A DNA stretch of 64,000 bases from Chryseobacterium wanjuense (lineage in GTDB: Bacteria > Bacteroidota > Bacteroidia > Flavobacteriales > Weeksellaceae). Below the pieces are notes generated by a model. That model saw only the letters and a program-made list of their open reading frames with translations. It was not told the DNA's origin and did not search any database. Location of the stretch: assembly GCF_900111495.1 (NCBI RefSeq), contig NZ_FOIU01000001.1:806001-870000 (forward strand), written 5' to 3'. Position numbers and translations under genes: made by a program. Below are positions 1 through 64,000 of the stretch, in pieces (the stretch's first letter is position 1; each line of letters starts with the position of its first letter).

Positions 1-364
1 CAAAACTTTCATCGCTCACGACGGATTGTTTGATATGAAATCCTGGTATCTGACAACAGAAGAGCTTTGGTTTGCGAACTGGGATCTGGGTTCTCCTTGG
101 GAAAAACCGCAGCCAAAGGCTTACACAGAATGCAACCCAAGCAATTTTGTTGAAAAATGGAATAAGCCGATCATGGTCATTCAGGGTGGAATCGACTACA
201 GGGTTCCTTACGAACAGGGTCAGGAAGCTTTCCAGGCTGCAAAACTGAGAGGTTTAAAAACAAAATTTGTCTATTTCCCGAACGAAAATCACTGGGTTCT
301 TCATCCGCAAAACGGGCTGGTTTGGCAGAGAGAATTCTTTGATTGGTTGAAGGAAACGTTGTAA
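1..364 (+). CDS. Prolyl oligopeptidase family (S9) peptidase, C-terminal part
   Basis: The reading frame is open from the left edge of the window (first full codon at base 2) and ends in TAA at 362-364, so only about the last 120 residues are present. The fragment is the end of an alpha/beta-hydrolase domain. GGIDYRVPYEQG holds the acid Asp of the triad and NENHWVLHP the catalytic His, in the order and spacing usual for dipeptidyl-peptidase / acylaminoacyl-peptidase-like S9 enzymes. The Ser elbow must lie upstream of the window. A Met codon inside the fragment is not the start. Such Bacteroidota proteins are normally secreted and trim peptides in the periplasm, but the signal peptide cannot be seen here. 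Confidence 0.85.
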   Translation, partial: KTFIAHDGLFDMKSWYLTTEELWFANWDLGSPWEKPQPKAYTECNPSNFVEKWNKPIMVIQGGIDYRVPYEQGQEAFQAAKLRGLKTKFVYFPNENHWVLHPQNGLVWQREFFDWLKETL

Positions 365-369
365 AAATT

Positions 370-427
370 CCCCTCCTTTGGAGGGGTGGCGAAAATTCTA
401 AAAGAATTTTTGACGGGGTGGTTCAAA
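370..427. repeat. Intergenic double-hairpin repeat, possible terminator of the S9 peptidase gene
   Basis: Six bases after the stop codon lies a hairpin (stem CCCCTCC/GGAGGGG, 370-386), followed by a second one (stem AAAATTCT/AGAATTTT, 392-410) and GACGGGGTGGTTCAA. I recall this block as a common intergenic repeat in Chryseobacterium genomes (memory, not checked). The first hairpin may also end the upstream transcript. Confidence 0.5.
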
Positions 428-461
428 AAAAAACAAATAATTATTTAAAAATATCAATAGG

Positions 462-514
462 AGCGGGCTTTAGCCCGCTTTTTGTTTGTAACATTCCGAT
501 GGCTTTAGCCAAAA
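462..514. repeat. Bipartite 'GGCTTTAGCC' palindromic repeat, copy 1
   Basis: Two palindromes: AGCGGGCT-TT-AGCCCGCT at 462-479 and GGCT-TT-AGCC at 501-510, the second followed by AAAAC. A related element with the same two-part layout lies at 9826-9880, so this is a dispersed intergenic repeat and not a gene-specific site. Confidence 0.7.
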
Positions 515-530
515 CTTAAAAGAAGTTTAT

Positions 531-625
531 TTGAACCATTAAGATTTATGTAAGGAGTTAAGTTTAATTAAGAAAATCATTCTGATTTTTAAGCTTAATT
601 CCTTACATAAATCTTAATGGTTCAA
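531..625. repeat. 95-bp near-perfect inverted repeat
   Basis: Arms 531-567 and 589-625 are reverse complements with only two mismatches in 37 bases; an inner hairpin (AAAATCA-TTC-TGATTTT, 573-589) fills most of the middle. The transcript of either strand would fold into one long hairpin. There is no open frame. It lies 50 bp before the glycosylase gene and looks like a palindromic mobile repeat of the MITE/REP type. Confidence 0.75.
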
Positions 626-675
626 AAATTTAAAGCAAATTCATAGTTTAAGTCAAAAAATGATATATTTAAAAG

Positions 676-1164
676 ATGCAAAACAGGATTTCTTCATTTC
701 CTCCGATTATTGATAACAATTCTAAAATTTTGATTTTAGGTTCGATTCCGGGCGTAAAATCTTTAGAAAAGCAGCAATATTATGCTCATCCGCAAAATAA
801 ATTCTGGAAAATTATTTTTGAATTGTTGAATGAAAAATTTACTGAAGATTATGCGGAACGAATTAATATTTTAAAGAAACATCATATTGCACTTTGGGAC
901 GTCATTGATTCCTGTGAGAGAAAAGGCAGCCTCGATTCGGAGATCAGAAATGAAGAAGCCAACCAGATTGCAGAGCTTCTGGAAAACCATCCTCACATTG
1001 AAGCTATTTTTTGTAACGGTGGAAAATCTTACAAAAACTTACATAAAATTTTAGGAAAGAATTTCAGAATTCCTGTATTTTTGATGCCATCAACAAGTCC
1101 GCTTCACACTGTTTCTTTTGAAAAAAAAATTGAAGAATGGAAGACTGTTTTGGATTTTTTATAA
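676..1164 (+). CDS. Hypoxanthine-DNA glycosylase (UDG superfamily, HDG type)
   Basis: A 162-residue cytoplasmic repair enzyme of the uracil-DNA glycosylase fold. The N-terminal motif LGSIPGVKSLEKQQYYAHPQ followed by NKFW is the signature of the family-6 (HDG) branch, and MPSTSPLH near the C-terminus is the DNA-intercalating loop. Members remove hypoxanthine, the deamination product of adenine, to start base-excision repair. The length fits the family (about 160 residues) and the ATG at 676 is the only sensible start. It stands alone, between repeat-rich spacers, so it is probably transcribed by itself; no clear TAnnTTTG box is seen. The family call is firm; substrate preference is known from the family, not from this sequence. 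Confidence 0.85.
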   Translation: MQNRISSFPPIIDNNSKILILGSIPGVKSLEKQQYYAHPQNKFWKIIFELLNEKFTEDYAERINILKKHHIALWDVIDSCERKGSLDSEIRNEEANQIAELLENHPHIEAIFCNGGKSYKNLHKILGKNFRIPVFLMPSTSPLHTVSFEKKIEEWKTVLDFL

Positions 1165-1185
1165 GTTAACATATAGTTTGTCATG

Positions 1186-1215
1186 CTAAGCGGAGTCGAA
1201 GCATCTTTTAAAACT
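1186..1215. repeat. Short REP-like spacer element
   Basis: The stretch TGTCATGCTAAGCGGAGTCG followed by AAGCATCTTT resembles the widespread Bacteroidota intergenic repeat 'gtcattctgagcggagtcgaagaatct'. A related but diverged piece lies at 26932-26980. No gene is seen in the spacer 1165-1255. Confidence 0.4.
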
Positions 1216-1255
1216 CCAAAACGCTAAAATCCTCAAACTCTATAACTCTCCAACC

Positions 1256-2283
1256 CTAAACCCTCAAACCCAAATACTCATTCAACCCTTTTAAAAGCTC
1301 CAGTTGATTCCTGGTTCTATCAAGATTATGCTCAGGATATTTTGTTGAATAGTAAGTGCTTCCATTTAAATAATCCGTCAAAAAGCGAATTTCCTGAATA
1401 TAAATTGCGACTTGCGCAGCATAATCAAGGTTCTCAGATTCTTCCGGAGTTAATTTTTCTTTTAGATGAAATAAAAATCCTTCTTTTACAGCTTCATAAA
1501 TTTCAGGATTAAAATTATTTTCGGCACTTCCGTCATCTTCATTTGTCGTGTTGGTATAGGATTGAATCATAGTCCCAAAGTCATATAAAATGGTGGAAAT
1601 CATTACTGTATCCAAATCAATCACAGCTAATGCATGGTGATCTTCATCAAACAAAATATTACTGATTTTGGTATCGGCATGAATAATTCTTTTGGGAAGT
1701 TGGTTGGTTTTCACCATTTCGATCCATTTATCGGGCAATGACAGAAATTGGTCGGTGATTTCTATTTCTTTTTTTGCGTTTTCAATCAATTGAGGATCAG
1801 TGTTTTTTAAAGAATTTTTATAATCTGCAACTCTTTTTTCAAAATTAAGAAAGTTGGATAACGTTTCTTTTATTTCAATTAAATCACCGGTATTAATAAT
1901 ATTTAAAAAATAACTGAAAGTTTTTGCCGCCTCAAAAGCTGTTTGCACGGAAGGAACTGTAATAAAAGTGAAACTGTTTTCAATATAACTTTGCATCCTC
2001 CATGACTGTTCGTTTTCATCATGAATCAGAAATTCCTGTGTTGAAGAGGAAATTGGATGAATGATATCAAGTTGATAACCGTTAGACTGCAATAGACAAT
2101 TGATCTGCAAATGATTAATAATGATAGTATTTGCGTCTTTAAATACCTGATTATTAATTTTTTGAAGAATAAATTTTTGATCAGAATCTCTGTTTTCTAC
2201 AATATAAGTAGTATTGATCAGCCCGTTGGTAACCGGCGTGATCGTATAATTTTCGGTGTTGATAAACTTGTAAACAATATGAT

Positions 2284-2293
<10 letters not shown>
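1256..2293 (-). CDS. Phosphotransferase (APH/choline kinase fold), possible N-acetylhexosamine 1-kinase
   Basis: A 345-residue kinase of the aminoglycoside-phosphotransferase fold. The Brenner motif HADTKISNILFD (residues 205-216) gives catalytic base D207 and N212; VIDLDT (about 224-229) carries the metal-binding Asp, in the DxD form seen in NahK-like sugar kinases. The N-terminal lobe begins with the glycine-containing NGLINTTYIV loop. It is the last gene of a three-gene minus-strand operon: its ATG at 2293 overlaps the end of the nucleotidyltransferase gene by 10 bases. Next to a GH109 hydrolase and a nucleotidyltransferase, a role in phosphorylating the released amino sugar at C1 is plausible (inference). 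Homologues are often labelled 'mucin desulfatase' or 'aminoglycoside phosphotransferase'; I see no reason to expect drug resistance. Confidence 0.75.
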
Positions 2294-4660
<2,367 letters not shown>

Positions 4661-4861
4661 TCATTTTGTTTGAATTTTTATTAATATGGATTGATTTATT
4701 GTTCTAAATGTATATTTTATTTATTGTTAGGTGAATTATTTTTAATGTTCAAAATTATAAACAACAAAATAGCTCTGAAACTATTTCAAACGATGAAATG
4801 GATAATAGTAAAATCGTATTATTTACTGTAATAGGCAGTAAGAACCCTTTCTCTCATTTTA

Positions 4862-5170
4862 TTAAGGTACTTTGATATCCTTCGTGTTGGATAAAATAAT
4901 CAGGGAAACATTTTTATCAATTAAATGAACCCAATTGGCACTGTGACCGTAACCTTCACCCTGACGTTCTGCGAATAATGTATTTACAGAACCAAATTCT
5001 TAGAATAAACCTTTATAAGTAAGCAATTCAATATTGCCGTTTTTCGTTAATAATGAACCATTGAAATTGTCTTTCTTCACACAGGAATCAATGACTTTTT
5101 CGACTTTTTGCAGTTGTGAATACGCTGTATTGATGGTGATCAGTAACTGCACAGTCAATAAACTCTTCAA
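4862..5170 (-). pseudogene. Relic of a serine hydrolase (beta-lactamase/S12 type) gene
   Basis: On the minus strand one frame runs for 103 codons but is broken by TAA at 5002-5000. The part before the stop reads like a signal peptide plus the start of an S12-type hydrolase (VIDSCVKKDNFNGSLLTKNG). The part after it reads like the very end of the same family (GYGHSANWVHLIDKNVSLII, then LSNTKD). The middle, with the SxxK and YxN motifs, is missing, so a large deletion and a nonsense change have occurred. The most likely old start is TTG at 5170, or an ATG lost further upstream. No function is expected. The rest of 4571-5257 holds nothing I can recognise. Confidence 0.65.
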
Positions 5171-5257
5171 TGGATGTATATTTTTAACAATATTGAATTG
5201 CTTATAGGGTGAACATAATTAATTATTAATAATTTGGTTTAAATTAATCATAAATAA

Positions 5258-5950
5258 TTATTTTTCTATCGTATAAACTTCTTCGTAAGGCTGAATTAAA
5301 ACCCATCCGCTTCCTGAAAATTTCATCTGAAATTCTTCACCGCTTCCTCTTCCGATCAGGCTTTTGAAAGATACATTGGTTTTCAGTTCAGGGCTCAGAT
5401 TTCCCGACCAGGCAACGGTAGCATTCGGATCTGTGAAAACAGGAGCATCAGGAGTTACCATCAATGTCAGTGGATCTCCGTGAGTAGTGATTGCGATATG
5501 TCCCGTTCCGGATAATTTCACCTGAAACAATCCTCCGGACATCATTCCTGCTACACTTTTCAGCATGGTGATATCGTTTTTGATGCTTTGTTCGTGAGCC
5601 AATACGTCATTTCCGTTGACGCAGATCGATTCATTATTAAGATAAAGAATACGGACTTTTTTCCCCGAATCGGCAACGTATAATTTTCCCGTTCCTTCAG
5701 CCTTCATCAGTCGCGTTCCTTCTCCGCTGATCGCTTTTTTCAAAAGATTTCCCAACCCTCCGGAAAGCATGCCTTGTTTTTCGAAGTTGATATTTCCGAT
5801 GTAGCCGACCATACTCCCGATTTTTGTCCATACAGACTGGTTATTCAGGTTGATTTCGAGTAATTGCGGTTTTTCGAGTTCGAAATAATCTCTTTCCTGC
5901 GGATTCTCTTTTGTTTCGTTTACGAAAGCTTCCAATGAATATTTGCTCAT
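5258..5950 (-). CDS. AIM24 family protein
   Basis: 230 residues. Glycine-rich beta-strand repeats run throughout (GSMVGYIGNINFE, GEGTRLMKAEGTGKLYVAD, FQVKLSGTGHIAI, FQMKFSGSGWVLIQPYEEV), the pattern of the AIM24/DUF124 beta-prism fold. No signal peptide or membrane segment is seen, so it should be cytoplasmic. Bacterial members have no settled role; the yeast namesake is a mitochondrial inner-membrane protein. It is a single gene, divergent from queA, with about 200 bp between the two starts. The ATG at 5950 is followed directly by the conserved N-terminus. Confidence 0.8.
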   Translation of the reverse strand: MSKYSLEAFVNETKENPQERDYFELEKPQLLEINLNNQSVWTKIGSMVGYIGNINFEKQGMLSGGLGNLLKKAISGEGTRLMKAEGTGKLYVADSGKKVRILYLNNESICVNGNDVLAHEQSIKNDITMLKSVAGMMSGGLFQVKLSGTGHIAITTHGDPLTLMVTPDAPVFTDPNATVAWSGNLSPELKTNVSFKSLIGRGSGEEFQMKFSGSGWVLIQPYEEVYTIEK

Positions 5951-6061
5951 AGTGTAATTATTTTAAGATGCCAAAGTACAATTTTTTACCTTTAGAAATT
6001 ACCGTAATATCACGGTTTTTTATTTCATTTAAAATTAATTTGATATGAATTCAAATAATAC

Positions 6062-6093
6062 TTGACAAAGGGGTGTTTGATGTCGTATATTTG
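6062..6093 (+). promoter_or_regulatory. Bacteroidota promoter of queA
   Basis: TTG at 6062-6064 (in TTGACA) and TATATTTG at 6086-6093, 21 bases apart, match the -33 TTG / -7 TAnnTTTG consensus exactly. Transcription would begin near 6100, leaving a leader of roughly 50 bases before the ATG at 6149. Confidence 0.8.
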
Positions 6094-6148
6094 CACTCCG
6101 AAAATTACACCTCGTAATTTCAATAATTTTTAAACCGTAATTTAAAAA

Positions 6149-7198
6149 ATGAAAACATCAGATTTTAATTTTGATCTTCCTGCAGAACTATTAGCAGAAC
6201 ACCCATCAGAGCACAGAGACGAAGCGAGATTAATGGTTTTGGACAGAAAAACTCAGACCATTGAGCACAAATTGTTCAAAGATGTGGTAGATTATTTCAG
6301 TGAGGAAGATTTATTTATCTTTAATAATACTAAAGTTTTCCCTGCACGTCTTTATGGAAATAAGGAAAAAACAGGTGCTAAAATCGAAGTATTCCTTTTA
6401 AGAGAGCTTGATAAGGAAACACGTGTGTGGGATGTATTGGTAGATCCTGCAAGAAAAATCAGAATCGGTAACAAACTTTTCTTTACAGAAGATGAATCTT
6501 TGGTAGCTGAAGTTATCGACAATACAACTTCCAGAGGAAGAACATTGAGATTTTTATTCGACGGTTCTTACGAAGAATTCAGAGCCAAATTAAAAGAATT
6601 AGGAGAAACTCCACTTCCAAAATACATCAAAAGAGCTGTTGAACCTGAAGATGCTGAAAGATATCAGACTATTTATGCAAAAATAGAAGGGGCGGTTGCT
6701 GCACCTACTGCTGGTCTTCACTTCTCTAAACATTTGATGAAGAGATTGGAAATCAAAGGAATTAATTTTGCAGAAATTACACTTCACGTTGGTTTAGGAA
6801 CATTCAACCCAATCGAAGTTGAAGATCTTTCTAAACATAAAATGGAGTCGGAAGAAGTGTTTATTGATGAAAGAAATGCTGAAATCATCAACAAAGCCGT
6901 AGACGGAAACAGAAGAGTTTGCGCAGTAGGAACTACAACAATGAGAGCTTTGGAAACTTCGGTTTCTTCAAACAAAAAAATCTCTGCATTCCACGGCTGG
7001 ACAAACAAATTCATCTATCCGCCTCACGATTTCGGAGTAGCAAACTCAATGATCACAAACTTCCACACGCCAAAATCTACATTAATCATGATGATTGCAG
7101 CGTTTGCCGGAAGAGATTTCATCATGCACGCATACGAAGAAGCTGTAAAAGAGAAATACAAATTCTACTCGTACGGTGATGCAATGTTAATTTTATAA
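6149..7198 (+). CDS. queA: S-adenosylmethionine:tRNA ribosyltransferase-isomerase
   Basis: 349 residues, full length for QueA. It starts with the family's [19 protein letters not shown], and carries [20 protein letters not shown] and TLHVGLGTF, all QueA hallmarks. The enzyme moves the ribose part of SAM onto 7-aminomethyl-7-deazaguanine in tRNA anticodons and makes epoxyqueuosine, the next-to-last step of queuosine synthesis, in the cytoplasm. It has its own strong promoter. Downstream lies another RNA-modification gene, rlmN, but a mobile-looking four-helix-bundle cassette sits between them. The start ATG at 6149 agrees with the family N-terminus. Confidence 0.97.
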
Positions 7199-7210
7199 TA
7201 AAAAAGTAAA

Positions 7211-7644
7211 AAGAGCCAAGTTAAAAGTAAAAAGGTAAGTTAGAGGTATAAAGTAGAGGTCGATGAGACAGAATGATTTACTTACAAGGACTTTTGCATT
7301 TGGGGTTAATTGTCTTAAGTTTTTAAGAACGCTTCCAAACGATCCTGAAAGTAAATTAATAAGATTTCAACTTGGAAAATCTGCTACTTCAATAGGTGCT
7401 AATTATGAAGAATCGCAGGCTGGATCTTCTAAAGCAGATTTTAAAAATAAAGTGAAAATTGCTTTAAGGGAAGCCCGGGAAAGTAATTTTTGGCTTCGGG
7501 TTTTAGAAAAACTAGACGGCTATAATTCAGAAGAATTTAAAAACTTATTGAATGAAAGTGCAGAACTGAAAAATATTCTGGCTGCAATAGTTAATAATAC
7601 CAAACTTTAAAAACTTTTTAATTTTTACTTTTAACTTGGCTCTT
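7211..7644. mobile_element. Four-helix-bundle (IVP-like) cassette bounded by a perfect 23-bp inverted repeat
   Basis: Bases 7211-7233 and 7622-7644 are exact reverse complements over 23 bases (core AGCCAAGTTAAAAGTAAAAA). They enclose only the four-helix-bundle gene 7263-7610, begin 12 bases after the queA stop and end 7 bases before the rlmN ATG. Genes of this family are known as open frames in the intervening sequences of bacterial 23S rRNA genes, also bounded by complementary ends. The boundaries make the gene look like a compact inserted unit. No transposase and no clear target-site duplication are seen; movement is inference. Confidence 0.65.
7263..7610 (+). CDS. Four-helix-bundle protein (TIGR02436 / S23 / IVP family)
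   Basis: 115 residues with the family core SIGANYEESQAGSSKADF...KIALREARESNFWLRVLEKLD. The fold is a bundle of four helices that forms a pentamer in known relatives (23S rRNA intervening-sequence proteins, and Avd of diversity-generating retroelements). No reverse transcriptase, variable repeat or rRNA is nearby, so it is neither a DGR accessory gene nor an rRNA insertion. The protein is basic enough to bind nucleic acid. The gene sits alone inside the 23-bp inverted repeat described separately. The ATG at 7263 matches the usual N-terminus and length (about 115-120). Function is unknown; family assignment is secure. Confidence 0.88.
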   Translation: MRQNDLLTRTFAFGVNCLKFLRTLPNDPESKLIRFQLGKSATSIGANYEESQAGSSKADFKNKVKIALREARESNFWLRVLEKLDGYNSEEFKNLLNESAELKNILAAIVNNTKL

Positions 7645-7651
7645 AAATAAT

Positions 7652-8686
7652 ATGAAAGATATCAGAACTTTATCACTAGACCAGCTCAAAGAATACTTTA
7701 TGTCTTTGGGAGAGAAGCCGTTTCGTGCGAAACAGGTGTATGACTGGTTGTGGAGTAAGAATCTCCATTCGATTGATGAAATGACGAATCTTTCGAAAAC
7801 TCTTCGCGAAAGAATTGCGGAAGAATATACCATCAATCCCGTTTCTGTGGATCAGCTTCAAAGAAGTACGGACGGCACCATCAAAAACGGAGTGAAGCTT
7901 CACGACGGCCTTATGGTGGAATCTGTATTAATTCCTACAGAAACAAGAACTACAGCATGTGTTTCTTCACAGGTCGGATGTTCATTGAACTGCGAATTCT
8001 GCGCCACAGCGAGACTGAAAAGAATGAGAAATCTTGAAGTTGCTGAAATCGTGGATCAGGTTGCTTTAATCGACAGCCAGAGTAAAATGTACTTCGACAG
8101 ACCGCTTTCCAATATCGTTTTTATGGGAATGGGAGAGCCGATGATGAATTACAAAAATGTGGTGGAAGCGATCAGAAAAATCACCCAGCCGGAAGGTTTG
8201 GGAATGTCTCCGAGAAGAATTACCGTTTCTACTTCCGGAATTCCAAAAATGATCAAAATGTTGGCAGATGAGGATTTGAGGGTGAAATTGGCATTATCAC
8301 TTCACTCGGCAATTGAATCTAAACGCAACGAGATCATGCCTTTCTCCGATAAGTTTCCTTTAACGGAGATCATGGAAGCGCTTCAATATTGGTACAAAAA
8401 GACAGGCTCTGTTGTTACTTTTGAATATTGTGTCTGGAAGGATATTAATGATAAAGATGAAGACATAAAAGCCTTGATTAAATATTGCAAGCAGATTCCT
8501 TCTAAAGTTAATTTAATTCAGTATAATCCGATCGGTGACGGAAAATATGACCAGTGCAACAAACAGGCGGAAGAAAACTATATCCGTCAGCTTGAAAATG
8601 CCGGAATCGTTTGCGTCGTAAGAAAAAGCCGTGGTGGAGATATCGATGCAGCTTGCGGTCAGCTGGCTAATAAAGCTTCGGATTAA
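7652..8686 (+). CDS. rlmN: Dual-specificity 23S rRNA / tRNA adenine-C2 methyltransferase
   Basis: 344 residues, radical-SAM enzyme. CSLNCEFC (C110, C114, C117) binds the 4Fe-4S cluster, and AACGQLA near the end holds C335, matching the second methyl-transfer cysteine of RlmN. It methylates A2503 of 23S rRNA and A37 of some tRNAs at C2. VFMGMGEPMMNYKNV is the SAM-binding GGE-type motif. The start ATG at 7652 lies only 7 bases after the inverted repeat of the four-helix cassette, so the cassette end forms the leader or promoter region of this gene. The antibiotic-resistance relative Cfr has a different sequence context; nothing here suggests Cfr. Confidence 0.96.
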   Translation: MKDIRTLSLDQLKEYFMSLGEKPFRAKQVYDWLWSKNLHSIDEMTNLSKTLRERIAEEYTINPVSVDQLQRSTDGTIKNGVKLHDGLMVESVLIPTETRTTACVSSQVGCSLNCEFCATARLKRMRNLEVAEIVDQVALIDSQSKMYFDRPLSNIVFMGMGEPMMNYKNVVEAIRKITQPEGLGMSPRRITVSTSGIPKMIKMLADEDLRVKLALSLHSAIESKRNEIMPFSDKFPLTEIMEALQYWYKKTGSVVTFEYCVWKDINDKDEDIKALIKYCKQIPSKVNLIQYNPIGDGKYDQCNKQAEENYIRQLENAGIVCVVRKSRGGDIDAACGQLANKASD

Positions 8687-8735
8687 AATTTTATTAAAAA
8701 AATCAAAAAAAATTCTTAAAAGTTTCTTAAAATCC

Positions 8736-8743
8736 TACCTTTG
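8736..8743 (+). promoter_or_regulatory. -7 element TACCTTTG of the hydroxylase gene
   Basis: TACCTTTG matches TAnnTTTG. Transcription would begin near 8750, which rules out an in-frame TTG at 8741 as start and supports the ATG at 8765, preceded by AAAGG. No clear TTG is seen at -33. Confidence 0.55.
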
Positions 8744-8764
8744 TGTTACAAATTAAAGGTGATA

Positions 8765-9700
8765 ATGGATTACTTTATGGACGAAAATGGATTAGAAAGT
8801 GTCTATTCATGGGCAATTCCTATCCATGCCACTATTATTTTAGCTGAGATGATTTATAGTCACGTTTCAGAAGCTAAGCTGTATGATAAAAAGGATGTTG
8901 CCACCAGTGTCTATCTTGCTTTAATGAATTTCGGACTTGATCTTGTGATGAAAGCTTTTGCCATGGGTGTCATGTTTTTCTTTTACAATCACAGGCTTTT
9001 TTCATGGGATTTTACGATTTGGTATTGGCTGATCTGCTTTGTTGTGACAGATTTTGCTTACTATGTTTTACACTATGTAGATCATCATTCCAGGGCGTTT
9101 TGGGCGGTTCATATTACGCATCACAATTCAGAATATTTTAATCTGACAACAGGTTTCAGAAGTCCTGTTTTACAGCCGCTATACAGATATTTATACTTTT
9201 CTCCATTGGCTTTTTTAGGGTTTAATCCTTGGCATATTATGGTCGTGTATGCGATCGGTCAGGTGTACGGAACTTGGGTTCATACGCAGACCGTGAAGAG
9301 TATGGGAATTCTTGAATATGTTTTGGTAACGCCTTCTCATCACCGTGTTCATCACGCCTGCAACATCAAATATCTTGACAGAAACATGGGAATGTGCCTT
9401 ATTATCTGGGACAAAATTTTCGGAACTTTTGAAAAAGAAGACCCCAACGTTCCGGTAAAGTATGGAATTTATCCAAAAATGCCGGATAATAAACCGGATA
9501 CCGTTCTTTTGTATGAATGGAGAAAAATTTGGAAAGATATTAAACAACCAGGTTTAAAATTTTCAGACAGAATTAATTATATCTTCAATTCTCCGGGATG
9601 GCGACACGACGGAACTGGAAAAACGGTACGACAATATCAAAAAGATTATTGGGCGAAAAAAAATAAGAAAAAAGAAGACATTCAGAAGAAATCTGCTTGA
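8765..9700 (+). CDS. Sterol desaturase / fatty-acid hydroxylase family membrane enzyme
   Basis: About 311 residues with the eight-histidine di-iron pattern: HYVDHH, HITHH and, later, HHRVHHA, spaced by hydrophobic segments (several membrane helices in the first 180 residues). The C-terminal tail is charged and cytoplasmic, ending with many lysines. Family members hydroxylate or desaturate lipids in the inner membrane using O2; the lipid cannot be told. The start at 8765 is chosen because a -7 box ends at 8743 and ATG follows at normal leader distance. The next in-frame Met (8777) is also possible. It follows rlmN by 78 bases and appears to be its own unit. Confidence 0.82.
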   Translation: MDYFMDENGLESVYSWAIPIHATIILAEMIYSHVSEAKLYDKKDVATSVYLALMNFGLDLVMKAFAMGVMFFFYNHRLFSWDFTIWYWLICFVVTDFAYYVLHYVDHHSRAFWAVHITHHNSEYFNLTTGFRSPVLQPLYRYLYFSPLAFLGFNPWHIMVVYAIGQVYGTWVHTQTVKSMGILEYVLVTPSHHRVHHACNIKYLDRNMGMCLIIWDKIFGTFEKEDPNVPVKYGIYPKMPDNKPDTVLLYEWRKIWKDIKQPGLKFSDRINYIFNSPGWRHDGTGKTVRQYQKDYWAKKNKKKEDIQKKSA

Positions 9701-9709
9701 TTTTTTTTT

Positions 9710-10088
9710 AACACAAATGGCACTAATATTTTCACAAATCGCACAAAGTTTTAAACATAAATTACACAATTTTTCACTTCAACGGTTTCATAAAATCAAT
9801 AAAAATCAATATTAATATCGATAGGAGCAGGCTTTAGCCCACTATCACTTTAAGAATAATCATTTGGCTTTAGCCAAAACCTAAAATACAAAACATCAAC
9901 CCTTTGCTGAGTGAAATTGAAGATTCGATGTAGTCAAATGCCTTTGCGAACGAAAAATCAATACAATAATTTAAATAAAAACCTCTGCGTTAAAATAGAT
10001 TCTTCCTTCGTCAAAATGACAAAAAGAACGTCTAAGTTTTATATAAATATTGGTGAAAATTAGTGCAAAGATTAGTGCAATTTGTGTT
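9710..10088. repeat. Spacer with flanking 18-bp inverted repeat
   Basis: 9710-9727 and 10071-10088 are reverse complements with one mismatch (AACACAAATNGCACTAAT). Between them lie the second GGCTTTAGCC element and a REP-like 'CTTTGCTGAGTGAA...CTTTGCGAACG' piece, but no open frame with coding signs. This may be a decayed small element or a nest of intergenic repeats. It covers the gene-free stretch 9701-10108. Confidence 0.45.
9826..9880. repeat. Bipartite 'GGCTTTAGCC' palindromic repeat, copy 2
   Basis: AGCAGGCT-TT-AGCCCACT at 9826-9843 and TTTGGCT-TT-AGCCAAA at 9863-9878, same order and similar spacing as the copy at 462-514. Preceded in both copies by AT-rich sequence ending in ATAGG. Dispersed intergenic repeat. 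Confidence 0.7.
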
Positions 10089-10108
10089 TAAATAAATATT
10101 TTTACCCT

Positions 10109-10987
10109 ATGAAAAAGTTATCCCTCATAATAGCCATCACTATTTCCACATTCTCCTTTTCGCAGCAATCTGATCAATTGAAAATCAGAAAGCACAGAAT
10201 TAGTTATTTAAATGAAAAGATTCAGGAAACATCTGGTTTAAACTTTTTTGACGGAAAGCTTTACACATTCAACGACAGCGGAAATGCTCCCGAACTTTTT
10301 GAACTGAATAAAACAACGGGAGAAATCATCAGTATTTTAAAAATTAATGCTAAAAATAAAGATTGGGAAGCCTTGACAAACGACGGGAAGAATGTCTACA
10401 TTGGAGATTTCGGAAACAATGGCGGAACAAGAAAAGATCTGGAGATCTATAAAATTCCATTTGAAAATAATTCGTTGAAAAATGATTCTGTTAAAATAAT
10501 TTCATTTGAATATCCGGAACAGGCTGAATTTGTACCAAAATATCTGGAAACGAACTATGATGCGGAAGCGATGATTTACTTAAATGGAAAAATTCATCTT
10601 TTTACAAAAGAATGGGGCGCGAAATCAACCACACATTACACGATAAATCCTGAAATTTCAGAAAAACAAAAAGCCGAAAAAGTAGAATCTTTTAAAACAA
10701 ATTTTGTTATAACCGATGCTTCTTATTTTGATAAAAAGCTTTATTTAGTCGGATATACAAAGAAGACGGAAGTCTTTTTAGACATTTTCAATGAGTCCGA
10801 ACCGGGAATATTTTTTAAAGAAAACCCCAGGCATTATTACCTCGGAAGTTCTTTATCCATCGGACAAATCGAAGGCATTGCCGTAGACGAGACAGGAGTT
10901 TATATTTCTGGGGAAAAATTCCATTCTCCGTTGGGAAGTACAAAACCGAGCCTTTATTTTATTCCTAAAGAAAAACTTAAAGATTAA
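10109..10987 (+). CDS. Secreted protein of unknown function, propeller-like repeats
   Basis: About 292 residues with a clear signal peptide (MKKLSLIIAITISTFSFSQQ). The mature part has repeated short strands with Asp/Gly turns (ETSGLNFFDGKLYTFNDSGN, WEALTNDGKNVYIGDFGNNG, AEAMIYLNGKIHLFTKEWG, IEGIAVDETGVYISGE), as in beta-propeller proteins that wrap a single domain. No catalytic motif is evident. The ATG at 10109 is chosen because the signal peptide begins there; a possible start nine codons earlier adds a tail that does not fit. Probably periplasmic or surface-exposed. Neighbouring spacers carry repeats on both sides, so it is likely monocistronic. Confidence 0.7.
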   Translation: MKKLSLIIAITISTFSFSQQSDQLKIRKHRISYLNEKIQETSGLNFFDGKLYTFNDSGNAPELFELNKTTGEIISILKINAKNKDWEALTNDGKNVYIGDFGNNGGTRKDLEIYKIPFENNSLKNDSVKIISFEYPEQAEFVPKYLETNYDAEAMIYLNGKIHLFTKEWGAKSTTHYTINPEISEKQKAEKVESFKTNFVITDASYFDKKLYLVGYTKKTEVFLDIFNESEPGIFFKENPRHYYLGSSLSIGQIEGIAVDETGVYISGEKFHSPLGSTKPSLYFIPKEKLKD

Positions 10988-11136
10988 CAATTTTAACATC
11001 ATAGTATCATTTGCTGAGCGAAGCGCCCTTACGAACGTAAAATAGTGAAACAATTAATATAATTCTTTGCACCTTTGCATTAAAACTAAAAAACTGATAT
11101 TCGTATTAAATTACCTTAAAATTGCCCGAAAACAAT

Positions 11137-11144
11137 TATCTTTG
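11137..11144 (+). promoter_or_regulatory. -7 element TATCTTTG of the polyprenyl synthase gene
   Basis: TATCTTTG fits TAnnTTTG and lies 31 bases before the GTG at 11176, giving a short leader. No well-spaced TTG at -33 is seen. Confidence 0.55.
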
Positions 11145-11175
11145 TGAGAATTAATTTATCCATCATTCAAAGACT

Positions 11176-12153
11176 GTGGCCAACACCGTAGAAGAAATCA
11201 AGCGACCGATCAATGAGGAAATGAAACTTTTCGAACAAAAGTTTTACGAATCTATGCAGAGTAAAGTACCTTTATTAGATAAAGTCACTCGTTTTATCGT
11301 TACCACAAAAGGAAAGCAGATGCGTCCTATGTTCGTATTTCTTTGCGCAAAACTCATCGGGGATGTCAATGAAAAAACCTATCGCGGAGCTTCCATGATC
11401 GAATTAATCCACACGGCAACTTTGGTACATGATGATGTGGTAGATGAAAGTTTTAAACGTCGTAATTTCTTTTCAATCAACGCTTTATGGAAAAATAAAA
11501 TTGCGGTTTTGGTGGGGGATTATCTTTTGTCGAAATCGGTTTTATTGTCGACGGATCATAAAGATTATGATTTGTTGGGCGTGATCTCCAGAACGATCCG
11601 TGAAATGTCGGAAGGGGAGCTTCTCCAATTGGAAAAGGCCAGAAAACTGGATATTACGGAAGATGTTTACTATGAAATTATCCGTCAGAAAACAGCGACA
11701 TTGATTGCCGCCTGTTGTGAAATCGGTGTTCTGTCTAATAATGCCGATGAAGTTTTAGCCAAAAAAATGATGGATTTCGGAACCTATACCGGAATGGCTT
11801 TTCAGATCAAAGACGATCTTTTCGATTATCTGACTTCCAATGTCATCGGAAAACCTGTCGGAATTGATATTAAAGAGCAAAAAATGACCCTGCCTTTGAT
11901 TCATACCTTAAAAACAGCCGGCGAAGCAGACAAAAAATACTATTTCAACACGATCAAACGTTATAATAATGATCAGAAAAGAGTAAAGGAGCTGATTAAT
12001 TTTGTTAAAAGTTCCGGAGGTCTTGATTATGCTTTTGGTGTCATGAAAAACTTTCAGCAGAAGGCGAAAGATATTCTCGACGAATTCCCGGATTCTGAAG
12101 CCAAAAGGTCTTTACACATTATGCTGGATTATGTAATTGAACGAAAATTTTAA
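11176..12153 (+). CDS. Long-chain polyprenyl diphosphate synthase
   Basis: 325 residues, trans-isoprenyl-diphosphate synthase fold. The first Asp-rich motif HDDVVD (D86, D87, D90) and the second KDDLFDY (D213, D214, D217) bind the Mg-diphosphate groups. GKQMRP at 46-51 holds the conserved Arg/Lys pair. Small side chains before the first motif (ATLVHDD) allow long products, so this is likely the octaprenyl/heptaprenyl-type synthase that supplies the menaquinone side chain; exact chain length is inference. It starts with GTG at 11176, supported by the -7 box at 11137-11144 and by homology beginning right there. Its 3' end nearly touches a convergent small membrane-protein gene. Confidence 0.88.
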   Translation: MANTVEEIKRPINEEMKLFEQKFYESMQSKVPLLDKVTRFIVTTKGKQMRPMFVFLCAKLIGDVNEKTYRGASMIELIHTATLVHDDVVDESFKRRNFFSINALWKNKIAVLVGDYLLSKSVLLSTDHKDYDLLGVISRTIREMSEGELLQLEKARKLDITEDVYYEIIRQKTATLIAACCEIGVLSNNADEVLAKKMMDFGTYTGMAFQIKDDLFDYLTSNVIGKPVGIDIKEQKMTLPLIHTLKTAGEADKKYYFNTIKRYNNDQKRVKELINFVKSSGGLDYAFGVMKNFQQKAKDILDEFPDSEAKRSLHIMLDYVIERKF

Positions 12154-12154
12154 A

Positions 12155-12448
12155 TTAAATAATTTTCACCGTTACAATAACAACCGCTAAAACAATGCAA
12201 AATAAAGCGATTAAAAATAAATAATCCGCAATATCCTCAAACTTGTTTCCGCGCTTTTTATCTGCAGATCTGATCGATAAAAAGGAAAAGAAACAGCTTA
12301 TGGCAAAACAAACGCTGGCAACTGAGGCAAATTCATCCAAATAGGTGCTCTGACTGATTTTAGAGATTTTTAATGAGGTAATGATGACCAATGAAAATCC
12401 TAAAAGATTGCTCGATGCATTCAAAATATGCGATGATTTTTTTTCCAT
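12155..12448 (-). CDS. Small membrane protein of unknown function
   Basis: 97 residues with three hydrophobic stretches (about 15-27, 40-58 and 76-97), the last ending the protein as CIVLAVVIVTVKII. The charged loop RSADKKRGNKFED lies between the last two helices. No known domain is recognised. It converges on the polyprenyl synthase gene with one base between the stops, and its own promoter must lie between 12449 and 12540. The start ATG at 12448 is the only one upstream of the first helix. Confidence 0.55.
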   Translation of the reverse strand: MEKKSSHILNASSNLLGFSLVIITSLKISKISQSTYLDEFASVASVCFAISCFFSFLSIRSADKKRGNKFEDIADYLFLIALFCIVLAVVIVTVKII

Positions 12449-12585
12449 CCTTACAAATTTACTCTAAAATAAGCACTATTTTTTTTATTATCAAATTTTT
12501 AAAAAAGATTATTAAAAATTAAAATTAATTTAAAAAGTGTATATTAGCAAAATACTTGGAAAATTAAAATTTTTTATATTTGGCT

Positions 12586-15018
12586 ATGCAAACAACCTAT
12601 ATTGAAACACAGCAAATTTCCTTTCAAGATTTTAAAAATCAGATACTTGAAGATTACAAGTTAGGGAGGATTTCTCGCGAAATGTCTTATCTGGGCAGAA
12701 GAGAAGTTCTTACAGGAAAAGCTAAATTTGGTATTTTTGGGGATGGTAAAGAGCTTCCTCAGCTAGCAATGGCGAAAGTTTTCAGAAATGGAGACTTCCG
12801 TTCAGGATATTACAGAGATCAGACTTTTGCGTTGGCTGTAGATGCTTTGTCTGTTGAAAGTTTCTTTGCTCAGTTGTATGCAGATACAAGTGTTGAAAGA
12901 GAGCCTGCATCAGCGGGAAGACAGATGAACGGGCATTTTGCGACAAGAAGTTTAAACGAAGACGGAAGCTGGAAAGATCTGACGGCTCAGAAAAATATTT
13001 CTTCGGATATTTCTCCTACTGCAGGGCAAATGCCGAGATTGTTGGGGTTGGCTCAGGCTTCTAAAATATATAAATCAGTAAAATTCGACGGTTCTGAAAA
13101 ATTCTCGAAAGAGGGTAACGAAATCGCTTTTGGAACAATTGGTGATGCTTCGACTGCAGAAGGTCATTTCTGGGAAACTTTGAACGCGGCTTGTGCGCTT
13201 CAGGTTCCGATGATTGTTTCGATTTGGGACGACGGTTACGGAATTTCTGTTCCTACAAAAAATCAGAGAGCAAAAGCGGATATCGCAGAAATGTTGAGCG
13301 GTTTCCAGAGAAAAGAAGGTGAAAACCAGGGTTGTGAAATCATTCAGGTGAAAGCTTGGGATTATCCGTCATTGTTGGATGCATACGCAAGAGCTGAGCA
13401 GTTTGCAAGAATGGAATCGGTGCCGGTTGTAGTTCACGTGATTGAAGTTACACAGCCGCAAGGGCACTCCACTTCGGGTTCTCACGAAAGATATAAAAAT
13501 GAAGAGCGTTTGGCTTGGGAATCTCAGTTTGACGGACTGGTAAAATTCAGAGAATGGATTTTAAATTATTCCATCGAAATTGAAGGAAAAGAAGAGATCA
13601 TTGCTAGTGCGGAAGAATTAGACGCTATCGATGAAGAAGCTAAAAAAACGGTAAAAGCCGGACAGAAAAACGCTTGGGACAGTTATCAAAAAACAATTAC
13701 GGATTTAGTTCATTCAGTTTTGCCTTTAGTTGAAAATCTTAAAGGACAGAATGCTGAAATTGAAAATTATATCAATCAATTTAATAAATTAGTTTCAAAA
13801 GCTAAGAAAGATGTTTTCCATTTGGTGAGAAAATCTTTATTGGCAACGAGAGGAACAGATTCTGCAGAAAGAAGCCAATTGATGCAGAAATACAATGAGA
13901 TTTTTGAGGTTGAAAAAGACAATTATTCTTCTCATTTATATTCTCAGTCTCAGTGGAAGGCTGAAAATGTAAAAGAAATCAAACCTATCTATTCCGACAG
14001 TTCTGAAGATGTAGACGGAAGAGTAGTGGTAAGAAATAACTTTGACAAAATTTTTGAAAAATATCCTGAAACTTTAGTCTTTGGTGAAGATGCCGGAAAT
14101 ATCGGTGACGTAAACCAGGGGCTTGAAGGAATGCAGGAAAAATATGGTGACGTACGTGTTGCCGATACGGGAATCCGTGAAGCGACGATTCTTGGTCAGG
14201 GTATTGGTATGGCAATGAGAGGATTGAGACCGATCGCTGAAATCCAGTATTTAGACTATATTTTGTACTGTTTACAAGGGATGAGCGATGATTTGGCGAC
14301 GGTTCAGTACAGAACAAAAGGTGGTCAGAAATCACCTGTAATTATCAGAACAAGAGGTCACAGATTAGAAGGGGTTTGGCATTCAGGTTCGCCAATGGCG
14401 GGAATTCTGAACCTTTCAAAAGGTATTTTGGTATTGGTTCCAAGAAACTTAACAAAAGCTGCCGGATTCTACAACACAATGCTTCAAAGCGACGATCCAG
14501 CTGTAATTGTTGAATGTTTAAATGGATATAGATTAAAAGAAAAACAACCTGATAACTTAGGTGAATTCACTGTTCCTGTCGGTAAAATTGAAGTGACAAA
14601 AGAAGGAAAAGATGTGACGTTGGTAACGTACGGTTCGACTTGGAGAATTGTAATGGAAGCGGCGGAAGAACTGGAAAAATTAGGGATTTCTGCGGAAGTT
14701 ATTGATGTTCAGTCTTTAATTCCTTTCGATTTGACGCATGAAATTGCAGAAAGCGTAAAGAAAACCAACAGATTGGTCGTAATTGACGAAGATGTGGAAG
14801 GTGGAACTTCAGCGTTTATTTTACAACAGATTTTAGAGAAGCAAAAAGCTTTCAGATTCTTAGATTCTGATCCGTTGACAATCGCTGCGAATGATCACAG
14901 ACCTGCATATGCAAGTGACGGAGATTATTTCTCTAAGCCATCTGCGGATGATATGGTTGAAAGAATTTATGCCATGTTTAATGAAACAAATCCTCAGAAA
15001 TATCCTGCGATATTTTAA
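12586..15018 (+). CDS. 2-oxoacid dehydrogenase E1, alpha and beta subunits fused
   Basis: About 810 residues. The first half is an E1-alpha domain with the ThDP-binding motif GDASTAEGHFWETLN. The second half is E1-beta (ETLVFGEDAGNIGDVNQGLE, GIGMAMRGLRPIAEIQYLDY, then the transketolase C-terminal domain). Such fused E1 proteins are common in Bacteroidota and serve branched-chain or other 2-oxoacid dehydrogenase complexes, passing the acyl group to a lipoyl E2; pyruvate as substrate cannot be excluded. A dihydrolipoyl dehydrogenase gene (E3) is at 32958. The start at 12586 is preferred over TTG at 12580. Two promoter-like boxes precede it: TATATTAG at 12540-12547 and TATATTTG at 12575-12582, the latter almost on the start codon. 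The Mrr gene follows after six bases. Confidence 0.9.
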   Translation: MQTTYIETQQISFQDFKNQILEDYKLGRISREMSYLGRREVLTGKAKFGIFGDGKELPQLAMAKVFRNGDFRSGYYRDQTFALAVDALSVESFFAQLYADTSVEREPASAGRQMNGHFATRSLNEDGSWKDLTAQKNISSDISPTAGQMPRLLGLAQASKIYKSVKFDGSEKFSKEGNEIAFGTIGDASTAEGHFWETLNAACALQVPMIVSIWDDGYGISVPTKNQRAKADIAEMLSGFQRKEGENQGCEIIQVKAWDYPSLLDAYARAEQFARMESVPVVVHVIEVTQPQGHSTSGSHERYKNEERLAWESQFDGLVKFREWILNYSIEIEGKEEIIASAEELDAIDEEAKKTVKAGQKNAWDSYQKTITDLVHSVLPLVENLKGQNAEIENYINQFNKLVSKAKKDVFHLVRKSLLATRGTDSAERSQLMQKYNEIFEVEKDNYSSHLYSQSQWKAENVKEIKPIYSDSSEDVDGRVVVRNNFDKIFEKYPETLVFGEDAGNIGDVNQGLEGMQEKYGDVRVADTGIREATILGQGIGMAMRGLRPIAEIQYLDYILYCLQGMSDDLATVQYRTKGGQKSPVIIRTRGHRLEGVWHSGSPMAGILNLSKGILVLVPRNLTKAAGFYNTMLQSDDPAVIVECLNGYRLKEKQPDNLGEFTVPVGKIEVTKEGKDVTLVTYGSTWRIVMEAAEELEKLGISAEVIDVQSLIPFDLTHEIAESVKKTNRLVVIDEDVEGGTSAFILQQILEKQKAFRFLDSDPLTIAANDHRPAYASDGDYFSKPSADDMVERIYAMFNETNPQKYPAIF

Positions 15019-15024
15019 TTTATA

Positions 15025-15954
15025 ATGAATAAGGATTTAGAAAAGCTAGCTCCTTCGAAACAATCTGCAGCTAAAAATCTGTTTGCTGCATTTGAAATTC
15101 TTAAACAAGAAGGAGGGCAGTTACTAGGTAAACAAGTAATTGATAGGATAAGAGATAAGAATGACCTTACTGATTGGGAAAAAGAAGTCTATGAGAAGAC
15201 TGGATATATTCGTTGGGAATCAATTCTACACTTTTATACAATAGATGCAATAAAAGCAGGCTATTTAAGGAAAAATAAAGGTATTTGGTATTTAACAGAA
15301 GAAGGTGAAAAAGCAATTAGTTTAGGTCCTGCAAAAATATTAGAAACGGCTTCAAAACTTTATAGAACTTGGGCTGCTGACAAAAAAGAAGGTAAGTATT
15401 TAAATAATAACAATTCTAATGATGAGCCAATTGAACTGGAGGAAAATAAAACCCAGAGTCAAAAAGCTAATTTAGATTTACTGGAGGAACAAGCTATTGC
15501 TGGAATAAAAGATTTTATCAGAAATAAAAATGCCTACGAATTTCAAGATATGGTTGCAGCTCTTTTAAGAGCTATGGGCTATCATACACCATTTATTTCT
15601 CCAAAAGGGAAAGATGGAGGACTAGATATAATTGCATATAATGATCCACTTGGTGCAACAACTCCCAGACTAAAAGTGCAAGTAAAGCATAGACCGGATT
15701 CTTCAGTTCCTGTTGATGATATAAGAAGTTTAACGGGCTTATTAAATAAAGATGGAGACATTGGATTATTTGTGACGTCAGGAGCTTTTACATCAGAATC
15801 CGAACGTTCAGCGAGAGAAAGTCATAGACATATAAAACTATTGGATATAAATAATTTTATTGAATTATGGCAAGAGTTTTATAATAAAATGGAAGATGAA
15901 GACAAAAATATGTTGCCATTACATCCAATTTATTTTTTAGGAAGTAATGAATAA
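15025..15954 (+). CDS. Mrr-type restriction endonuclease (type IV-like)
   Basis: 309 residues, close to E. coli Mrr (304). Residues 1-100 form an Mrr N-terminal winged-helix domain (EILKQEGGQLLGKQVIDRI, then YLTEEGEKAI). Residues 155-290 are the catalytic PD-(D/E)xK domain: E172 in YEFQDMVAALLRAMGY, D201 in GKDGGLDII and Q219-V-K221 in LKVQVKHR, the QxK variant of the Mrr branch. Such enzymes cut modified foreign DNA. No methylase or other restriction gene lies near. It starts six bases after the E1 stop and ends in a bidirectional terminator, so it probably shares the E1 transcript, an unusual place for a defence gene. Its codon use looks more AT-rich than that of the E1 gene, hinting at transfer. 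Confidence 0.85.
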   Translation: MNKDLEKLAPSKQSAAKNLFAAFEILKQEGGQLLGKQVIDRIRDKNDLTDWEKEVYEKTGYIRWESILHFYTIDAIKAGYLRKNKGIWYLTEEGEKAISLGPAKILETASKLYRTWAADKKEGKYLNNNNSNDEPIELEENKTQSQKANLDLLEEQAIAGIKDFIRNKNAYEFQDMVAALLRAMGYHTPFISPKGKDGGLDIIAYNDPLGATTPRLKVQVKHRPDSSVPVDDIRSLTGLLNKDGDIGLFVTSGAFTSESERSARESHRHIKLLDINNFIELWQEFYNKMEDEDKNMLPLHPIYFLGSNE

Positions 15955-15966
15955 TTTTTAATAAAT

Positions 15967-15992
15967 AAAAGGCTGTCAAACAACAGTCTTTT
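15967..15992. terminator. Bidirectional terminator between mrr-type gene and hxlR-type gene
   Basis: Stem AAAAGGCTGT / ACAGTCTTTT (one G-T pair), loop of six bases, with T-runs on both strands. It serves the plus-strand endonuclease gene and overlaps the end of the minus-strand regulator gene. Confidence 0.75.
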
Positions 15993-16359
15993 TTATTTTC
16001 TTACTATTAACACCACATTCTTTCACTTTATCCGGGTCATACACATGATACTTCGTTTCCCATTCTTCCAACAAATATAAAATCGGCAACAACGCCAATC
16101 CTTTTTCCGTTAGCGAATATTCAACTCTTGGAGGGATTTCTTTAAACTCTTCACGAATCACTAATCCATCGGCTTCCATTTCTCGCAATTGGTCGGTCAA
16201 TACTTTTCTGGAAATCACATGAATGCGCACTGCGAGTTCTCCAAAACGTAATTTCCGGTCTTTGATGACCAATACAATGATAGGCTTCCATTTGCTTCCC
16301 AAGGCAGACATTGCTTTGCCGAGAGGACAGCTGTATTGCATTAATTCGTTCTTTTTCAT
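15976..16359 (-). CDS. HxlR family transcriptional regulator
   Basis: 127 residues with the HxlR winged helix: SCPLGKAMSALGSKWKPIIV (conserved Cys11 at the start of the domain), then RFGELAVRIHVISRKVLTDQ and LVIREEFKEIPPRVEYSLTE. Proteins of this family bind palindromes as dimers, and many sense electrophiles or redox state through the N-terminal Cys. It is divergent from an old-yellow-enzyme gene, the classic arrangement in which the regulator represses the reductase until a reactive compound appears. The spacer holds several GTTAC half-sites that are the likely operator. It lacks a long C-terminal domain, as usual. The function is known from the family; the target is inferred from position. 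Confidence 0.9.
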   Translation of the reverse strand: MKKNELMQYSCPLGKAMSALGSKWKPIIVLVIKDRKLRFGELAVRIHVISRKVLTDQLREMEADGLVIREEFKEIPPRVEYSLTEKGLALLPILYLLEEWETKYHVYDPDKVKECGVNSKKIKKTVV

Positions 16360-16462
16360 TGTTGATTTATTTAAAACTTATTAAAAAAATTAACCTTAGT
16401 ATCATAAAATAAAATCAGAAATTCTAATATGATTAATAACAATCTTGATTATTAATATTCCT

Positions 16463-16495
16463 AAACCTAACGGGTTTTTAAAATCCGTTAGGTTT
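16463..16495. repeat. Strong hairpin in the divergent spacer
   Basis: Perfect 11-bp stem AAACCTAACGG / CCGTTAGGTTT with an AT loop. It lies between two divergent genes, where no transcript needs to end, so it is more likely a dispersed intergenic repeat (similar 'cctaacgg...ccgttagg' hairpins are common in flavobacteria, from memory) than a terminator. Confidence 0.6.
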
Positions 16496-16541
16496 CATTA
16501 GGCTTCCGATAAGAATAGTCAAAAAAACTATTCATTTATCC

Positions 16542-16637
16542 GTTACTTTTACGTTACTAATGTAAGTTACTGTAAAGTTACCACTTTTTTTTATTTAAAG
16601 ATACAAAAACGAACTATTATTAGTTACTTTGTGTAAC
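16542..16637. promoter_or_regulatory. Array of GTTAC half-sites, probable HxlR operator
   Basis: GTTAC occurs at 16542, 16553, 16566 and 16577 (steps of 11, 13 and 11 bases, about one helix turn). A perfect palindrome GTTAC-N5-GTAAC lies at 16623-16637, 25 bases before the reductase ATG. Within it TTACTTTG (16624-16631) resembles the -7 box with one mismatch, so a bound dimer would cover the promoter. All sites lie in the spacer shared with the HxlR gene. Confidence 0.6.
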
Positions 16638-16661
16638 AATTATAAAATACACATTAAAAAA

Positions 16662-17723
16662 ATGAGTACAGAATCATTATTTAAACCTTTTCAATACAAG
16701 AATTTACAGCTTAAAAATAGAATTGTAATGGCTCCGATGACGAGAGCACAATCTGATAATGGAGTTCCGACTCAGCAAATTGCTGAGTATTATGCAAGAA
16801 GAGCTGCTTCAGAAGTAGGTTTGATCCTTTCTGAAGGAACTGTGATCAATAGACCGGCATCAAAAAATATGCAGAATATTCCCGATTTCTATGGAAATGA
16901 AGCCTTAAATGGGTGGAAAAACGTAATCGATGCCGTTCATGAAAACGGAGGAAAAATGGGGCCTCAAATCTGGCATGTTGGCGACACGAGAAATTCTCCG
17001 GATTATCCTTTGGAGGATATGGAAAAAGCTTCTACAATGACGTTGGAAGATATCAAGGATACGATTGCCCAGTTTGCCGCTTCGGCGAAAGCAGCAAAAG
17101 ATCTTGGGTTTGATGTAGTGGAAATTCACGGAGCGCACGGCTATCTGATCGACCAGTTTTTCTGGGAAGTGACCAATACAAGAACAGATGAATATGGTGG
17201 TAAAAATATCAAAGAAAGAAGCCGTTTTGCGGTGGATGTTGTAAAAGCCATCAGAGCTGCAGTAGGAGAGGATTTCACGATTATTATCCGTCTTTCCCAA
17301 TGGAAACAGCAGGATTATTCATCGAAATTAGCGAATACTCCTGAAGAAATGGAAGATTGGTTATTACCATTAAAAGAAGCCGGAGTTGATATTTTCCATT
17401 GTTCACAACGTCGTTTCTGGGAACCGGAGTTTGAAGGTTCTGATCTTAATTTTGCAGGTTGGGCTAAAAAAATTACGGGGCAACCGACAATTACGGTAGG
17501 ATCAGTTGGTTTAAAGGGTGATGTGATGGGCGCTTTTGCGGGACAAGGAACTGAAAAAGAAGATTTGGCAGAACTTACCCGCAGATTGGAAAGAGGAGAT
17601 TTTGATCTGGTTGCAGTCGGAAGAGCTTTGCTACAGGATCCGGAATGGGCAAAGAAAATCAAAGAACAAAATATAGAAGCGATTTCAGATTTTAAAGCGG
17701 AAAGCTTAGGCGTATTATATTAA
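16662..17723 (+). CDS. Old yellow enzyme family NAD(P)H:flavin oxidoreductase (alkene reductase)
   Basis: 353 residues, FMN-binding TIM barrel. LFKPFQYKNLQLKNRIVMAP and MTRAQSDNGVP form the first strand and flavin loop; EIHGAHGYLIDQFFWEVTN is the family signature; TVGSVG and VAVGRALLQDPEWAKK bind the FMN phosphate. Typical members reduce C=C bonds of enones, quinones or nitro compounds in the cytoplasm. The divergent HxlR gene and the half-site array suggest induction by such electrophiles (inference). The ATG at 16662 is chosen because MSTESLFKPF begins the conserved domain; a frame extending 11 codons upstream would run through the operator palindrome. Confidence 0.92.
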   Translation: MSTESLFKPFQYKNLQLKNRIVMAPMTRAQSDNGVPTQQIAEYYARRAASEVGLILSEGTVINRPASKNMQNIPDFYGNEALNGWKNVIDAVHENGGKMGPQIWHVGDTRNSPDYPLEDMEKASTMTLEDIKDTIAQFAASAKAAKDLGFDVVEIHGAHGYLIDQFFWEVTNTRTDEYGGKNIKERSRFAVDVVKAIRAAVGEDFTIIIRLSQWKQQDYSSKLANTPEEMEDWLLPLKEAGVDIFHCSQRRFWEPEFEGSDLNFAGWAKKITGQPTITVGSVGLKGDVMGAFAGQGTEKEDLAELTRRLERGDFDLVAVGRALLQDPEWAKKIKEQNIEAISDFKAESLGVLY

Positions 17724-17728
17724 AAATC

Positions 17729-17832
17729 AATTGTTAATGGTGAATTTGCTTTGCTGTCAATTTGATTTTTACAACTTTTCTGAATTGACAATTAACTATT
17801 CACTGGCGAAGTAAAATTCACTATTGACAATT
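17729..17832. repeat. Palindromic spacer element with 19-bp arms
   Basis: 17729-17747 and 17814-17832 are reverse complements with two mismatches (AATTGTNAATNGTGAATTT). Internal pieces of the same sequence (TTGACAATTAACTATTCAC, 17784-17802) are present. It has no open frame. It looks like a small palindromic repeat of the REP/MITE type. With the two hairpins that follow it fills the gap 17724-18026. Confidence 0.55.
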
Positions 17833-17869
17833 TTATTTATATCTTGATTACCTATTTAAATTTTTAAAC

Positions 17870-17904
17870 AAAACCGCCTTAAGATAATTTCTTGAGGCGG
17901 TTTT
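17870..17904 (+). terminator. Terminator downstream of the oxidoreductase gene
   Basis: Stem AAAACCGCCTTAAG / CTTGAGGCGGTTTT with one mismatch, followed by ATTTGATT; about 150 bases after the stop codon, beyond the palindromic element. Confidence 0.7.
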
Positions 17905-17940
17905 ATTTGATTCAAAATTAATTTTTAAAATGTAAAAACA

Positions 17941-17974
17941 AAGCCACTTTCCAGGAATTCAGGAAGTGGCTTTT
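17941..17974. terminator. Hairpin terminator for the C1 peptidase gene
   Basis: Stem AAGCCACTT(T)CC / GGAAGTGGCTT, with T-rich flanks on both sides; it lies 53 bases beyond the minus-strand stop at 18027. Confidence 0.65.
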
Positions 17975-18026
17975 AACAGATTTAAATATCTAAAATTGTC
18001 ATCTTCTAATGACAAGAGTGATTCTC

Positions 18027-19229
18027 TTACAAACCAATATTTTTAGTTGGTTTTAATTGTTTTTTAATGCTTTTTGGAAGCGCATCTTTATGAACCAAAA
18101 TCGCAGTCGATTTGTATTCTATATAGGGCTTTGTCGCGTACAGATATCCTTCGAAATCATTGGTCACACCCCAGGAATTTTTCACCATATAGTATTCTTT
18201 TCCGGTTTGATCTTTTGCCAATCCTACGATATGCATACCGTGATCATCCGTTGTAGAAAGGTTGTTCAGTGCTTTCTGACGCATATCTTCCGTGATGGCT
18301 TTGTCTTTTTTAGGCTCTGTGAATAATGTTCCTTTGTTTTCTGCCGTAATTTGGTCTAAATCCATGTCCGGAACATAAGCAACTCCATTTTTATATGAGA
18401 AGTACGGCTCGGAAACATCTGTTGCCCAACCTACGGAATATCCTTTGTTTACAGCATTATCGATAATTGCCGTTAGATCTTTCATCGGAACATTCCAGTC
18501 AGAATCGTGGCTCCAGTTATCAGGAATCGGAACTACGAATTTCTGATAATATGGATAATCTTTATAAGAAGAAATTTCTACATAATCTTCAGGATTAATC
18601 CCTACAACCTCCTTCGCAAAGGTTTGCGGAGTGTAATTTTTTCCTTCATATGTAAAATTGGCAGGAACTTTTCCTAAATACTGGTCTAAAATTGCATCCA
18701 CTGCAGACATCCAGTTATCCGTCAGTTTTCCTTTTTGGGAAGCCTGAACCAGGCTGTCTAAAACCGGCTTCAGTTTACCCTGCATTTCTGAGAAATTGTT
18801 GATGGTTTGTCCTTGTTTTAGCCCTGTATAAGCATCCTGAGGAACAGCTCCGTATTTTTTGTACATGTTGATTACATCGTGCAGTTCACCTCCGTCTCCC
18901 CAGTTGATCGCGCCGTTGTTCAGGACGTATAGTTTTGCTTTATCGTGATAAGAATTCCTTGCAGTATAGATTTCTGCCAAATCAACAGGTTTTTTACCCA
19001 TTCTCTGCATTTCAGATTCAAGGAAAGAGTTCCCCGAATAACTCCAGCAAGTTCCCGAAGAACCTTGATTTTTTACTGAAGTTGCCCCCACGTCTTTCAA
19101 CGTTGTGAACTGGAAATTAGCATTTTGAGATTGATTGTTTTTTAACTTATTGATTAAGTCATCCTGAGCAAACATCATACTTCCTGCAGACAAAACAAAA
19201 AGTAATGACACAATTTTGGTATTTTTCAT
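18027..19229 (-). CDS. Secreted C1 family cysteine peptidase (bleomycin hydrolase/aminopeptidase C-like)
   Basis: 400 residues with a signal peptide (MKNTKIVSLLFVLSAGSMMFAQ). The catalytic Cys is C61 in VKNQGSSGTCWSYSG, His is probably H330 in TDDHGMHIVGL, and Asn is N351 in YYMVKNSWG. The oxyanion Gln is in NQGSSG. Residue order and the long insertion between Cys and His match the C1B group, which is normally cytoplasmic; the signal peptide moves this one to the periplasm or outside. It is likely an aminopeptidase or dipeptide-releasing enzyme used in protein breakdown (inference). Monocistronic: a hairpin follows it and a repeat-rich spacer precedes it. Confidence 0.88.
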   Translation of the reverse strand: MKNTKIVSLLFVLSAGSMMFAQDDLINKLKNNQSQNANFQFTTLKDVGATSVKNQGSSGTCWSYSGNSFLESEMQRMGKKPVDLAEIYTARNSYHDKAKLYVLNNGAINWGDGGELHDVINMYKKYGAVPQDAYTGLKQGQTINNFSEMQGKLKPVLDSLVQASQKGKLTDNWMSAVDAILDQYLGKVPANFTYEGKNYTPQTFAKEVVGINPEDYVEISSYKDYPYYQKFVVPIPDNWSHDSDWNVPMKDLTAIIDNAVNKGYSVGWATDVSEPYFSYKNGVAYVPDMDLDQITAENKGTLFTEPKKDKAITEDMRQKALNNLSTTDDHGMHIVGLAKDQTGKEYYMVKNSWGVTNDFEGYLYATKPYIEYKSTAILVHKDALPKSIKKQLKPTKNIGL

Positions 19230-19342
19230 TACTATAAAAGGTTATTTTTCATGAATAGTCGTTAATGTTAAAGATTCGTTACAACAGGAAAGGTTAAATT
19301 TACTATTGAAATTTTTCACGGAAAGTTTTTATTTGAAGCTAT

Positions 19343-19452
19343 TTCCCGCTTTCCGCACTCGCTATTTTTAGCTTTTCGGTTGGGGCAAGCCTTTGGCTTG
19401 CCCCAACCGAAAAGCTAAAAATGAGCTCAAACAAATGCTCCAATCGGGGCTA
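19343..19452. repeat. Intergenic repeat with a perfect 28-bp stem
   Basis: 19364-19391 and 19395-19422 are exact reverse complements over 28 bases with a TTT loop (apex GGGGCAAGCC-TTT-GGCTTGCCCC). It is flanked by TTCCCGCTTTCCGCACTCGC on the left and CTCCAATCGGGGCTAGGG on the right, flanks that I recall from other Chryseobacterium spacers. No gene is involved. This and AT-rich sequence are all that I see in 19230-19733. Confidence 0.7.
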
Positions 19453-19733
19453 GGGTGGCAGTCGGTGATTTAAACATTGAAAATCCATTCAATAGACCAT
19501 AAAATTTGTCATCTAAACATTGTATTAGAAAACAGTCTGGAAAAATTCGAGCATGGATCCTTTCAGTATGAAAAACTTTAATAAAAAAAAAAATCTTTAA
19601 AGCTTCAAATTTCTTTATATAAAAGGCCTTTTCGTTCATTACCTTATTTACTTTTTCACTATTTTTAAAAAAAGTTTACAATGTTTCCAACGCTTTTTGA
19701 AATTTTTGCATCTATATAGTATACAACCGGATT

Positions 19734-20252
19734 ATGGAACATCAATTACTGATAGAATGTCAACGGAACGACCGCAATGCACAGCGGAAGGTTTACGAAA
19801 AAATGGCGGGTAAGCTTTACTCTGTCTGCAAAGGCTATTTGAAAAATGATGAAGATATTGAAGAAGTGTTGGCAGATACATTTTATAAAATTTTTACGAA
19901 GATCAATCAGCTCCAAAATCATGATATTTTTGAAGCCTGGGCCAGAAAAATTGCGGTGAATGAGTGTCTGCAAAAACTGAGAGCCAATAAAGCCCTGCAT
20001 ATTTCTCTGGAAGAAAATCATATGGCTGCTTCAGATTCTGCGTTGGAAAATATCTCTTTTGAAAAAGATATTCTGAGCCTGCTGAACTTCCTTCCCGAAG
20101 GATGCAGAGCAATTTTTAATCTTTTTGCCATTGAAGGTTATCCTCACAAGGAAATTGCGGTCATGCTTTCCATCAGTGAAGGAACATCGAAATCCCAACT
20201 CAATTTTGCCAGAAAAAAACTTCAGGAATTGCTGGTTAATCAAAACATTTAA
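19734..20252 (+). CDS. ECF-type RNA polymerase sigma factor
   Basis: 172 residues. Region 2 (NDRNAQRKVYEKMAGKLYSV, then EEVLADTFYKIFTKI) recognises the -10 and core enzyme; region 4 (LPEGCRAIFNLFAIEGYPHK, then EIAVMLSISEGTSKSQLNFA) is the helix-turn-helix for the -35. There is no region 3, as in all ECF factors. The next gene, 12 bases downstream, encodes a single-span membrane protein with a short cytoplasmic N-terminus, a typical place for an anti-sigma factor. The factor therefore probably answers an envelope signal and drives this operon (inference). No TAnnTTTG box is seen just upstream, which fits self-controlled transcription. Confidence 0.93.
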   Translation: MEHQLLIECQRNDRNAQRKVYEKMAGKLYSVCKGYLKNDEDIEEVLADTFYKIFTKINQLQNHDIFEAWARKIAVNECLQKLRANKALHISLEENHMAASDSALENISFEKDILSLLNFLPEGCRAIFNLFAIEGYPHKEIAVMLSISEGTSKSQLNFARKKLQELLVNQNI

Positions 20253-20264
20253 ACTTTTAGAACA

Positions 20265-21371
20265 ATGGAAAATAATCATAATATAGATAAAACGTTCAAC
20301 GAGGCTTCTAAGACTTTGGAAGAGCCTGCGACTTTTCCGGGTTTTGAAAAAGTTTGGAATACAATTGAAGAAAAATTAGATAAAAAACAGGAAAAGAAAA
20401 AAATATTTCCGATCTGGCTTCCTTATGGGATTGCTGCAAGTTTGCTGATTGCTTCGGGAGTTTTTTACTTTAATAATCAAAAAGAAAATACTGAGATTGC
20501 AAAACCTGCGATTGCAGAAACTGTTGTAGAATCTAAAATGCCTGCTACTGCTACTTCTGGAAATATCCTGAAAATTGACAGTACAGTGAAAGCTAATATC
20601 CAAAGTGAAAGTTTGCCTGCTGCACCGGCGAAAATTGCTTCTCATACTTTTCCAAAAATGGTTACTTCTCCGGTTGTTGTGGCTCCGGTACAGCCTTCTT
20701 ATGATGATGTATCAGACGCTGTTTATGACAAAATTTCAGATACTTTGCAAAGTAAAAACCTTGAAGAAGTAAGGATTGCAATGGGCTTAAAAAAGGATAA
20801 AGTTTCTATGATAAACGCTGAGCGTCTGGCTTCTTCGGAAAAAAAGAAAATCTCTGACCTGAATGCCATCGCTGATACCGCTGAATTGATTGAACCGATT
20901 GATGTTTTCGACCTGAAACAGCAAGCTCGCGAACCTGAAATTCTTGCGTACAACAAAAAGTACAAAAAAAGTCAAAAACCTGTAGCTGCGACATCCGCTT
21001 TTGGAGAAAAAATCGGGAGGAATAGTTACCTTAATTCAATTCAAGGTGCGACTCCGGGAGTAAATGTCAGCTCGATTTCAGGAAAACCCGGCTCAGGAAA
21101 AGTAGATATTCTGATCAGTTGTCAAAACTCTGCAAAACCCGAAATGAATCCTCTGGTTGTTATCGACGGACAAGTTTCTGATATGGAAACGCTGAAAAAA
21201 TTAGATCCAAAGAAAATTGAAAATATTTCAGTCATTAAAAAAGAAAAAGCTGCAGGTCTCTTTTCAGGGAAAGCCCAAAACGGACTTCTTGTAGTGATCA
21301 CCAAAGATATTTCCAAAAAAGAAAAAAGAAAACTGAAAAAACTTCTTAAAAAAGAATTACCCCAAAAATAA
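20265..21371 (+). CDS. Anti-sigma-like membrane protein with C-terminal TonB-receptor plug-like domain
   Basis: 368 residues. Residues 1-46 are cytoplasmic and acidic/basic (FEKVWNTIEEKLDKKQEKKK), like short anti-sigma tails. One membrane helix follows (about 48-64, IWLPYGIAASLLIASGVF). A long low-complexity linker leads to residues 246-349, which read like the plug of SusC-type receptors: YLNSIQGATPGVNVSSISGK, then PLVVIDGQ, LDPKKIENISVIKKEKAAGL and GLLVVITKDI. There is no beta-barrel. The C-terminal tail is very lysine-rich. Its place between an ECF sigma gene and a VWA lipoprotein gene suggests that the plug domain senses or docks something in the periplasm. The sensing role is inference; the plug resemblance is visible. 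Confidence 0.75.
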   Translation: MENNHNIDKTFNEASKTLEEPATFPGFEKVWNTIEEKLDKKQEKKKIFPIWLPYGIAASLLIASGVFYFNNQKENTEIAKPAIAETVVESKMPATATSGNILKIDSTVKANIQSESLPAAPAKIASHTFPKMVTSPVVVAPVQPSYDDVSDAVYDKISDTLQSKNLEEVRIAMGLKKDKVSMINAERLASSEKKKISDLNAIADTAELIEPIDVFDLKQQAREPEILAYNKKYKKSQKPVAATSAFGEKIGRNSYLNSIQGATPGVNVSSISGKPGSGKVDILISCQNSAKPEMNPLVVIDGQVSDMETLKKLDPKKIENISVIKKEKAAGLFSGKAQNGLLVVITKDISKKEKRKLKKLLKKELPQK

Positions 21372-21417
21372 TCTTTTAAAGTTCATTAATATATTTTTTG
21401 ATTGTTGGTACGTGGAT

Positions 21418-21449
21418 AATACAGGCTATTCACAAGGGTAGTCTGTATT
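21418..21449 (+). terminator. Hairpin between the plug-protein gene and the VWA gene
   Basis: Stem AATACAG(G)CTA / TAG(T)CTGTATT, then TTACAATC. A possible (partial) terminator 47 bases after the upstream stop. A sister hairpin (23450-23479) with a similar apex ends the VWA gene. Confidence 0.55.
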
Positions 21450-21521
21450 TACAATCAAAAGAAAAATCCAAACTCTTATTGACACATTTTCAAATAATTT
21501 AACTCTTAAAAATCAATTAAG

Positions 21522-23435
21522 ATGAGAAAAACATGCATAACAATAACTGCCCTGGTATTTCTGGCAGGCTGTAAAACTAAAAATGTTTCAGAAGCTTCGA
21601 ATGAATCGAAACCTTTAAGTATTAAAAAAGATAAAGATCAGGACGGAATTCCCAACAAGCTCGATCAATGCCCTGAAATAGCAGGTTCGATTGAAAATAA
21701 TGGCTGCCCATGGCCCGAAACAGATGGCGACGGTGTGATTGATAAAGATGATGCGTGTCCTACCGTTGCTGGCCCTGCTGAAAACAACGGCTGTCCGTGG
21801 CCGGATACAGATGGTGACGGAATTTTGGATAAGGACGATGCTTGTCCTACCGTTCCCGGGTTACCGGAGTACAATGGCTGTCCAAAACCTAAAAGCGTGA
21901 CGGCAATGGAAGTTGAGTCTTCCTTTTCAGTAGGAGATTATTCATACCAATCTCGAGGAAAGGTGTATAATAATCGTATCAGAACCCAAAAAACAGGAAA
22001 AAAAGTAATTAAAAAACAAAGAGATTACAGCAATGAGGAATACGATGCTTTGGTAGAAAATCCTTTCGAACTGGCACAAAACCAACCGGTTTCTACTTTT
22101 TCAATTGATGTGGATAATGCTTCTTATTCTAATGTCAGAAGAATGATAGATTATGGGAGTGTCGACAAAAATGCTGTGAGAATAGAGGAAATGATTAATT
22201 ATTTTAAATATAATTATCCTCAGCCTAAAAATAATCAGCCGTTTTCGATTAATACAGAATTAAGTTCCGCGCCGTGGAATCCTGATCATCAGTTGTTGAA
22301 AATCGGTTTGAAGGGAAAAGATATCCCGATGGACAATCTTCCGACTTCGAATATTGTTTTTCTGATCGATGTTTCAGGGTCTATGAATGAAGAGAATAAG
22401 TTGCCGCTGCTGAAATCTTCCTTTAAAATTTTACTGGAACAGCTGAGACCACAGGATAAAGTAGCGATGGTTGTGTATGCAGGAAGTGCAGGAGTGGTTT
22501 TACCGCCAACTTCCGCTGCAGAAAAAGGTAAAATCATTGAAGCTTTAGGCAGACTACAGGCAGGAGGAAGTACGGCAGGAGGAGCGGGAATCGAACTGGC
22601 GTATAAACTGGCAGAAGAAAATTTTGTAAAAAATGGGAATAATCGCGTGATTCTGGCTACAGACGGAGATTTCAATGTTGGGGTATCTTCTAAAGCTAGT
22701 CTGGAAGAATTAATTGAAGAAAAAAGAAAATCCGGTGTTTTTCTAACGTGTCTTGGCTACGGAATGGGCAATTACAAAGACAACAAAATGGAAACCTTAG
22801 CAGACAAAGGAAACGGAAATTATGCCTATATCGATGACTTGAAGGAAGCCAATAAATTTTTGGGAAGAGAGTTTGCAGGAAGTATTTACACCATCGCCAA
22901 AGACGTGAAAATCCAAATTGAGTTTAATCCAAAATATGTAAAATCCTACCGATTGATTGGATATGAAAACCGGAAGTTGCGAAATGAAGACTTTACCAAT
23001 GATAAAATAGATGCCGGAGAATTGGGAAGCGGACACACGGTAACTGCTTTGTATGAAGTGATTCCAGTAAACGCCTCTTCAGAATTTTTGCCAAAACAAA
23101 GCAAGCTGAAGTACAGTTCGACATCAAAAACACAAAAGTTCGGAGATGAATTGGCGACCATTAAATTCAGGTATAAAAAACCGGCGGGAATGAAGAGTTC
23201 AGAGATGATTCAGATTGTTAAAAATTCTGCTGTTTCCAAAGCAAAGGCAAGCCGGGATTTCAAATTTGCTTCTTCGGTGGCTTGGTTTGGGCTGGTGTTG
23301 AGAAATTCAAAATTAATTAAAAAGAAAAATCTCACAGACATCGAAAATCTTGCAAAACAGAATGTAGGAAACGATTCTGAAGGTTACAGGGCAGGATTTG
23401 TCAAAATGATTCAGGATTATAAAAATATTAAATAG
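21522..23435 (+). CDS. VWA-domain lipoprotein with thrombospondin type 3-like repeats (YfbK-like)
   Basis: 637 residues. The signal peptide ends in the lipobox LAGC (Cys17). Residues about 36-122 hold three calcium-type repeats ([41 protein letters not shown]), each followed by a Gly-Cys-Pro unit. Residues 178-240 match the vWF_A N-terminal domain of YfbK ([20 protein letters not shown]). A VWA domain follows with a complete MIDAS (DVSGS, 283-287; later TDGD). The C-terminal 150 residues fit DUF3520. The protein should be anchored in the outer membrane and bind a ligand or partner in a metal-dependent way. Third gene of the sigma-factor cluster, but separated by 150 bases with a hairpin, so it may have its own promoter. 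Confidence 0.85.
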
Positions 23436-23449
23436 CGAGAAATTGCTTT

Positions 23450-23479
23450 AAAACAGGCATTCGAAAGGGTGTCTGTTTT
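23450..23479 (+). terminator. Terminator of the VWA gene
   Basis: Stem AAAACAG(G)CA / TG(T)CTGTTTT with T-rich tail ATTTTTAAAAT, 15 bases after the stop codon. Confidence 0.75.
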
Positions 23480-23494
23480 ATTTTTAAAATTAAT

Positions 23495-23536
23495 TTTCAA
23501 AAATTATTGAAAGTTCAAAAATTATTATTACATTTG
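23495..23536 (+). promoter_or_regulatory. Promoter and operator of the GbsR-type regulator gene
   Basis: An 18-bp palindrome TTTCAAAAATTATTGAAA (23495-23512) contains a TTG at 23507-23509; TACATTTG at 23529-23536 is a perfect -7 box 19 bases further on. A second direct copy of TTCAAAAATTATT follows at 23514-23526. A protein bound to the palindrome would block the -33 region. The same palindrome, with one base changed, lies at 24105-24122. Confidence 0.7.
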
Positions 23537-23561
23537 TATCAGAAATTTAAAAGAAAACAAA

Positions 23562-24065
23562 ATGCAACTTTCAGAAGCTAAAGAAAAATACATTCAGACC
23601 TGGGGAACATTTGCTACCAATTGGGGGATCAACCGTACGATGGCGCAGGTTCACGCTCTGCTTTTGGCTAGTGGCAAACCGCTTTCTACTGATGAAGTGA
23701 TGGAACAGCTCGAGATCTCGAGAGGAAATGCCAATATGAACCTGAGAGCTTTGATGGATTGGGGAATTGTAAAAAAGGAGTTTGTAAAGGGAGAAAGAAA
23801 GGAATATTTTGTGGCAGAAAAAGACGTTTGGTTTTTATTCAAACAAATTACGAAAGAACGCAGAAAAAGAGAAATCGAACCCGTAATCTCCTTTTTAGAA
23901 GAACTGAAAAACATTGAAGATAATGATTCTGAAGAGGCTAAAGAATTCATCAAATTAATGGATGATTTCAGCTCCGTAACAGGGAAGATCAACAATATCA
24001 TGGATCTGGCGATAAAAAGCGATGATCACTGGCTGGTCGGCAAGATTACGAATTTATTGAAATAG
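23562..24065 (+). CDS. GbsR/MarR-type transcriptional regulator
   Basis: 167 residues. A winged helix-turn-helix (about 20-85: ALLLASGKPLSTDEVMEQLE, then ISRGNANMNLRALMDWGIVK) is followed by a helical dimerisation region (KERRKREIEPVISFLEELKN). The N-terminal YIQTWGTFATNWGINRTMAQ is typical of the GbsR group in Bacteroidota. It has a clear promoter overlapped by an 18-bp palindrome; since the palindrome recurs before the next gene, autoregulation plus control of the downstream membrane/lipid genes is likely (inference). The ligand is unknown. The gene downstream starts after 73 bases. Confidence 0.85.
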   Translation: MQLSEAKEKYIQTWGTFATNWGINRTMAQVHALLLASGKPLSTDEVMEQLEISRGNANMNLRALMDWGIVKKEFVKGERKEYFVAEKDVWFLFKQITKERRKREIEPVISFLEELKNIEDNDSEEAKEFIKLMDDFSSVTGKINNIMDLAIKSDDHWLVGKITNLLK

Positions 24066-24104
24066 ATAGAAGAGGGTGAAAATCCTTTTTTATTTCAAAT
24101 AAAC

Positions 24105-24122
24105 TTTCAAAAATTACTGAAA
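24105..24122. promoter_or_regulatory. Second copy of the GbsR-type operator palindrome
   Basis: TTTCAAAAATTACTGAAA differs from 23495-23512 at one base (17 of 18 the same). It lies 17 bases before the ATG at 24139, the first structural gene after the regulator. Confidence 0.65.
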
Positions 24123-24138
24123 ATATAAAAATTATAAA

Positions 24139-24483
24139 ATGTTCAATATTGTTTCATATGTGATTTTCCTTACGATCAGTTCATACATTACGATTGATGT
24201 CGGGCGCAGGTGCTACAACGCCGGAAAGTCTTACCTGGACTACCTTATTCATGATTCCGATCTTTGTCTGACGATCAACAGAATTCTTTTAGGATGCTAT
24301 TACCTGATCAATTTAGGATATATAGCGATCAGCTTAACGACTTGGGACAGAGTAGATTCGATGGAGGAAGTTTTTACGGTGACAGCCTTCCGGATAGGAA
24401 GTATCGCACTGATTCTTTGCGCTTTGCATTATATGAACATTTTTGCGCTTTACTTTTTAAGAAAAAATTTAACAATCAAATAA
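24139..24483 (+). CDS. Membrane protein of unknown function
   Basis: 114 residues with about three to four hydrophobic segments (1-21, 46-67, 80-105). The short loop GRRCYNAGKSYLDYLIHDSD is polar. No family is recognised. First gene behind the second operator palindrome, so it probably starts the regulated unit; the next gene follows after seven bases. The N-terminus has no cleavable signal. Its conserved position next to a second small membrane protein suggests that they act together, perhaps in the envelope (inference). Confidence 0.6.
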   Translation: MFNIVSYVIFLTISSYITIDVGRRCYNAGKSYLDYLIHDSDLCLTINRILLGCYYLINLGYIAISLTTWDRVDSMEEVFTVTAFRIGSIALILCALHYMNIFALYFLRKNLTIK

Positions 24484-24490
24484 TACTATT

Positions 24491-24898
24491 ATGACAGCAA
24501 CAATTCTTACCACAGCAACAACGTACAATTTTCAGGCCTACATGATGTATCTGCCTATTGTGATTACGCTTACCGTTTTTGTTTCTCAGTTTCTGTTTAA
24601 AAATTCAAAAACTTTCATGATCGATATTTTTCATCAGAAAGAAGACATTGCAATGGCGACAAATTCATTGTTTAAAATTGGTTTTTACCTTCTGAACATC
24701 GGTTTTGCCCTTTGTATTATCGAATTTTTCCAAATCGAAAGCGTAGAAAGACTGGTTGTAGAGTTAAGCCAAAAAGTCGGCGGATTCTCTATCTATCTGG
24801 GAGTAATGATGCTATTGAATTTACTATTATTCTTAAAAGGCCGCAAACACGCCATGAACAAAGAAAAACAAATGCAACATGAAAACACTGATATTTAA
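24491..24898 (+). CDS. Membrane protein of unknown function
   Basis: 135 residues with three membrane segments (about 15-34, 58-80 and 96-114) and a basic/polar C-terminal tail (KGRKHAMNKEKQMQHENTDI). No known domain is recognised. The gene begins seven bases after its neighbour, so the two are certainly co-transcribed. The last 20 bases overlap a possible 28-residue reading frame in another frame. Confidence 0.6.
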   Translation: MTATILTTATTYNFQAYMMYLPIVITLTVFVSQFLFKNSKTFMIDIFHQKEDIAMATNSLFKIGFYLLNIGFALCIIEFFQIESVERLVVELSQKVGGFSIYLGVMMLLNLLLFLKGRKHAMNKEKQMQHENTDI

Positions 24899-24965
24899 AA
24901 TCTGGATGTATTTCACCTTCAAATTTCAGAATAAACGTACAAGAGGAGATTTTTTAAACCTTTAA
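24879..24965 (+). CDS. Possible 28-residue basic peptide
   Basis: ATG at 24879, TAA at 24963-24965. The product MKTLIFKIWMYFTFKFQNKR followed by TRGDFLNL has an amphipathic start and a basic end. It overlaps the end of the preceding membrane-protein gene by 20 bases and stops seven bases before the next ATG, so it fills the gap exactly, as a coupled gene would. Against it: no ribosome site and no comparison. Weak call. Confidence 0.35.
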   Translation: MKTLIFKIWMYFTFKFQNKRTRGDFLNL

Positions 24966-24971
24966 AAACTG

Positions 24972-25361
24972 ATGACCATGAAAACTTTTTTTAAATATGA
25001 TTATTACTTTCAACTTTCAATTCTTGTTGCTTATGTATTAGGCTGGATATCAATAGAGTTATTCAATATTAATTGGGGAAATTACTTTTTATTGTTTTAT
25101 TATATAGTAGGAGGATCTCAGCTAATAAGTTATCTTTTGAGATTGATGATGAGATATCCTAAAAATTGGATATATGTGATGTATGGAATATTTATTATCC
25201 CAGTTTGGCTAATTTTATTGTATCAAACTCAAATTCGAATAGTAAACGGATTCTTTTTTTACATTCTTTTTTCTTCTTTCTTCTACAGTCCTGTTCTGGC
25301 TTTAGTTTACATCTTTTACACATATCGGATGAATATTTTATATAATTCAAATAAAAACTAA
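24972..25361 (+). CDS. Multi-span membrane protein of unknown function
   Basis: 129 residues with four hydrophobic segments (about 12-28, 37-57, 67-84 and 92-117) rich in Tyr, Phe and Trp. No family is recognised. The desaturase gene begins four bases after its stop, so the two are linked in expression and perhaps in function. A second ATG six bases downstream (24978) is an equally good start. Its higher AT content fits its neighbours. Confidence 0.6.
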   Translation: MTMKTFFKYDYYFQLSILVAYVLGWISIELFNINWGNYFLLFYYIVGGSQLISYLLRLMMRYPKNWIYVMYGIFIIPVWLILLYQTQIRIVNGFFFYILFSSFFYSPVLALVYIFYTYRMNILYNSNKN

Positions 25362-25365
25362 GAAA

Positions 25366-26148
25366 ATGAATCACCTTGAACTTATCAAAAAAGTAGAATG
25401 GAAAGATCTGAAATCTCTTTCTATCAAAGAAATGTTGATTGAAAATAACATTAGTCTGCCTTGGTTAATTATTTCCTTATTTTTAGCTTACAAAAATTAT
25501 TATTGGGCGGCACTTCCGTTTTCGGGATTTTATTTTCTAACGGCTCTCAGACAGGTTCATAATGGTTTTCACAATTCGTTGGGGACTGGAAAATTTCTCA
25601 CTTGGCTGTCTTTGTATCTCAACAGTATGTCTATGATGACATCAATTCATGCAGTAAAATTCAATCACATCAGACATCATAAATTCTGTCTTTCTGAAGA
25701 GGATTATGAAGGAAAATCTGCTTCAATGAAATGGTACGAAGCTATTTTGTATGGCCCGAAACACATGTTTCTCATTCATTGGATCACTTTTAAAAAAGCG
25801 AATAAAAATTATAGAAAGAATATGATTTTAGAATTAATTTCAATTTCAGTTTTTGTAATGATTGTCTTTTATTTTAGGATTAATTTTTTACTGTATCACA
25901 TTGCAGTCATGTTTTTCGGAGAATTTTTAATGGCCTTTTTTGCAGTATGGACGGTTCATCATGACACTCATGAAAATCCGAATATTGCGAGAACACAACG
26001 CGGATTCTGGAAAAATAAATTGACATTCAGCATGTTTTATCATATGGAACACCACCTTTTTCCTGCTGTTCCCACCATAAAACTTCCAAAACTTGCAGAA
26101 AGGATTGATCAAGTTTTACCGGAACTGAATAAAAGACAAACATTTTAA
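25366..26148 (+). CDS. Fatty-acid desaturase family membrane enzyme
   Basis: 260 residues. Three histidine boxes bind the di-iron centre: HNGFHN (about 65-70), HIRHHKF (about 104-110) and, near the end, HHDTHEN and YHMEHHLFP. Hydrophobic pairs between them form the membrane helices. Members insert a double bond or hydroxyl in acyl chains of membrane lipids using O2. Co-transcribed with small membrane proteins under a GbsR-type regulator, which points to adjustment of membrane lipids (inference). The box pattern is nearer to the FADS/alkane-hydroxylase-like soluble-head group than to stearoyl-CoA desaturases; substrate is unknown. Confidence 0.85.
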   Translation: MNHLELIKKVEWKDLKSLSIKEMLIENNISLPWLIISLFLAYKNYYWAALPFSGFYFLTALRQVHNGFHNSLGTGKFLTWLSLYLNSMSMMTSIHAVKFNHIRHHKFCLSEEDYEGKSASMKWYEAILYGPKHMFLIHWITFKKANKNYRKNMILELISISVFVMIVFYFRINFLLYHIAVMFFGEFLMAFFAVWTVHHDTHENPNIARTQRGFWKNKLTFSMFYHMEHHLFPAVPTIKLPKLAERIDQVLPELNKRQTF

Positions 26149-26191
26149 GAGAGGTTAAATGTGACTTAATTTAATTGAAAAAACAGAAACA

Positions 26192-26896
26192 ATGAACTTT
26201 CTAAAAGCCGAATGGCGAAAACTAGCCATCATCAACTACGAGATAAACCCTGAAACCCTGATAAAATACCTCCCAAAAGGTACAGAACTCGATTTCTACC
26301 AGGGAAAATGCTATGTAAGCTTAGTGGGTTTTATGTTTTTAAATACTAAATTATTAGGACTTCCAATTCTTTTTCACCGAAATTTTGAAGAAGTAAATTT
26401 AAGATTTTATGTCAAGAAAAAAGAGGGCAACGAATGGAAACGGGGAGTGGTTTTCATCAAAGAAATTGTACCGAAGCCGGCTTTAAGTTTTGTAGCTAAT
26501 TCTGTCTATAAAGAAAATTATAAAACAATGCCGATGAAAAATTTTATTAATGAAAAAGACGGAGAACTATTAATAAAATACTCTTGGAAAGATAAAAGCT
26601 GGCATTCAATTGAAATCACGGCAGAAAATGAACGGTTAAAAATGGAAACAAATGCAGAATTTGAATTCATCACGGAACATTATTTTGGCTTTACAAAAAA
26701 AGGAAATAAAACTTCTGAATATGAAGTCTGCCATCCGAAATGGGATTATTATTTCATCAAAGACTACCAGTTGGAAATTGATTTCGAAAAAATCTACGGA
26801 AAGGATTTCGGATTTTTAAATCATCAAAAACCAATCTCCATCATGCTTGCAGAAGGCTCTGAAATTGAAGTGAAAACAAAGAAATATTTAGCTTAA
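26192..26896 (+). CDS. DUF2071 family protein (YqjF-like)
   Basis: 234 residues. The N-terminus FLKAEWRKLAIINYEINPET, the motif LPKGTELDFYQGKCYVSLVG and the block VNLRFYVKKKEGNEWKRGVV are characteristic of DUF2071. The fold is related to acetoacetate decarboxylase but the catalytic lysine is not evident here. Cytoplasmic, no signal peptide. It lies 43 bases after the desaturase gene in the same direction. Family members have no established reaction; in Bacteroidota they often sit beside lipid or epimerase genes like the one that follows. Confidence 0.8.
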   Translation: MNFLKAEWRKLAIINYEINPETLIKYLPKGTELDFYQGKCYVSLVGFMFLNTKLLGLPILFHRNFEEVNLRFYVKKKEGNEWKRGVVFIKEIVPKPALSFVANSVYKENYKTMPMKNFINEKDGELLIKYSWKDKSWHSIEITAENERLKMETNAEFEFITEHYFGFTKKGNKTSEYEVCHPKWDYYFIKDYQLEIDFEKIYGKDFGFLNHQKPISIMLAEGSEIEVKTKKYLA

Positions 26897-26931
26897 TTTT
26901 AAAAAGCATCAAAACAGTTCGTATTTGCGCT

Positions 26932-26980
26932 GTCATCCTGAGGATAAACCGATGACTTCCGAACGAATGTTCACGAAGGA
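26932..26980. repeat. REP-like spacer element 'TGTCATCCTGAGG...GAAGGATCTC'
   Basis: The stretch resembles a common Bacteroidota spacer repeat. It lies between the DUF2071 and epimerase genes and may separate their transcripts. Diverged relative at 1186-1215. Confidence 0.4.
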
Positions 26981-27034
26981 TCTCAACGTAAAAGAAACAA
27001 ACAACTTGCAACCATCAACCACCAACTAGAAAAA

Positions 27035-27928
27035 ATGAAAATAATCATCGCCGCCGGAACAGGATTTCTGGGAAAAAACCTGGAAAAATATTTTACAGAA
27101 AAAGGAAATGAGGTTTATATTTTAACCAGAAGTCCAAAACGAAATAATGAAATGTATTGGAATGCGAAAACATTAGGAGAATGGAAAAACATCCTTGAAA
27201 ATGCAGATATTTTAATTAATCTTGCAGGAAAATCTGTTGACTGCAGGTACACAGAGAAAAATAAAAAGGAAATTTATTCCTCAAGAATCGACAGTACAAA
27301 AGTGCTTCAACAGGCTATTGATGACTGCAGGAATAAACCTAAAGTTTGGTTAAATGCAAGTTCCGCAACGATTTATGTGCATTCCGAAACACAATTAAAT
27401 ACAGAAGAAAACGGAATTATCGGAGACGATTTTTCAATGAATATTTGTAAAAGTTGGGAAAAAGAATTTTTTAAAGCAAAAACTGAAAATCTGCGAAAAG
27501 TAGCTTTACGAACTTCTATTGTTTTAGGTAATAACGGAGGCGCTTTTCCAAAATTAAAAATGATCACAAAATTCGGATTGGGAGGAAAGCAAGGACGCGG
27601 AAATCAGAATGTAAGCTGGATTCATATCGATGATTTTTGTAAAGCGATTCAATTTATTATTGATCATGAAAATATTTCAGGAAAAATCAATATTACGGCA
27701 CCGAATCCTTTATCCAACAAAGAATTTATGATGAAATTAAGGAAAGAAATGAAAGCTCAATTTGGGTTGAATGCCCCCGTTTGGCAGTTGGAAATCGCAT
27801 CAATTTTTTTAAAAACCGAAACCGAATTATTACTAAAAAGCAGAAATGTTTATCCTGATAAATTAATGAAAAGTGGTTTTGAATTTTCTTATCTGGAAAT
27901 AGATTCTGCATTTAAAAATTTAATTTAA
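27035..27928 (+). CDS. TIGR01777 family NAD(P)-dependent epimerase-like protein
   Basis: 297 residues, extended short-chain dehydrogenase fold. The nucleotide-binding loop is AAGTGFLGKNL (residues 6-16), close to the usual GGTGFIG. Then follow NLAGKSVDCRYTEKNKKEIY and SRIDSTKVL, the family's own signature, and NASSATIY. The C-terminal 50 residues (APVWQLEIASIFLKTETELL) are the DUF1731 tail. Relatives include E. coli YfcH; no reaction is proven. It probably belongs to the regulated membrane/lipid run, although 138 bases with a repeat lie before it. Confidence 0.85.
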   Translation: MKIIIAAGTGFLGKNLEKYFTEKGNEVYILTRSPKRNNEMYWNAKTLGEWKNILENADILINLAGKSVDCRYTEKNKKEIYSSRIDSTKVLQQAIDDCRNKPKVWLNASSATIYVHSETQLNTEENGIIGDDFSMNICKSWEKEFFKAKTENLRKVALRTSIVLGNNGGAFPKLKMITKFGLGGKQGRGNQNVSWIHIDDFCKAIQFIIDHENISGKINITAPNPLSNKEFMMKLRKEMKAQFGLNAPVWQLEIASIFLKTETELLLKSRNVYPDKLMKSGFEFSYLEIDSAFKNLI

Positions 27929-28063
27929 ATATGATAAGTCACTTTTTGAGAATACTTTAAAATTTGAAAATTATTTTAACCTAAAACTTAATTTTCACTT
28001 GATTATATTGACATTTTTGTGGTTTTAATAAATGATGATTAAATTAGCACAAACTAAACTTCA

Positions 28064-29506
28064 ATGTTAATCAGACAAAAAACGAAAACCTTATTTCTCT
28101 CATCATTACTTATATCCACAGCTTTTTTTTCGCAGGCTCACAATGTTTCAAAAGGCTATCAGAAACCTACTGATCCTCTTGTTGTTCAAAATCTGGAAAA
28201 CTGGCAGGATTTGAAATTCGGACTGTTTATGCATTGGGGAACCTACAGCCAGTGGGGAATTGTAGAGAGTTGGAGTTTATGCCCGGAAGATGAATCCTGG
28301 ACACAAAGAAAACCGGAACACGGAAAATCTTACTACGAATATGTAAAAAACTATGAAAATCTTCAGGCAACTTTTAATCCTACACAGTTTAATCCGCAAA
28401 AATGGGCAGATGCCGTAAAAAAGGCCGGGATGAAATATGTGGTGTTCACAACGAAGCATCATGATGGTTTTGCCATGTTCGATACCCAACAATCGGATTA
28501 TAAAATTACATCTTCAAAAACACCTTTTTCCAAAAATCCGAAAGCGGATGTGGCGAAGGAAATTTTCAATACATTCCGAAAAGAAGGCTTCAAAATCGGA
28601 GCTTATTTTTCAAAACCCGATTGGCATTCTGATGATTATTGGTGGTCGTATTTTCCGCCAAAAGACAGAAATGTGAATTATGATCCTAAAAAATACCCCG
28701 AAAGATGGGACAATTTCAAAAAATTCACCTTCAATCAGCTCAACGAAATTACCTCAAACTATGGTAAAATCGATATTCTTTGGCTGGATGGAGGCTGGGT
28801 TCGCCCTTTCAACACCATCGACTCGAATGTTGAATGGCAGAGAACCATTAAGGTTGAACAGGATATCGATATGGATAAAATTGGGACAATGGCCAGAAAA
28901 AACCAACCCGGAATTATCATTGTAGACCGCACCGTTCCTGGAAAATGGGAAAATTATGTAACACCGGAGCAGGCTGTTCCAGAACATCCTTTATCGATTC
29001 CATGGGAGAGCTGCATCACGATGGGAGACTCTTTTTCGTACGTTCCGAACGACAATTATAAGTCGTCTCAGAAGATTATCGAGACATTAGTTAAAATCAT
29101 TTCGAGAGGAGGAAATTATCTGATGAACATCGCTCCCGGACCCAATGGCGACTATGATCCGATTGTTTACGAAAGGTTAAAAGAAATTTCCGGCTGGATG
29201 AACAGCAATCAGTCGGCGGTATTTGCAACGAGAAGTGTAGCGCCTTACCACGACGGAAATTTTTATTATACGCAAAGCAAAGATGGAAAAACAGTGAATA
29301 TTTTTCACTTAGATGAAAAAGCAGATTATCAATCGCCATCCACTTTAAGTTTTCTGATTCCTGAAAATTTTAAACCAAAATCATTGAAAGTTTTAGGATT
29401 ATCCAATAAAATTCAATGGAAAAAATCAGGAAATTCAATTGAAATTAATTTGCCTAAAGAAAGAAATCAATTAAAATATGCAACCGTAATTCAAATTACA
29501 CAATAA
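28064..29506 (+). CDS. Alpha-L-fucosidase (GH29)
   Basis: 480 residues with a signal peptide (FLSSLLISTAFFSQA). The barrel begins with WQDLKFGLFMHWGTYSQWG; AGMKYVVFTTKHHDGFAMFD is the family's second landmark; ILWLDGGWV contains the nucleophile D242. A C-terminal beta-domain follows (from about 385). It releases terminal alpha-linked fucose from glycans in the periplasm or outside. The acid/base residue is not clear from the sequence alone. A GH3 gene lies downstream in the same direction, 243 bases away, so the two may serve one glycan, though a repeat separates them. Confidence 0.92.
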   Translation: MLIRQKTKTLFLSSLLISTAFFSQAHNVSKGYQKPTDPLVVQNLENWQDLKFGLFMHWGTYSQWGIVESWSLCPEDESWTQRKPEHGKSYYEYVKNYENLQATFNPTQFNPQKWADAVKKAGMKYVVFTTKHHDGFAMFDTQQSDYKITSSKTPFSKNPKADVAKEIFNTFRKEGFKIGAYFSKPDWHSDDYWWSYFPPKDRNVNYDPKKYPERWDNFKKFTFNQLNEITSNYGKIDILWLDGGWVRPFNTIDSNVEWQRTIKVEQDIDMDKIGTMARKNQPGIIIVDRTVPGKWENYVTPEQAVPEHPLSIPWESCITMGDSFSYVPNDNYKSSQKIIETLVKIISRGGNYLMNIAPGPNGDYDPIVYERLKEISGWMNSNQSAVFATRSVAPYHDGNFYYTQSKDGKTVNIFHLDEKADYQSPSTLSFLIPENFKPKSLKVLGLSNKIQWKKSGNSIEINLPKERNQLKYATVIQITQ

Positions 29507-29516
29507 CTATAAACTG

Positions 29517-29728
29517 TCTTTAAAAAGACCTGGGAAATCGCAGCGTTAAGAAAATTAAAACTTAATCCGTTAAAAAATTCCCATTGTTTGAAGCGCGACA
29601 CAAATATTGAACCGAAGAACGAATATTGAATTCGCGCAAGTTTTGGGAATTTTAGGATTAAATTTTAATTTTTAGCGGAGAGTTCCAAGTCTTGAATTTT
29701 TGGTTCTTTTGTTTCAAGACAAAAGAAC
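29517..29728. repeat. Dispersed spacer repeat ending in a 10-bp hairpin
   Basis: The gap between the GH29 and GH3 genes has pieces I recall from many Chryseobacterium spacers (TTTGAAGCGCGACACAAATA, AAGTTTTGGGAATTTT, GAGAGTTCCAAGTCTTGAAT). Two parts, AAATTCCCA near 29575 and TTGGGAATTTT near 29643, are complementary. The end is a perfect stem GTTCTTTTGT / ACAAAAGAAC (29703-29728), 21 bases before the GH3 start codon. Confidence 0.45.
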
Positions 29729-29749
29729 AATAATTAAATCAAATTATTT

Positions 29750-32413
29750 ATGTGCTTTAAATTTCGTTTTAAAATCATAGCAATTTCATTATTGAGTTCT
29801 ATATTCATCTCAGCTCAAAAACCTTTGTACAAAGATCCGAAACAGCCTGTTGAAGCCAGAGTTCAGGATTTGTTGAATAGAATGACACCTGAAGAAAAAT
29901 TCTGGCAGTGCTTCATGATTCCCGGAGATTTGGATAATGTTCCGAAAGGTCAGTATTCCCACGGAATTTTCGGATTACAGGTAAGTGCAGGAAATCAGGG
30001 TGGTGGCGTTGCAGGGCAAATGTTGAAATACAACGCGAATGAAGATGCAGAAAGATTGGCGAAAAAAATTAATGCCATTCAAAAATATTTTGTGGAAGAA
30101 TCGAGGTTGGGAGTTCCGATTATCCCTTTTGATGAGGCTTTGCACGGGTTGATGCGTGAAGGGGCAACGGCTTTTCCTCAGGCGATCGGATTGGCGGCGA
30201 CCTTCAATCCGGATTTGATGAAAGAGGTTTCGACGGCCATTGCAAAAGAATCGAAGCTGAGGGGAATTCGGCAGATTTTGACTCCGGTGGTGAATTTGGC
30301 GAGTGATGTTCGATGGGGAAGAACGGAGGAAACGTACGGCGAAGATCCGTTTCTGACTTCTGTGATGGGTGTAAATTTTGTCAGTTCCTTTGAAAATCAG
30401 GGAATTATTACGACTCCGAAACATTTTTTGGCGAATGTCGGCGAGGGTGGAAGAGATTCGTATCCAATTCATTGGAGCAAAAGATATTTGGAGGAAACTC
30501 ATTTGATTCCCTTCCAGAAAGCCTTTAAACAAGGGAAAAGCCGTTCTGTAATGACTTCTTATAATTTGTTGGATGGAAGACCTTCCACGGCAAATCATTG
30601 GTTGTTAACGGAAAAATTAAAAAATGAATGGAATTTCAAAGGTTTTGTCATCAGCGATGCAAGCGCGGTGGGTGGAGCCAATGTTCTGCATTTTACGGCA
30701 AAAGATTATGACGATGCTTCTGCACAAGCGATGAATGCAGGGCTTGATGTGATTTTCCAGACAGAATATAATCATTATAAATTGTTTATTCCTCCCTTTT
30801 TGGATGGGCGAATTTCAAAGGAGAGAATTGATGATGCGGTAGCAAGAGTGTTGAGAGCAAAATTTGAACTGGGTTTGTTTGAAAATCCCTATGTTTCCAA
30901 TAAAGATATTCAGGAATTAAAAAGAATCAATCACAAGCCTTTAGCAGAAAAAACAGCCATTGAATCTTTTGTTTTGCTTCAAAATAATAATCAGACACTT
31001 CCGATTTTGGAAAATTTTAAAAAGATTTTGGTGGTTGGAACAGATGCTGTTGATGCGAGATTAGGAGGGTATTCCGGACCGGGGAATAAGAAAGTGAATA
31101 TTTTGGATGGAATTAAAAATTTCGTTAAAAATAAAAATATTGAAGTAAATTATTCAAAAGGAATTGACTGGAACCTGAAAAGTTTTACAACCGTCCCAAG
31201 TGAATTTTTATCGTCAGAAAATCAAAAAGGATTAAAAGGAAATTATTTTTCCAATTCTGATTTAAAAGGAAATCCCGCATTTGAAAAGCAGGACGAACAG
31301 TTGAATTTTAAATGGACATTGTATTCTCCCAACCCGGAAAAACTGCAGCCCGACAATTACAGCGTTCGTTGGACGGGAAAACTGGAAGCTCCCGATTCAG
31401 GAAAATACAAGCTGGGATTGCGTGGAAATGATGGTTTCAGATTGTACGTGAACGGAAAATTATGGATTGACCATTGGGAAAAGTTGAGTTATTCAACCCA
31501 AACAGTTGATCTTGATTTTATTAAAGGGCAAAAGTATGATATCACTGTTGAGTTCCATGAAAACAGGGGAGAAGCAAACATCGAATTGATCTGGAATTAT
31601 GGTTTAAATGATGGGCAAAAAGATTTTAATGATGCTTTACAATTGGCTCAAAATGCAGACTACATCATCGTTACAGCCGGAATTCATGAAGGTGAATTTC
31701 AGGATCGTTCTTCGTTGAGCCTTCCGGGAAATCAGGAAAAATTTATTCAGGAAGTTTCAAAATTAAATAAGCCGACAACGGTAGTTTTGGTCGGTGGTTC
31801 TGCCATTAAAACGACCGATTGGAAGGACAAAGTCGGGGCGATTTTAGACGTTTGGTATCCCGGAGAGGAAGGCGGAAATGCAGTGGCAAAAGTGCTTTTC
31901 GGAGCAGAGAATCCTTCGGGAAAATTGCCGATTACGTTTCCGGTTGAGGAAGGGCAATTGCCTTTGACTTACAATCATCACCCAACCGGAAGGGGAAATG
32001 ATTATCATGATTTGAGTGGCGAACCACTGTATCCTTTTGGTTTCGGATTGAGTTACACGAGTTTTGAAATTTCCGATTTAAAATTAAATAAAACAAAATT
32101 CACTGAAAACGAAACGATTGTAGCGACCATTACGGTTAAAAATACAGGTTCAAAAGCGGGAAGTGAAGTTGTTCAGTTATATGTAAAAGACTTGCTGGCT
32201 TCCGTTTCAAGACCGGTTATTGAGTTGAAAGGATTGAAAAAAATAGCGCTGAAACCTGGAGAATCAAAGCAGATTTCCATTGAAGTTCCGGTACAGGAAT
32301 TGAAATTTTTAGATGAAAAAATGAATTGGATCGTCGAAAAAGGAACCTATAGAATTATGGTTGGAAATTCCTCAAAAAACCTTCCTTTAAAGCAAAATGT
32401 TGAGATTGAATGA
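29750..32413 (+). CDS. Secreted GH3 glycosidase with inserted PA14 domain
   Basis: 887 residues with a signal peptide (about 1-22). The GH3 barrel contains FDEALHGLMREGATAFPQAI and KHFLANVGEGG; the nucleophile is D303 in GFVISDASAVGG. The second alpha/beta domain (about 390-740) is split by a PA14 carbohydrate-binding insert at about 494-620 (KGNYFSNSDLKGNPAF, DGFRLYVNGKLWIDHW). The C-terminal fibronectin-like domain starts near 785. Such PA14-GH3 enzymes are beta-glucosidases or xylosidases acting on plant or microbial glycans; specificity cannot be read. It follows the GH29 gene. Confidence 0.9.
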   Translation: MCFKFRFKIIAISLLSSIFISAQKPLYKDPKQPVEARVQDLLNRMTPEEKFWQCFMIPGDLDNVPKGQYSHGIFGLQVSAGNQGGGVAGQMLKYNANEDAERLAKKINAIQKYFVEESRLGVPIIPFDEALHGLMREGATAFPQAIGLAATFNPDLMKEVSTAIAKESKLRGIRQILTPVVNLASDVRWGRTEETYGEDPFLTSVMGVNFVSSFENQGIITTPKHFLANVGEGGRDSYPIHWSKRYLEETHLIPFQKAFKQGKSRSVMTSYNLLDGRPSTANHWLLTEKLKNEWNFKGFVISDASAVGGANVLHFTAKDYDDASAQAMNAGLDVIFQTEYNHYKLFIPPFLDGRISKERIDDAVARVLRAKFELGLFENPYVSNKDIQELKRINHKPLAEKTAIESFVLLQNNNQTLPILENFKKILVVGTDAVDARLGGYSGPGNKKVNILDGIKNFVKNKNIEVNYSKGIDWNLKSFTTVPSEFLSSENQKGLKGNYFSNSDLKGNPAFEKQDEQLNFKWTLYSPNPEKLQPDNYSVRWTGKLEAPDSGKYKLGLRGNDGFRLYVNGKLWIDHWEKLSYSTQTVDLDFIKGQKYDITVEFHENRGEANIELIWNYGLNDGQKDFNDALQLAQNADYIIVTAGIHEGEFQDRSSLSLPGNQEKFIQEVSKLNKPTTVVLVGGSAIKTTDWKDKVGAILDVWYPGEEGGNAVAKVLFGAENPSGKLPITFPVEEGQLPLTYNHHPTGRGNDYHDLSGEPLYPFGFGLSYTSFEISDLKLNKTKFTENETIVATITVKNTGSKAGSEVVQLYVKDLLASVSRPVIELKGLKKIALKPGESKQISIEVPVQELKFLDEKMNWIVEKGTYRIMVGNSSKNLPLKQNVEIE

Positions 32414-32530
32414 TTTGTGTTTTAAAGACAAAATCAATCTTGGTATGATATCTGTAATATTAACTTTAAATCTGAATGAATTTAATTGATCATTATTAAT
32501 CACTTAAAATTATTCAAAAAAGTAAATATC

Positions 32531-32791
32531 ATGAAAAAGTTAATTATATCAATGATCGTATTGCTGGGATTATCAATGAATGTTTCTGCACAGCAACGTC
32601 CGCCGGCTCCTCCGCATCCTTCGAAAAGTGAGCTGATTGCGATGAAATCTCGTGAGCTGGATAGAAGATACAACGAAGAAAAAAAACTGATTCTGAATCA
32701 TCCGCTGGCAACTAAAAAAATGAAGAGAGATCAGCTAAAGGCTTTAAATGAAAAATATCAAAGCCAGAAAAGATTGCTTAAAAAAATGTAA
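32531..32791 (+). CDS. Small secreted basic protein
   Basis: 86 residues. Signal peptide MKKLIISMIVLLGLSMNVSA is followed by a Pro-rich start (QQRPPAPPHPSKSE) and a long charged helix with many Lys and Arg. No family is recognised; such short periplasmic coiled helices in Bacteroidota resemble CpxP/Spy-like or metal-stress proteins only loosely. The ATG at 32531 is chosen because the signal peptide starts there. A terminator follows 30 bases after the stop. Confidence 0.6.
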   Translation: MKKLIISMIVLLGLSMNVSAQQRPPAPPHPSKSELIAMKSRELDRRYNEEKKLILNHPLATKKMKRDQLKALNEKYQSQKRLLKKM

Positions 32792-32820
32792 TACAACAAT
32801 TTTAATACAATAAATCGTTG

Positions 32821-32847
32821 AAAGAGAATACTTTTTGTGTTCTCTTT
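32821..32847 (+). terminator. Terminator of the small secreted-protein gene
   Basis: Stem AAAGAGAA / TTCTCTTT with loop TACTTTTTGTG, followed by TTTTTA. Confidence 0.7.
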
Positions 32848-32957
32848 TTTTATTTGAAACCATAAAATGCTGTAGGTTTTATATTACAGAATGAATTTCC
32901 GGAAACGTGCTTCATCCAAATATTTTTCCTTAAATTCGCATAAAAATTTTTATACTA

Positions 32958-34346
32958 ATGAACTACGATATTATTGTCATCGGAAGTGGTCCTGGTGGAT
33001 ATGTTACAGCTATTAGAGCGGCACAATTGGGTTTCAAAACTGCAATTATCGAGAAAGAAAATTTGGGAGGAATCTGTCTAAACTGGGGTTGTATTCCTAC
33101 TAAAGCTTTGTTGAAATCTGCTCAGGTATTTCATTATATCAATCATGCTGAAGAATATGGTTTAAACAAAGTGGAGGCGAGCTTTGAGTTTCCAAACGTG
33201 ATTCAGAGAAGCCGTGGTGTTGCATCTAAAATGAGCAAAGGAATTGAGTTCTTGATGAAAAAGAACAAAATCGATGTTATTTTAGGGACTGCAAAAGTTC
33301 AGAAAGGTAAAAAAGTTTCTGTTACGGATAAAGACGGGAAAGTAACCGAATATACAGGTACTCACATCATTATCGCTACAGGAGCTCGTTCAAGAGAATT
33401 ACCGAACTTGCCTCAAGACGGTAAAAAAGTAATCGGATACAGACAGGCATTATCTCTTCCTGAGCAGCCGAAATCTATGATTGTTGTAGGTTCCGGAGCG
33501 ATCGGGGTAGAATTTGCCGATTTCTATAATACAATGGGTACAAAAGTAACTGTTGTAGAATTCATGCCAAACATCGTTCCTGTTGAGGATGAGGAAATTT
33601 CTAAACACTTGGAAAAATCTCTGAAAAAATCAGGAATCGAGATCATGACAAATGCTTCTGTAGAAAGTGTTGACACAAGCGGAGCAGGCGTAAAAGCTAA
33701 TGTAAAAACGGCTAACGGAAACATAACTCTTGAAGCTGATATCTTGTTATCTGCTGTTGGTATCGCTGCAAACATCGAGAACATCGGTCTTGAAGAAGTG
33801 GGAATCCAGACAGATAAAGGAAGAGTTTTGGTAAACGAATGGTACGAAACTTCAGTTCCGGGTTACTACGCGATCGGAGATATCATCCCGACTCAGGCTT
33901 TGGCACACGTTGCTTCTGCGGAAGGAATTACCTGTGTAGAAAAAATCAAAGGAATGCATGTTGAGAAAATCGACTATGGCAATATTCCGGGATGTACATA
34001 CTGCCACCCTGAAGTCGCTTCTGTTGGTCTTACAGAAAAGCAGGCTAAAGAAAAAGGCTACGAAATCAAAGTGGGTAAATTCCCTCTTTCTGCCAGTGGA
34101 AAAGCAACTGCAAACGGAAATACAGACGGTTTCGTTAAAGTTATTTTCGATGCTAAATATGGTGAATGGTTAGGTTGCCACATGATCGGTGAAGGGGTTA
34201 CAGATATGGTTGCCGAGGCTGTTGTTGCCAGAAAATTGGAAACTACAGGTCACGAGATCATCAAATCAATCCACCCGCACCCGACAGTTTCTGAAGCAAT
34301 TATGGAAGCTGCTGCTGCTGCTTACGGTGAAGTGATCCATATTTAA
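32958..34346 (+). CDS. lpdA: Dihydrolipoyl dehydrogenase (E3)
   Basis: 462 residues. FAD-binding GSGPGGY (9-15); redox disulfide in GGICLNWGCIP (C40 and C45); NAD-binding VVGSGAIGVEF; and the interface motif HPHPTVSEA near the end with the catalytic His-Glu pair. All E3 landmarks are present. The enzyme reoxidises dihydrolipoyl groups of 2-oxoacid dehydrogenase complexes and glycine cleavage H-protein. It could serve the fused E1 at 12586, although the genes are 18 kb apart. Chryseobacteria usually have more than one E3, so which complex it serves is not known. The PH-domain gene follows after 34 bases. Confidence 0.95.
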   Translation: MNYDIIVIGSGPGGYVTAIRAAQLGFKTAIIEKENLGGICLNWGCIPTKALLKSAQVFHYINHAEEYGLNKVEASFEFPNVIQRSRGVASKMSKGIEFLMKKNKIDVILGTAKVQKGKKVSVTDKDGKVTEYTGTHIIIATGARSRELPNLPQDGKKVIGYRQALSLPEQPKSMIVVGSGAIGVEFADFYNTMGTKVTVVEFMPNIVPVEDEEISKHLEKSLKKSGIEIMTNASVESVDTSGAGVKANVKTANGNITLEADILLSAVGIAANIENIGLEEVGIQTDKGRVLVNEWYETSVPGYYAIGDIIPTQALAHVASAEGITCVEKIKGMHVEKIDYGNIPGCTYCHPEVASVGLTEKQAKEKGYEIKVGKFPLSASGKATANGNTDGFVKVIFDAKYGEWLGCHMIGEGVTDMVAEAVVARKLETTGHEIIKSIHPHPTVSEAIMEAAAAAYGEVIHI

Positions 34347-34380
34347 TTCAAATAAAATAAACTAATAATAAAATACAACG

Positions 34381-34995
34381 ATGTTCAAAAAATTAGCTGC
34401 AGAAGCGTTAGGATTAGGTGATATCGGTAAAATTATTCCTTCTCAGGATTATGACAAAGTAGACTCGGATGATTATATTTTGTCGGAAGATAATGAGAAA
34501 ATTTTCTTCTTGATTAAATCTAAAAGAGACGAATATTGCTTTACAAACAGAGCATTAATTCACATCGACGGGGCAAGTGCTTTGGATAAAAAAAGAGTGT
34601 TGAGAAGATACGAATATTATCAGTTTCCTTTTTCTAATATCGCGCTGCAAACTGCCGGAACGATCGATCTTGATGTTGAAATTTCATTCAATATCGGAAA
34701 TGTTCCTTTGATGATCAGTGTTACGAAAAGTCAGGTGGATCAGTTGAAAGACTTGTATAAAGCGCTTTTGGCGATTCAGCAGGAAGTTCATCACAACCAT
34801 TCGTTGTTGAATTTCGCCAACGACAGCTTACAAAAAGCAGTAACGACGGTAGCATCAGGAAAGCAGGAAAATGTTTCGAAAAGTCAGGAGTTGCAGAACA
34901 TCAATGAGTATATTTTCAATTGGAACAAAAACAGTTTCAATACATATAACCAGAAAGATTTTTCAGCAATTTTTGAAAAGTATATTAATAACTAA
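34381..34995 (+). CDS. PH-domain protein (bacterial PH / YvbH-like)
   Basis: 204 residues. Residues about 35-130 form a bacterial PH-like domain (FFLIKSKRDEYCFTNRALIH, RRYEYYQFPFSNIALQTAGT). The rest (about 130-204) is helical and fits the YvbH-type oligomerisation tail. No membrane segment. Bacterial PH domains of this type form rings; their ligands are not known. It follows lpdA by 34 bases and ends at a good terminator, so the two share a transcript, without an obvious functional link. Confidence 0.75.
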   Translation: MFKKLAAEALGLGDIGKIIPSQDYDKVDSDDYILSEDNEKIFFLIKSKRDEYCFTNRALIHIDGASALDKKRVLRRYEYYQFPFSNIALQTAGTIDLDVEISFNIGNVPLMISVTKSQVDQLKDLYKALLAIQQEVHHNHSLLNFANDSLQKAVTTVASGKQENVSKSQELQNINEYIFNWNKNSFNTYNQKDFSAIFEKYINN

Positions 34996-35015
34996 AATAT
35001 TAATCTGCATTATAT

Positions 35016-35039
35016 AAAGCCCGGAATTTTCTGGGCTTT
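35016..35039 (+). terminator. Terminator after the PH-domain gene
   Basis: Stem AAAGCCC / GGGCTTT, loop GGAATTTTCT, then a T-run. Ends the lpdA transcript. Confidence 0.85.
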
Positions 35040-35056
35040 TTTTAACTTTATTAATT

Positions 35057-35656
35057 ATGAAAAAAATTACTTTATTACTTTTGATTCTTTGTTTTAACGC
35101 TCTGTTTTCTCAAAAAGAAGAGATGTTTAAGGAAACGTATTTCCCTGTAAAGTATGTATTAAAAAGCTCTAAAGACACCATAAAAACAAAAATTCTCAAT
35201 ATCGGATTTTACTCCAACGAAGAATTTTCTCCTGCAACCTACATCAAGCAAATGACGGTTTTAGACCCTTCCGGAAATAAAGTGAAAGTGCCTGAAAATA
35301 ATATTCTGTATCTGGAAATTGTTGATCTTAAGAAAGTTAAAAGAAAATTTGTAGATGCAAAATCGATTATTTCTAAAGACCTCGGATTGGTTCAGATCAT
35401 ATACAGCGGCAAAAAAACGGACTGGTACAGGAAAAGTTCTTATTCTGGATCCATTTACACCTACAAAACAGACGACGTCGATTATTTGAAATTTCATAAA
35501 GACAAAAGTATGATGGAAATACACTTCGACATACCGGGCGCCAAGTATCAGATCAAAGAAAAATTTTACAATTACCCTGATTTAGCATTGTTAATAGATA
35601 ACATGGTTGAAGATACCGACCTGTTGAAGGTGCTGAAACTATATGATAAAAAATAA
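35057..35656 (+). CDS. Secreted protein of unknown function
   Basis: 199 residues with a signal peptide (MKKITLLLLILCFNALFSQ). The mature protein is rich in Lys, Asp and Tyr and has alternating strands (VKYVLKSSKDTIKTKILNIG, VPENNILYLEIVDLKKVKRK, VQIIYSGKKTDWYRKSSYSG). No known domain. It begins 17 bases after the terminator of the preceding gene; probably its own unit. Periplasmic or outer-membrane location is likely from the signal peptide only. Confidence 0.6.
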   Translation: MKKITLLLLILCFNALFSQKEEMFKETYFPVKYVLKSSKDTIKTKILNIGFYSNEEFSPATYIKQMTVLDPSGNKVKVPENNILYLEIVDLKKVKRKFVDAKSIISKDLGLVQIIYSGKKTDWYRKSSYSGSIYTYKTDDVDYLKFHKDKSMMEIHFDIPGAKYQIKEKFYNYPDLALLIDNMVEDTDLLKVLKLYDKK

Positions 35657-35748
35657 GTTATCAAAATAAGTTTTTAAGGTTCTTCATTTTATTCATGATA
35701 AGATTTTAAAACGGCTATTTTTTATTGAAATATCTCACAATTAGTTTA

Positions 35749-35781
35749 TACCATAAAGATTAACTCACTAACTTTATGGTA
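35749..35781. promoter_or_regulatory. 10-bp inverted repeat just before the M19-like gene
   Basis: TACCATAAAG at 35749-35758 and CTTTATGGTA at 35772-35781 are perfect reverse complements with 13 bases between. The repeat ends 16 bases before the ATG, with no T-run after it, so an operator or leader structure is more likely than a terminator. Confidence 0.45.
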
Positions 35782-35797
35782 ATCAAAAACTAAGGTC

Positions 35798-37366
35798 ATG
35801 AAATATTTCGATTTTCACTGTCACCCTGTTTTAAAACAGTTGTTTAATGATAATCCCAACATCGATGCCTTTATTTACAGAAGCGATGTAGCGGCCATTC
35901 CGAAAGCCTGTTCCGATCTTCCAAGTATCATTGAAACCCAAACTCACCAGTCTCAACTTTCAGAATTCAACGACGAGGTAATTTTGGGAGCTGTGCTCTA
36001 CAGCGTGGAAAAAAACGTTGCCGAGACAGTGATTCCGCTTCGGGGTTATCTCAAAAAAGCCTCTCAATTCAAGCTTTCAGAGCAGCTTTTAAAAGATATT
36101 GTCAGCAATAAAAATAGGCCGTTTTCAGATTTTTTGATGAAAAGAACGCTGGACAAATATCTCGAAGCCTCTTCTTCCTTTCATATTTTAACAAAAGACA
36201 GCTTCAAAAGTCCGCTTCCCAAGAATAAAGTCAATGTGTTTTTTACCATCGAAGGATGTCATTCTCTGGTGGACAGTCCGAATTTTTGTAATGCTTCAAA
36301 CAAATATAAACCGGGCGATATTTTAAGCAATTTGGATAAGGTTTTAAGTAAAATCAGCATCATTTCTATTAATATTACCCACCTTCAGCAATCCAGCCTC
36401 TGTAATCAGGCATTCGGGATGCAGGTGGCCAATGCTTCCGCATTTTTTCCTTCCGGAAACGGCTTTGAAAACGATGGAAGAACGGTTGTACAGGGCATTT
36501 TCGACAGGAAGATCTGCATTGATGTAAAGCATATGAGTTACAAATCACGAAAGGATTTAATGAGTGAAATTGACTCCAAGAAATATAAAAATATACAGCC
36601 TTTGGTTTGTACCCACGCAGGATTTACCGGAATGCCATTTAAAGACTGGGCAGGTCATATTCAGCTTAAAAAGCCGGCTTCAGGAGCCTTATATCTGGAA
36701 ATTACCAAACCTTTTAATGCTAAAATAAATCCCGGAAGACCTGGTTTTCCTACTTTTAATGCTTCCACTATTAACTTATTCGATGAAGAAATAGTCTGGA
36801 TCGTAAAAAATGGCGGCGTCATAGGAATCTCGATGGACAGGAGGATTTTAGGGTATGTAGATAAATTCGATGACGATCCGACGGGAATTACCGATATGGA
36901 AAGAATTGTCGACAAAGAATTTTTCTCAAAAACAGAATGGGATTCTTTAGGAATAAAAAATGAAAATATCGGAAAGGTGATCGACGATGACAACTGCCTT
37001 TTTATGAACGAATTGGAAGAAAATACCGAATCGAGTCTTCCGCGCCGGGATGAATATTTTTATGATCATCTTTTAAATCATATTAAACATTATTTCCAGG
37101 TCTGCAAAGACAACGGAATCCCGATACAGACTGCCCAGAAACAAATCACGATCGGGACAGATTATGATGGACTTATCAATCCTTTCCTCAACATGCCGAC
37201 TGTGAAAAGAATGGCAGATGTGAGAAGCTATATCAGCATGAATTTAAAATATTTTCTAAGAGATTTGAAAGATTCTAAAAAATGGGCAGACGAACTGAAC
37301 ATTGATACGTTTATGGAAGACCTTTTTTATAATAATGGATACAGATTTTTAAAATCAAGGTTCTGA
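35798..37366 (+). CDS. Metal-dependent dipeptidase-like hydrolase (M19/amidohydrolase superfamily)
   Basis: 522 residues. FDFHCHP (H7 and H9) is the first metal motif; THLQQSSLCNQAFG, VCTHAGFTGM and ITIGTDYDGLINP match the later metal and substrate motifs of the renal-dipeptidase (M19) barrel. The usual M19 motif HxD at the N-terminus is HxH here, and the protein is about 100 residues longer than typical. No signal peptide, so cytoplasmic. Dipeptide hydrolysis is the family's main reaction; a different amide is possible given these changes. A perfect inverted repeat lies just upstream of the start. Confidence 0.7.
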   Translation: MKYFDFHCHPVLKQLFNDNPNIDAFIYRSDVAAIPKACSDLPSIIETQTHQSQLSEFNDEVILGAVLYSVEKNVAETVIPLRGYLKKASQFKLSEQLLKDIVSNKNRPFSDFLMKRTLDKYLEASSSFHILTKDSFKSPLPKNKVNVFFTIEGCHSLVDSPNFCNASNKYKPGDILSNLDKVLSKISIISINITHLQQSSLCNQAFGMQVANASAFFPSGNGFENDGRTVVQGIFDRKICIDVKHMSYKSRKDLMSEIDSKKYKNIQPLVCTHAGFTGMPFKDWAGHIQLKKPASGALYLEITKPFNAKINPGRPGFPTFNASTINLFDEEIVWIVKNGGVIGISMDRRILGYVDKFDDDPTGITDMERIVDKEFFSKTEWDSLGIKNENIGKVIDDDNCLFMNELEENTESSLPRRDEYFYDHLLNHIKHYFQVCKDNGIPIQTAQKQITIGTDYDGLINPFLNMPTVKRMADVRSYISMNLKYFLRDLKDSKKWADELNIDTFMEDLFYNNGYRFLKSRF

Positions 37367-37474
37367 AAGGGTGGTACTGATGCCTGATGAGTGATTTTAT
37401 TAAAATAATTTTAAAATTTGCATATTTAGAAAAATTAATCTCGTTTTCTCACCTTGTTTTCTTAATTTTATTCT

Positions 37475-38275
37475 ATGAACTTTGAGAAAGTAGGGCTTGT
37501 TTTATCTGGTGGTGGTGCGAAAGGTATTGCTCACGCCGGAGTTTTAAAATTCCTGAAAGAAAAAAATATTAATGTCGATGTTTTGTCATGTTGCAGCGCC
37601 GGTTCTATTGTAGGCTGTCTGTACGCGGTAGGCAAAACGCCCGAAGAAATCTTAGAATTCTTCAATTCGGTGTATTTTTTCAACTGGAAACATTTTACTT
37701 TTAATCAGCCGGGATTGGTTTCCTCTGTGATTTTCAGAAATTATCTGAATCCTATTTTCGGTGATATGAAATTAGGCGATCTGGATAAAGAAGTGAAAAT
37801 TGTTGCTACCGAGTTGGTAGGAGGAACGGAAAAAATTTTCGATAAAGATTTTAAAATAATGGATGCCATCATCGCTTCATGCTCGATTCCGGGAATCACA
37901 ACACCTTACATTATCGGGGAAGAAATGTATTGTGATGGCGGAGTTCTCAATAATTTTCCTGCAGATATCATCCGGGACGATTGTGACAAGCTCATCGGGG
38001 TTTTCGTTTCGCCTCCTCATGATATTAAAATTGATGACCTGAAATCTATTAAAGCTATTGTTTCCCGCTCATACGACTTGCTTTCGTACAGAATTGAAAA
38101 AATAAAGTTTGAGTATTGCGATTGGTTTATTTCTTCGCAGGAATTGTCAACGTACGGAACTTTTGAAAGAAGAAAAGACCGTTTGGAGCAAATTTTTAAT
38201 ATTGGCTATAATGCAGCCAAAGAAAGCTTCAACGAAAGCAGTTTCTACATACAGCTCAAACAATCCGGAACATAA
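37475..38275 (+). CDS. Patatin-like phospholipase
   Basis: 266 residues. Oxyanion loop GGGAKGIAHAGVL (12-24) and Asp of the dyad in YCDGGVLNNFP are present. The nucleophile elbow reads SCCSAGS (38-44), with Ser41; the first glycine of GxSxG is Cys39, an unusual replacement. The rest of the family landmarks are normal (EKIFDKDFKIMDAIIASCSI, then PGITTPY), so it is probably an active lipid acyl hydrolase, cytoplasmic, without a surface barrel. It is followed by a bidirectional terminator shared with a convergent gene. Confidence 0.85.
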   Translation: MNFEKVGLVLSGGGAKGIAHAGVLKFLKEKNINVDVLSCCSAGSIVGCLYAVGKTPEEILEFFNSVYFFNWKHFTFNQPGLVSSVIFRNYLNPIFGDMKLGDLDKEVKIVATELVGGTEKIFDKDFKIMDAIIASCSIPGITTPYIIGEEMYCDGGVLNNFPADIIRDDCDKLIGVFVSPPHDIKIDDLKSIKAIVSRSYDLLSYRIEKIKFEYCDWFISSQELSTYGTFERRKDRLEQIFNIGYNAAKESFNESSFYIQLKQSGT

Positions 38276-38306
38276 AAAAACTCTCACTTCAAAAGCGGGA
38301 GTTTTT
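38276..38306. terminator. Bidirectional terminator
   Basis: Stem AAAAACTC / GAGTTTTT (plus an outer CG pair) between the convergent patatin and minus-strand secreted-protein genes. Confidence 0.75.
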
Positions 38307-38309
38307 ATT

Positions 38310-38747
38310 TTATTTTTTAACGACCTGTGCGCCCTGATCCACGATCGTTTTTCCGTTTTGATCACTCACCATCAAGGTGTAAGGAGGCATCGTACCTTCT
38401 GTAAGATAATTTCTCCAAACGTGATAGGTGTAGCCTTTATTGGTGAATTCGTAGTAATAATTTCCACCCGATCCGTCAGGAACTATTTGCCCGTCACTGA
38501 TGATCATGCTTGGTTTTGAGGTGATTTTTGCATTCGCTGGCCATGACTGGTACAGGTATTTCCCATTTGGCTGCTGATCGATTCTTATTTTAAATTTTTT
38601 AGTTTTAATAATAACCGTTTTAGGAACTTTTTGTTGAAATTCCGTACTGTTTTTTGATGTAATGCCTGGATTTCTGTCAACATTATTGGCAAAAACCAGG
38701 GAGAACTGCGCTACACAAAGCGCTCCTAATATTATTTTTTTGATCAT
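38310..38747 (-). CDS. Secreted protein of unknown function
   Basis: 145 residues with a signal peptide (MIKKIILGALCVAQFSLVFA). The mature domain has strands and many aromatic residues (KYLYQSWPANAKITSKPSMI, YYYEFTNKGYTYHVWRNYLT). The C-terminus is TLMVSDQNGKTIVDQGAQVV. No family recognised. The gene has a terminator shared with the patatin gene and lies alone on the minus strand. Confidence 0.6.
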   Translation of the reverse strand: MIKKIILGALCVAQFSLVFANNVDRNPGITSKNSTEFQQKVPKTVIIKTKKFKIRIDQQPNGKYLYQSWPANAKITSKPSMIISDGQIVPDGSGGNYYYEFTNKGYTYHVWRNYLTEGTMPPYTLMVSDQNGKTIVDQGAQVVKK

Positions 38748-38964
38748 TTTTTTAAACTTATTGTTTAGATGTTTATGGTATCAAATTTAGAGCCAATTCT
38801 ATCATCTTCTATATAATTTGCAAGGTTAATTTAAACTTAAAAAGTACAGGTTTGGATAGATAAATAATCAATAGTTGAAAATAATTGTATTGATTTTCAG
38901 TATGTTAAATTTTATATTTAAAAATATTTTAATTTTTTGCAACAACTGAATATTTTTCTTGCGT

Positions 38965-38972
38965 ACATTTGT
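38965..38972 (+). promoter_or_regulatory. Promoter-like -7 box TACATTTG
   Basis: A perfect TAnnTTTG box 234 bases before the flotillin ATG. Transcription would begin near 38980, followed by a small hairpin AAAGGA/TCCTTT (38980-38997) and a 29-codon frame at 39006. A TTG lies at 38937-38939, a little too far for the normal -33. It may serve the small frame, the flotillin gene or both. Confidence 0.5.
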
Positions 38973-39005
38973 ACCATCAAAGGATCTCGTTCCTTTCCCA
39001 TTGAA

Positions 39006-39095
39006 ATGAAACTAATTAATTTTAAGTTTTTTCTATTAAAAATATCAGAAATTATCTTCACGATTTTTAATACATCTCCTCCTAAGATTTCTTAA
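39006..39095 (+). CDS. Possible 29-residue leader peptide
   Basis: ATG at 39006 and TAA at 39093-39095; the product MKLINFKFFLLKISEIIFTI plus FNTSPPKIS is hydrophobic with a basic start. It is the first frame after the -7 box at 38965-38972. No comparison available. Except for this frame and the promoter, the gap 38748-39205 is AT-rich with no recognisable content. Confidence 0.25.
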   Translation: MKLINFKFFLLKISEIIFTIFNTSPPKIS

Positions 39096-39205
39096 TTTTT
39101 TTCGAAAGAATTATCAAATAATTCATACTCTGTTTTTTCATTTTCTGAAAAAATAGAGCACAATCCCTGTTTTCAAAATTTAATCAAACAAAAAATAAAC
39201 AAATT

Positions 39206-41143
39206 ATGGAATTAACTTTTCATGGCTGGATGATTCCTGCCTTAATTGCGCTGTTGTGCGTACTTTTTTACAAATTTATTCTTAGAATTTTCTTCGGACT
39301 TATCATTGTTCCCCAGGACAAAATCGGTTTGGTGACCAAAAAATTCGTATTGGTCGGTAAGCAGGAACTTCCGGAAGGGAGAATCATTGCAACCAACGGA
39401 GAGGCCGGTTTTCAGGCTCAGACATTGGCTCCCGGCGTGTATTTCGGGAAATGGATTTGGCAATATTCTATTGATTTCCAATCTTTCACGGTAATTCCGA
39501 CAGGTAAAATAGGATTATTACTCGCAAAAGACGGTATGGAACTGGAAACCGGAAGGATTTTAGGAAGAAAAGTAGATTGCGATTCTTTTCAGGACGCAGA
39601 AGCTTTTTTAAGAAACGGGGGACGAAAAGGACGTCAAACCGCGATCATCGCTCCAGGTTCTTACAGAATCAACACCTTATTATTTGAAGTTGAATTAACG
39701 GATATGACGCAGATTCCGGATAATGCAGTGGGAATTATCACTACCATGGAAGGTAGTCCTCTGGAAGAAGGGCAGATTGCAGGAAAAATTATTAATGACC
39801 ATAATAAATTCCAGGATGTTGATACTTTTTTAAATAACGGAGGATATAAAGGTCTTCAGGAACAGGTAATTTTGGCGGGTTCCTATTTCCTGAATCCTTG
39901 GTTTACAAAGGTTGAGATGGTGAAAATGACGGAAATTCCGATTGGTCATGTCGGTGTGATTATCAGTTATGTAGGGGAGGATGGCAAAGATTTAAGCGGT
40001 GTCGATTTTAAACATGGAAATATTGTGGAAAAAGGCCACAAAGGAGTTTGGGCAGAGCCGATAGGTCCCGGAAAATACCCGATTAACCCATATATTATGA
40101 AGGTTGAGCTTGTTCCGACAACCAATTTGGTTTTGAACTGGGCATATGAAAGAAGCGAATCTCACCAACTGGACAAAAATCTTTCAACGATCACAGTGCG
40201 AAGTAAAGACGGTTTCCCTTTTAATCTTGATGTTTCACAGATTATTCATATTCCTACATATGAAGCTCCGAAAGTTATTGCCCGTTTCGGAAATATGATC
40301 AATCTGGTAAGTCAGGTGTTAGAACCGACAATTGGGAATTATTTCCGAAATTCTGCGCAGGACAGCGACGTGATTGCCTTCCTGGGAACGCGTAAAGAAA
40401 GACAGCAGTCTGCAAAAGACCACATCAGCAGCGTATTGGAGCAGTACAATGTAAATGCGGTGGATACTTTGATTGGTGCGATTGTTCCTCCTGAAAGTTT
40501 AATGAAAACTTTAACGGACAGAAAATTGGCGGAAGAACAAAAAATCACTTATGAAACCGAAATGCTGGCTCAGGAAACTCGTCAGGCTCTGGAAAAAGAA
40601 ACTGCCGTTGCCGATATGCAGAAGGAAATTGTAAAAGCGGATCAGGGTGTTTTAATTGCGGAAAGAATTGCGGATGCATCTGTGAAAAAAGCTACCGGAG
40701 ACGCCAATTCAGTAAGATTACAGGCCAATGCTGAAGGTGACAGATTGAAACTTTTGGCAACCGGGGAAGCAGAAAAAACAAGATTGCTGGCCAAAGCAGA
40801 AGCAGAGAAAATAGAATTGCTGGCTAAAGCAAGTGCCGAACAAATTTCATTAACAGGTAATGCTGAAGCGGAAAAAATTCTGGCAATTGGTAAATCTAAT
40901 GCAGAATCTTACAAATTATCGGTGGAAGCGATGGGCGGAAATAATTTTACACAATTGAAAATCATGGAAAATATTGCCAGCCAAAATGTGAGAATCATGC
41001 CTGAAGTATTGATCGGAGGAAGCGGAGATGCAGCAAATGGCGGAATCAGTGGACTTTTGGGGCTGCAGCTTTTGGAACAGGTTCAGAAGAAAAATATTGA
41101 GACGGTTTCGGTAATTGATGAAAAGCCGGATAATAATTCTTGA
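39206..41143 (+). CDS. Flotillin-like SPFH/band 7 membrane protein
   Basis: 645 residues. One N-terminal membrane segment (about 8-34), then SPFH-type repeats (KIGLVTKKFVLVGKQELPEG, the later units KIGLLLAKDGMELETGRILG and AVGIITTMEGSPLEEGQIAG are repeats of the same design), a band 7 core (NLSTITVRSKDGFPFNLDVS) and a long coiled coil from about 440, where AEKTRLLAKAEAEKIELLAK and similar runs repeat. The C-terminus is Gly-rich (GLLGLQLL). Such proteins form large rings in membranes and organise lipid domains. No NfeD partner gene is adjacent. It is likely a single gene with a 234-base leader. Confidence 0.85.
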   Translation: MELTFHGWMIPALIALLCVLFYKFILRIFFGLIIVPQDKIGLVTKKFVLVGKQELPEGRIIATNGEAGFQAQTLAPGVYFGKWIWQYSIDFQSFTVIPTGKIGLLLAKDGMELETGRILGRKVDCDSFQDAEAFLRNGGRKGRQTAIIAPGSYRINTLLFEVELTDMTQIPDNAVGIITTMEGSPLEEGQIAGKIINDHNKFQDVDTFLNNGGYKGLQEQVILAGSYFLNPWFTKVEMVKMTEIPIGHVGVIISYVGEDGKDLSGVDFKHGNIVEKGHKGVWAEPIGPGKYPINPYIMKVELVPTTNLVLNWAYERSESHQLDKNLSTITVRSKDGFPFNLDVSQIIHIPTYEAPKVIARFGNMINLVSQVLEPTIGNYFRNSAQDSDVIAFLGTRKERQQSAKDHISSVLEQYNVNAVDTLIGAIVPPESLMKTLTDRKLAEEQKITYETEMLAQETRQALEKETAVADMQKEIVKADQGVLIAERIADASVKKATGDANSVRLQANAEGDRLKLLATGEAEKTRLLAKAEAEKIELLAKASAEQISLTGNAEAEKILAIGKSNAESYKLSVEAMGGNNFTQLKIMENIASQNVRIMPEVLIGGSGDAANGGISGLLGLQLLEQVQKKNIETVSVIDEKPDNNS

Positions 41144-41280
41144 TTAAATTAATCCTCTTTAGAATTTTAACCGCAAAAGAGACAAAAGATTTAAGTTTAA
41201 ATTAAAAACTGTAAAGAAGAATCCAAAAGTTACTTTAAATTCAACAATTATCTTTTGTGACTTTTGTGGTAATAAAGAAA

Positions 41281-41309
41281 AAAAATGCTCCAAAACCTGG
41301 AGCATTTTT
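41281..41309. terminator. Bidirectional terminator between flotillin and ABC genes
   Basis: Perfect 11-bp stem AAAAATGCTCC / GGAGCATTTTT with loop AAAACCT; it ends five bases before the minus-strand gene stop. Confidence 0.85.
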
Positions 41310-41314
41310 ATATT

Positions 41315-42010
41315 TTAAGCGGTATAACTAGCAAACGCTTCTTCCAAACTTTCAAACTTGCCTTTAAATTCATCAATCGGGCAATCCTGAAGAATATTTC
41401 CTTTGTGAATGAGGATCACACGCGAACAAAGCGCTTCCACTTCCTGCATGATGTGCGTGGAAAGCAAAACCGTTTTCTGTTGTCCGATCTCCTTTACCAC
41501 ATTCCTGATTTCGATGATTTGATTAGGGTCAAGACCGTTGGTAGGCTCATCAAGAATTAATAAATCCGGCTGGTGAATGATCGCCTGAGCCAAACCGACT
41601 CTTTGTTTGTACCCTTTGGAAAGTTGCCCGATTTTCTTTGATTTTTCAGGAGTAATTCCTACCAGCTCGATTACTTCATCTACTCTTGATTCCGGGATTT
41701 TATGAATGTTTGCGACGAATTGCAAGTATTCTTTTACGTACATTTCCAGATACAACGGATTATTTTCAGGAAGAAAGCCGATTCTTTTTTTGCTTTCGAT
41801 CTCATGTTCCGTAATATTTTTATCATTAAAAATGATCTCGCCTTCATCGATTTTCAGTGCACCGACAATGGATTTCATAAGGGTAGATTTTCCCGCACCG
41901 TTGGGGCCGAGAAGACCTATGATTTCATTGTTTTCGATAGAAATATTAATATTGTTCAGTGCAGTCTGTTCACCGAATTTTTTGGTTAAATTGTTTATCT
42001 GGAGAGACAT
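41315..42010 (-). CDS. ABC transporter ATP-binding protein
   Basis: About 231 residues. Walker A GPNGAGKST, Q-loop, signature QLSKGYKQRVGLAQ, Walker B LLILDEPTNGLDPNQ and H-loop LSTHIMQEVEALC are complete. It resembles the NatA/GldA branch (N-terminus MSLQINNLTKKFGEQTALNN) but is about 70 residues shorter than GldA and has no permease next to it, so its partner must be encoded elsewhere. The start at 42010 is chosen since MSLQI begins the domain; 15 codons of upstream frame have no family resemblance and run through a terminator. Confidence 0.85.
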   Translation of the reverse strand: MSLQINNLTKKFGEQTALNNINISIENNEIIGLLGPNGAGKSTLMKSIVGALKIDEGEIIFNDKNITEHEIESKKRIGFLPENNPLYLEMYVKEYLQFVANIHKIPESRVDEVIELVGITPEKSKKIGQLSKGYKQRVGLAQAIIHQPDLLILDEPTNGLDPNQIIEIRNVVKEIGQQKTVLLSTHIMQEVEALCSRVILIHKGNILQDCPIDEFKGKFESLEEAFASYTA

Positions 42011-42048
42011 AATGTGTAATGATCTTTTTGCAAAAATAAAAATAAAAA

Positions 42049-42070
42049 AACTCATTCGGGTGAATGAGTT
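42049..42070 (-). terminator. Terminator of the minus-strand gene 42094-42654
   Basis: Stem AACTCATTC / GAATGAGTT (9 bp) and a long T-run on the minus strand, 24 bases beyond the stop codon and just before the ABC gene start. Confidence 0.8.
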
Positions 42071-42093
42071 GATTTAATATTGTAAAAATTCAA

Positions 42094-42654
42094 TTATTTT
42101 CTTGCTTTTTTATCTTTGCCGTTTGAAGCGGGAGCTGCCGTCGATGCTGTACTTGAAGATTTTGCAGCGTTGATGTTATGCATCGTCGCCGGTTTGTCGT
42201 ACAGGGCAGATTTTCCATTTGCTTTTCCAAAGATCTTATCCACTTGTTTTCTCGTCAAAAACTGGGATTTTCCAACATATTTTTTGTTTTTATTAATATA
42301 TTGAATAAACTGAACTGTCGGCTGGCCGTAGTTTTTCTCATAATGCAGCTCGATAATATCGTTGGGAAGTTCCAACACGATATTGCTTTCCGGAGTATTA
42401 ATAAAGCCGTTGGTAATAAGTTCGTATAAGCCGGATACATCTCCGTTTAAGTTTTGAAAGGAAAAGGATCTGAAAGTATTCAGATTAGAGGTATTAAGAT
42501 CCTGATAATTAATAGTAAAATTATTTTCTTTTTTATATAAACCTACGGAATTATCTTTACCAATTTCCACTAAGCTTTCGTTTTTCAACACTTTTATCTG
42601 TGAGAAAACCGAAATACCGAACATACACGTAAAAAGTAGAATTATTTTTCTCAT
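42094..42654 (-). CDS. Secreted protein of unknown function
   Basis: 186 residues with a signal peptide (MRKIILLFTCMFGISVFSQ). Strand-rich body (GLYELITNGFINTPESNIVL) and a Ser/Ala/Lys-rich C-terminal tail (SSSTASTAAPASNGKDKKAR). No known domain. Own promoter (-7 box at 42737-42744 on the minus strand) and own terminator, so it is monocistronic. The low-complexity tail looks like an unstructured periplasmic end. Confidence 0.6.
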   Translation of the reverse strand: MRKIILLFTCMFGISVFSQIKVLKNESLVEIGKDNSVGLYKKENNFTINYQDLNTSNLNTFRSFSFQNLNGDVSGLYELITNGFINTPESNIVLELPNDIIELHYEKNYGQPTVQFIQYINKNKKYVGKSQFLTRKQVDKIFGKANGKSALYDKPATMHNINAAKSSSTASTAAPASNGKDKKARK

Positions 42655-43215
42655 GTGATGATTTTTAATGTATCATAAAATTGGTGTATCTAAAATAGTA
42701 ATAAAAATGCGAAAAAACAATTTTTATTATCTAAAGCAAAAGTAACATTTTTTTTTAATATCCATCATTGTTATAAGCCTGATGCTATGCATCTCATTTT
42801 AATCAGAATATGTTTAAATATTTGATAGTAAGAAATTTATAAACAACTTTACGGAATCTGTGTTTAAATTTAATTATTGATATATTAAGTCAGTGACGTA
42901 ATTTAATTAATTGAAATTCAGTTTATTAATAGTCAATTTGAAATAATATGGGATACAATTTAAAATAAATGTTAAATCTGTTTAAATCTACACCGTTGTT
43001 TTTTAAATCAGGTTAAGTGAAAAATTACGAATTGATGAAATCTTCTCTGAATGGCAGCTAAAATCAGAGGGAGGATTGATTAAAAATTTTTTCATTGTGT
43101 GCATTGAATATTATTAGCTGCAAATGTAGAATAAAAATTAATATTTTACATCGATTCTGCAATAAGAAAAAAAAAGCTGCAAAAAGCAGCTTTTTAAAAT
43201 TATGGTAATTTAAAT
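42655..43215. other. 561-bp AT-rich spacer
   Basis: It holds a minus-strand promoter box (CAAAAGTA at 42737-42744, TACTTTTG on the minus strand) for gene 42094-42654 and a terminator at 43171-43195 for the gene beyond it. I see no coding sequence or repeat in the rest. Confidence 0.5.
43171..43195. terminator. Terminator downstream of the QVGIN-type gene
   Basis: Perfect 10-bp stem AAAAAGCTGC / GCAGCTTTTT with loop AAAAA, 21 bases beyond the minus-strand stop at 43216. Confidence 0.85.
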
Positions 43216-43812
43216 TTATAATCCTGAAGGTGAAGAAGTTGCGGAAGCGTCTTTTGAACCTCCCAGATTCTGTATAACATTAGGAAGGGTTTTTACGAGT
43301 GTATTATTGATGACTAAACATCTAATTTCCCAGGTTCCATTTCCTCCTGAAGATGTTGCACCCTTGTAATCTGCAGATAAATGCCATGTATTCCCGGAAT
43401 TAAAAGCAAATACATTCATAGGGTTAAAATCTGTTCCGACGGCTGCCGTTAATCCATTATTACTACTAGTATAATTACTTCCGATGATGGCAACAGTGTA
43501 TTCGCTGGAGCTTATCTTTGTGTCATAGTCATTTACCCAGTCACCATTTACATTATTTAATGTATACGTAATATAATTGAGGGGAAGCGTGTTTCCTGAT
43601 GGAGATGCAATCACTTTAAGCTCACCGGTATTATCATCTCTTACAATGCACGAATATCCTTTATTGCTTAAAGCAGAATTTGCCTTGCGCAGAACCATAT
43701 TTCCATTTACATCGAGAGTTGCAGTAGGAGTTGGAGTATTAATTCCAACTTGAGCACTTACTTCATAATAGAAACTATTAAGAAGTATCAGTGCTAAGAT
43801 ACATTTTTTCAT
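43216..43812 (-). CDS. Secreted 'QVGIN' protein, copy 1
   Basis: 198 residues. Signal peptide (MKKCILALILLNSFYYEVSA) followed at once by QVGINTPTPTATLDVNG, a motif at the N-terminus of many Bacteroidota surface proteins that resembles the stalk or tail-fibre repeat 'GIGTTTPxAxLDV'. A strand-rich domain follows (SSEYTVAIIGSNYTSSNNGL, GTWEIRCLVINNTLVKTLPN). Four other genes in the window (50684-55248) carry the same motif. Exported, but the function is unknown. The start at 43812 is used because an upstream frame of 16 codons precedes the signal peptide without resembling one. Confidence 0.7.
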   Translation of the reverse strand: MKKCILALILLNSFYYEVSAQVGINTPTPTATLDVNGNMVLRKANSALSNKGYSCIVRDDNTGELKVIASPSGNTLPLNYITYTLNNVNGDWVNDYDTKISSSEYTVAIIGSNYTSSNNGLTAAVGTDFNPMNVFAFNSGNTWHLSADYKGATSSGGNGTWEIRCLVINNTLVKTLPNVIQNLGGSKDASATSSPSGL

Positions 43813-44104
43813 TCTTAGTGTTTTATAAGGTTGGTCTTCACCCTTCCAAAATTGTGCCAATAAATTTGGTTAATGTATAAGTTGTTGTTTTATAATTTGT
43901 TAAATTGAATTAAAACACAGGAAGTATAGTAAAAAATTGGTTGAAAAAGTGGAGTTAATATTTTTTAATAGTGAAATAATTAAAAAACGGTAATCCATAA
44001 GAATTTTGGTTTTTCTGTACTTAGAGTAAAATATTTTTACCGTTCCTGACACACTGTTGTCATATTGGCATTCTACCTTTATATTAGTAATTAAAAAATA
44101 AAAA

Positions 44105-44509
44105 ATGGGTAGAGTACATTTAGTATCAGTAAGAATTATCACCGCTGACATAAAGCGACTGGTTCAGTTTTTTGAGGATGCAACAGGAATCACGGCCAAA
44201 TGGGCAACCGATGACTTTGCAGAACTCTCATCTGAGTCTTTTACTTTGGCAATTGGAAGCACGCGGACATTGGCTTTCTTCGGAGAAGGCGTTGCTGAAC
44301 CTGCGACTAATAAAAGTATGATCATAGAATTCCTTGTGGAAAACGTAGATGATAATTACGAAATAATTAAAGGTTTAACAAGCGAAATTGTTCAGAAACC
44401 GACAACAATGCCTTGGGGAAATCGCTCGCTACTGTTTCGCGATCCGGACGGGAATCTGATTAACTTTTTTACTCCGGTAAGTGAGGTAGCAAAAAAGAAG
44501 TTTGCATAA
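44105..44509 (+). CDS. VOC family protein (glyoxalase/bleomycin-resistance fold)
   Basis: 134 residues with the paired beta-alpha-beta-beta-beta units: VHLVSVRIITADIKRLVQFF at the start, later FTLAIGSTRTLAFFGEG and the end motif GNRSLLFRDPDGNLINFFTP. The metal site residues are partly visible (Glu in the last strand is replaced by Asn in NLINFF). Members are dioxygenases, lyases or binding proteins; no reaction can be chosen. Single gene, ended by the terminator at 44597. Gap 43813-44104 upstream is plain AT-rich sequence. Confidence 0.8.
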   Translation: MGRVHLVSVRIITADIKRLVQFFEDATGITAKWATDDFAELSSESFTLAIGSTRTLAFFGEGVAEPATNKSMIIEFLVENVDDNYEIIKGLTSEIVQKPTTMPWGNRSLLFRDPDGNLINFFTPVSEVAKKKFA

Positions 44510-44596
44510 AGAATAGAATAGATCAGTTATCAACGACAGTTTATAAAATAGCGGGTTCAGTATTGATTTGAATGTTTGTTGATCAGTATTACAAAA

Positions 44597-44630
44597 AAAT
44601 GGTGCCACTTTAAAACAAGCGGCACCATTT
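44597..44630 (+). terminator. Terminator after the VOC gene
   Basis: Perfect 10-bp stem AAATGGTGCC / GGCACCATTT, loop of 14 bases, then GGCTTTTT. Confidence 0.75.
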
Positions 44631-44798
44631 GGCTTTTTGTGACCAAGACGAGCGTCTCTTCAAACACTTTTATTGATAATTTAGTTCGATTGAGCTAAAT
44701 TAAACAAGAATTATAAACCTGTCTTTTACCTTCACGCCAAGATTTTACGAAGAATTTAATAGAATGTTTGGAGTTGCTAATTGCTTTTTCTTTTAAGG

Positions 44799-44827
44799 TT
44801 GAAAGAAAAACGATTTACTTATATTTG
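44799..44827 (+). promoter_or_regulatory. Promoter of the PIG-L / symporter operon
   Basis: TTG at 44799-44801 and TATATTTG at 44820-44827, 18 bases apart, fit the Bacteroidota consensus; the ATG at 44847 follows 19 bases later. It decides the start: an upstream frame opening at 44781 would begin before the promoter. Confidence 0.8.
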
Positions 44828-44846
44828 CCTCGCAAAGCAAATTCAA

Positions 44847-47351
44847 ATGTTCAAAAAAATAATCCTTGTATTTATTCTTGGCTTTTATACGGTTTTTTGT
44901 TCGGCTCAACAGGTTAGGCCCTCAAAATCATCTGAAATTTACCGTGAACTCAAAACACTTAAACACCTACCTAAAGTTTTATACCTTGCAGCTCATCCCG
45001 ATGATGAAAATACAGGATTGCTCTCTTGGTTAATCAACGATCAAAATGTAGAAACGGGCTATTTGTCTTTAACCAGAGGTGATGGTGGTCAGAATTTATT
45101 AGGTACAGAACAGGGGGCTGCATTGGGTTTAATCAGAACGCATGAGCTTTTAGAGGCAAGAAAATTAGACGGTGCCCAACAGTTTTTTACCCGCGCGATT
45201 GATTTCGGGTTCTCAAAAAATACTACCGACACCTTTAAACAATGGGATGAAGATAGCATTATAGCGGATGTAGTTTGGGTAATCCGAAAATTCCGTCCTG
45301 ATGTTATCATTTGTCGTTTTCCTCCTAATGCTGCGGCAGGTCACGGACAACATGCGGCTTCGGCTGTGGTTGCGGAAAAAGCTTTCAAGCTTGCAGGCAA
45401 TAAGACTGCTTTCCCAAATCAACTAAAATATGTTAATACATGGCAACCAAAACGCGTATTGTGGAATACTTTCCGTTTTGGAGGGGTAGATACGACATCT
45501 GAAAATCAACTGAAAGTTACCGTTGGGCAATATGATGCGCAACTGGGAATGGGCTATGGAGAATTGGCAGGATTAAGCAGAAGTTTACATAAAAGCCAGG
45601 GTGCAGGAACACAGTCTGTAGCCGGGATCAGAACTGAATATTTTGCCCACGTTGGTGGCGAGCCTGCAAAAGCATCTCTTTTTGATGGAGTCGTTAAAAC
45701 CTGGACTTCACAAGGAAACGCTGATATTGACCAATCATTAGATAAAATTATTTCCGCTTTCAATTTCAATAATCCTGATCTCAGCTTGCCTGCCTTGCTT
45801 GCTTTACGAAAAAAGGTCATGGCGCTTCAAGATTCAGACCTGAAAAAAGATAAAATTAAATCTCTTGACCATATCATTTTTAGCTGTGCCGGATTTATGG
45901 GCGAGGTAGTTACCAATCAGGCTGAAGCTGTTGCCGGGGATAGCTACAATTTCAGGTTAAATTTGATTTCAAGAGCTACAAATCCTGTTGTTTTAGAAGA
46001 TGTACAATGGTTAAATAAGTTAGAGAACTTCAACAGAAAACTATCAAAAGATTCTTTAATTACCATTCAGCATGACATTGAGATTCCTGCAGATGCAGCG
46101 CTCACAGAACCTTACTGGTTGGCAAAATCTCCTACAAACGCAGCAACTTTTTCTGTTCCGAATGATACTTTAATCGGTTTACCTGAGGCGGAATCACCAC
46201 TGAATGTTTTGCTTGGTTTAAAAATCGGTTCGGAAAAATTTCAGGTTAAACTTCCTTTATCTTTCAAGAAATTAGACCCTGTGCGTGGTGATGTGGTCGA
46301 AGCTCTGCGTATTGTTCCTGCGTTGGAACTGAAATTTACACAACCGCTTTATCTGGTCAAAGAAAATGAAGATTTACATTTGAGTTTAAATTTTAAGGTT
46401 AATTCTAACAAACAATTCAACAATGGTAAAGTAAATCTGATGTATAACGGAGAACGATTAGGCGGCGCTGATTTAAAATCAATGAATGGGAAAGATTTTA
46501 CCATCGATTACGTTATTCCAAAAACTAAGCTTGCCTCAATAAAATCAAATCAGTTACAATTGGATGCCAATTTTGTTGCAGATGGAGTAACTTATAATAA
46601 AAAACAAATATTAATTCAGTATCCGCATTTGCCCTCATTACAATATTTTGCTCCTGCAACTGTCACCGTAATGAAAGGCGATATTCAGTCTAAGGTTAAG
46701 AAGGTGGGTTATGTACAAGGAGCTGGCGATTTCATTCCGGAGTTTCTAAGAATTGCAGGTGTTCAGGTTGATGTGTTGAAAGACAAAGATTTTTATGGCA
46801 ACTTAGATGAATCTGCTGGAAACGGTAGCCAAAACAAGTTATCACAATATGATGCCATCGTATTGGGTGTTCGTGCCAATAACACGGAAAAGAAGTTGGG
46901 TCGCTGGATGCCTTATTTATGGTCTTATGTAAAAGCCGGAGGTAATTTGGTGATGCAGTATAACACCAACCAGGATACAACAGTTGACAAATTGGGGATG
47001 TACAATTTCAATATTGCCAATAAGCGTGTTACCGAAGAAAATGCTGCAGTTACGTTTTTAAATCAAAATCATAAATTACTGAACTTTCCGAACAAAATTA
47101 CTGCGGATGATTTTAAAGGTTGGGTACAGGAGCGCGGCGCCTATTTCCCTGCTCAATGGGATGCAGCGTATGAACCGCTTTTTGAAATGCACGATACCAG
47201 TGAAGAACCTCTGCAGGGATCAACTTTATATGCCAAATATGGGAAGGGTAATTTTATTTATACACCATTGGCATTTTTCAGACAGTTGCCTGCGGGAAAT
47301 GTTGGTGCAGCACGTTTATTTTTAAACTTTTTATCTGCACAGAAAAACTAA
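44847..47351 (+). CDS. Secreted PIG-L family deacetylase with long C-terminal part
   Basis: About 834 residues with a signal peptide (MFKKIILVFILGFYTVFCSA). LAAHPDDE (H50, D52, D53, E54) and GHGQH (165-169) bind the catalytic Zn of the LmbE/PIG-L fold, which deacetylates N-acetylglucosaminyl compounds. The domain ends near 250; the rest holds beta-domains and, at about 640-800, a Rossmann-like region (YDAIVLGVRANNTEKKLGRW, GGNLVMQYNTNQ) like the ThuA/glutamine-amidotransferase-like ends of such long PIG-L proteins. Start and operon are set by the promoter at 44799-44827. Together with the symporter downstream, it may process and help take up an amino-sugar conjugate (inference). Confidence 0.85.
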   Translation: MFKKIILVFILGFYTVFCSAQQVRPSKSSEIYRELKTLKHLPKVLYLAAHPDDENTGLLSWLINDQNVETGYLSLTRGDGGQNLLGTEQGAALGLIRTHELLEARKLDGAQQFFTRAIDFGFSKNTTDTFKQWDEDSIIADVVWVIRKFRPDVIICRFPPNAAAGHGQHAASAVVAEKAFKLAGNKTAFPNQLKYVNTWQPKRVLWNTFRFGGVDTTSENQLKVTVGQYDAQLGMGYGELAGLSRSLHKSQGAGTQSVAGIRTEYFAHVGGEPAKASLFDGVVKTWTSQGNADIDQSLDKIISAFNFNNPDLSLPALLALRKKVMALQDSDLKKDKIKSLDHIIFSCAGFMGEVVTNQAEAVAGDSYNFRLNLISRATNPVVLEDVQWLNKLENFNRKLSKDSLITIQHDIEIPADAALTEPYWLAKSPTNAATFSVPNDTLIGLPEAESPLNVLLGLKIGSEKFQVKLPLSFKKLDPVRGDVVEALRIVPALELKFTQPLYLVKENEDLHLSLNFKVNSNKQFNNGKVNLMYNGERLGGADLKSMNGKDFTIDYVIPKTKLASIKSNQLQLDANFVADGVTYNKKQILIQYPHLPSLQYFAPATVTVMKGDIQSKVKKVGYVQGAGDFIPEFLRIAGVQVDVLKDKDFYGNLDESAGNGSQNKLSQYDAIVLGVRANNTEKKLGRWMPYLWSYVKAGGNLVMQYNTNQDTTVDKLGMYNFNIANKRVTEENAAVTFLNQNHKLLNFPNKITADDFKGWVQERGAYFPAQWDAAYEPLFEMHDTSEEPLQGSTLYAKYGKGNFIYTPLAFFRQLPAGNVGAARLFLNFLSAQKN

Positions 47352-47455
47352 TGAATAATCAACTTAAAAATTGGAATACCTGGTACCTATTACTAGCAGC
47401 TGCATTAGTATTGCAGATCGTATTTTATTATTTGTTTACTAAATTCTGGGCATGA
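47351..47455 (+). CDS. 34-residue single-span membrane peptide
   Basis: The product begins MNNQLKNWNTWYLLLAAALV and ends LQIVFYYLFTKFWA: one membrane helix with a short polar N-terminus. Its ATG overlaps the PIG-L stop (TAATG) and its stop overlaps the symporter ATG (ATGA). Such double overlap is strong evidence of translation and coupling. It is too small for most gene callers. It could be a subunit or assembly partner of the symporter, as small peptides are for other carriers (inference). Confidence 0.75.
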   Translation: MNNQLKNWNTWYLLLAAALVLQIVFYYLFTKFWA

Positions 47456-49143
47456 GTACTATAGATTGGACAGTCCTTATTGTTACACTTGTTGCAGTGG
47501 TGGTTTACGGCGTATTGATCGGTCGTGGCCAAAAAAACAACGAATCATACCTGAAAGCAGATAACAAAATGCCCTGGTACATTGTACTTATAGGTATTAT
47601 GGCTACGCAGGCAAGTGCCATTACATTTCTTTCAGCACCGGGTCAGGCGTATACAGACGGTATGCGTTTCGTGCAGTATTACTTTGGTCTGCCGTTGGCG
47701 ATGATTGTTATTTGTATTACTTTCATCCCGATTTTTCAGCGCTTAAATGTGTACACGGCTTATGAATATTTAGAAAACCGTTTTGATAAAAAAACAAGGG
47801 TGCTTACTTCACTGCTTTTTCTTTTTTCCAGAGGCTTATCCACGGGAATCAGCATTTACGCTCCGAGTATCATCTTATCAAGCGTTTTAAACTGGAATAT
47901 TTATTTGACTAATGTTTTAACAGGTGGCATTCTGTTGATTTACACCTATATTGGCGGAGCAAAAGCGATCGCTCACACCCAAAAATTACAGTTTCTCATT
48001 ATTCTGGCAACCATGGCTTTTGCAGGGTATCTGCTTATTCAAAATATGCCGAATGGAATTGGTTTTAACGATGCGCTTTATCTGGCGGGGAAATCAGGAA
48101 AGCTCAATGTAATCACTACAGAATTCGACTGGAAAGATAAATACAATATTTGGAGCGGACTGATTGGAGGTTTTTTTCTGGCACTTTCTTACTTTGGTAC
48201 AGATCAGAGTCAGGTCGGGAGGTATATTACTGCTAAAGACAATACCAATGCGAAAATGGGCTTGCTGTTGAACGGATTGGTTAAAATTCCGATGCAGTTT
48301 TCTATTCTCCTGATTGGTGCTTTGCTTTTTGCATTCTTTTCTCTAAAACCGGCTCCGATTTATTTTAACGAACGCTCTTATCAATATTTAAAGGAAACAA
48401 AACCTGAACAGGCAGCGGTTTTTGAAAAAGAGCATCAGGATTTACAATTAAAATTTAATGCAGAATCGAAAGAAATTTTAAAGCTGAAAGAAACTCAATC
48501 TCCTCAACTTAAAAAGACAATTCAGGATTTTAAAAATACACAAACACAGGTAAAAGCATTGCACAGTAGGGTAGAGGAAGCTATTAATAATTCAAATTAT
48601 AATGCGGAGAAAACGGATACGAATTATATCTTCCTGTATTTCGTAAAAAATACCTTGCCTGTAGGGATGATCGGCTTACTGTTTGCCGTCATTTTTCTGG
48701 CCAGCTGGGGTTCAATTTCCGCAGCGCTGAATTCTCTTGCTGCCTGCTCATTAAAAGATGTTCATTTGATATTCAGCAAAGAAATTCCTGATGAGAAAAC
48801 CGAATTGAAGTATAGCCGCCTGCACACTTTAGCCTGGGGCATTTTCTCCATCGGTGTAGCCATGTTTGCCACTCAGATGGGTTCCCTTATTGAAGCTGTT
48901 AATGTATTGGGTTCTCTTTTCTACGGCCCGATCTTGGGGATTTTTCTTGTCGCATTTTACTATAAAAAAATTGATGGGAAGAATGTATTTATTGCTGCCA
49001 TTTTATCAGAAATTGCGGTTATTGCCGTTTATCAGTTCGATATCGTTTCTTTCCTTTGGCTTAATGTCATTGGGGCAGCGGCAGTCATTATATTTTCAGC
49101 AATTGGGTTACTGTTTTATAAGCAGAAAGCCGTAAATTCGTAA
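47452..49143 (+). CDS. Sodium:solute symporter (SSS family)
   Basis: 563 residues with about 13-14 membrane helices. GIMATQASAITFLSAPGQAY and AYEYLENRFDKKTRVLTSLL are the TM1-TM3 landmarks of the SSS family; FGTDQSQVGRYITAKDN is the conserved loop. A long charged insertion (about 310-385) lies between helices, unlike typical SSS carriers. The solute is unknown; the coupled PIG-L gene suggests a sugar or amino sugar. The ATG overlaps the stop of the 34-residue peptide gene. Confidence 0.88.
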   Translation: MSTIDWTVLIVTLVAVVVYGVLIGRGQKNNESYLKADNKMPWYIVLIGIMATQASAITFLSAPGQAYTDGMRFVQYYFGLPLAMIVICITFIPIFQRLNVYTAYEYLENRFDKKTRVLTSLLFLFSRGLSTGISIYAPSIILSSVLNWNIYLTNVLTGGILLIYTYIGGAKAIAHTQKLQFLIILATMAFAGYLLIQNMPNGIGFNDALYLAGKSGKLNVITTEFDWKDKYNIWSGLIGGFFLALSYFGTDQSQVGRYITAKDNTNAKMGLLLNGLVKIPMQFSILLIGALLFAFFSLKPAPIYFNERSYQYLKETKPEQAAVFEKEHQDLQLKFNAESKEILKLKETQSPQLKKTIQDFKNTQTQVKALHSRVEEAINNSNYNAEKTDTNYIFLYFVKNTLPVGMIGLLFAVIFLASWGSISAALNSLAACSLKDVHLIFSKEIPDEKTELKYSRLHTLAWGIFSIGVAMFATQMGSLIEAVNVLGSLFYGPILGIFLVAFYYKKIDGKNVFIAAILSEIAVIAVYQFDIVSFLWLNVIGAAAVIIFSAIGLLFYKQKAVNS

Positions 49144-49172
49144 ACGAACAAAAACAAACAAAATAAAATAGT

Positions 49173-49691
49173 ATGAAAACGATGATTAAATCTGCTACTG
49201 TACTTTTTGCTGCAATGACGATTTCAGTGAACGCTTTTGCACAGGATACTAAAAAACCTGCAAGTCCTCCAGCTACTGCTACTGGAAAAATTAAGGATGC
49301 AACCATTACCATAGCCTATAGCAGTCCTTCTGTAAAAGGGCGTACAATCTGGGGTGGTTTGGAAGCTTATGATAAAGTTTGGCGTGCGGGTGCCAATGAA
49401 GCAACTACTTTTGAAACAGATAAAGACATTACCGTTCAGGGTAAACCGCTGCCTGCAGGTAAGTATAGCTTTTTCCTAATCCCTAAAAAATCCGGAACCT
49501 GGACTGCGATTTTTAACAAAGAGCCAAAACAATGGGGTGCTTATAAATACGAGCAAGCTAAAGATGCTTTACGTGTTGATGTAAAAACTAAAGCTTTACC
49601 GGCAACACAGGAAACATTAGTTTATAAAATAAACAATAATGGATTCACTATGGATTGGGATAAAATCTCAGTTCCTGTAGAGATAAAATAA
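49173..49691 (+). CDS. Secreted DUF2911 protein
   Basis: 172 residues with a signal peptide ([24 protein letters not shown]). The body matches DUF2911: [60 protein letters not shown]. Periplasmic beta-sandwich of unknown role. Follows the symporter gene by 29 bases and ends at a perfect terminator, so it is the last gene of the operon. Confidence 0.85.
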
Positions 49692-49710
49692 ATTTTGAAT
49701 ATCAGAAATT

Positions 49711-49735
49711 AAAATCCCGGTTAATCCGGGATTTT
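49711..49735 (+). terminator. Terminator of the PIG-L / SSS / DUF2911 operon
   Basis: Perfect 10-bp stem AAAATCCCGG / CCGGGATTTT, loop TTAAT, then a T-run. Confidence 0.9.
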
Positions 49736-49830
49736 TTTTGTTTAAAATTTTGGTGTTGTATCAAAGATTACTATTGTGGCACTTTCAGACCGTTTATTTC
49801 AAACAAACTAAATAAAATATCGAATACAAA

Positions 49831-49970
49831 ATGGAACTGAGACCTGAATTAATAAGAGACTTTTTCGCAGTGATTAACAAAAAATACGGAAGTGTTGAAA
49901 ATTTTTTCAGGTTGAAATGATGATCGGACTAAGAGAGATTACAGTTTTGAAAGAAAAATATTTGAAATAG
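49831..49970 (+). pseudogene. Relic of a tyrosine-phosphatase gene (C-terminal end)
   Basis: A frame from ATG 49831 reads MELRPELIRDFFAVINKKYG SVENF and then stops at 49918; shifting the frame near 49912 continues with EMMIGLREITVLKEKYLK to TAG at 49968-49970. RPEYL-x-AF-x-xIxxKYGSVEN-x(5)-GL-x(8)-LxxxYL is the C-terminal end of Y_phosphatase3-type protein tyrosine phosphatases. The rest of the gene, including the HCxxGxxR loop, is missing. So the fragment is a remnant with a frameshift and a large deletion. No function expected. Confidence 0.6.
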
Positions 49971-50071
49971 TAAATCGACAGTTTATTCTTAGTGTTATAT
50001 GGTAAAACCAGTTTCTATCTTATTTAAATATTCCGGATAACATTTTAAGTGCATTCAAGAGCTATGGAAAG

Positions 50072-50110
50072 AAATACCCTTGTTGTTTTCAGGAAAATGA
50101 CCAGGTATTT
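50072..50110 (+). terminator. Orphan hairpin with TTTTC-AG-GAAAA apex (H1)
   Basis: Outer stem AAATACC / GGTATTT and inner stem GTTTTC / GAAAAT around an AG loop, with a long T-run after it (TTTTCTTTTTTT). It looks like a terminator, but no gene ends upstream within 100 bases except the phosphatase relic. Confidence 0.55.
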
Positions 50111-50214
50111 TCTTTTTTTATCACACTTTGATGATTAATATTGTAGAGCAATTAATATTCAAAACAATCCTTGTCATCGGTGAAATATTTTTACAATAGT
50201 AAGTTCATTTTGTT

Positions 50215-50343
50215 TCTAAACATTTGTACTCCCTCATACATCATTTTCTACTGATTCTAAGATCACAACTGGTTAGTAACCATGCAAATCATCCCAAGTT
50301 TTTTGCTGGTTAATTCACATGGCCGCTCTTCGGCCATGTTTCT
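50215..50343 (+). ncRNA. Possible small RNA ending in a perfect terminator
   Basis: A near -7 box AACATTTG (50220-50227 area) precedes about 110 bases without a coding frame. A small hairpin TGGTT-AGT-AACCA lies at about 50271-50283, and a perfect stem ACATGGCCG / CGGCCATGT (50317-50339, loop CTCTT) with TTTCT ends the stretch. No gene feeds into this terminator. A homologous terminator is at 53016-53039 on the other strand. Weak call, resting on the orphan terminator. Confidence 0.3.
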
Positions 50344-50491
50344 ATTCATACCTAAATATTGTCAAATTTTAATCTTTTTTCGGAAGAAAATACATTTAAT
50401 TCAATTGTAACAAGAGCCCCAAAATATTTGTATAATTAATCCGGATTTTAGGTTTAATTATTTGGAAATAAATAAGTTAAATCTTAAATAT

Positions 50492-50521
50492 AAATGGTCA
50501 TTTTCAGGAAAGTGACCATTT
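50492..50521 (+). promoter_or_regulatory. Hairpin with TTTTC-AG-GAAA apex (H2) before the QVGIN gene
   Basis: Stem AAATGGTCATTTTC / GAAAGTGACCATTT (one mismatch in 14) with AG loop. It lies 30 bases before a perfect -7 box TACTTTTG (50551-50558), so just upstream of the promoter of the gene at 50684. One of four hairpins with the same apex. Confidence 0.5.
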
Positions 50522-50550
50522 GTTATCTTTCTGCATAACGAAATGAAAAT

Positions 50551-50558
50551 TACTTTTG
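50551..50558 (+). promoter_or_regulatory. -7 box TACTTTTG of the QVGIN gene at 50684
   Basis: Matches TAnnTTTG and is followed by a leader of about 120 bases. No well-spaced TTG is found, so a further activator may be needed. Confidence 0.5.
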
Positions 50559-50683
50559 TAACCTTTAGAGGGGATCTTTCAAAAATGAAATCACAAAGTT
50601 TCTTAGTCTCTATTCTATTTCCATAGAGAATAAATCTTTCAACTTAACATAAACAAAGTACAATTAATCAGTTAAAAAAAATT

Positions 50684-51499
50684 ATGAAAAACAACATCCT
50701 ATTTTTAATGTTTCTGGTTGCAGGAAATGCGTTGGTAACAGGCCAGGTCGGTATTCTGACCTCAAATCCACAAGGTTCTCTCCATATTGACGGTGCAAAA
50801 GATAATCCTGCCACAGGAACTCCAACTGCCATTCAACAGGTAAATGACGTTATAATAACTCCGGAAGGAAGTGTAGGTGTGGGTACCATTGCTCCGGATT
50901 CCTCGTCCTCTGTAGAGGTGAGAACAACTAATAAAGGATTTCTTCCTCCTAGGATGACTAATGCCCAAAGAGACGCTATCGCTTTACCGGCAACGGGATT
51001 AATGATCTATTCAACTACCAGTAAATGTCTGCAGACAAATATTGGCACCCCTGCTGCTCCAAGTTGGGGATGTGTAGCTGTACAAGGCAGTGTAGGTGCT
51101 CCGGTGGTACAAGTAAATTCGTATACTCCCAATACAGCGGCTGGATCTGCAGCAAGTGAAATCTGCCTTGGAAGTATCTGTGTGAGACACAATGGTGCCG
51201 CAATCGAAGGAAGTATTTTGCTAAGAAGTAATACAGGAGCTTCAATTCCTAGTTCAAGTATAGCAGGCTTTCAAGTTGCAACCAGTGGGATTAACATGGG
51301 TGATACTGAAATTGTAACTTTAACTACATCTTATACCCAATTCTACAGGGGAGGTGCCAGTGGTGGCGAATTTATCAATTATCAGGTGTGCACAGGCACT
51401 GGTGAAAATTATAGAATTTTTTTGACAATGGTGGCACCAGTACTTAATCCAGGTGCAGGTAATGGAATGTATCTCCTTAATCTTGAAAAAATTAGATAG
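50684..51499 (+). CDS. Secreted 'QVGIN' protein, copy 2
   Basis: 271 residues. Signal peptide (MKNNILFLMFLVAGNALVTG) then QVGILTSNPQGSLHIDGAKD, a variant of the QVGINTxTPxAxLDV motif. NKGFLPPRMTNAQRDAIALP is another block typical of these Bacteroidota surface proteins, followed by ATGLMIYSTTSKCLQTN. The C-terminal half has strands and few charges. It is the only plus-strand member of the group here, convergent with the next three. Function unknown; probably surface or extracellular. Confidence 0.75.
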   Translation: MKNNILFLMFLVAGNALVTGQVGILTSNPQGSLHIDGAKDNPATGTPTAIQQVNDVIITPEGSVGVGTIAPDSSSSVEVRTTNKGFLPPRMTNAQRDAIALPATGLMIYSTTSKCLQTNIGTPAAPSWGCVAVQGSVGAPVVQVNSYTPNTAAGSAASEICLGSICVRHNGAAIEGSILLRSNTGASIPSSSIAGFQVATSGINMGDTEIVTLTTSYTQFYRGGASGGEFINYQVCTGTGENYRIFLTMVAPVLNPGAGNGMYLLNLEKIR

Positions 51500-51570
51500 T
51501 GTCACAAAAGCGTTGAGGTCATTGTCTCAAAAATGATCTTTAAGATACAAACTCAACACAATAAAAAAGA

Positions 51571-51594
51571 AGCACCTGACCAGCAGGTGCTTTT
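51571..51594 (+). terminator. Terminator of the gene 50684-51499
   Basis: Perfect 8-bp stem AGCACCTG / CAGGTGCT, loop ACCAG, then TTTT. Confidence 0.85.
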
Positions 51595-51703
51595 GTTATG
51601 AAATAACGCATGTTTTTCCTGATCTGGTGTACATGCGCTTGTTTGGAAAAATAGAGTTTTTTGTTTAAACACGATTACTTATAATTCTCAGCATAAAAGG
51701 ATA

Positions 51704-52723
51704 TTATTTAAGTAATGTCAATGTAAAGCTATTCTGAGAAAAGGTACTTCTTGCAGTATTGGTAGTACATAGATTAGCATCCCTCACTCTCATGTAATAA
51801 GTCCCTGCTGTCAGATATGCTATGTTTGAGGTGTAAATAAAGTCATTAATGGTCGGTCCGGCTGGCATATGTACATCTGGGGCAGGAAATGCGTTATTTA
51901 TTGCTGCTGTCGGGCTCTGGCTTAAGTTATAAGCAATAAAATTTCCACAACCAGACGGGCTTTTATCAGCAATAAGATGTGGAGAAACAATATAGTATCC
52001 AGGAATAGTAACAACAGCACTTGCTCCTAAATATTTCATTGTACCTCCGGCAAAATTAACATTACTACCTGTTGTTGAATCAATAATAAGTGCTGCGCCT
52101 GTTGTATCACGCCAGGTACCAATACCACTCGCATCAGAAACCAGAACTTTACCTTCTGCCTGTGTTCCGTCTACAATTTTTATTGCTCCCGGAGTACTTC
52201 CGTTGTTGATATCTAATCTCGTAGAAGGAGTAGTGGTTCCTATCCCCACATTGTTATTTACTGCATCCACATTCAACGTAGTTCCGTCTACCTGAAAATG
52301 ACTGGTTCCTGTAGTAGCCGAAGAAGTAAAAGAAAGGGTTTTGTCAGCCATTGTTACCACTCTGTTCGAGGCAAGTGTTCCATTATTTTTATAGATATTT
52401 GTGTCCTGATTTATTTTCTGCCAGATATTTCCATCGAAAAAGTAATATCCCTCTTCTGTAATGTTTATTGTCTTTGGCGAAACTGTACTTACAGCAGAGG
52501 TAGCATAAACAATATTCCCTTTTTGATCGGTTGTATATTGTGTATCTCCGCCTTTAATCTGATCTCCTGTAAGCCGTGGTGCCACAAGCCCTTCCGGTCT
52601 GCTGCCATCAGTTGTTTTTGCTGCTATATCCAATGTTGATTTTGGATTGCTTGTATTGATCCCTATTTGGGTGAAAAATAATTGAGCAGATAATAAAAAT
52701 AGTAGTAGATTGATTTTTTTCAT
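51704..52723 (-). CDS. Secreted 'QVGIN' protein, copy 3
   Basis: 339 residues. Signal peptide (MKKINLLLFLLSAQLFFTQ), then IGINTSNPKSTLDIAAKTTD. RPEGLVAPRLTGDQIKGGDT is the second family block. A GIGTTTPSTRLDI repeat follows at about 165. The last 150 residues (from GKVLVSDASGIGTWRDT to NSFTLTLLK) are nearly the same as the end of the next gene's product. Exported; the C-terminal domain may be the binding or head part (inference). It lies alone between a hairpin upstream and the convergent gene downstream. Confidence 0.75.
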   Translation of the reverse strand: MKKINLLLFLLSAQLFFTQIGINTSNPKSTLDIAAKTTDGSRPEGLVAPRLTGDQIKGGDTQYTTDQKGNIVYATSAVSTVSPKTINITEEGYYFFDGNIWQKINQDTNIYKNNGTLASNRVVTMADKTLSFTSSATTGTSHFQVDGTTLNVDAVNNNVGIGTTTPSTRLDINNGSTPGAIKIVDGTQAEGKVLVSDASGIGTWRDTTGAALIIDSTTGSNVNFAGGTMKYLGASAVVTIPGYYIVSPHLIADKSPSGCGNFIAYNLSQSPTAAINNAFPAPDVHMPAGPTINDFIYTSNIAYLTAGTYYMRVRDANLCTTNTARSTFSQNSFTLTLLK

Positions 52724-52860
52724 GAGAATATAAACTTTAATATGATTTTAATCTGATAATACTTTTGTAGATAATGTAGTGATCATTGCTGTACTGTGAT
52801 TCAAATAGTAATCTAAAAGCGATGTAAAAGTAGATGAATGATGCATCATCCGGAAGACAT

Positions 52861-52892
52861 TATCTTGCTGTTTTCAGGAAAATGACAAGATA
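52861..52892. promoter_or_regulatory. Hairpin with TTTTC-AG-GAAAA apex (H3)
   Basis: Outer stem TATCTTG / CAAGATA around GTTTTC-AG-GAAAAT; it lies 138 bases upstream of the minus-strand gene start at 52723. No T-run follows on the plus strand. One of four hairpins that share the apex but have different outer stems. Confidence 0.45.
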
Positions 52893-53015
52893 TGTAAAGG
52901 TTGTAAGTGTTTGTAATTTAGTATTTTAAAATTAATTTCATAATTTCGAAACATATCTTTTAGAAAAAGAATAAAAGGTTATTTTGAGAGGATTTTTTTA
53001 ATATTAAAAAAATAA

Positions 53016-53039
53016 ACATGGCCGAAGAACCGACCATGT
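53016..53039 (-). terminator. Terminator of the gene 53156-54112
   Basis: Stem ACATGG-C/T-CG as in 50317-50339 (one mismatch in nine pairs), with a T-run TTTATTTTTTT on the minus strand. It is homologous to the orphan terminator at 50317-50339, including the preceding ATTCAC. Confidence 0.75.
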
Positions 53040-53155
53040 GAATAACTTGCAGATAAACAGAGGGATGTTCTGCATCGTTAAAAATCAAATGTGTTTTCTG
53101 AATCGCAAAGTAGAAAATGAAATATTAAACTACACTGATTAGTTCTATAAATATC

Positions 53156-54112
53156 TTATTTAAGCAATGTCAGTGTAAAGCTATTTTCACCAACAGTATG
53201 TCTTGAGACATTCGTAGTACAGCGATTAGCATCTCTAACCCGCATATAGTAAGTTCCAGCTGTTAGATACGCTATATTTGAGGTATAAAGATGGTCCCAT
53301 CCGTTAGGACCTGCAGACATGTGAATATCCTGAATGGGAAATGCAGGACTTATATTTGCTGTTGCACTTTTATTTAGATTGTATGCAATATACGCTCCAC
53401 AGCCTATCGGAGTTTTGTCGCTAATAAGACGAGTAGAAACAATATAATATCCAGGAACGGTAACGGTAGCCTTTGCCCCCAGATATGTTAATTGATCTCC
53501 GGCAAAATCAGCACTAAAACCTGTTGTAGAATTAATGACAATTGCAGTAGCTGAAGTATCTCGCCATGAGCCTACTCCGTTAGCATCAGAAACCAGAACT
53601 TTTCCTGCACCTTGGGTTCCGTCTGTGATTTTAATTTTACCGATTACATCCAGTTTTGCTGCCGGAGCTGAGGTACCGACTCCCACATTCCCCTGAATAA
53701 TAGCTCCGTTAGCAGGCGCGGCGATTGCTGCATAACCAGCTCCGATGGAAGTATTGCCACTCACTGTAAGATCGTTGACAGGCTTGGAGGTGCCTACGCC
53801 CACATTCCCCTGAATAATAGCTCCGTTAGCAGGTGCTGCTGTTGCTGCATAACCGGTTCCGATGGAAGTATTGCCACTTACCGTAAGGTTGTTGACGGGT
53901 TTAGAGGTGCCTACGCCCACATTCCCTTGGATAATAGCTCCGTTAGCAGGTGCGGCGATTGTTGTATAACCGGAACCAATCGAAGAGTTGCCATTGACCG
54001 TAAGGGCGTTGGTGGGTGTGGAGGTCTTGATTCCTACATTACCAGCCGTTTGGCCATACATTCCGATACTACTCAGGATGAGTAGTACGTTGAAATAATT
54101 CTGTTTCATCAT
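53156..54112 (-). CDS. Secreted 'QVGIN-like' protein with tandem 39-residue repeats, copy 4
   Basis: 318 residues. Signal peptide (MMKQNYFNVLLILSSIGMYG) and then GNVGIKTSTPTNALTVNG. Three full 39-residue units (each containing NVGVGTSKPV and PANGAIIQG) and a partial one follow in tandem, over about residues 22-150. The C-terminal domain (GKVLVSDANGVGSWRDT to NSFTLTLLK) is a close paralogue of that in gene 51704-52723. The repeats look like a stalk of variable length carrying a head domain. Tandem 117-bp DNA repeats underlie them. Likely an exposed surface protein (inference). Confidence 0.75.
   Translation of the reverse strand: MMKQNYFNVLLILSSIGMYGQTAGNVGIKTSTPTNALTVNGNSSIGSGYTTIAAPANGAIIQGNVGVGTSKPVNNLTVSGNTSIGTGYAATAAPANGAIIQGNVGVGTSKPVNDLTVSGNTSIGAGYAAIAAPANGAIIQGNVGVGTSAPAAKLDVIGKIKITDGTQGAGKVLVSDANGVGSWRDTSATAIVINSTTGFSADFAGDQLTYLGAKATVTVPGYYIVSTRLISDKTPIGCGAYIAYNLNKSATANISPAFPIQDIHMSAGPNGWDHLYTSNIAYLTAGTYYMRVRDANRCTTNVSRHTVGENSFTLTLLK
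53687..54037. repeat. Tandem 117-bp repeats inside the gene 53156-54112
   Basis: Units begin at 53687, 53804 and 53921 (ATTCCC start of each), exactly 117 bases apart, hence 39 codons each. Adjacent units are almost identical; the last is more diverged. Length variation by recombination is expected, always in frame. Confidence 0.85.
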
Positions 54113-54195
54113 TAATAATTTTTTTTGTTAATATTAAAATTGAGTTTAATTTTTCAGTTGTGTTGTTTTTTATATGGATTAAGGATGATGATGCA

Positions 54196-55248
54196 TCACC
54201 TCTGAAATTCTACGAAAATATATCCTAGTGCTCCAAAACCAAGACTGTCGCCATCTGCTATATGAAAACTTACTCTATAGAATGTTTTATCTATATAAGA
54301 AAAAAATGTAAACTGTGCATGGCCATCCTGCCCGCAATTAATCGGGATCAGGGCTGGATTTGCATTTGCCGGTATCCCGGCCCCTATGTTTGCAAATGTC
54401 GGAGTTATGGTTAAGGGAACACTATTGATAAAGCCGGAACCATTTTGTGCCGTTCTGTAAATTCCGTGGATAATACCGGTATTGTTGGTTCCTGTTGTTG
54501 TTCTTACTTGTACATAAGAATCTGTATTGGTACAGGTTGTAGATGGATATCGAAATTCTAAAGATCCTATAGCCACAGAAGAACTTGTAGGAGTGCTTGC
54601 ATTAATATTAAATGACCTGAATGACGTTGTTAGAGAACTCTGTACCACAACATTACCATTGGCATCAATTCCCAGAGGAGAAGTATTTGATACAGGCGGG
54701 GTTGTATTATTGATATTAGAAAATTTTAATCCTGAAGATCCATCTGTACCCGATGCAATTTCCATTTTTGCGGTAGGAGTGTCGGTTCCTATTCCCACTC
54801 TGTTATTGGCGGCATCTACAGAAAAAGTAGTTCCATTAACAGAAAAGGCATTCGTAGCTGTACCATTAAAAGCGAGGGTATTTCCCGCCTGTGTCACCGT
54901 TCTGTTTCCTGTGAGAGTTCCGTCTGAATTATAAATATTGGTATTAAGCTTCACCCAGTCTGTTCCATTGAAAAAATAAAAGCCGGGATTATCAATATTT
55001 ATCGCGCTACCGGTTTGTGTTCCGGTTGTTATATCATTAACGAAAATAAGAGTTGAGGGTGTAATGCCGGTCATATTCTGAGCTCTCTGCCTGTCGACCC
55101 TTGGAATTAATATTCCGTCTACTGCTGTTGTTGTTCCGGTGGCATTTTTTGCAGCTACATCAAAAGTGGCAGAAGGGGTGGGAGTATTAATACCAACTTG
55201 AGCAAAAACTCCGCAAGGAATTAAAAAAGGCAATAGTAGTTTTTTCAT
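54196..55248 (-). CDS. Secreted 'QVGIN' protein, copy 5
   Basis: 350 residues. Signal peptide (MKKLLLPFLIPCGVFA) then QVGINTPTPSATFDVAAKNA. ILIPRVDRQRAQNMTGITPS is the second family block; VGIGTDTPTAKMEIASG is a further repeat. The C-terminal domain (GSLEFRYPSTTCTNTDSYVQ to GYIFVEFQR) differs from that of the two other minus-strand members. It is downstream of the AraC-type gene, separated by the H4 hairpin, with its own -7 box. Confidence 0.75.
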   Translation of the reverse strand: MKKLLLPFLIPCGVFAQVGINTPTPSATFDVAAKNATGTTTAVDGILIPRVDRQRAQNMTGITPSTLIFVNDITTGTQTGSAINIDNPGFYFFNGTDWVKLNTNIYNSDGTLTGNRTVTQAGNTLAFNGTATNAFSVNGTTFSVDAANNRVGIGTDTPTAKMEIASGTDGSSGLKFSNINNTTPPVSNTSPLGIDANGNVVVQSSLTTSFRSFNINASTPTSSSVAIGSLEFRYPSTTCTNTDSYVQVRTTTGTNNTGIIHGIYRTAQNGSGFINSVPLTITPTFANIGAGIPANANPALIPINCGQDGHAQFTFFSYIDKTFYRVSFHIADGDSLGFGALGYIFVEFQR

Positions 55249-55292
55249 TATTTCAGTTAATAATTAGAATAATTTATTTGCTAATTGTCTGA

Positions 55293-55300
55293 CAAAAGTA
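55293..55300 (-). promoter_or_regulatory. -7 box (TACTTTTG on the minus strand) of the gene 54196-55248
   Basis: CAAAAGTA on the plus strand reads TACTTTTG on the minus strand, 45 bases before the ATG at 55248. The same box serves the plus-strand member at 50684. Confidence 0.55.
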
Positions 55301-55327
55301 CCATACCAATTGGTAGAATAAAAGAAA

Positions 55328-55361
55328 AAGCCTTGTCTTTTTCCTGAAAAAAACAAGGCTT
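55328..55361 (-). terminator. Terminator of the AraC-type gene with TTTTC-AG-GAAAA apex (H4)
   Basis: A 16-bp stem (AAGCCTTGTNTTTTTC with its complement, one mismatch) and an AG loop on the minus strand, followed by TTTTTCTTTTATTC. It is the most perfect of the four hairpins with this apex and ends the gene 55394-56965. Confidence 0.75.
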
Positions 55362-55393
55362 ATATGAGTTGTAATGTTTTGATTAATAATTAT

Positions 55394-56965
55394 TTAATCT
55401 TTTTTACTTTGAGTTTCATCCTGCAGATATTTAATAAACAAAGACGGAGATAAAGAAGTTACTTTTTTAAATACTTTACTGAATTTGCTGTGAGAAGAAA
55501 ACCCAATTTCTTCAGCTAAGGAAGCCATTTTATAGTTTCGGTACTGTGGCTCATTTTTGAGCTTTTCAATGATGTAATTAATCCTTAATTCATTGATATA
55601 ATTATTAAAATCTTTCTCTTTATGGGTATTGATCACATAAGAAAGGTATTTGGTATTGGTTTCAAAGCGCCCGGCTAAAAAGGGGAGGGAAATATTTTTA
55701 TTGTTGAATAGATTCGATTTCTCAAATTTATTCAATTTTGCGAGCAGCTTTTCTTCTGTTTCGGAGGTCATTAACACCGTAGCTTCGCTACTTTCAATGT
55801 CGGTATCCTCTATTTTGACTTCTTTTACGACAATAGGCTCAGCCAGTTTAGGCTTTTCATTGGATCTCCTTAATATTTCCTTAAATTTTTCAATATTTTT
55901 CCTTTGTTGTATTTTAGATCTTATATACAATGCAAGGATAAGAATAACCAGAAGTCCCGTAATGATTATAAGATAATTTTTCTGGGTACTTTTCTTCTCT
56001 GCCTTTATTATTTTTTTGTCGAGATTAGTATAAGATTCATCAATAAACTGTCGTGTTTTTGATGTTATTTTCCTGTCTAATGTATCTTTTTTCAGGCCTA
56101 AATCCTTTAGCTTTTCAATATCTTTAGTTTTAATATAATATTGCTCAACTGTACTATAGACTTCCTTCTTAAGTTCCAGATGCTCTGCTTTATCAGCTAC
56201 TTTTTGTGCAAGATCAAGGTATTTCTTTGCCTTTATCAAATCGTTTTTTTCTAAATATACGTTTGCTAAACCATTGTAAATATATCCTGTAAGTTGATTT
56301 TCGGGAACATCTTTAACTAAATTTAAAGCCTTTTCATAATGAAATAAAGAAGTTTCAATGTTTTTAAGATGATAATAGCTTAATCCCAAAAGCTGTTCAT
56401 TAGTCGATGTAAAGAAATCTTTGTCTTTTTTTATATTGTTGAAATGAGCCTGAGAACGCTGAATATATTGGATGGATTTCTTATATTTTTTACGATCGAT
56501 TTCGTAATAAGCCATTTCCTGCAAGGCCATTCCCTGAATATTATGAGCAATTAATGTATCACTGATTGTTTTACTGATTTCAAGTCCTTTTTCGGAATAT
56601 TTTTTAGACTGATTATACAATTCTAAAATCCGATATTGAGAGGCTAAAAAAAGATAAATTCTGCATTTCCAATTTGAATCGTCTGTTCCATCCACAATTA
56701 ATGCTGATCTTTCAGCGTATAATACAGATTTTTTCACATCTCCAGACTGCCTGTACAAAGAGGCGGTAAGCATTAAACTTTTCGCTTGAAAATAGGGTGT
56801 TTGAGAAGTTTTATATAGAGAATCGGCAATAGAGAGGGCTTTATTAAAATCTTTGGGAGCTGTTTCTAAATAGGTTTTAGTGTATAATTTGTTATAGCTT
56901 GTTAAATCTTGTGCGTTAGCGGATATACAGGCAATGAGAAGTGAAAGGAAAAATCTTTTTTTCAT
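55394..56965 (-). CDS. TPR-containing membrane regulator with AraC-type DNA-binding domain
   Basis: 523 residues. Signal peptide (MKKRFFLSLLIACISANAQ), a periplasmic array of TPR units (about 30-300; for example DFNKALSIADSLYKTSQTPY and GLANVYLEKNDLIKAKKYLD), one membrane helix (about 331-347, YLIIITGLLVILILALYI), a coiled linker and a C-terminal AraC helix-turn-helix pair (EKDFNNYINELRINYIIEKL, SLAEEIGFSSHSKFSKVFKK). So the sensor faces the periplasm and the DNA-binding part the cytoplasm, a one-protein signalling design common in chryseobacteria. It lies upstream of the QVGIN genes and may control them (inference). Confidence 0.85.
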   Translation of the reverse strand: MKKRFFLSLLIACISANAQDLTSYNKLYTKTYLETAPKDFNKALSIADSLYKTSQTPYFQAKSLMLTASLYRQSGDVKKSVLYAERSALIVDGTDDSNWKCRIYLFLASQYRILELYNQSKKYSEKGLEISKTISDTLIAHNIQGMALQEMAYYEIDRKKYKKSIQYIQRSQAHFNNIKKDKDFFTSTNEQLLGLSYYHLKNIETSLFHYEKALNLVKDVPENQLTGYIYNGLANVYLEKNDLIKAKKYLDLAQKVADKAEHLELKKEVYSTVEQYYIKTKDIEKLKDLGLKKDTLDRKITSKTRQFIDESYTNLDKKIIKAEKKSTQKNYLIIITGLLVILILALYIRSKIQQRKNIEKFKEILRRSNEKPKLAEPIVVKEVKIEDTDIESSEATVLMTSETEEKLLAKLNKFEKSNLFNNKNISLPFLAGRFETNTKYLSYVINTHKEKDFNNYINELRINYIIEKLKNEPQYRNYKMASLAEEIGFSSHSKFSKVFKKVTSLSPSLFIKYLQDETQSKKD

Positions 56966-57549
56966 AGTTAGGTTTATGTAGCAATATTAATAAGCAATAT
57001 TATTAGTAATGTGATCTCTATAGACGGGCGGAGGTGATGTAAAACTTAATCATCTTGGGTAATAAGTAAGTAAATTATGAATTAAGGAAGTGGATTAAAT
57101 TCTATGTGTCTAGACTATTTTATCATTACTCATCGTAATACGTTATTAATTTTTTGCAAAATTAAATTTTTTAATGTTATCAAATTAAATCTTATAAAAT
57201 AATTAACGATATATTATATTTGAATGTACTAGATCAATTCTGCACCCTTATACAATTAAACTGGATATGTTATAAAACAAATAAAGTTTTATTTTTTGGT
57301 TCGATATATCCAAATATAGTTGCCATTATTAATAGCGCTTTGGTAGACCGGGATTAAGGTATTACTAAAATGAGGGTAAAGGAATTGAATATTGAAAATG
57401 GAATAATAAACTTCTCACAGGTTTTTAAAAATTTTTTAAAAAAAAAGACAAAAGAAATTCCGAAATTCTCACGCCTTCCGAAAAGTTCACTATATAAATA
57501 TGAATTTGATTGTTGATTTTTGTGTGATAATATTTAAAATATAAAAACA
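56966..57549. other. 584-bp AT-rich spacer with an isolated promoter box
   Basis: A perfect plus-strand box TATATTTG (57215-57222) is followed about 50 bases later by a hairpin ATAAAAC / GTTTTAT with TTTTTT after it (about 57270-57297). A short transcript of about 65 bases could be made. There is no frame in it. The rest shows nothing, and the promoter of the SDR gene is not clear. Confidence 0.35.
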
Positions 57550-58305
57550 ATGTCAACACACGATGTTAAAGGAAAAATAGTTTTAATTGCCGGGGGTGGT
57601 AAGAATCTTGGCGGATTACTAAGTAAAGATTTTGCAGCAAAGGGAGCAAAATTAGCAATACATTACAACAGCGAAAGTTCTAAAGCTGAAAGCGAAAAAA
57701 CTTTGGCAGAAGTACAAGCCTTGGGAGCTGAAGCATTTTTGTTTCAGGGAGATTTAACAAAAGTGGAAAACATTACTCGTTTTTTTGATGAAACGATTGC
57801 CAAATTCGGAGGTGTTGATATTGCTATCAATACTGTAGGAATGGTACTTAAAAAACCATTTACAGAAACTACTGAAGAAGAATATGATTTAATGTTTGGT
57901 ATCAACTCAAAGTCAGCTTATTTCTTTTTGCAGGAAGCTGGTAAGAAACTGAATGATAATGGTAAGATTTGTACCATTGTAACTTCTTTATTAGCCGCTT
58001 ACACTGGATTATATTCTACTTATGCTGGTGCAAAAGCTCCTGTAGAGCACTTTACAAGAGCTGCTTCTAAAGAATTTGGTTCTAGAGGAATTTCTGTAAC
58101 GGCAGTTGCTCCGGGGCCAATGGATACCCCCTTTTTCTACGGGCAGGAAAGTGCAGATGCAGTTGCATATCACAAATCAGCTTCAGCTTTAGGAGGTCTT
58201 ACTAACATCAAAGATATCGCTCCATTAGTTGAGTTTCTGGTAACTGATGGATGGTGGATTACCGGGCAGACCATTTTTGCAAACGGGGGATACACTACTA
58301 GATAA
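57550..58305 (+). CDS. Short-chain dehydrogenase/reductase
   Basis: 251 residues, classical SDR. The cofactor loop is AGGGKNLGG (residues 13-21), a variant of TGxxxGxG with the first residue changed; NTVG replaces the usual NNAG; the catalytic pair is in YSTYAGAKAPVEHF (Tyr-x3-Lys). The end ITGQTIFANGGYTTR is typical of 3-oxoacyl-ACP-reductase-like members. Substrate unknown. Monocistronic, ended by a hairpin seven bases after the stop. Confidence 0.88.
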   Translation: MSTHDVKGKIVLIAGGGKNLGGLLSKDFAAKGAKLAIHYNSESSKAESEKTLAEVQALGAEAFLFQGDLTKVENITRFFDETIAKFGGVDIAINTVGMVLKKPFTETTEEEYDLMFGINSKSAYFFLQEAGKKLNDNGKICTIVTSLLAAYTGLYSTYAGAKAPVEHFTRAASKEFGSRGISVTAVAPGPMDTPFFYGQESADAVAYHKSASALGGLTNIKDIAPLVEFLVTDGWWITGQTIFANGGYTTR

Positions 58306-58311
58306 TTCATT

Positions 58312-58347
58312 AAAAACCAGTTGTTATTTATTTAACAGCTGGTTTTT
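58312..58347 (+). terminator. Terminator of the SDR gene
   Basis: Stem AAAAACCAGTTGTT / AACAGCTGGTTTTT with one G-T pair, then CCATC. Confidence 0.8.
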
Positions 58348-58453
58348 CCATCTACAATATATAATCTTCTTAAAATAATGAGCGAACAAAATAATGTAAT
58401 TAGTGGAAGCTAATAACCTAAGGTGACGATATATTTGCCTTTAAAAAAAAATA

Positions 58454-60298
58454 CTATTCTGAGTATTCTTTTAACAATTGTCTGTATCCCATCAGAATAG
58501 AGGACTTGGATATAAATCCTACAAATCTGTTTTCTTCGTCTACTACAGGTAAATTCCAAACTCCTGTATCATCAAAGACCTGAAGGATTTCCAAAGGTTT
58601 ATCTTCTTTATGAAAAACAGCTGGCGGAGCTTTCATAATTTGTATAATATTTTTAGGGACATCATGATCCCCAAACAGGTAAGGCCTGATATCATCTATA
58701 GAAAACATTCCTCTTAAGGCTCTTTTGTCATCTACCACTGCAAATATATTCTTATTGCTTTTTTTGAAGAGTTCGAACATTTCACTTACCGATATATTTT
58801 CATTAATAGTCTGAGAATTATAATCTATAAAGTCCTCACTATGGAGTGCAGAAAGAAGATTTCTGTCGTGTTTATCGGTAAAAATCTTACCCTGGTCGGC
58901 CATTGACTGAAGCTCAGGAGATATGGGAGAGAACCATTTGGCAATGAGATAGGATATGACAGAAGCGATCATCAAAGGAATGAATAAATCATATCCGAAA
59001 CTTGATTCTGCAATTAGAAATATAGCTGTAAGAGGGGCATATAAAACTCCGCTCATTGCACCAGCCATTCCTACAAGGACAAGGTTGGTGACCGGTACTT
59101 CGGTAAATCCGATTTGTTGGCATATCAATGCAAATAAATATCCTACAGTTCCCCCCGCAAAAAGAGAAGGTGCAAAATTACCTCCGTTCCCTCCACTGAA
59201 AATAGTAAAAGATGTGGCGAATGCTTTTAATAAGCAGACCAATAGCAGATAAAGGATTATAGTCCATTCCCTGATTTCAAAATACCTGAAAAAGCTGTTC
59301 TCAATGATTCGTTGGGTATTACCATTGGTAAATGCTTTTATTGTATCATATCCTTCTCCAAATAGAGGAGGAAACAAAACGCATAGAAATGACAACACTG
59401 CACCACCAAGCATCGCTTTCCGAAGACGTGTCAGGGAAAGCTTTTTGAGAAAATGTTCTACTTTTTGAGAAATAATAACAAAATAGCGGGCATATAAGCC
59501 GGTTACAATTCCCAAGATAAGATAATAGGGTACGTTTTTATAATTAAATGATTCCCTGGTATAAAATCTAAACAGGATGTCTTCCTGAAGTAAGATTCTT
59601 GACAGAAGGCTGCCGCATACAGCTGCCACAACCAGTGGAATGAAGTCTGTAAAGACAACCCCTGTTAATAAAATTTCAAAGGCAAACATAATTCCTGCAA
59701 TCGGGGCATTGAATGCAGAAGCGATTCCCGCTGTGGCTCCTGCTGCCAATAATAAAGTTCTTTCTTTGTACCCAAGTCTATAGGTTTGGGCATAGTTTGA
59801 ACCGATAGCAGCACCTGTTACAGCAATGGGGCTCTCTAAACCCGCAGACCCACCTAATCCGACTGTAATAGCACTTTGTACAATTTGGGAATACATTTTT
59901 ACAGACGATACAATACTGGAGTTTTGGGCAATTTCATAAAGTATGGCACCAATACCTTTTCTATCCTGACCTTTAAATATGGTGATAACGACAATAGAGG
60001 TTAAGACGATTCCTAAGAAAGGAAACACTAAATAGAACAGCATCTGGTATTCAAAATGAACTTTACTGGATATAAAGTGATGGATATTATGAACTAACGT
60101 TTTTAGTATGACTCCAGCTAAACCGGCAGAACATCCCACAACAATCCCCGATAATAAAAGAAACTGACTTCTGCTGAGTCTGTTATGGAGCCAGTGAAGA
60201 ACAAGTTCATAACTTCGGGCTTTTTCAAGCCCGTATTTCTGAAAGTCTCTTTTAAATTTGAGAAAGCTTAGGTATTTTTTTCTGTTATGAAGATTCAT
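58454..60298 (-). CDS. ClC-type chloride channel/transporter with CBS domains
   Basis: 614 residues. About ten to eleven membrane helices contain the ClC anion-site motifs GSAGLESPIAVTG and GGNGGNFAPSLFAGG; the first has Ala-Gly where many ClCs have GxEGP. The gating Glu is E of LESP. Two CBS domains occupy the last 140 residues (NENISVSEMFELFKKSNKN, VVDEENRFVGFISKSSIL). Without the gate-change experiments it cannot be said whether it is a channel or an H+/Cl- exchanger. It lies 27 bases after the antiporter gene on the minus strand, so the two form one unit for ion and pH balance (inference). Confidence 0.9.
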   Translation of the reverse strand: MNLHNRKKYLSFLKFKRDFQKYGLEKARSYELVLHWLHNRLSRSQFLLLSGIVVGCSAGLAGVILKTLVHNIHHFISSKVHFEYQMLFYLVFPFLGIVLTSIVVITIFKGQDRKGIGAILYEIAQNSSIVSSVKMYSQIVQSAITVGLGGSAGLESPIAVTGAAIGSNYAQTYRLGYKERTLLLAAGATAGIASAFNAPIAGIMFAFEILLTGVVFTDFIPLVVAAVCGSLLSRILLQEDILFRFYTRESFNYKNVPYYLILGIVTGLYARYFVIISQKVEHFLKKLSLTRLRKAMLGGAVLSFLCVLFPPLFGEGYDTIKAFTNGNTQRIIENSFFRYFEIREWTIILYLLLVCLLKAFATSFTIFSGGNGGNFAPSLFAGGTVGYLFALICQQIGFTEVPVTNLVLVGMAGAMSGVLYAPLTAIFLIAESSFGYDLFIPLMIASVISYLIAKWFSPISPELQSMADQGKIFTDKHDRNLLSALHSEDFIDYNSQTINENISVSEMFELFKKSNKNIFAVVDDKRALRGMFSIDDIRPYLFGDHDVPKNIIQIMKAPPAVFHKEDKPLEILQVFDDTGVWNLPVVDEENRFVGFISKSSILMGYRQLLKEYSE

Positions 60299-60325
60299 TG
60301 AAATTGTTTTACCTGACGGTATATA

Positions 60326-61561
60326 TTAAGGGGTTAATCTTTTAATCACTTTTTCCACAGTAATTCCCTGAATAAGGATTGAGAAAATTACAATCACAAA
60401 GGTAATGGATACCAGAATATTTTTATAGGGATTTTGTGGCAAAGATAAGGCTAAAGCTATAGATATTCCACCCCTGAGTCCTCCCCATGTCATAATGAAC
60501 AGAGATTTTGTTCCGAAGACTTTTTTAAATCTGAATAAAACAGCAGGAATATACAGGGATACAAAACGCGCAATTATAATGATTAATGCGGTAATAATTC
60601 CTATGGTAAGATAGCTTAAGTCGAAAGAGACGATTACGATTTCAAGCCCTATCAGCATAAATAAAACAGCATTAAGTATCTCATCCGTTACTTCCCAGAA
60701 TTTTCCCAGATAATCTTTGGTAATATCACTCATAGCGAGTTCTTTTCCTCTGTTTCCGGTCATTAAACCTGCTACTACCATAGCCAAGGGACCTGAAACA
60801 TGAATAGAGTGGCAAAGGCTGTAGCCTCCCATAACCATTGCCAGAGAAATTAAAATTTCAGTTTGAAAATGATCTATGGATTTCATTAGTTTATACCCTA
60901 TGAAACCTATAATAAGCCCCATGAAAATACCGCCTACGGCTTCTTGGATAAAAAGTATTCCAATATCAGCAATTCCAAAGTTTTCTGCTCCATCGCTGGC
61001 TATTTTTAAAATGGTTGCAAATATTACTACTCCTATACCATCATTAAAAAGGGATTCTCCAACAATATTAGTCTCTATGTTTTTGGATAAATTGGTTTTT
61101 TTCAAAATTCCCATAACCGCTATTGGATCAGTAGGTGAGATCAAAGCTCCAAATAAAAGACAATAGATCAATGGAATAGGTTGGTTAAAGGCAGAGAGCA
61201 GGTAAAATAAACTGTAACCCACCACTACAGTAGAAATTAATGTTCCAATGGTGGCAAAACTAATGATGCTTTTAGCTGATTTTTTTAAGTCAGGAATGGA
61301 AACATGCATTGAGCCTGCAAATAAAAGAAAACTTAAGAGAATACCCAGTAAAAACTCAGAAAAATCAATCAAAGACAATTTTTCTCTTATCATTTCTGTA
61401 AATCCTACTGAAAAATAGCCTGTAACAATGACTCCGGTAGCAACTAAGACTCCCATAAGCATCAGGCTGATTCCGGAAGGAAGTTTTAAAAACTTTATAT
61501 TGATGAAAGAAAAAAATGCTGCGAGTGTAATGAGAATAGAGAAGATTAAAAATAATTCCAT
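60326..61561 (-). CDS. Na+(K+)/H+ antiporter, CPA1 family
   Basis: 411 residues with about 12 helices. ALISPTDPIAVMGILKKTNL holds the conserved Asp of helix 5 (TDP), and VVGESLFNDGIGVVIFATIL the ND motif, the ion-binding pair of CPA1 carriers. Long cytoplasmic tail is absent. It should exchange Na+ or K+ for H+ in the inner membrane. First gene of the unit with the ClC gene downstream (27 bases). Confidence 0.88.
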   Translation of the reverse strand: MELFLIFSILITLAAFFSFINIKFLKLPSGISLMLMGVLVATGVIVTGYFSVGFTEMIREKLSLIDFSEFLLGILLSFLLFAGSMHVSIPDLKKSAKSIISFATIGTLISTVVVGYSLFYLLSAFNQPIPLIYCLLFGALISPTDPIAVMGILKKTNLSKNIETNIVGESLFNDGIGVVIFATILKIASDGAENFGIADIGILFIQEAVGGIFMGLIIGFIGYKLMKSIDHFQTEILISLAMVMGGYSLCHSIHVSGPLAMVVAGLMTGNRGKELAMSDITKDYLGKFWEVTDEILNAVLFMLIGLEIVIVSFDLSYLTIGIITALIIIIARFVSLYIPAVLFRFKKVFGTKSLFIMTWGGLRGGISIALALSLPQNPYKNILVSITFVIVIFSILIQGITVEKVIKRLTP

Positions 61562-61649
61562 GGATATGTTTTTAAGAGTTACAAAAATACTAAATGTTAG
61601 GGTAAATGAATGCTTTATATTCTCGGACTCTCATTAAAATCATTTAAAA

Positions 61650-61970
61650 TTATGGATTCAAATTTATTACATCTATTATGTATTCTTTTGCATAATCTAA
61701 AGCTTTTGTTTTCGTATCGAAATTTTTTATTTTACTGACCGAAGGATCATGATATGAAACTCCTTTAGCCGATCCGTTCAGCGCATAGACCTTCCCATTA
61801 CTGGCTTTACCATAGATCTCAGAATAACCGGAACAATAGACTTCCATTTCATCCACCGCAAATGGCCACTCTCCCGGATAATCCTGTTTGGTAAATTGTA
61901 AGGTATTACGTGTCGTACCGGTGCATGATAACACTAAAAACATAACCGACAAAAAATATATTTTTTTCAT
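61650..61970 (-). CDS. Small lipoprotein, DUF2511 (YebY-like)
   Basis: 106 residues. The signal peptide ends in a lipobox (VLSC, Cys16). QDYPGEWPFAVDEMEVYCSG and GKVYALNGSAKG are the signature of DUF2511, the YebY family. The start at 61970 gives MKKIYFLSVMFLV, a normal lipoprotein signal. Role unknown. It is upstream of the antiporter gene by 88 bases on the same strand and might be co-transcribed. Confidence 0.75.
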   Translation of the reverse strand: MKKIYFLSVMFLVLSCTGTTRNTLQFTKQDYPGEWPFAVDEMEVYCSGYSEIYGKASNGKVYALNGSAKGVSYHDPSVSKIKNFDTKTKALDYAKEYIIDVINLNP

Positions 61971-62401
61971 AATAAATCATTTAATCTAAAGATACCAACC
62001 CTCTTTCCCAAACCATTACGGCTTTCCGTAATCGCTCCAAAATCACCGTAACCGACCAGTGACAATATAGGTTACAGCCTGCCATTGTATCTTAAAAAAC
62101 CTTCTATCCTTTATAAATAATACTATCCATACACTATTGCAGACAGAGATATGATTTTTTTGTGAATACCAGCTTCAACTTTTTGATAAAGCACAATTGA
62201 AAGATTTTATCAATAATGACTGAAGAATACAAAATGAAATATAGGTAATGTGGAAAAACCGAAAGGAATTTTTTTGAGATGATTAAAAAAACTGGTTCGT
62301 AAAGAATAAATTGATGACACCCTTAGATTATTAAAGAATCAATAAATGAACCCTCTGATCATTCGGAGGGTTTTCTTCTTTTTTATATTTGGTTCTTAAA
62401 A
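61971..62401. other. 431-bp spacer
   Basis: AT-rich sequence with short palindromic words (TTACGGCTTTCCGTAA at about 62018-62033) and a hairpin at 62349-62372 beyond the ACR3 stop. No coding frame or known element is seen. Confidence 0.4.
62349..62372 (-). terminator. Terminator of the arsenic operon
   Basis: Stem AACCCTC / GAGGGTT with a loop of ten bases, 30 bases beyond the minus-strand stop at 62402. Confidence 0.65.
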
Positions 62402-63430
62402 TTAATAATATCTTTTCTTCATCCACAAACTGGCTCTTACCAATAGTATTAATACCGGTACTTCCACCAAGGGACCGATAACCCCAACAAAAGCCTGCGG
62501 AGAGTTGATACCGAACACTGCGATGGCTACTGCGATTGCCAGTTCAAAATTGTTTCCTGTGGCTGTAAAGGCTATTGAAGCATTTTTATCATAGGGTACT
62601 TTCAACGATTTGTTGATAAAGAAACTAACAAAGAACATTATTACAAAATAGACTACGAGAGGTATCGCTACTTTTATGACATCCATTGGCAGTTCCACGA
62701 TCTTTTCACCTTTAAGGCTGAACATTAAGACAATCGTGAATAGCAAAGCATACAGTGTTATCGGTGATATTCTGGGTACAAATTTTCTATTATACCATTC
62801 AATACCTTTTAATTTAACTAAGAAGTATCGGCTTAGAAAACCCGCTAAGAAAGGAATTCCTAAATAGATCAATACACTTTCTGTAACATCCTTCATCGAA
62901 ACACTTACATTGAAGTTGGCAAGACCTAATTTACCCGGTAGCACATTGATGAATAACCAGACAAAAAAACTATAGGTAAATACCTGGAAGATACTGTTTA
63001 ATGCAACTAATAAAGCGGCATATTCTCTGTTTCCTTTGGCAAGGTCGTTCCATACAATCACCATAGCAATACATCTTGCCAGACCGATAAGAATTAGCCC
63101 AATCATATAGTTTGGTTCATTTCTCAAAAACAAAATGGCAAGAACAAACATTAAGACAGGTCCTATTACCCAATTCAACAAAAGGGATATACTGATTACC
63201 TTCTTATCTTTAAATGCAGTCGGTAATAAGGAGTAATCTACCTTAGCCAAGGGAGGATACATCATTAAGATCAGACCTATTGCTAAAGGAATATTGGTTG
63301 TACCTACAGATAAAGAATCTGTGATTTTTGAAATACCCGGAAATAAAAATCCTAAGCCCACGCCGATCGCCATCGCAAGGAATATCCATAAAGTCAGGTA
63401 TCTGTCGAGAAATTTTAATTTTGGCTGCAT
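62402..63430 (-). CDS. acr3: Arsenite efflux transporter ACR3
   Basis: 342 residues with ten membrane helices of the BART fold. [20 protein letters not shown] holds the essential Cys120 of ACR3 proteins, and the later [20 protein letters not shown] is the second family landmark. It exports arsenite (and perhaps antimonite) across the inner membrane, driven by the proton gradient. Third and last gene of a minus-strand operon, six bases after the acetyltransferase gene. Confidence 0.95.
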
Positions 63431-63436
63431 ACTGTT

Positions 63437-63928
63437 TTAATTTATTCCTATTGTTTTACTTCTTCTTTCCATGATAATCGTGTCGCGCCAGGTATTTCCA
63501 AGCTTGCCTATTTTCTCACGGTAACCAACGAGTCTGAAATCAAAGCGTTGATGAAGTGCTACAGTGGCTTCATTTTCAGGAAACATTCCACTCTGTAGCG
63601 TCCAGATTCCATTAGCTTCACTATCGTCGATCAGCTTTGATATCAAGGCTGTTCCGATTCCTTTTCCTTTGTGCATATTGGAAATATAAATGCTGACTTC
63701 CGCAACGCCTTCATATACACAACGGTTACTTACTGGAGAAAGTGCAGCCCATCCGACAACAGTATCATCAACGATGGCAGCCAGCCGGCTGTGTTTTAAT
63801 TTACTTTTGTCCCAGTCTTCCCATTCTGGAACTGTTGTTTCAAAAGTGGCATGTCCCGTTTCAATACCTTCTTTATATATTCTTGAGATATTTGGATAAT
63901 GCTCTTTTACAATTGCCGTTATTTCCAT
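63437..63928 (-). CDS. GNAT acetyltransferase of the PAT/ArsN1 type
   Basis: 163 residues. Motif A of the GNAT fold reads YISNMHKGKGIGTALISKLI (acetyl-CoA pyrophosphate loop GKGIGTA). The N-terminal RIYKEGIETGHATFETTVPE and the Asn/Arg-rich middle match phosphinothricin N-acetyltransferases. Beside ACR3 and a probable arsenate reductase it fits ArsN1, which acetylates arsinothricin, an arsenic-containing antibiotic. So two functions are possible, arsinothricin or glufosinate-like resistance; position favours the first (inference). Its start is one base after the preceding stop (TAG-A-ATG). Confidence 0.8.
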   Translation of the reverse strand: MEITAIVKEHYPNISRIYKEGIETGHATFETTVPEWEDWDKSKLKHSRLAAIVDDTVVGWAALSPVSNRCVYEGVAEVSIYISNMHKGKGIGTALISKLIDDSEANGIWTLQSGMFPENEATVALHQRFDFRLVGYREKIGKLGNTWRDTIIMERRSKTIGIN

Positions 63929-63929
63929 T

Positions 63930-64000
63930 CTATTTGCTTATTTGTGAAAAAATATAGAACATTTCTGTAGCGATCTGCAGACTCCTTTCTGTATATACCT
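63930..64000 (-). CDS. C-terminal end of a probable arsenate reductase / low-molecular-weight phosphatase
   Basis: The frame enters from the right edge and ends in TAG at 63932-63930. The last 22 residues read VYTERSLQIATEMFYIFSQI plus SK, which looks like the end of the thioredoxin-type arsenate reductase or Wzb-like family in Bacteroidota (YxERxxQIxxEMFYIFS). Only 22 residues are visible, so the call rests on this and on its position upstream of the ArsN1-like and ACR3 genes with one base between. Confidence 0.45.
   Translation of the reverse strand, partial: VYTERSLQIATEMFYIFSQISK

Follow-up and report, generated by a model that had tools for sequence, protein, structure and literature searches.

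An S23/IVP gene between complementary arms of seven-nucleotide repeats: a candidate minimal selfish unit outside rRNA

The stretch of DNA analyzed here, called the window, comprises 64,000 nucleotides (positions 806001–870000 of contig C1) of the 4.67-Mb genome of Chryseobacterium wanjuense. Between queA and rlmN, it contains one short open reading frame (ORF) enclosed by two arms (Table 1). The product of this ORF belongs to the TIGR02436/PF05635 S23-IVP family, with scores of 79.5 bits against TIGR02436 (cut-off 24) and 64.1 bits against PF05635 (cut-off 33.8). The arms are 23 nt each, 100% complementary, and 388 nt apart. The whole unit, in which the S23/IVP gene is the single gene, is approximately 430 nt long. 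A preliminary description had reported perfect 23-bp inverted repeats around one TIGR02436-type gene at this place, and the coordinates bear this out. The unit begins 12 bases past the end of queA and stops 7 bases short of rlmN, the last base of queA being 7198 and the first of rlmN 7652. The inverted-repeat score of the 90-nt flanks was 23 for the window element. A score of at least 12 was reached by only 9 of 336 ordinary ORFs of the same genome (maximum, 24), and for this reason a chance origin of the inverted repeat is discounted. The preliminary description had also placed the unit outside rRNA and without a reverse transcriptase. Both points hold: the unit lies between queA and rlmN, an Rfam scan of the window gave no match, hence neither an rRNA gene nor a group I intron is there, and a PF00078 search of the genome found no reverse transcriptase, which led us to reject retro-mobility in this genome. 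The control for this search gave matches in 3 of 14 genomes. The solved structure nearest to the window protein is 2rld, one entry with five chains, and 2gsc, another structure of the family, is also a five-chain entry.

Table 1. Features of the unit and its surroundings (positions within the window, except for the first row)
Feature	Position	Strand	Remarks
Window	C1:806001-870000		4.67-Mb genome
queA	6149..7198	+	Upstream neighbor, codirectional with the S23/IVP gene
5′ heptamer arm array	7199..7242	+	Perfect arm 7211-7233 (AAGAGCCAAGTTAAAAGTAAAAA); lag-7 stretch flagged at 7192-7242
S23/IVP four-helix-bundle gene	7263..7610	+	115 aa; PF05635 and TIGR02436 above cut-off
3′ heptamer arm array	7611..7651	+	Perfect arm 7622-7644 (TTTTTACTTTTAACTTGGCTCTT); lag-7 stretch flagged at 7595-7658
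rlmN	7652..8686	+	Downstream neighbor, codirectional with the S23/IVP gene

The stem arms of the unit are built of 7-nt repeats, a feature that the preliminary description had missed. The 5′ arm reads AAGTAAA AAGAGCC AAGTTAA AAGTAAA AAGG..., a degenerate 7-nt repeat, and the direct repeat AAAAGTAAAAAG occurs at 7202 and 7223, at an offset of 21 nt, or three times seven. Five further genes of the family (L005, L006, L007, L008, and L010) are present in the same genome. Their flanks are also arm-like, with different cores, which read by eye as AGTTATG, AGGCTNN, ATAGAYA, GGTTGNT, and CGGGATT. The complementarity of the arms is clear in L005, L006, and L007 and weak in L008 and L010.

Within the genus, 77 IVP ORFs from 75 of the 76 loci examined were analyzed with 90-nt flanks, and the best lag among 4–13 was taken for each flank. 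Lag 7 was the peak in 68 of 77 upstream and 54 of 77 downstream flanks (9 and 23 flanks, respectively, lacked it), with echoes at 14 and 21, these elements not being independent, as they share junctions (22 of 77 precede groEL). In control stretches 410–500 nt away, lag 7 was best in 7 of 76 and 7 of 75. The arms also match each other within elements, with a median complementarity score of 12 for own pairs and 8 for swapped pairs. Among the units that precede groEL, the IVP identity is as low as 44.9% (L005 against L152); L005 itself (C1:43350-43670) lies between groES and groEL, with the genes assigned by eye.

The same layout is found far beyond the genus. In a phylum-wide sample of 118 genomes, TIGR02436 was found in 88, and in the phylum sample of 31 ORFs from 30 loci, lag 7 reached z values of 6.1 and 7.6 and was best in 13 of the upstream and 14 of the downstream flanks. 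In named genomes, 585 loci were confirmed by a scan, and the best 80 of these were used, the fetched matches being the best-scoring among those listed. According to the record titles, 44 of the 80 loci belong to Bacteroidota and 36 to others, with L255 (Ignavibacteriales) placed among the latter, which include Geobacter, Planctomycetes, Clostridia, Patescibacteria, Treponema, and Acidobacteria. For these best 80 of 585 loci, lag 7 was best in 25 of 36 non-Bacteroidota flanks on each side (11 of 36 on each side did not show it) and in 27 of 46 Bacteroidota flanks on each side; in far stretches of the whole set, it was best in 2 of 79 and 6 of 76. Lag 7 was best on both sides in 50 of 77 genus IVP genes and 41 of 81 in the named-genome set, and in only 5 of 336 ordinary ORFs. 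One deltaproteobacterial unit (L281) has long exact arms, with 31 of 31 positions complementary. An rRNA location of the distant units was rejected for the 20 of the 36 non-Bacteroidota loci (from the best 80 of 585) that were scanned with Rfam, as none gave a match. The central finding is one arm–gene–arm layout in which the heptamers differ between elements; it marks the gene family and not only this locus. A single-locus hairpin was rejected because the arms recur around the S23/IVP gene family, and the finding of this layout around the same genes in bacteria only remotely related suggests that a minimal selfish unit is widespread.

Heptamer arrays are not confined to the flanks of S23 genes. 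A strict lag-7 scan of the window gave nothing, and a strict hairpin scan gave five hairpins, as did the reversed control. A looser scan of 464 kb of the genome found 18 lag-7 regions and 12 lag-14 regions, with 1–8 at the other lags from 4 to 13. Arrays without an S23 gene are common and scattered over this sample. In the window, further heptamer-like stretches without an S23 gene lie at 26983-27041 and 17729-17832. Two hairpins lacking period 7, at 530-626 (38-nt arms) and 19364-19422 (28-nt arms), are perhaps terminators. Elsewhere in the genome, L201:6674-6751 is a tandem array of CCCTAAA, which is the plant telomere heptamer. Arrays of the AAATTTTAGATTTTAG heptamer stand directly 5′ of apparent rplP and rpoC genes (assigned by eye) in many genomes of the genus (L331–L337, L340, L341, L343, L346, and others; L357 and L359).

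The orientation of the units is strongly biased. When both neighbors were callable and codirectional, the IVP gene shared their direction in 129 cases and opposed it in 6. These are totals of three sets, in which the genus elements are not independent because of shared junctions; in the named-genome set alone, the counts were 55 and 4. In the 5′ arm, G is frequent (.325) and C scarce (.082), as counted over 44 arm pairs of the named-genome set that score at least 14. Together, the strand bias and this composition suggest that the units play a part as RNA, or at a minimum that transcription of the host exerts selection on them. For the RNA of 7199-7660, the predicted fold, in which the whole unit is closed by its arms, has −112.2 kcal/mol (z −4.49). 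Folding by the ends, as envisaged in the preliminary description, is thus a prediction and is in keeping with the strand bias. Strong covariation in the arms was looked for and not found. Two-sided changes occur at three pairs in the window spacer type and four in type A, and in the window type, 458 of 464 cells are paired, against a shuffled maximum of 98.3%, which is weak, on the side of pairing.

The queA–rlmN junction was followed through the relatives. Of 98 genus genomes, 97 yielded rlmN, and the spacer was read in 90 (G001, G011, G056, G057, G067, G090, and G094 were left out). Its length ranges from 68 to 476 nt. The spacers fall into the window type (33), types A (31), D (7), E (7), B (6), and C (5), and one singleton. 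A gene is detectable in 27 of the 33 window-type spacers, several of these genes being truncated, and 63 of the 90 spacers have no detectable gene. The IVP profile misses some window-type genes: L047 gave no score, yet this same junction, also recorded as L085, has a tblastn match. The spacers of the other types are short, gene-free, and heptameric. An inverted repeat above all of 30 shuffles was present in 74 of 90 spacers, namely in 32 of 33 of the window type, 7 of 7 of D, 7 of 7 of E, 5 of 6 of B, 21 of 31 of A, 1 of 5 of C, and the singleton. The preliminary description had proposed a comparison of relatives for empty sites. Gene-free spacers do exist, but none of the 90 junctions is bare, as 58 of the 59 spacers shorter than 130 nt have a lag-7 peak. 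Under a lenient control, the gene-free types A–E resemble the arms of gene-bearing elements elsewhere, type A with a likeness of 29 against a shuffled maximum of 12.5 and type C, the weakest, with 15.5 against 12.0.

The spacer type changes approximately 38 times on the queA tree (mean 47.0 and minimum 40 in 200 shuffles), and genome pairs with a queA divergence of only 2.8–3.7% differ in type. For exchange of junction alleles by long homologous recombination, the comparison speaks neither for nor against, since same-type pairs are only slightly closer beside the junction: in the queA divergence bin of.10–.15, the first 90 nt of rlmN diverge by.134 in same-type and.147 in different-type pairs. 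The gene-bearing allele at queA–rlmN is junction-bound and alternates with gene-free heptameric spacers. At E ≤ 1e-25, window-type genes were found in 4 of 196 genomes of the order, all four belonging to this genus. In all 12 loci checked, from 11 genomes of which 7 are outside the 90, rlmN lies directly 3′ of the window-type gene. The window copy is regarded as an allele bound to one junction because the copies in other genomes also precede rlmN.

The end motif was also searched elsewhere, as the preliminary description had suggested. With one mismatch allowed, it was present in 94 of 173 genus genomes, and the reversed control was present in 41 (hand count). Among 30 loci fetched for the motif, the profile detected the gene in 9 and overlooked it in at least one other (L047). 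The 17 gene-less loci inspected were mixed: besides heptamer arrays, there were isolated stretches resembling an arm and a few matches that were coding or due to chance. The picture of a fixed gene, carried by all relatives at this place and with ends occurring nowhere else, is not what was found. The idea of a minimal mobile unit is supported for the family, in which one unit occurs at two junctions and inserts are found in methyltransferase genes; for the window copy, which showed no movement and was met only before rlmN, mobility is no more than a possibility.

The two-junction case concerns a unit of the same genome with AGTTATA arms (L006/L362), located between an aminotransferase gene and kdsB. 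In another species (G028), its counterpart (L194/L361) flanks this aminotransferase gene on the opposite side, one gene upstream. The IVPs are 88.8% identical, the alignment spans both arms, and the kdsB junction of G028 keeps an apparent leftover right arm. These sequences fit duplication with loss just as well as a jump. An IVP was found by profile in 3 of 30 kdsB loci. Conversely, one site can hold dissimilar units: the junction between a thiolase and an acyl-CoA dehydrogenase gene carries two unlike types of IVP whose arms also differ, L007 and L167 on the one hand and L339, L344, and L347 on the other. Within the first type, the IVPs of L007 and L167 share 54.8% identity. The data do not support strict joint inheritance of arm and gene. 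Of all 3554 cross-junction pairs, 25 have similar 5′ arms; for the 125 pairs whose IVPs reach at least 60% identity, the number is 7. Arm and gene are only loosely linked, because 118 of the 125 pairs have no similar 5′ arms and the 7 come from three pairings.

Some units are located inside genes. Four units of the phylum set are intragenic, three in PF01555 DNA methylases (L226, L246, and L228) and one in a restriction-modification-like gene matching MmeI_Mtase and N6_Mtase (L245). The host frame stays open across the IVP gene in all four; in the other 187 IVP ORFs, every alternative frame is closed. This overprinting was read on DNA in four loci only, the three methyltransferase genes and the restriction-modification-like gene. 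Among the 120 listed homologues of the L226 host protein, 112 have 139–166 aa at the insertion point and 8 have a linker of 6–24 aa, a ratio that leans towards the insert because the L226 query itself held it. By eye, the insert of L226-type host proteins starts and ends with apparent translated heptamer arms. In the host frame of L245, residues 981–1085 form a DUF559 domain (PF04480, 125.4 bits) after a repeated PSPTGRGAGGEG peptide; this stretch is perhaps another in-frame mobile gene.

Several explanations can be considered. The heptamer spacers might be independent intercistronic elements, such as terminators, mRNA stabilizers, or protein-binding sites, with an origin and turnover of their own, on which S23 genes land as passengers, like homing genes in introns. 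The 63 gene-less spacers among 90 at queA–rlmN, the S23-less arrays scattered over the sampled 464 kb, and the loose link between arm and IVP identity (7 of 125) all agree with this, as do the Nostoc trnL P6b stems, which switch between two 7-nt motifs with no protein named in the passages on them (PMC4476775). Nevertheless, one unit occurs with both of its arms at two junctions (L006 and L194), lag-7 flanks on both sides are rare for ordinary genes (5 of 336), and the association of heptamers with S23 holds in other phyla, so that independent spacers are a somewhat unlikely account, although one to be taken seriously.

A fixed local gene, whose local hairpin ends or shields the queA transcript, would explain why the search at E ≤ 1e-25 found window-type genes in 4 of 196 genomes of the order, none outside the genus, and why every copy checked stands before rlmN; with a detectable gene in just 27 of 90 relatives at this junction, 38 changes of spacer type on the queA tree, and a family-wide arm pattern, it is very unlikely. 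The terminal inverted repeats, the small size, and the gene-free relatives recall a MITE-like passenger whose ends a classical transposase would recognize and mobilize in trans. The arm sequence varies between elements even in one genome, unlike transposase ends, and this is the least likely of the explanations weighed. In our view, the window unit is probably a copy of a widespread minimal selfish unit, an IVS-like hairpin outside rRNA.

Such a selfish unit would consist of a 7-nt-repeat arm, an S23/IVP gene, and a complementary 7-nt-repeat arm, that is, the layout of the rRNA IVS transferred outside rRNA. In the operon RNA, the arms would pair into a long stem with the gene shut in the loop, and the host transcript would tolerate the unit because of this enclosure, possibly through cutting by RNase III, by analogy with rRNA. 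More speculatively, an S23 pentamer might engage the heptamer arms, perhaps with one heptamer per subunit; five heptamers make 35 nt, close to the observed arm lengths. The net charge of the window protein is only +4, which counts against an arm-binding model. The protein might also help the unit to be copied or kept via host repair or recombination, which are invoked because the unit encodes no known mobility enzyme. Decay of the gene could leave the arms behind, and the 6 of 33 window-type spacers without a detectable gene are possible relics.

S23 proteins have been described as having no known function (PMC4990558), and 7-nt repeats have been reported in bacteria with no agreed cause (PMC4679880, PMC4476775). 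A Xanthomonas protein of the S23 family is reported to be a homopentamer (PMC4990558). Taken singly, the protein, the rRNA IVS, and hairpins of 7-nt repeats are already known; what is new is the joint unit of an S23/IVP gene and a 7-nt-repeat hairpin outside rRNA, and no paper linking the two was among the top matches in the open-access literature. It is possible, and we propose it tentatively, that S23/IVP proteins are maintenance or copying factors of bacteria-wide transposase-less elements, that inverted 7-nt-repeat arms, and no fixed end sequence, define the class, that the pentamer reads the heptamer rhythm, and that rRNA IVSs, the Nostoc stems, and many unexplained heptamer repeats are members or relics. 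Joining S23 and heptamers offers a testable binding partner for the protein and a candidate protein for the repeats. It further provides a model for selfish units of gene size that have neither recombinase nor reverse transcriptase, and the methyltransferase hosts supply an example in which one gene is overprinted on the frame of another.

The unit can be compared with several known systems. Rickettsia palindromic elements are palindromic inserts that are tolerated in frame inside protein genes. To our knowledge, they carry no gene, and in this they differ from the intragenic S23 insert, which holds a gene in another frame. PF05635 has been reported to resemble Avd of diversity-generating retroelements in PMC10053308, the only paper among the top open-access matches in which that accession appeared; unlike such a retroelement, the genome studied here yielded no PF00078 reverse transcriptase. 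The heptanucleotide elements of Geobacter metallireducens, some of which are inside genes and some drawn as paired strands (PMC2700814), and the TAACTGA repeats (PMC4679880) are multi-copy intergenic 7-nt repeats like the arms of the window unit. Unlike here, both were interpreted as regulator sites, and the term “S23” does not occur in the main text of either paper, nor “four helix” in that of PMC4679880. In the P6b region of the Nostoc tRNA-Leu intron, stems of 7-nt repeats also switch type at one site, where unrelated motif classes repeatedly replace each other (PMC4476775). Two motif classes are described there, and six plus a singleton are found at queA–rlmN. P6b lies inside a group I intron, unlike the window unit, and the passages on it in PMC4476775 mention no S23 gene. 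The closest likeness in plan is to the 23S rRNA IVS, which is known to be excised by RNase III (PMC4990558). The Coxiella IVS with an S23 ORF is 428 nt long (PMC4990558), nearly equal in size to the window unit, the protein family is the same by name, and in both, the ORF lies within a stem of complementary ends. The window unit differs in its place between protein genes, outside rRNA, and its arms are 7-nt repeats, a period that was read in the non-rRNA units only.
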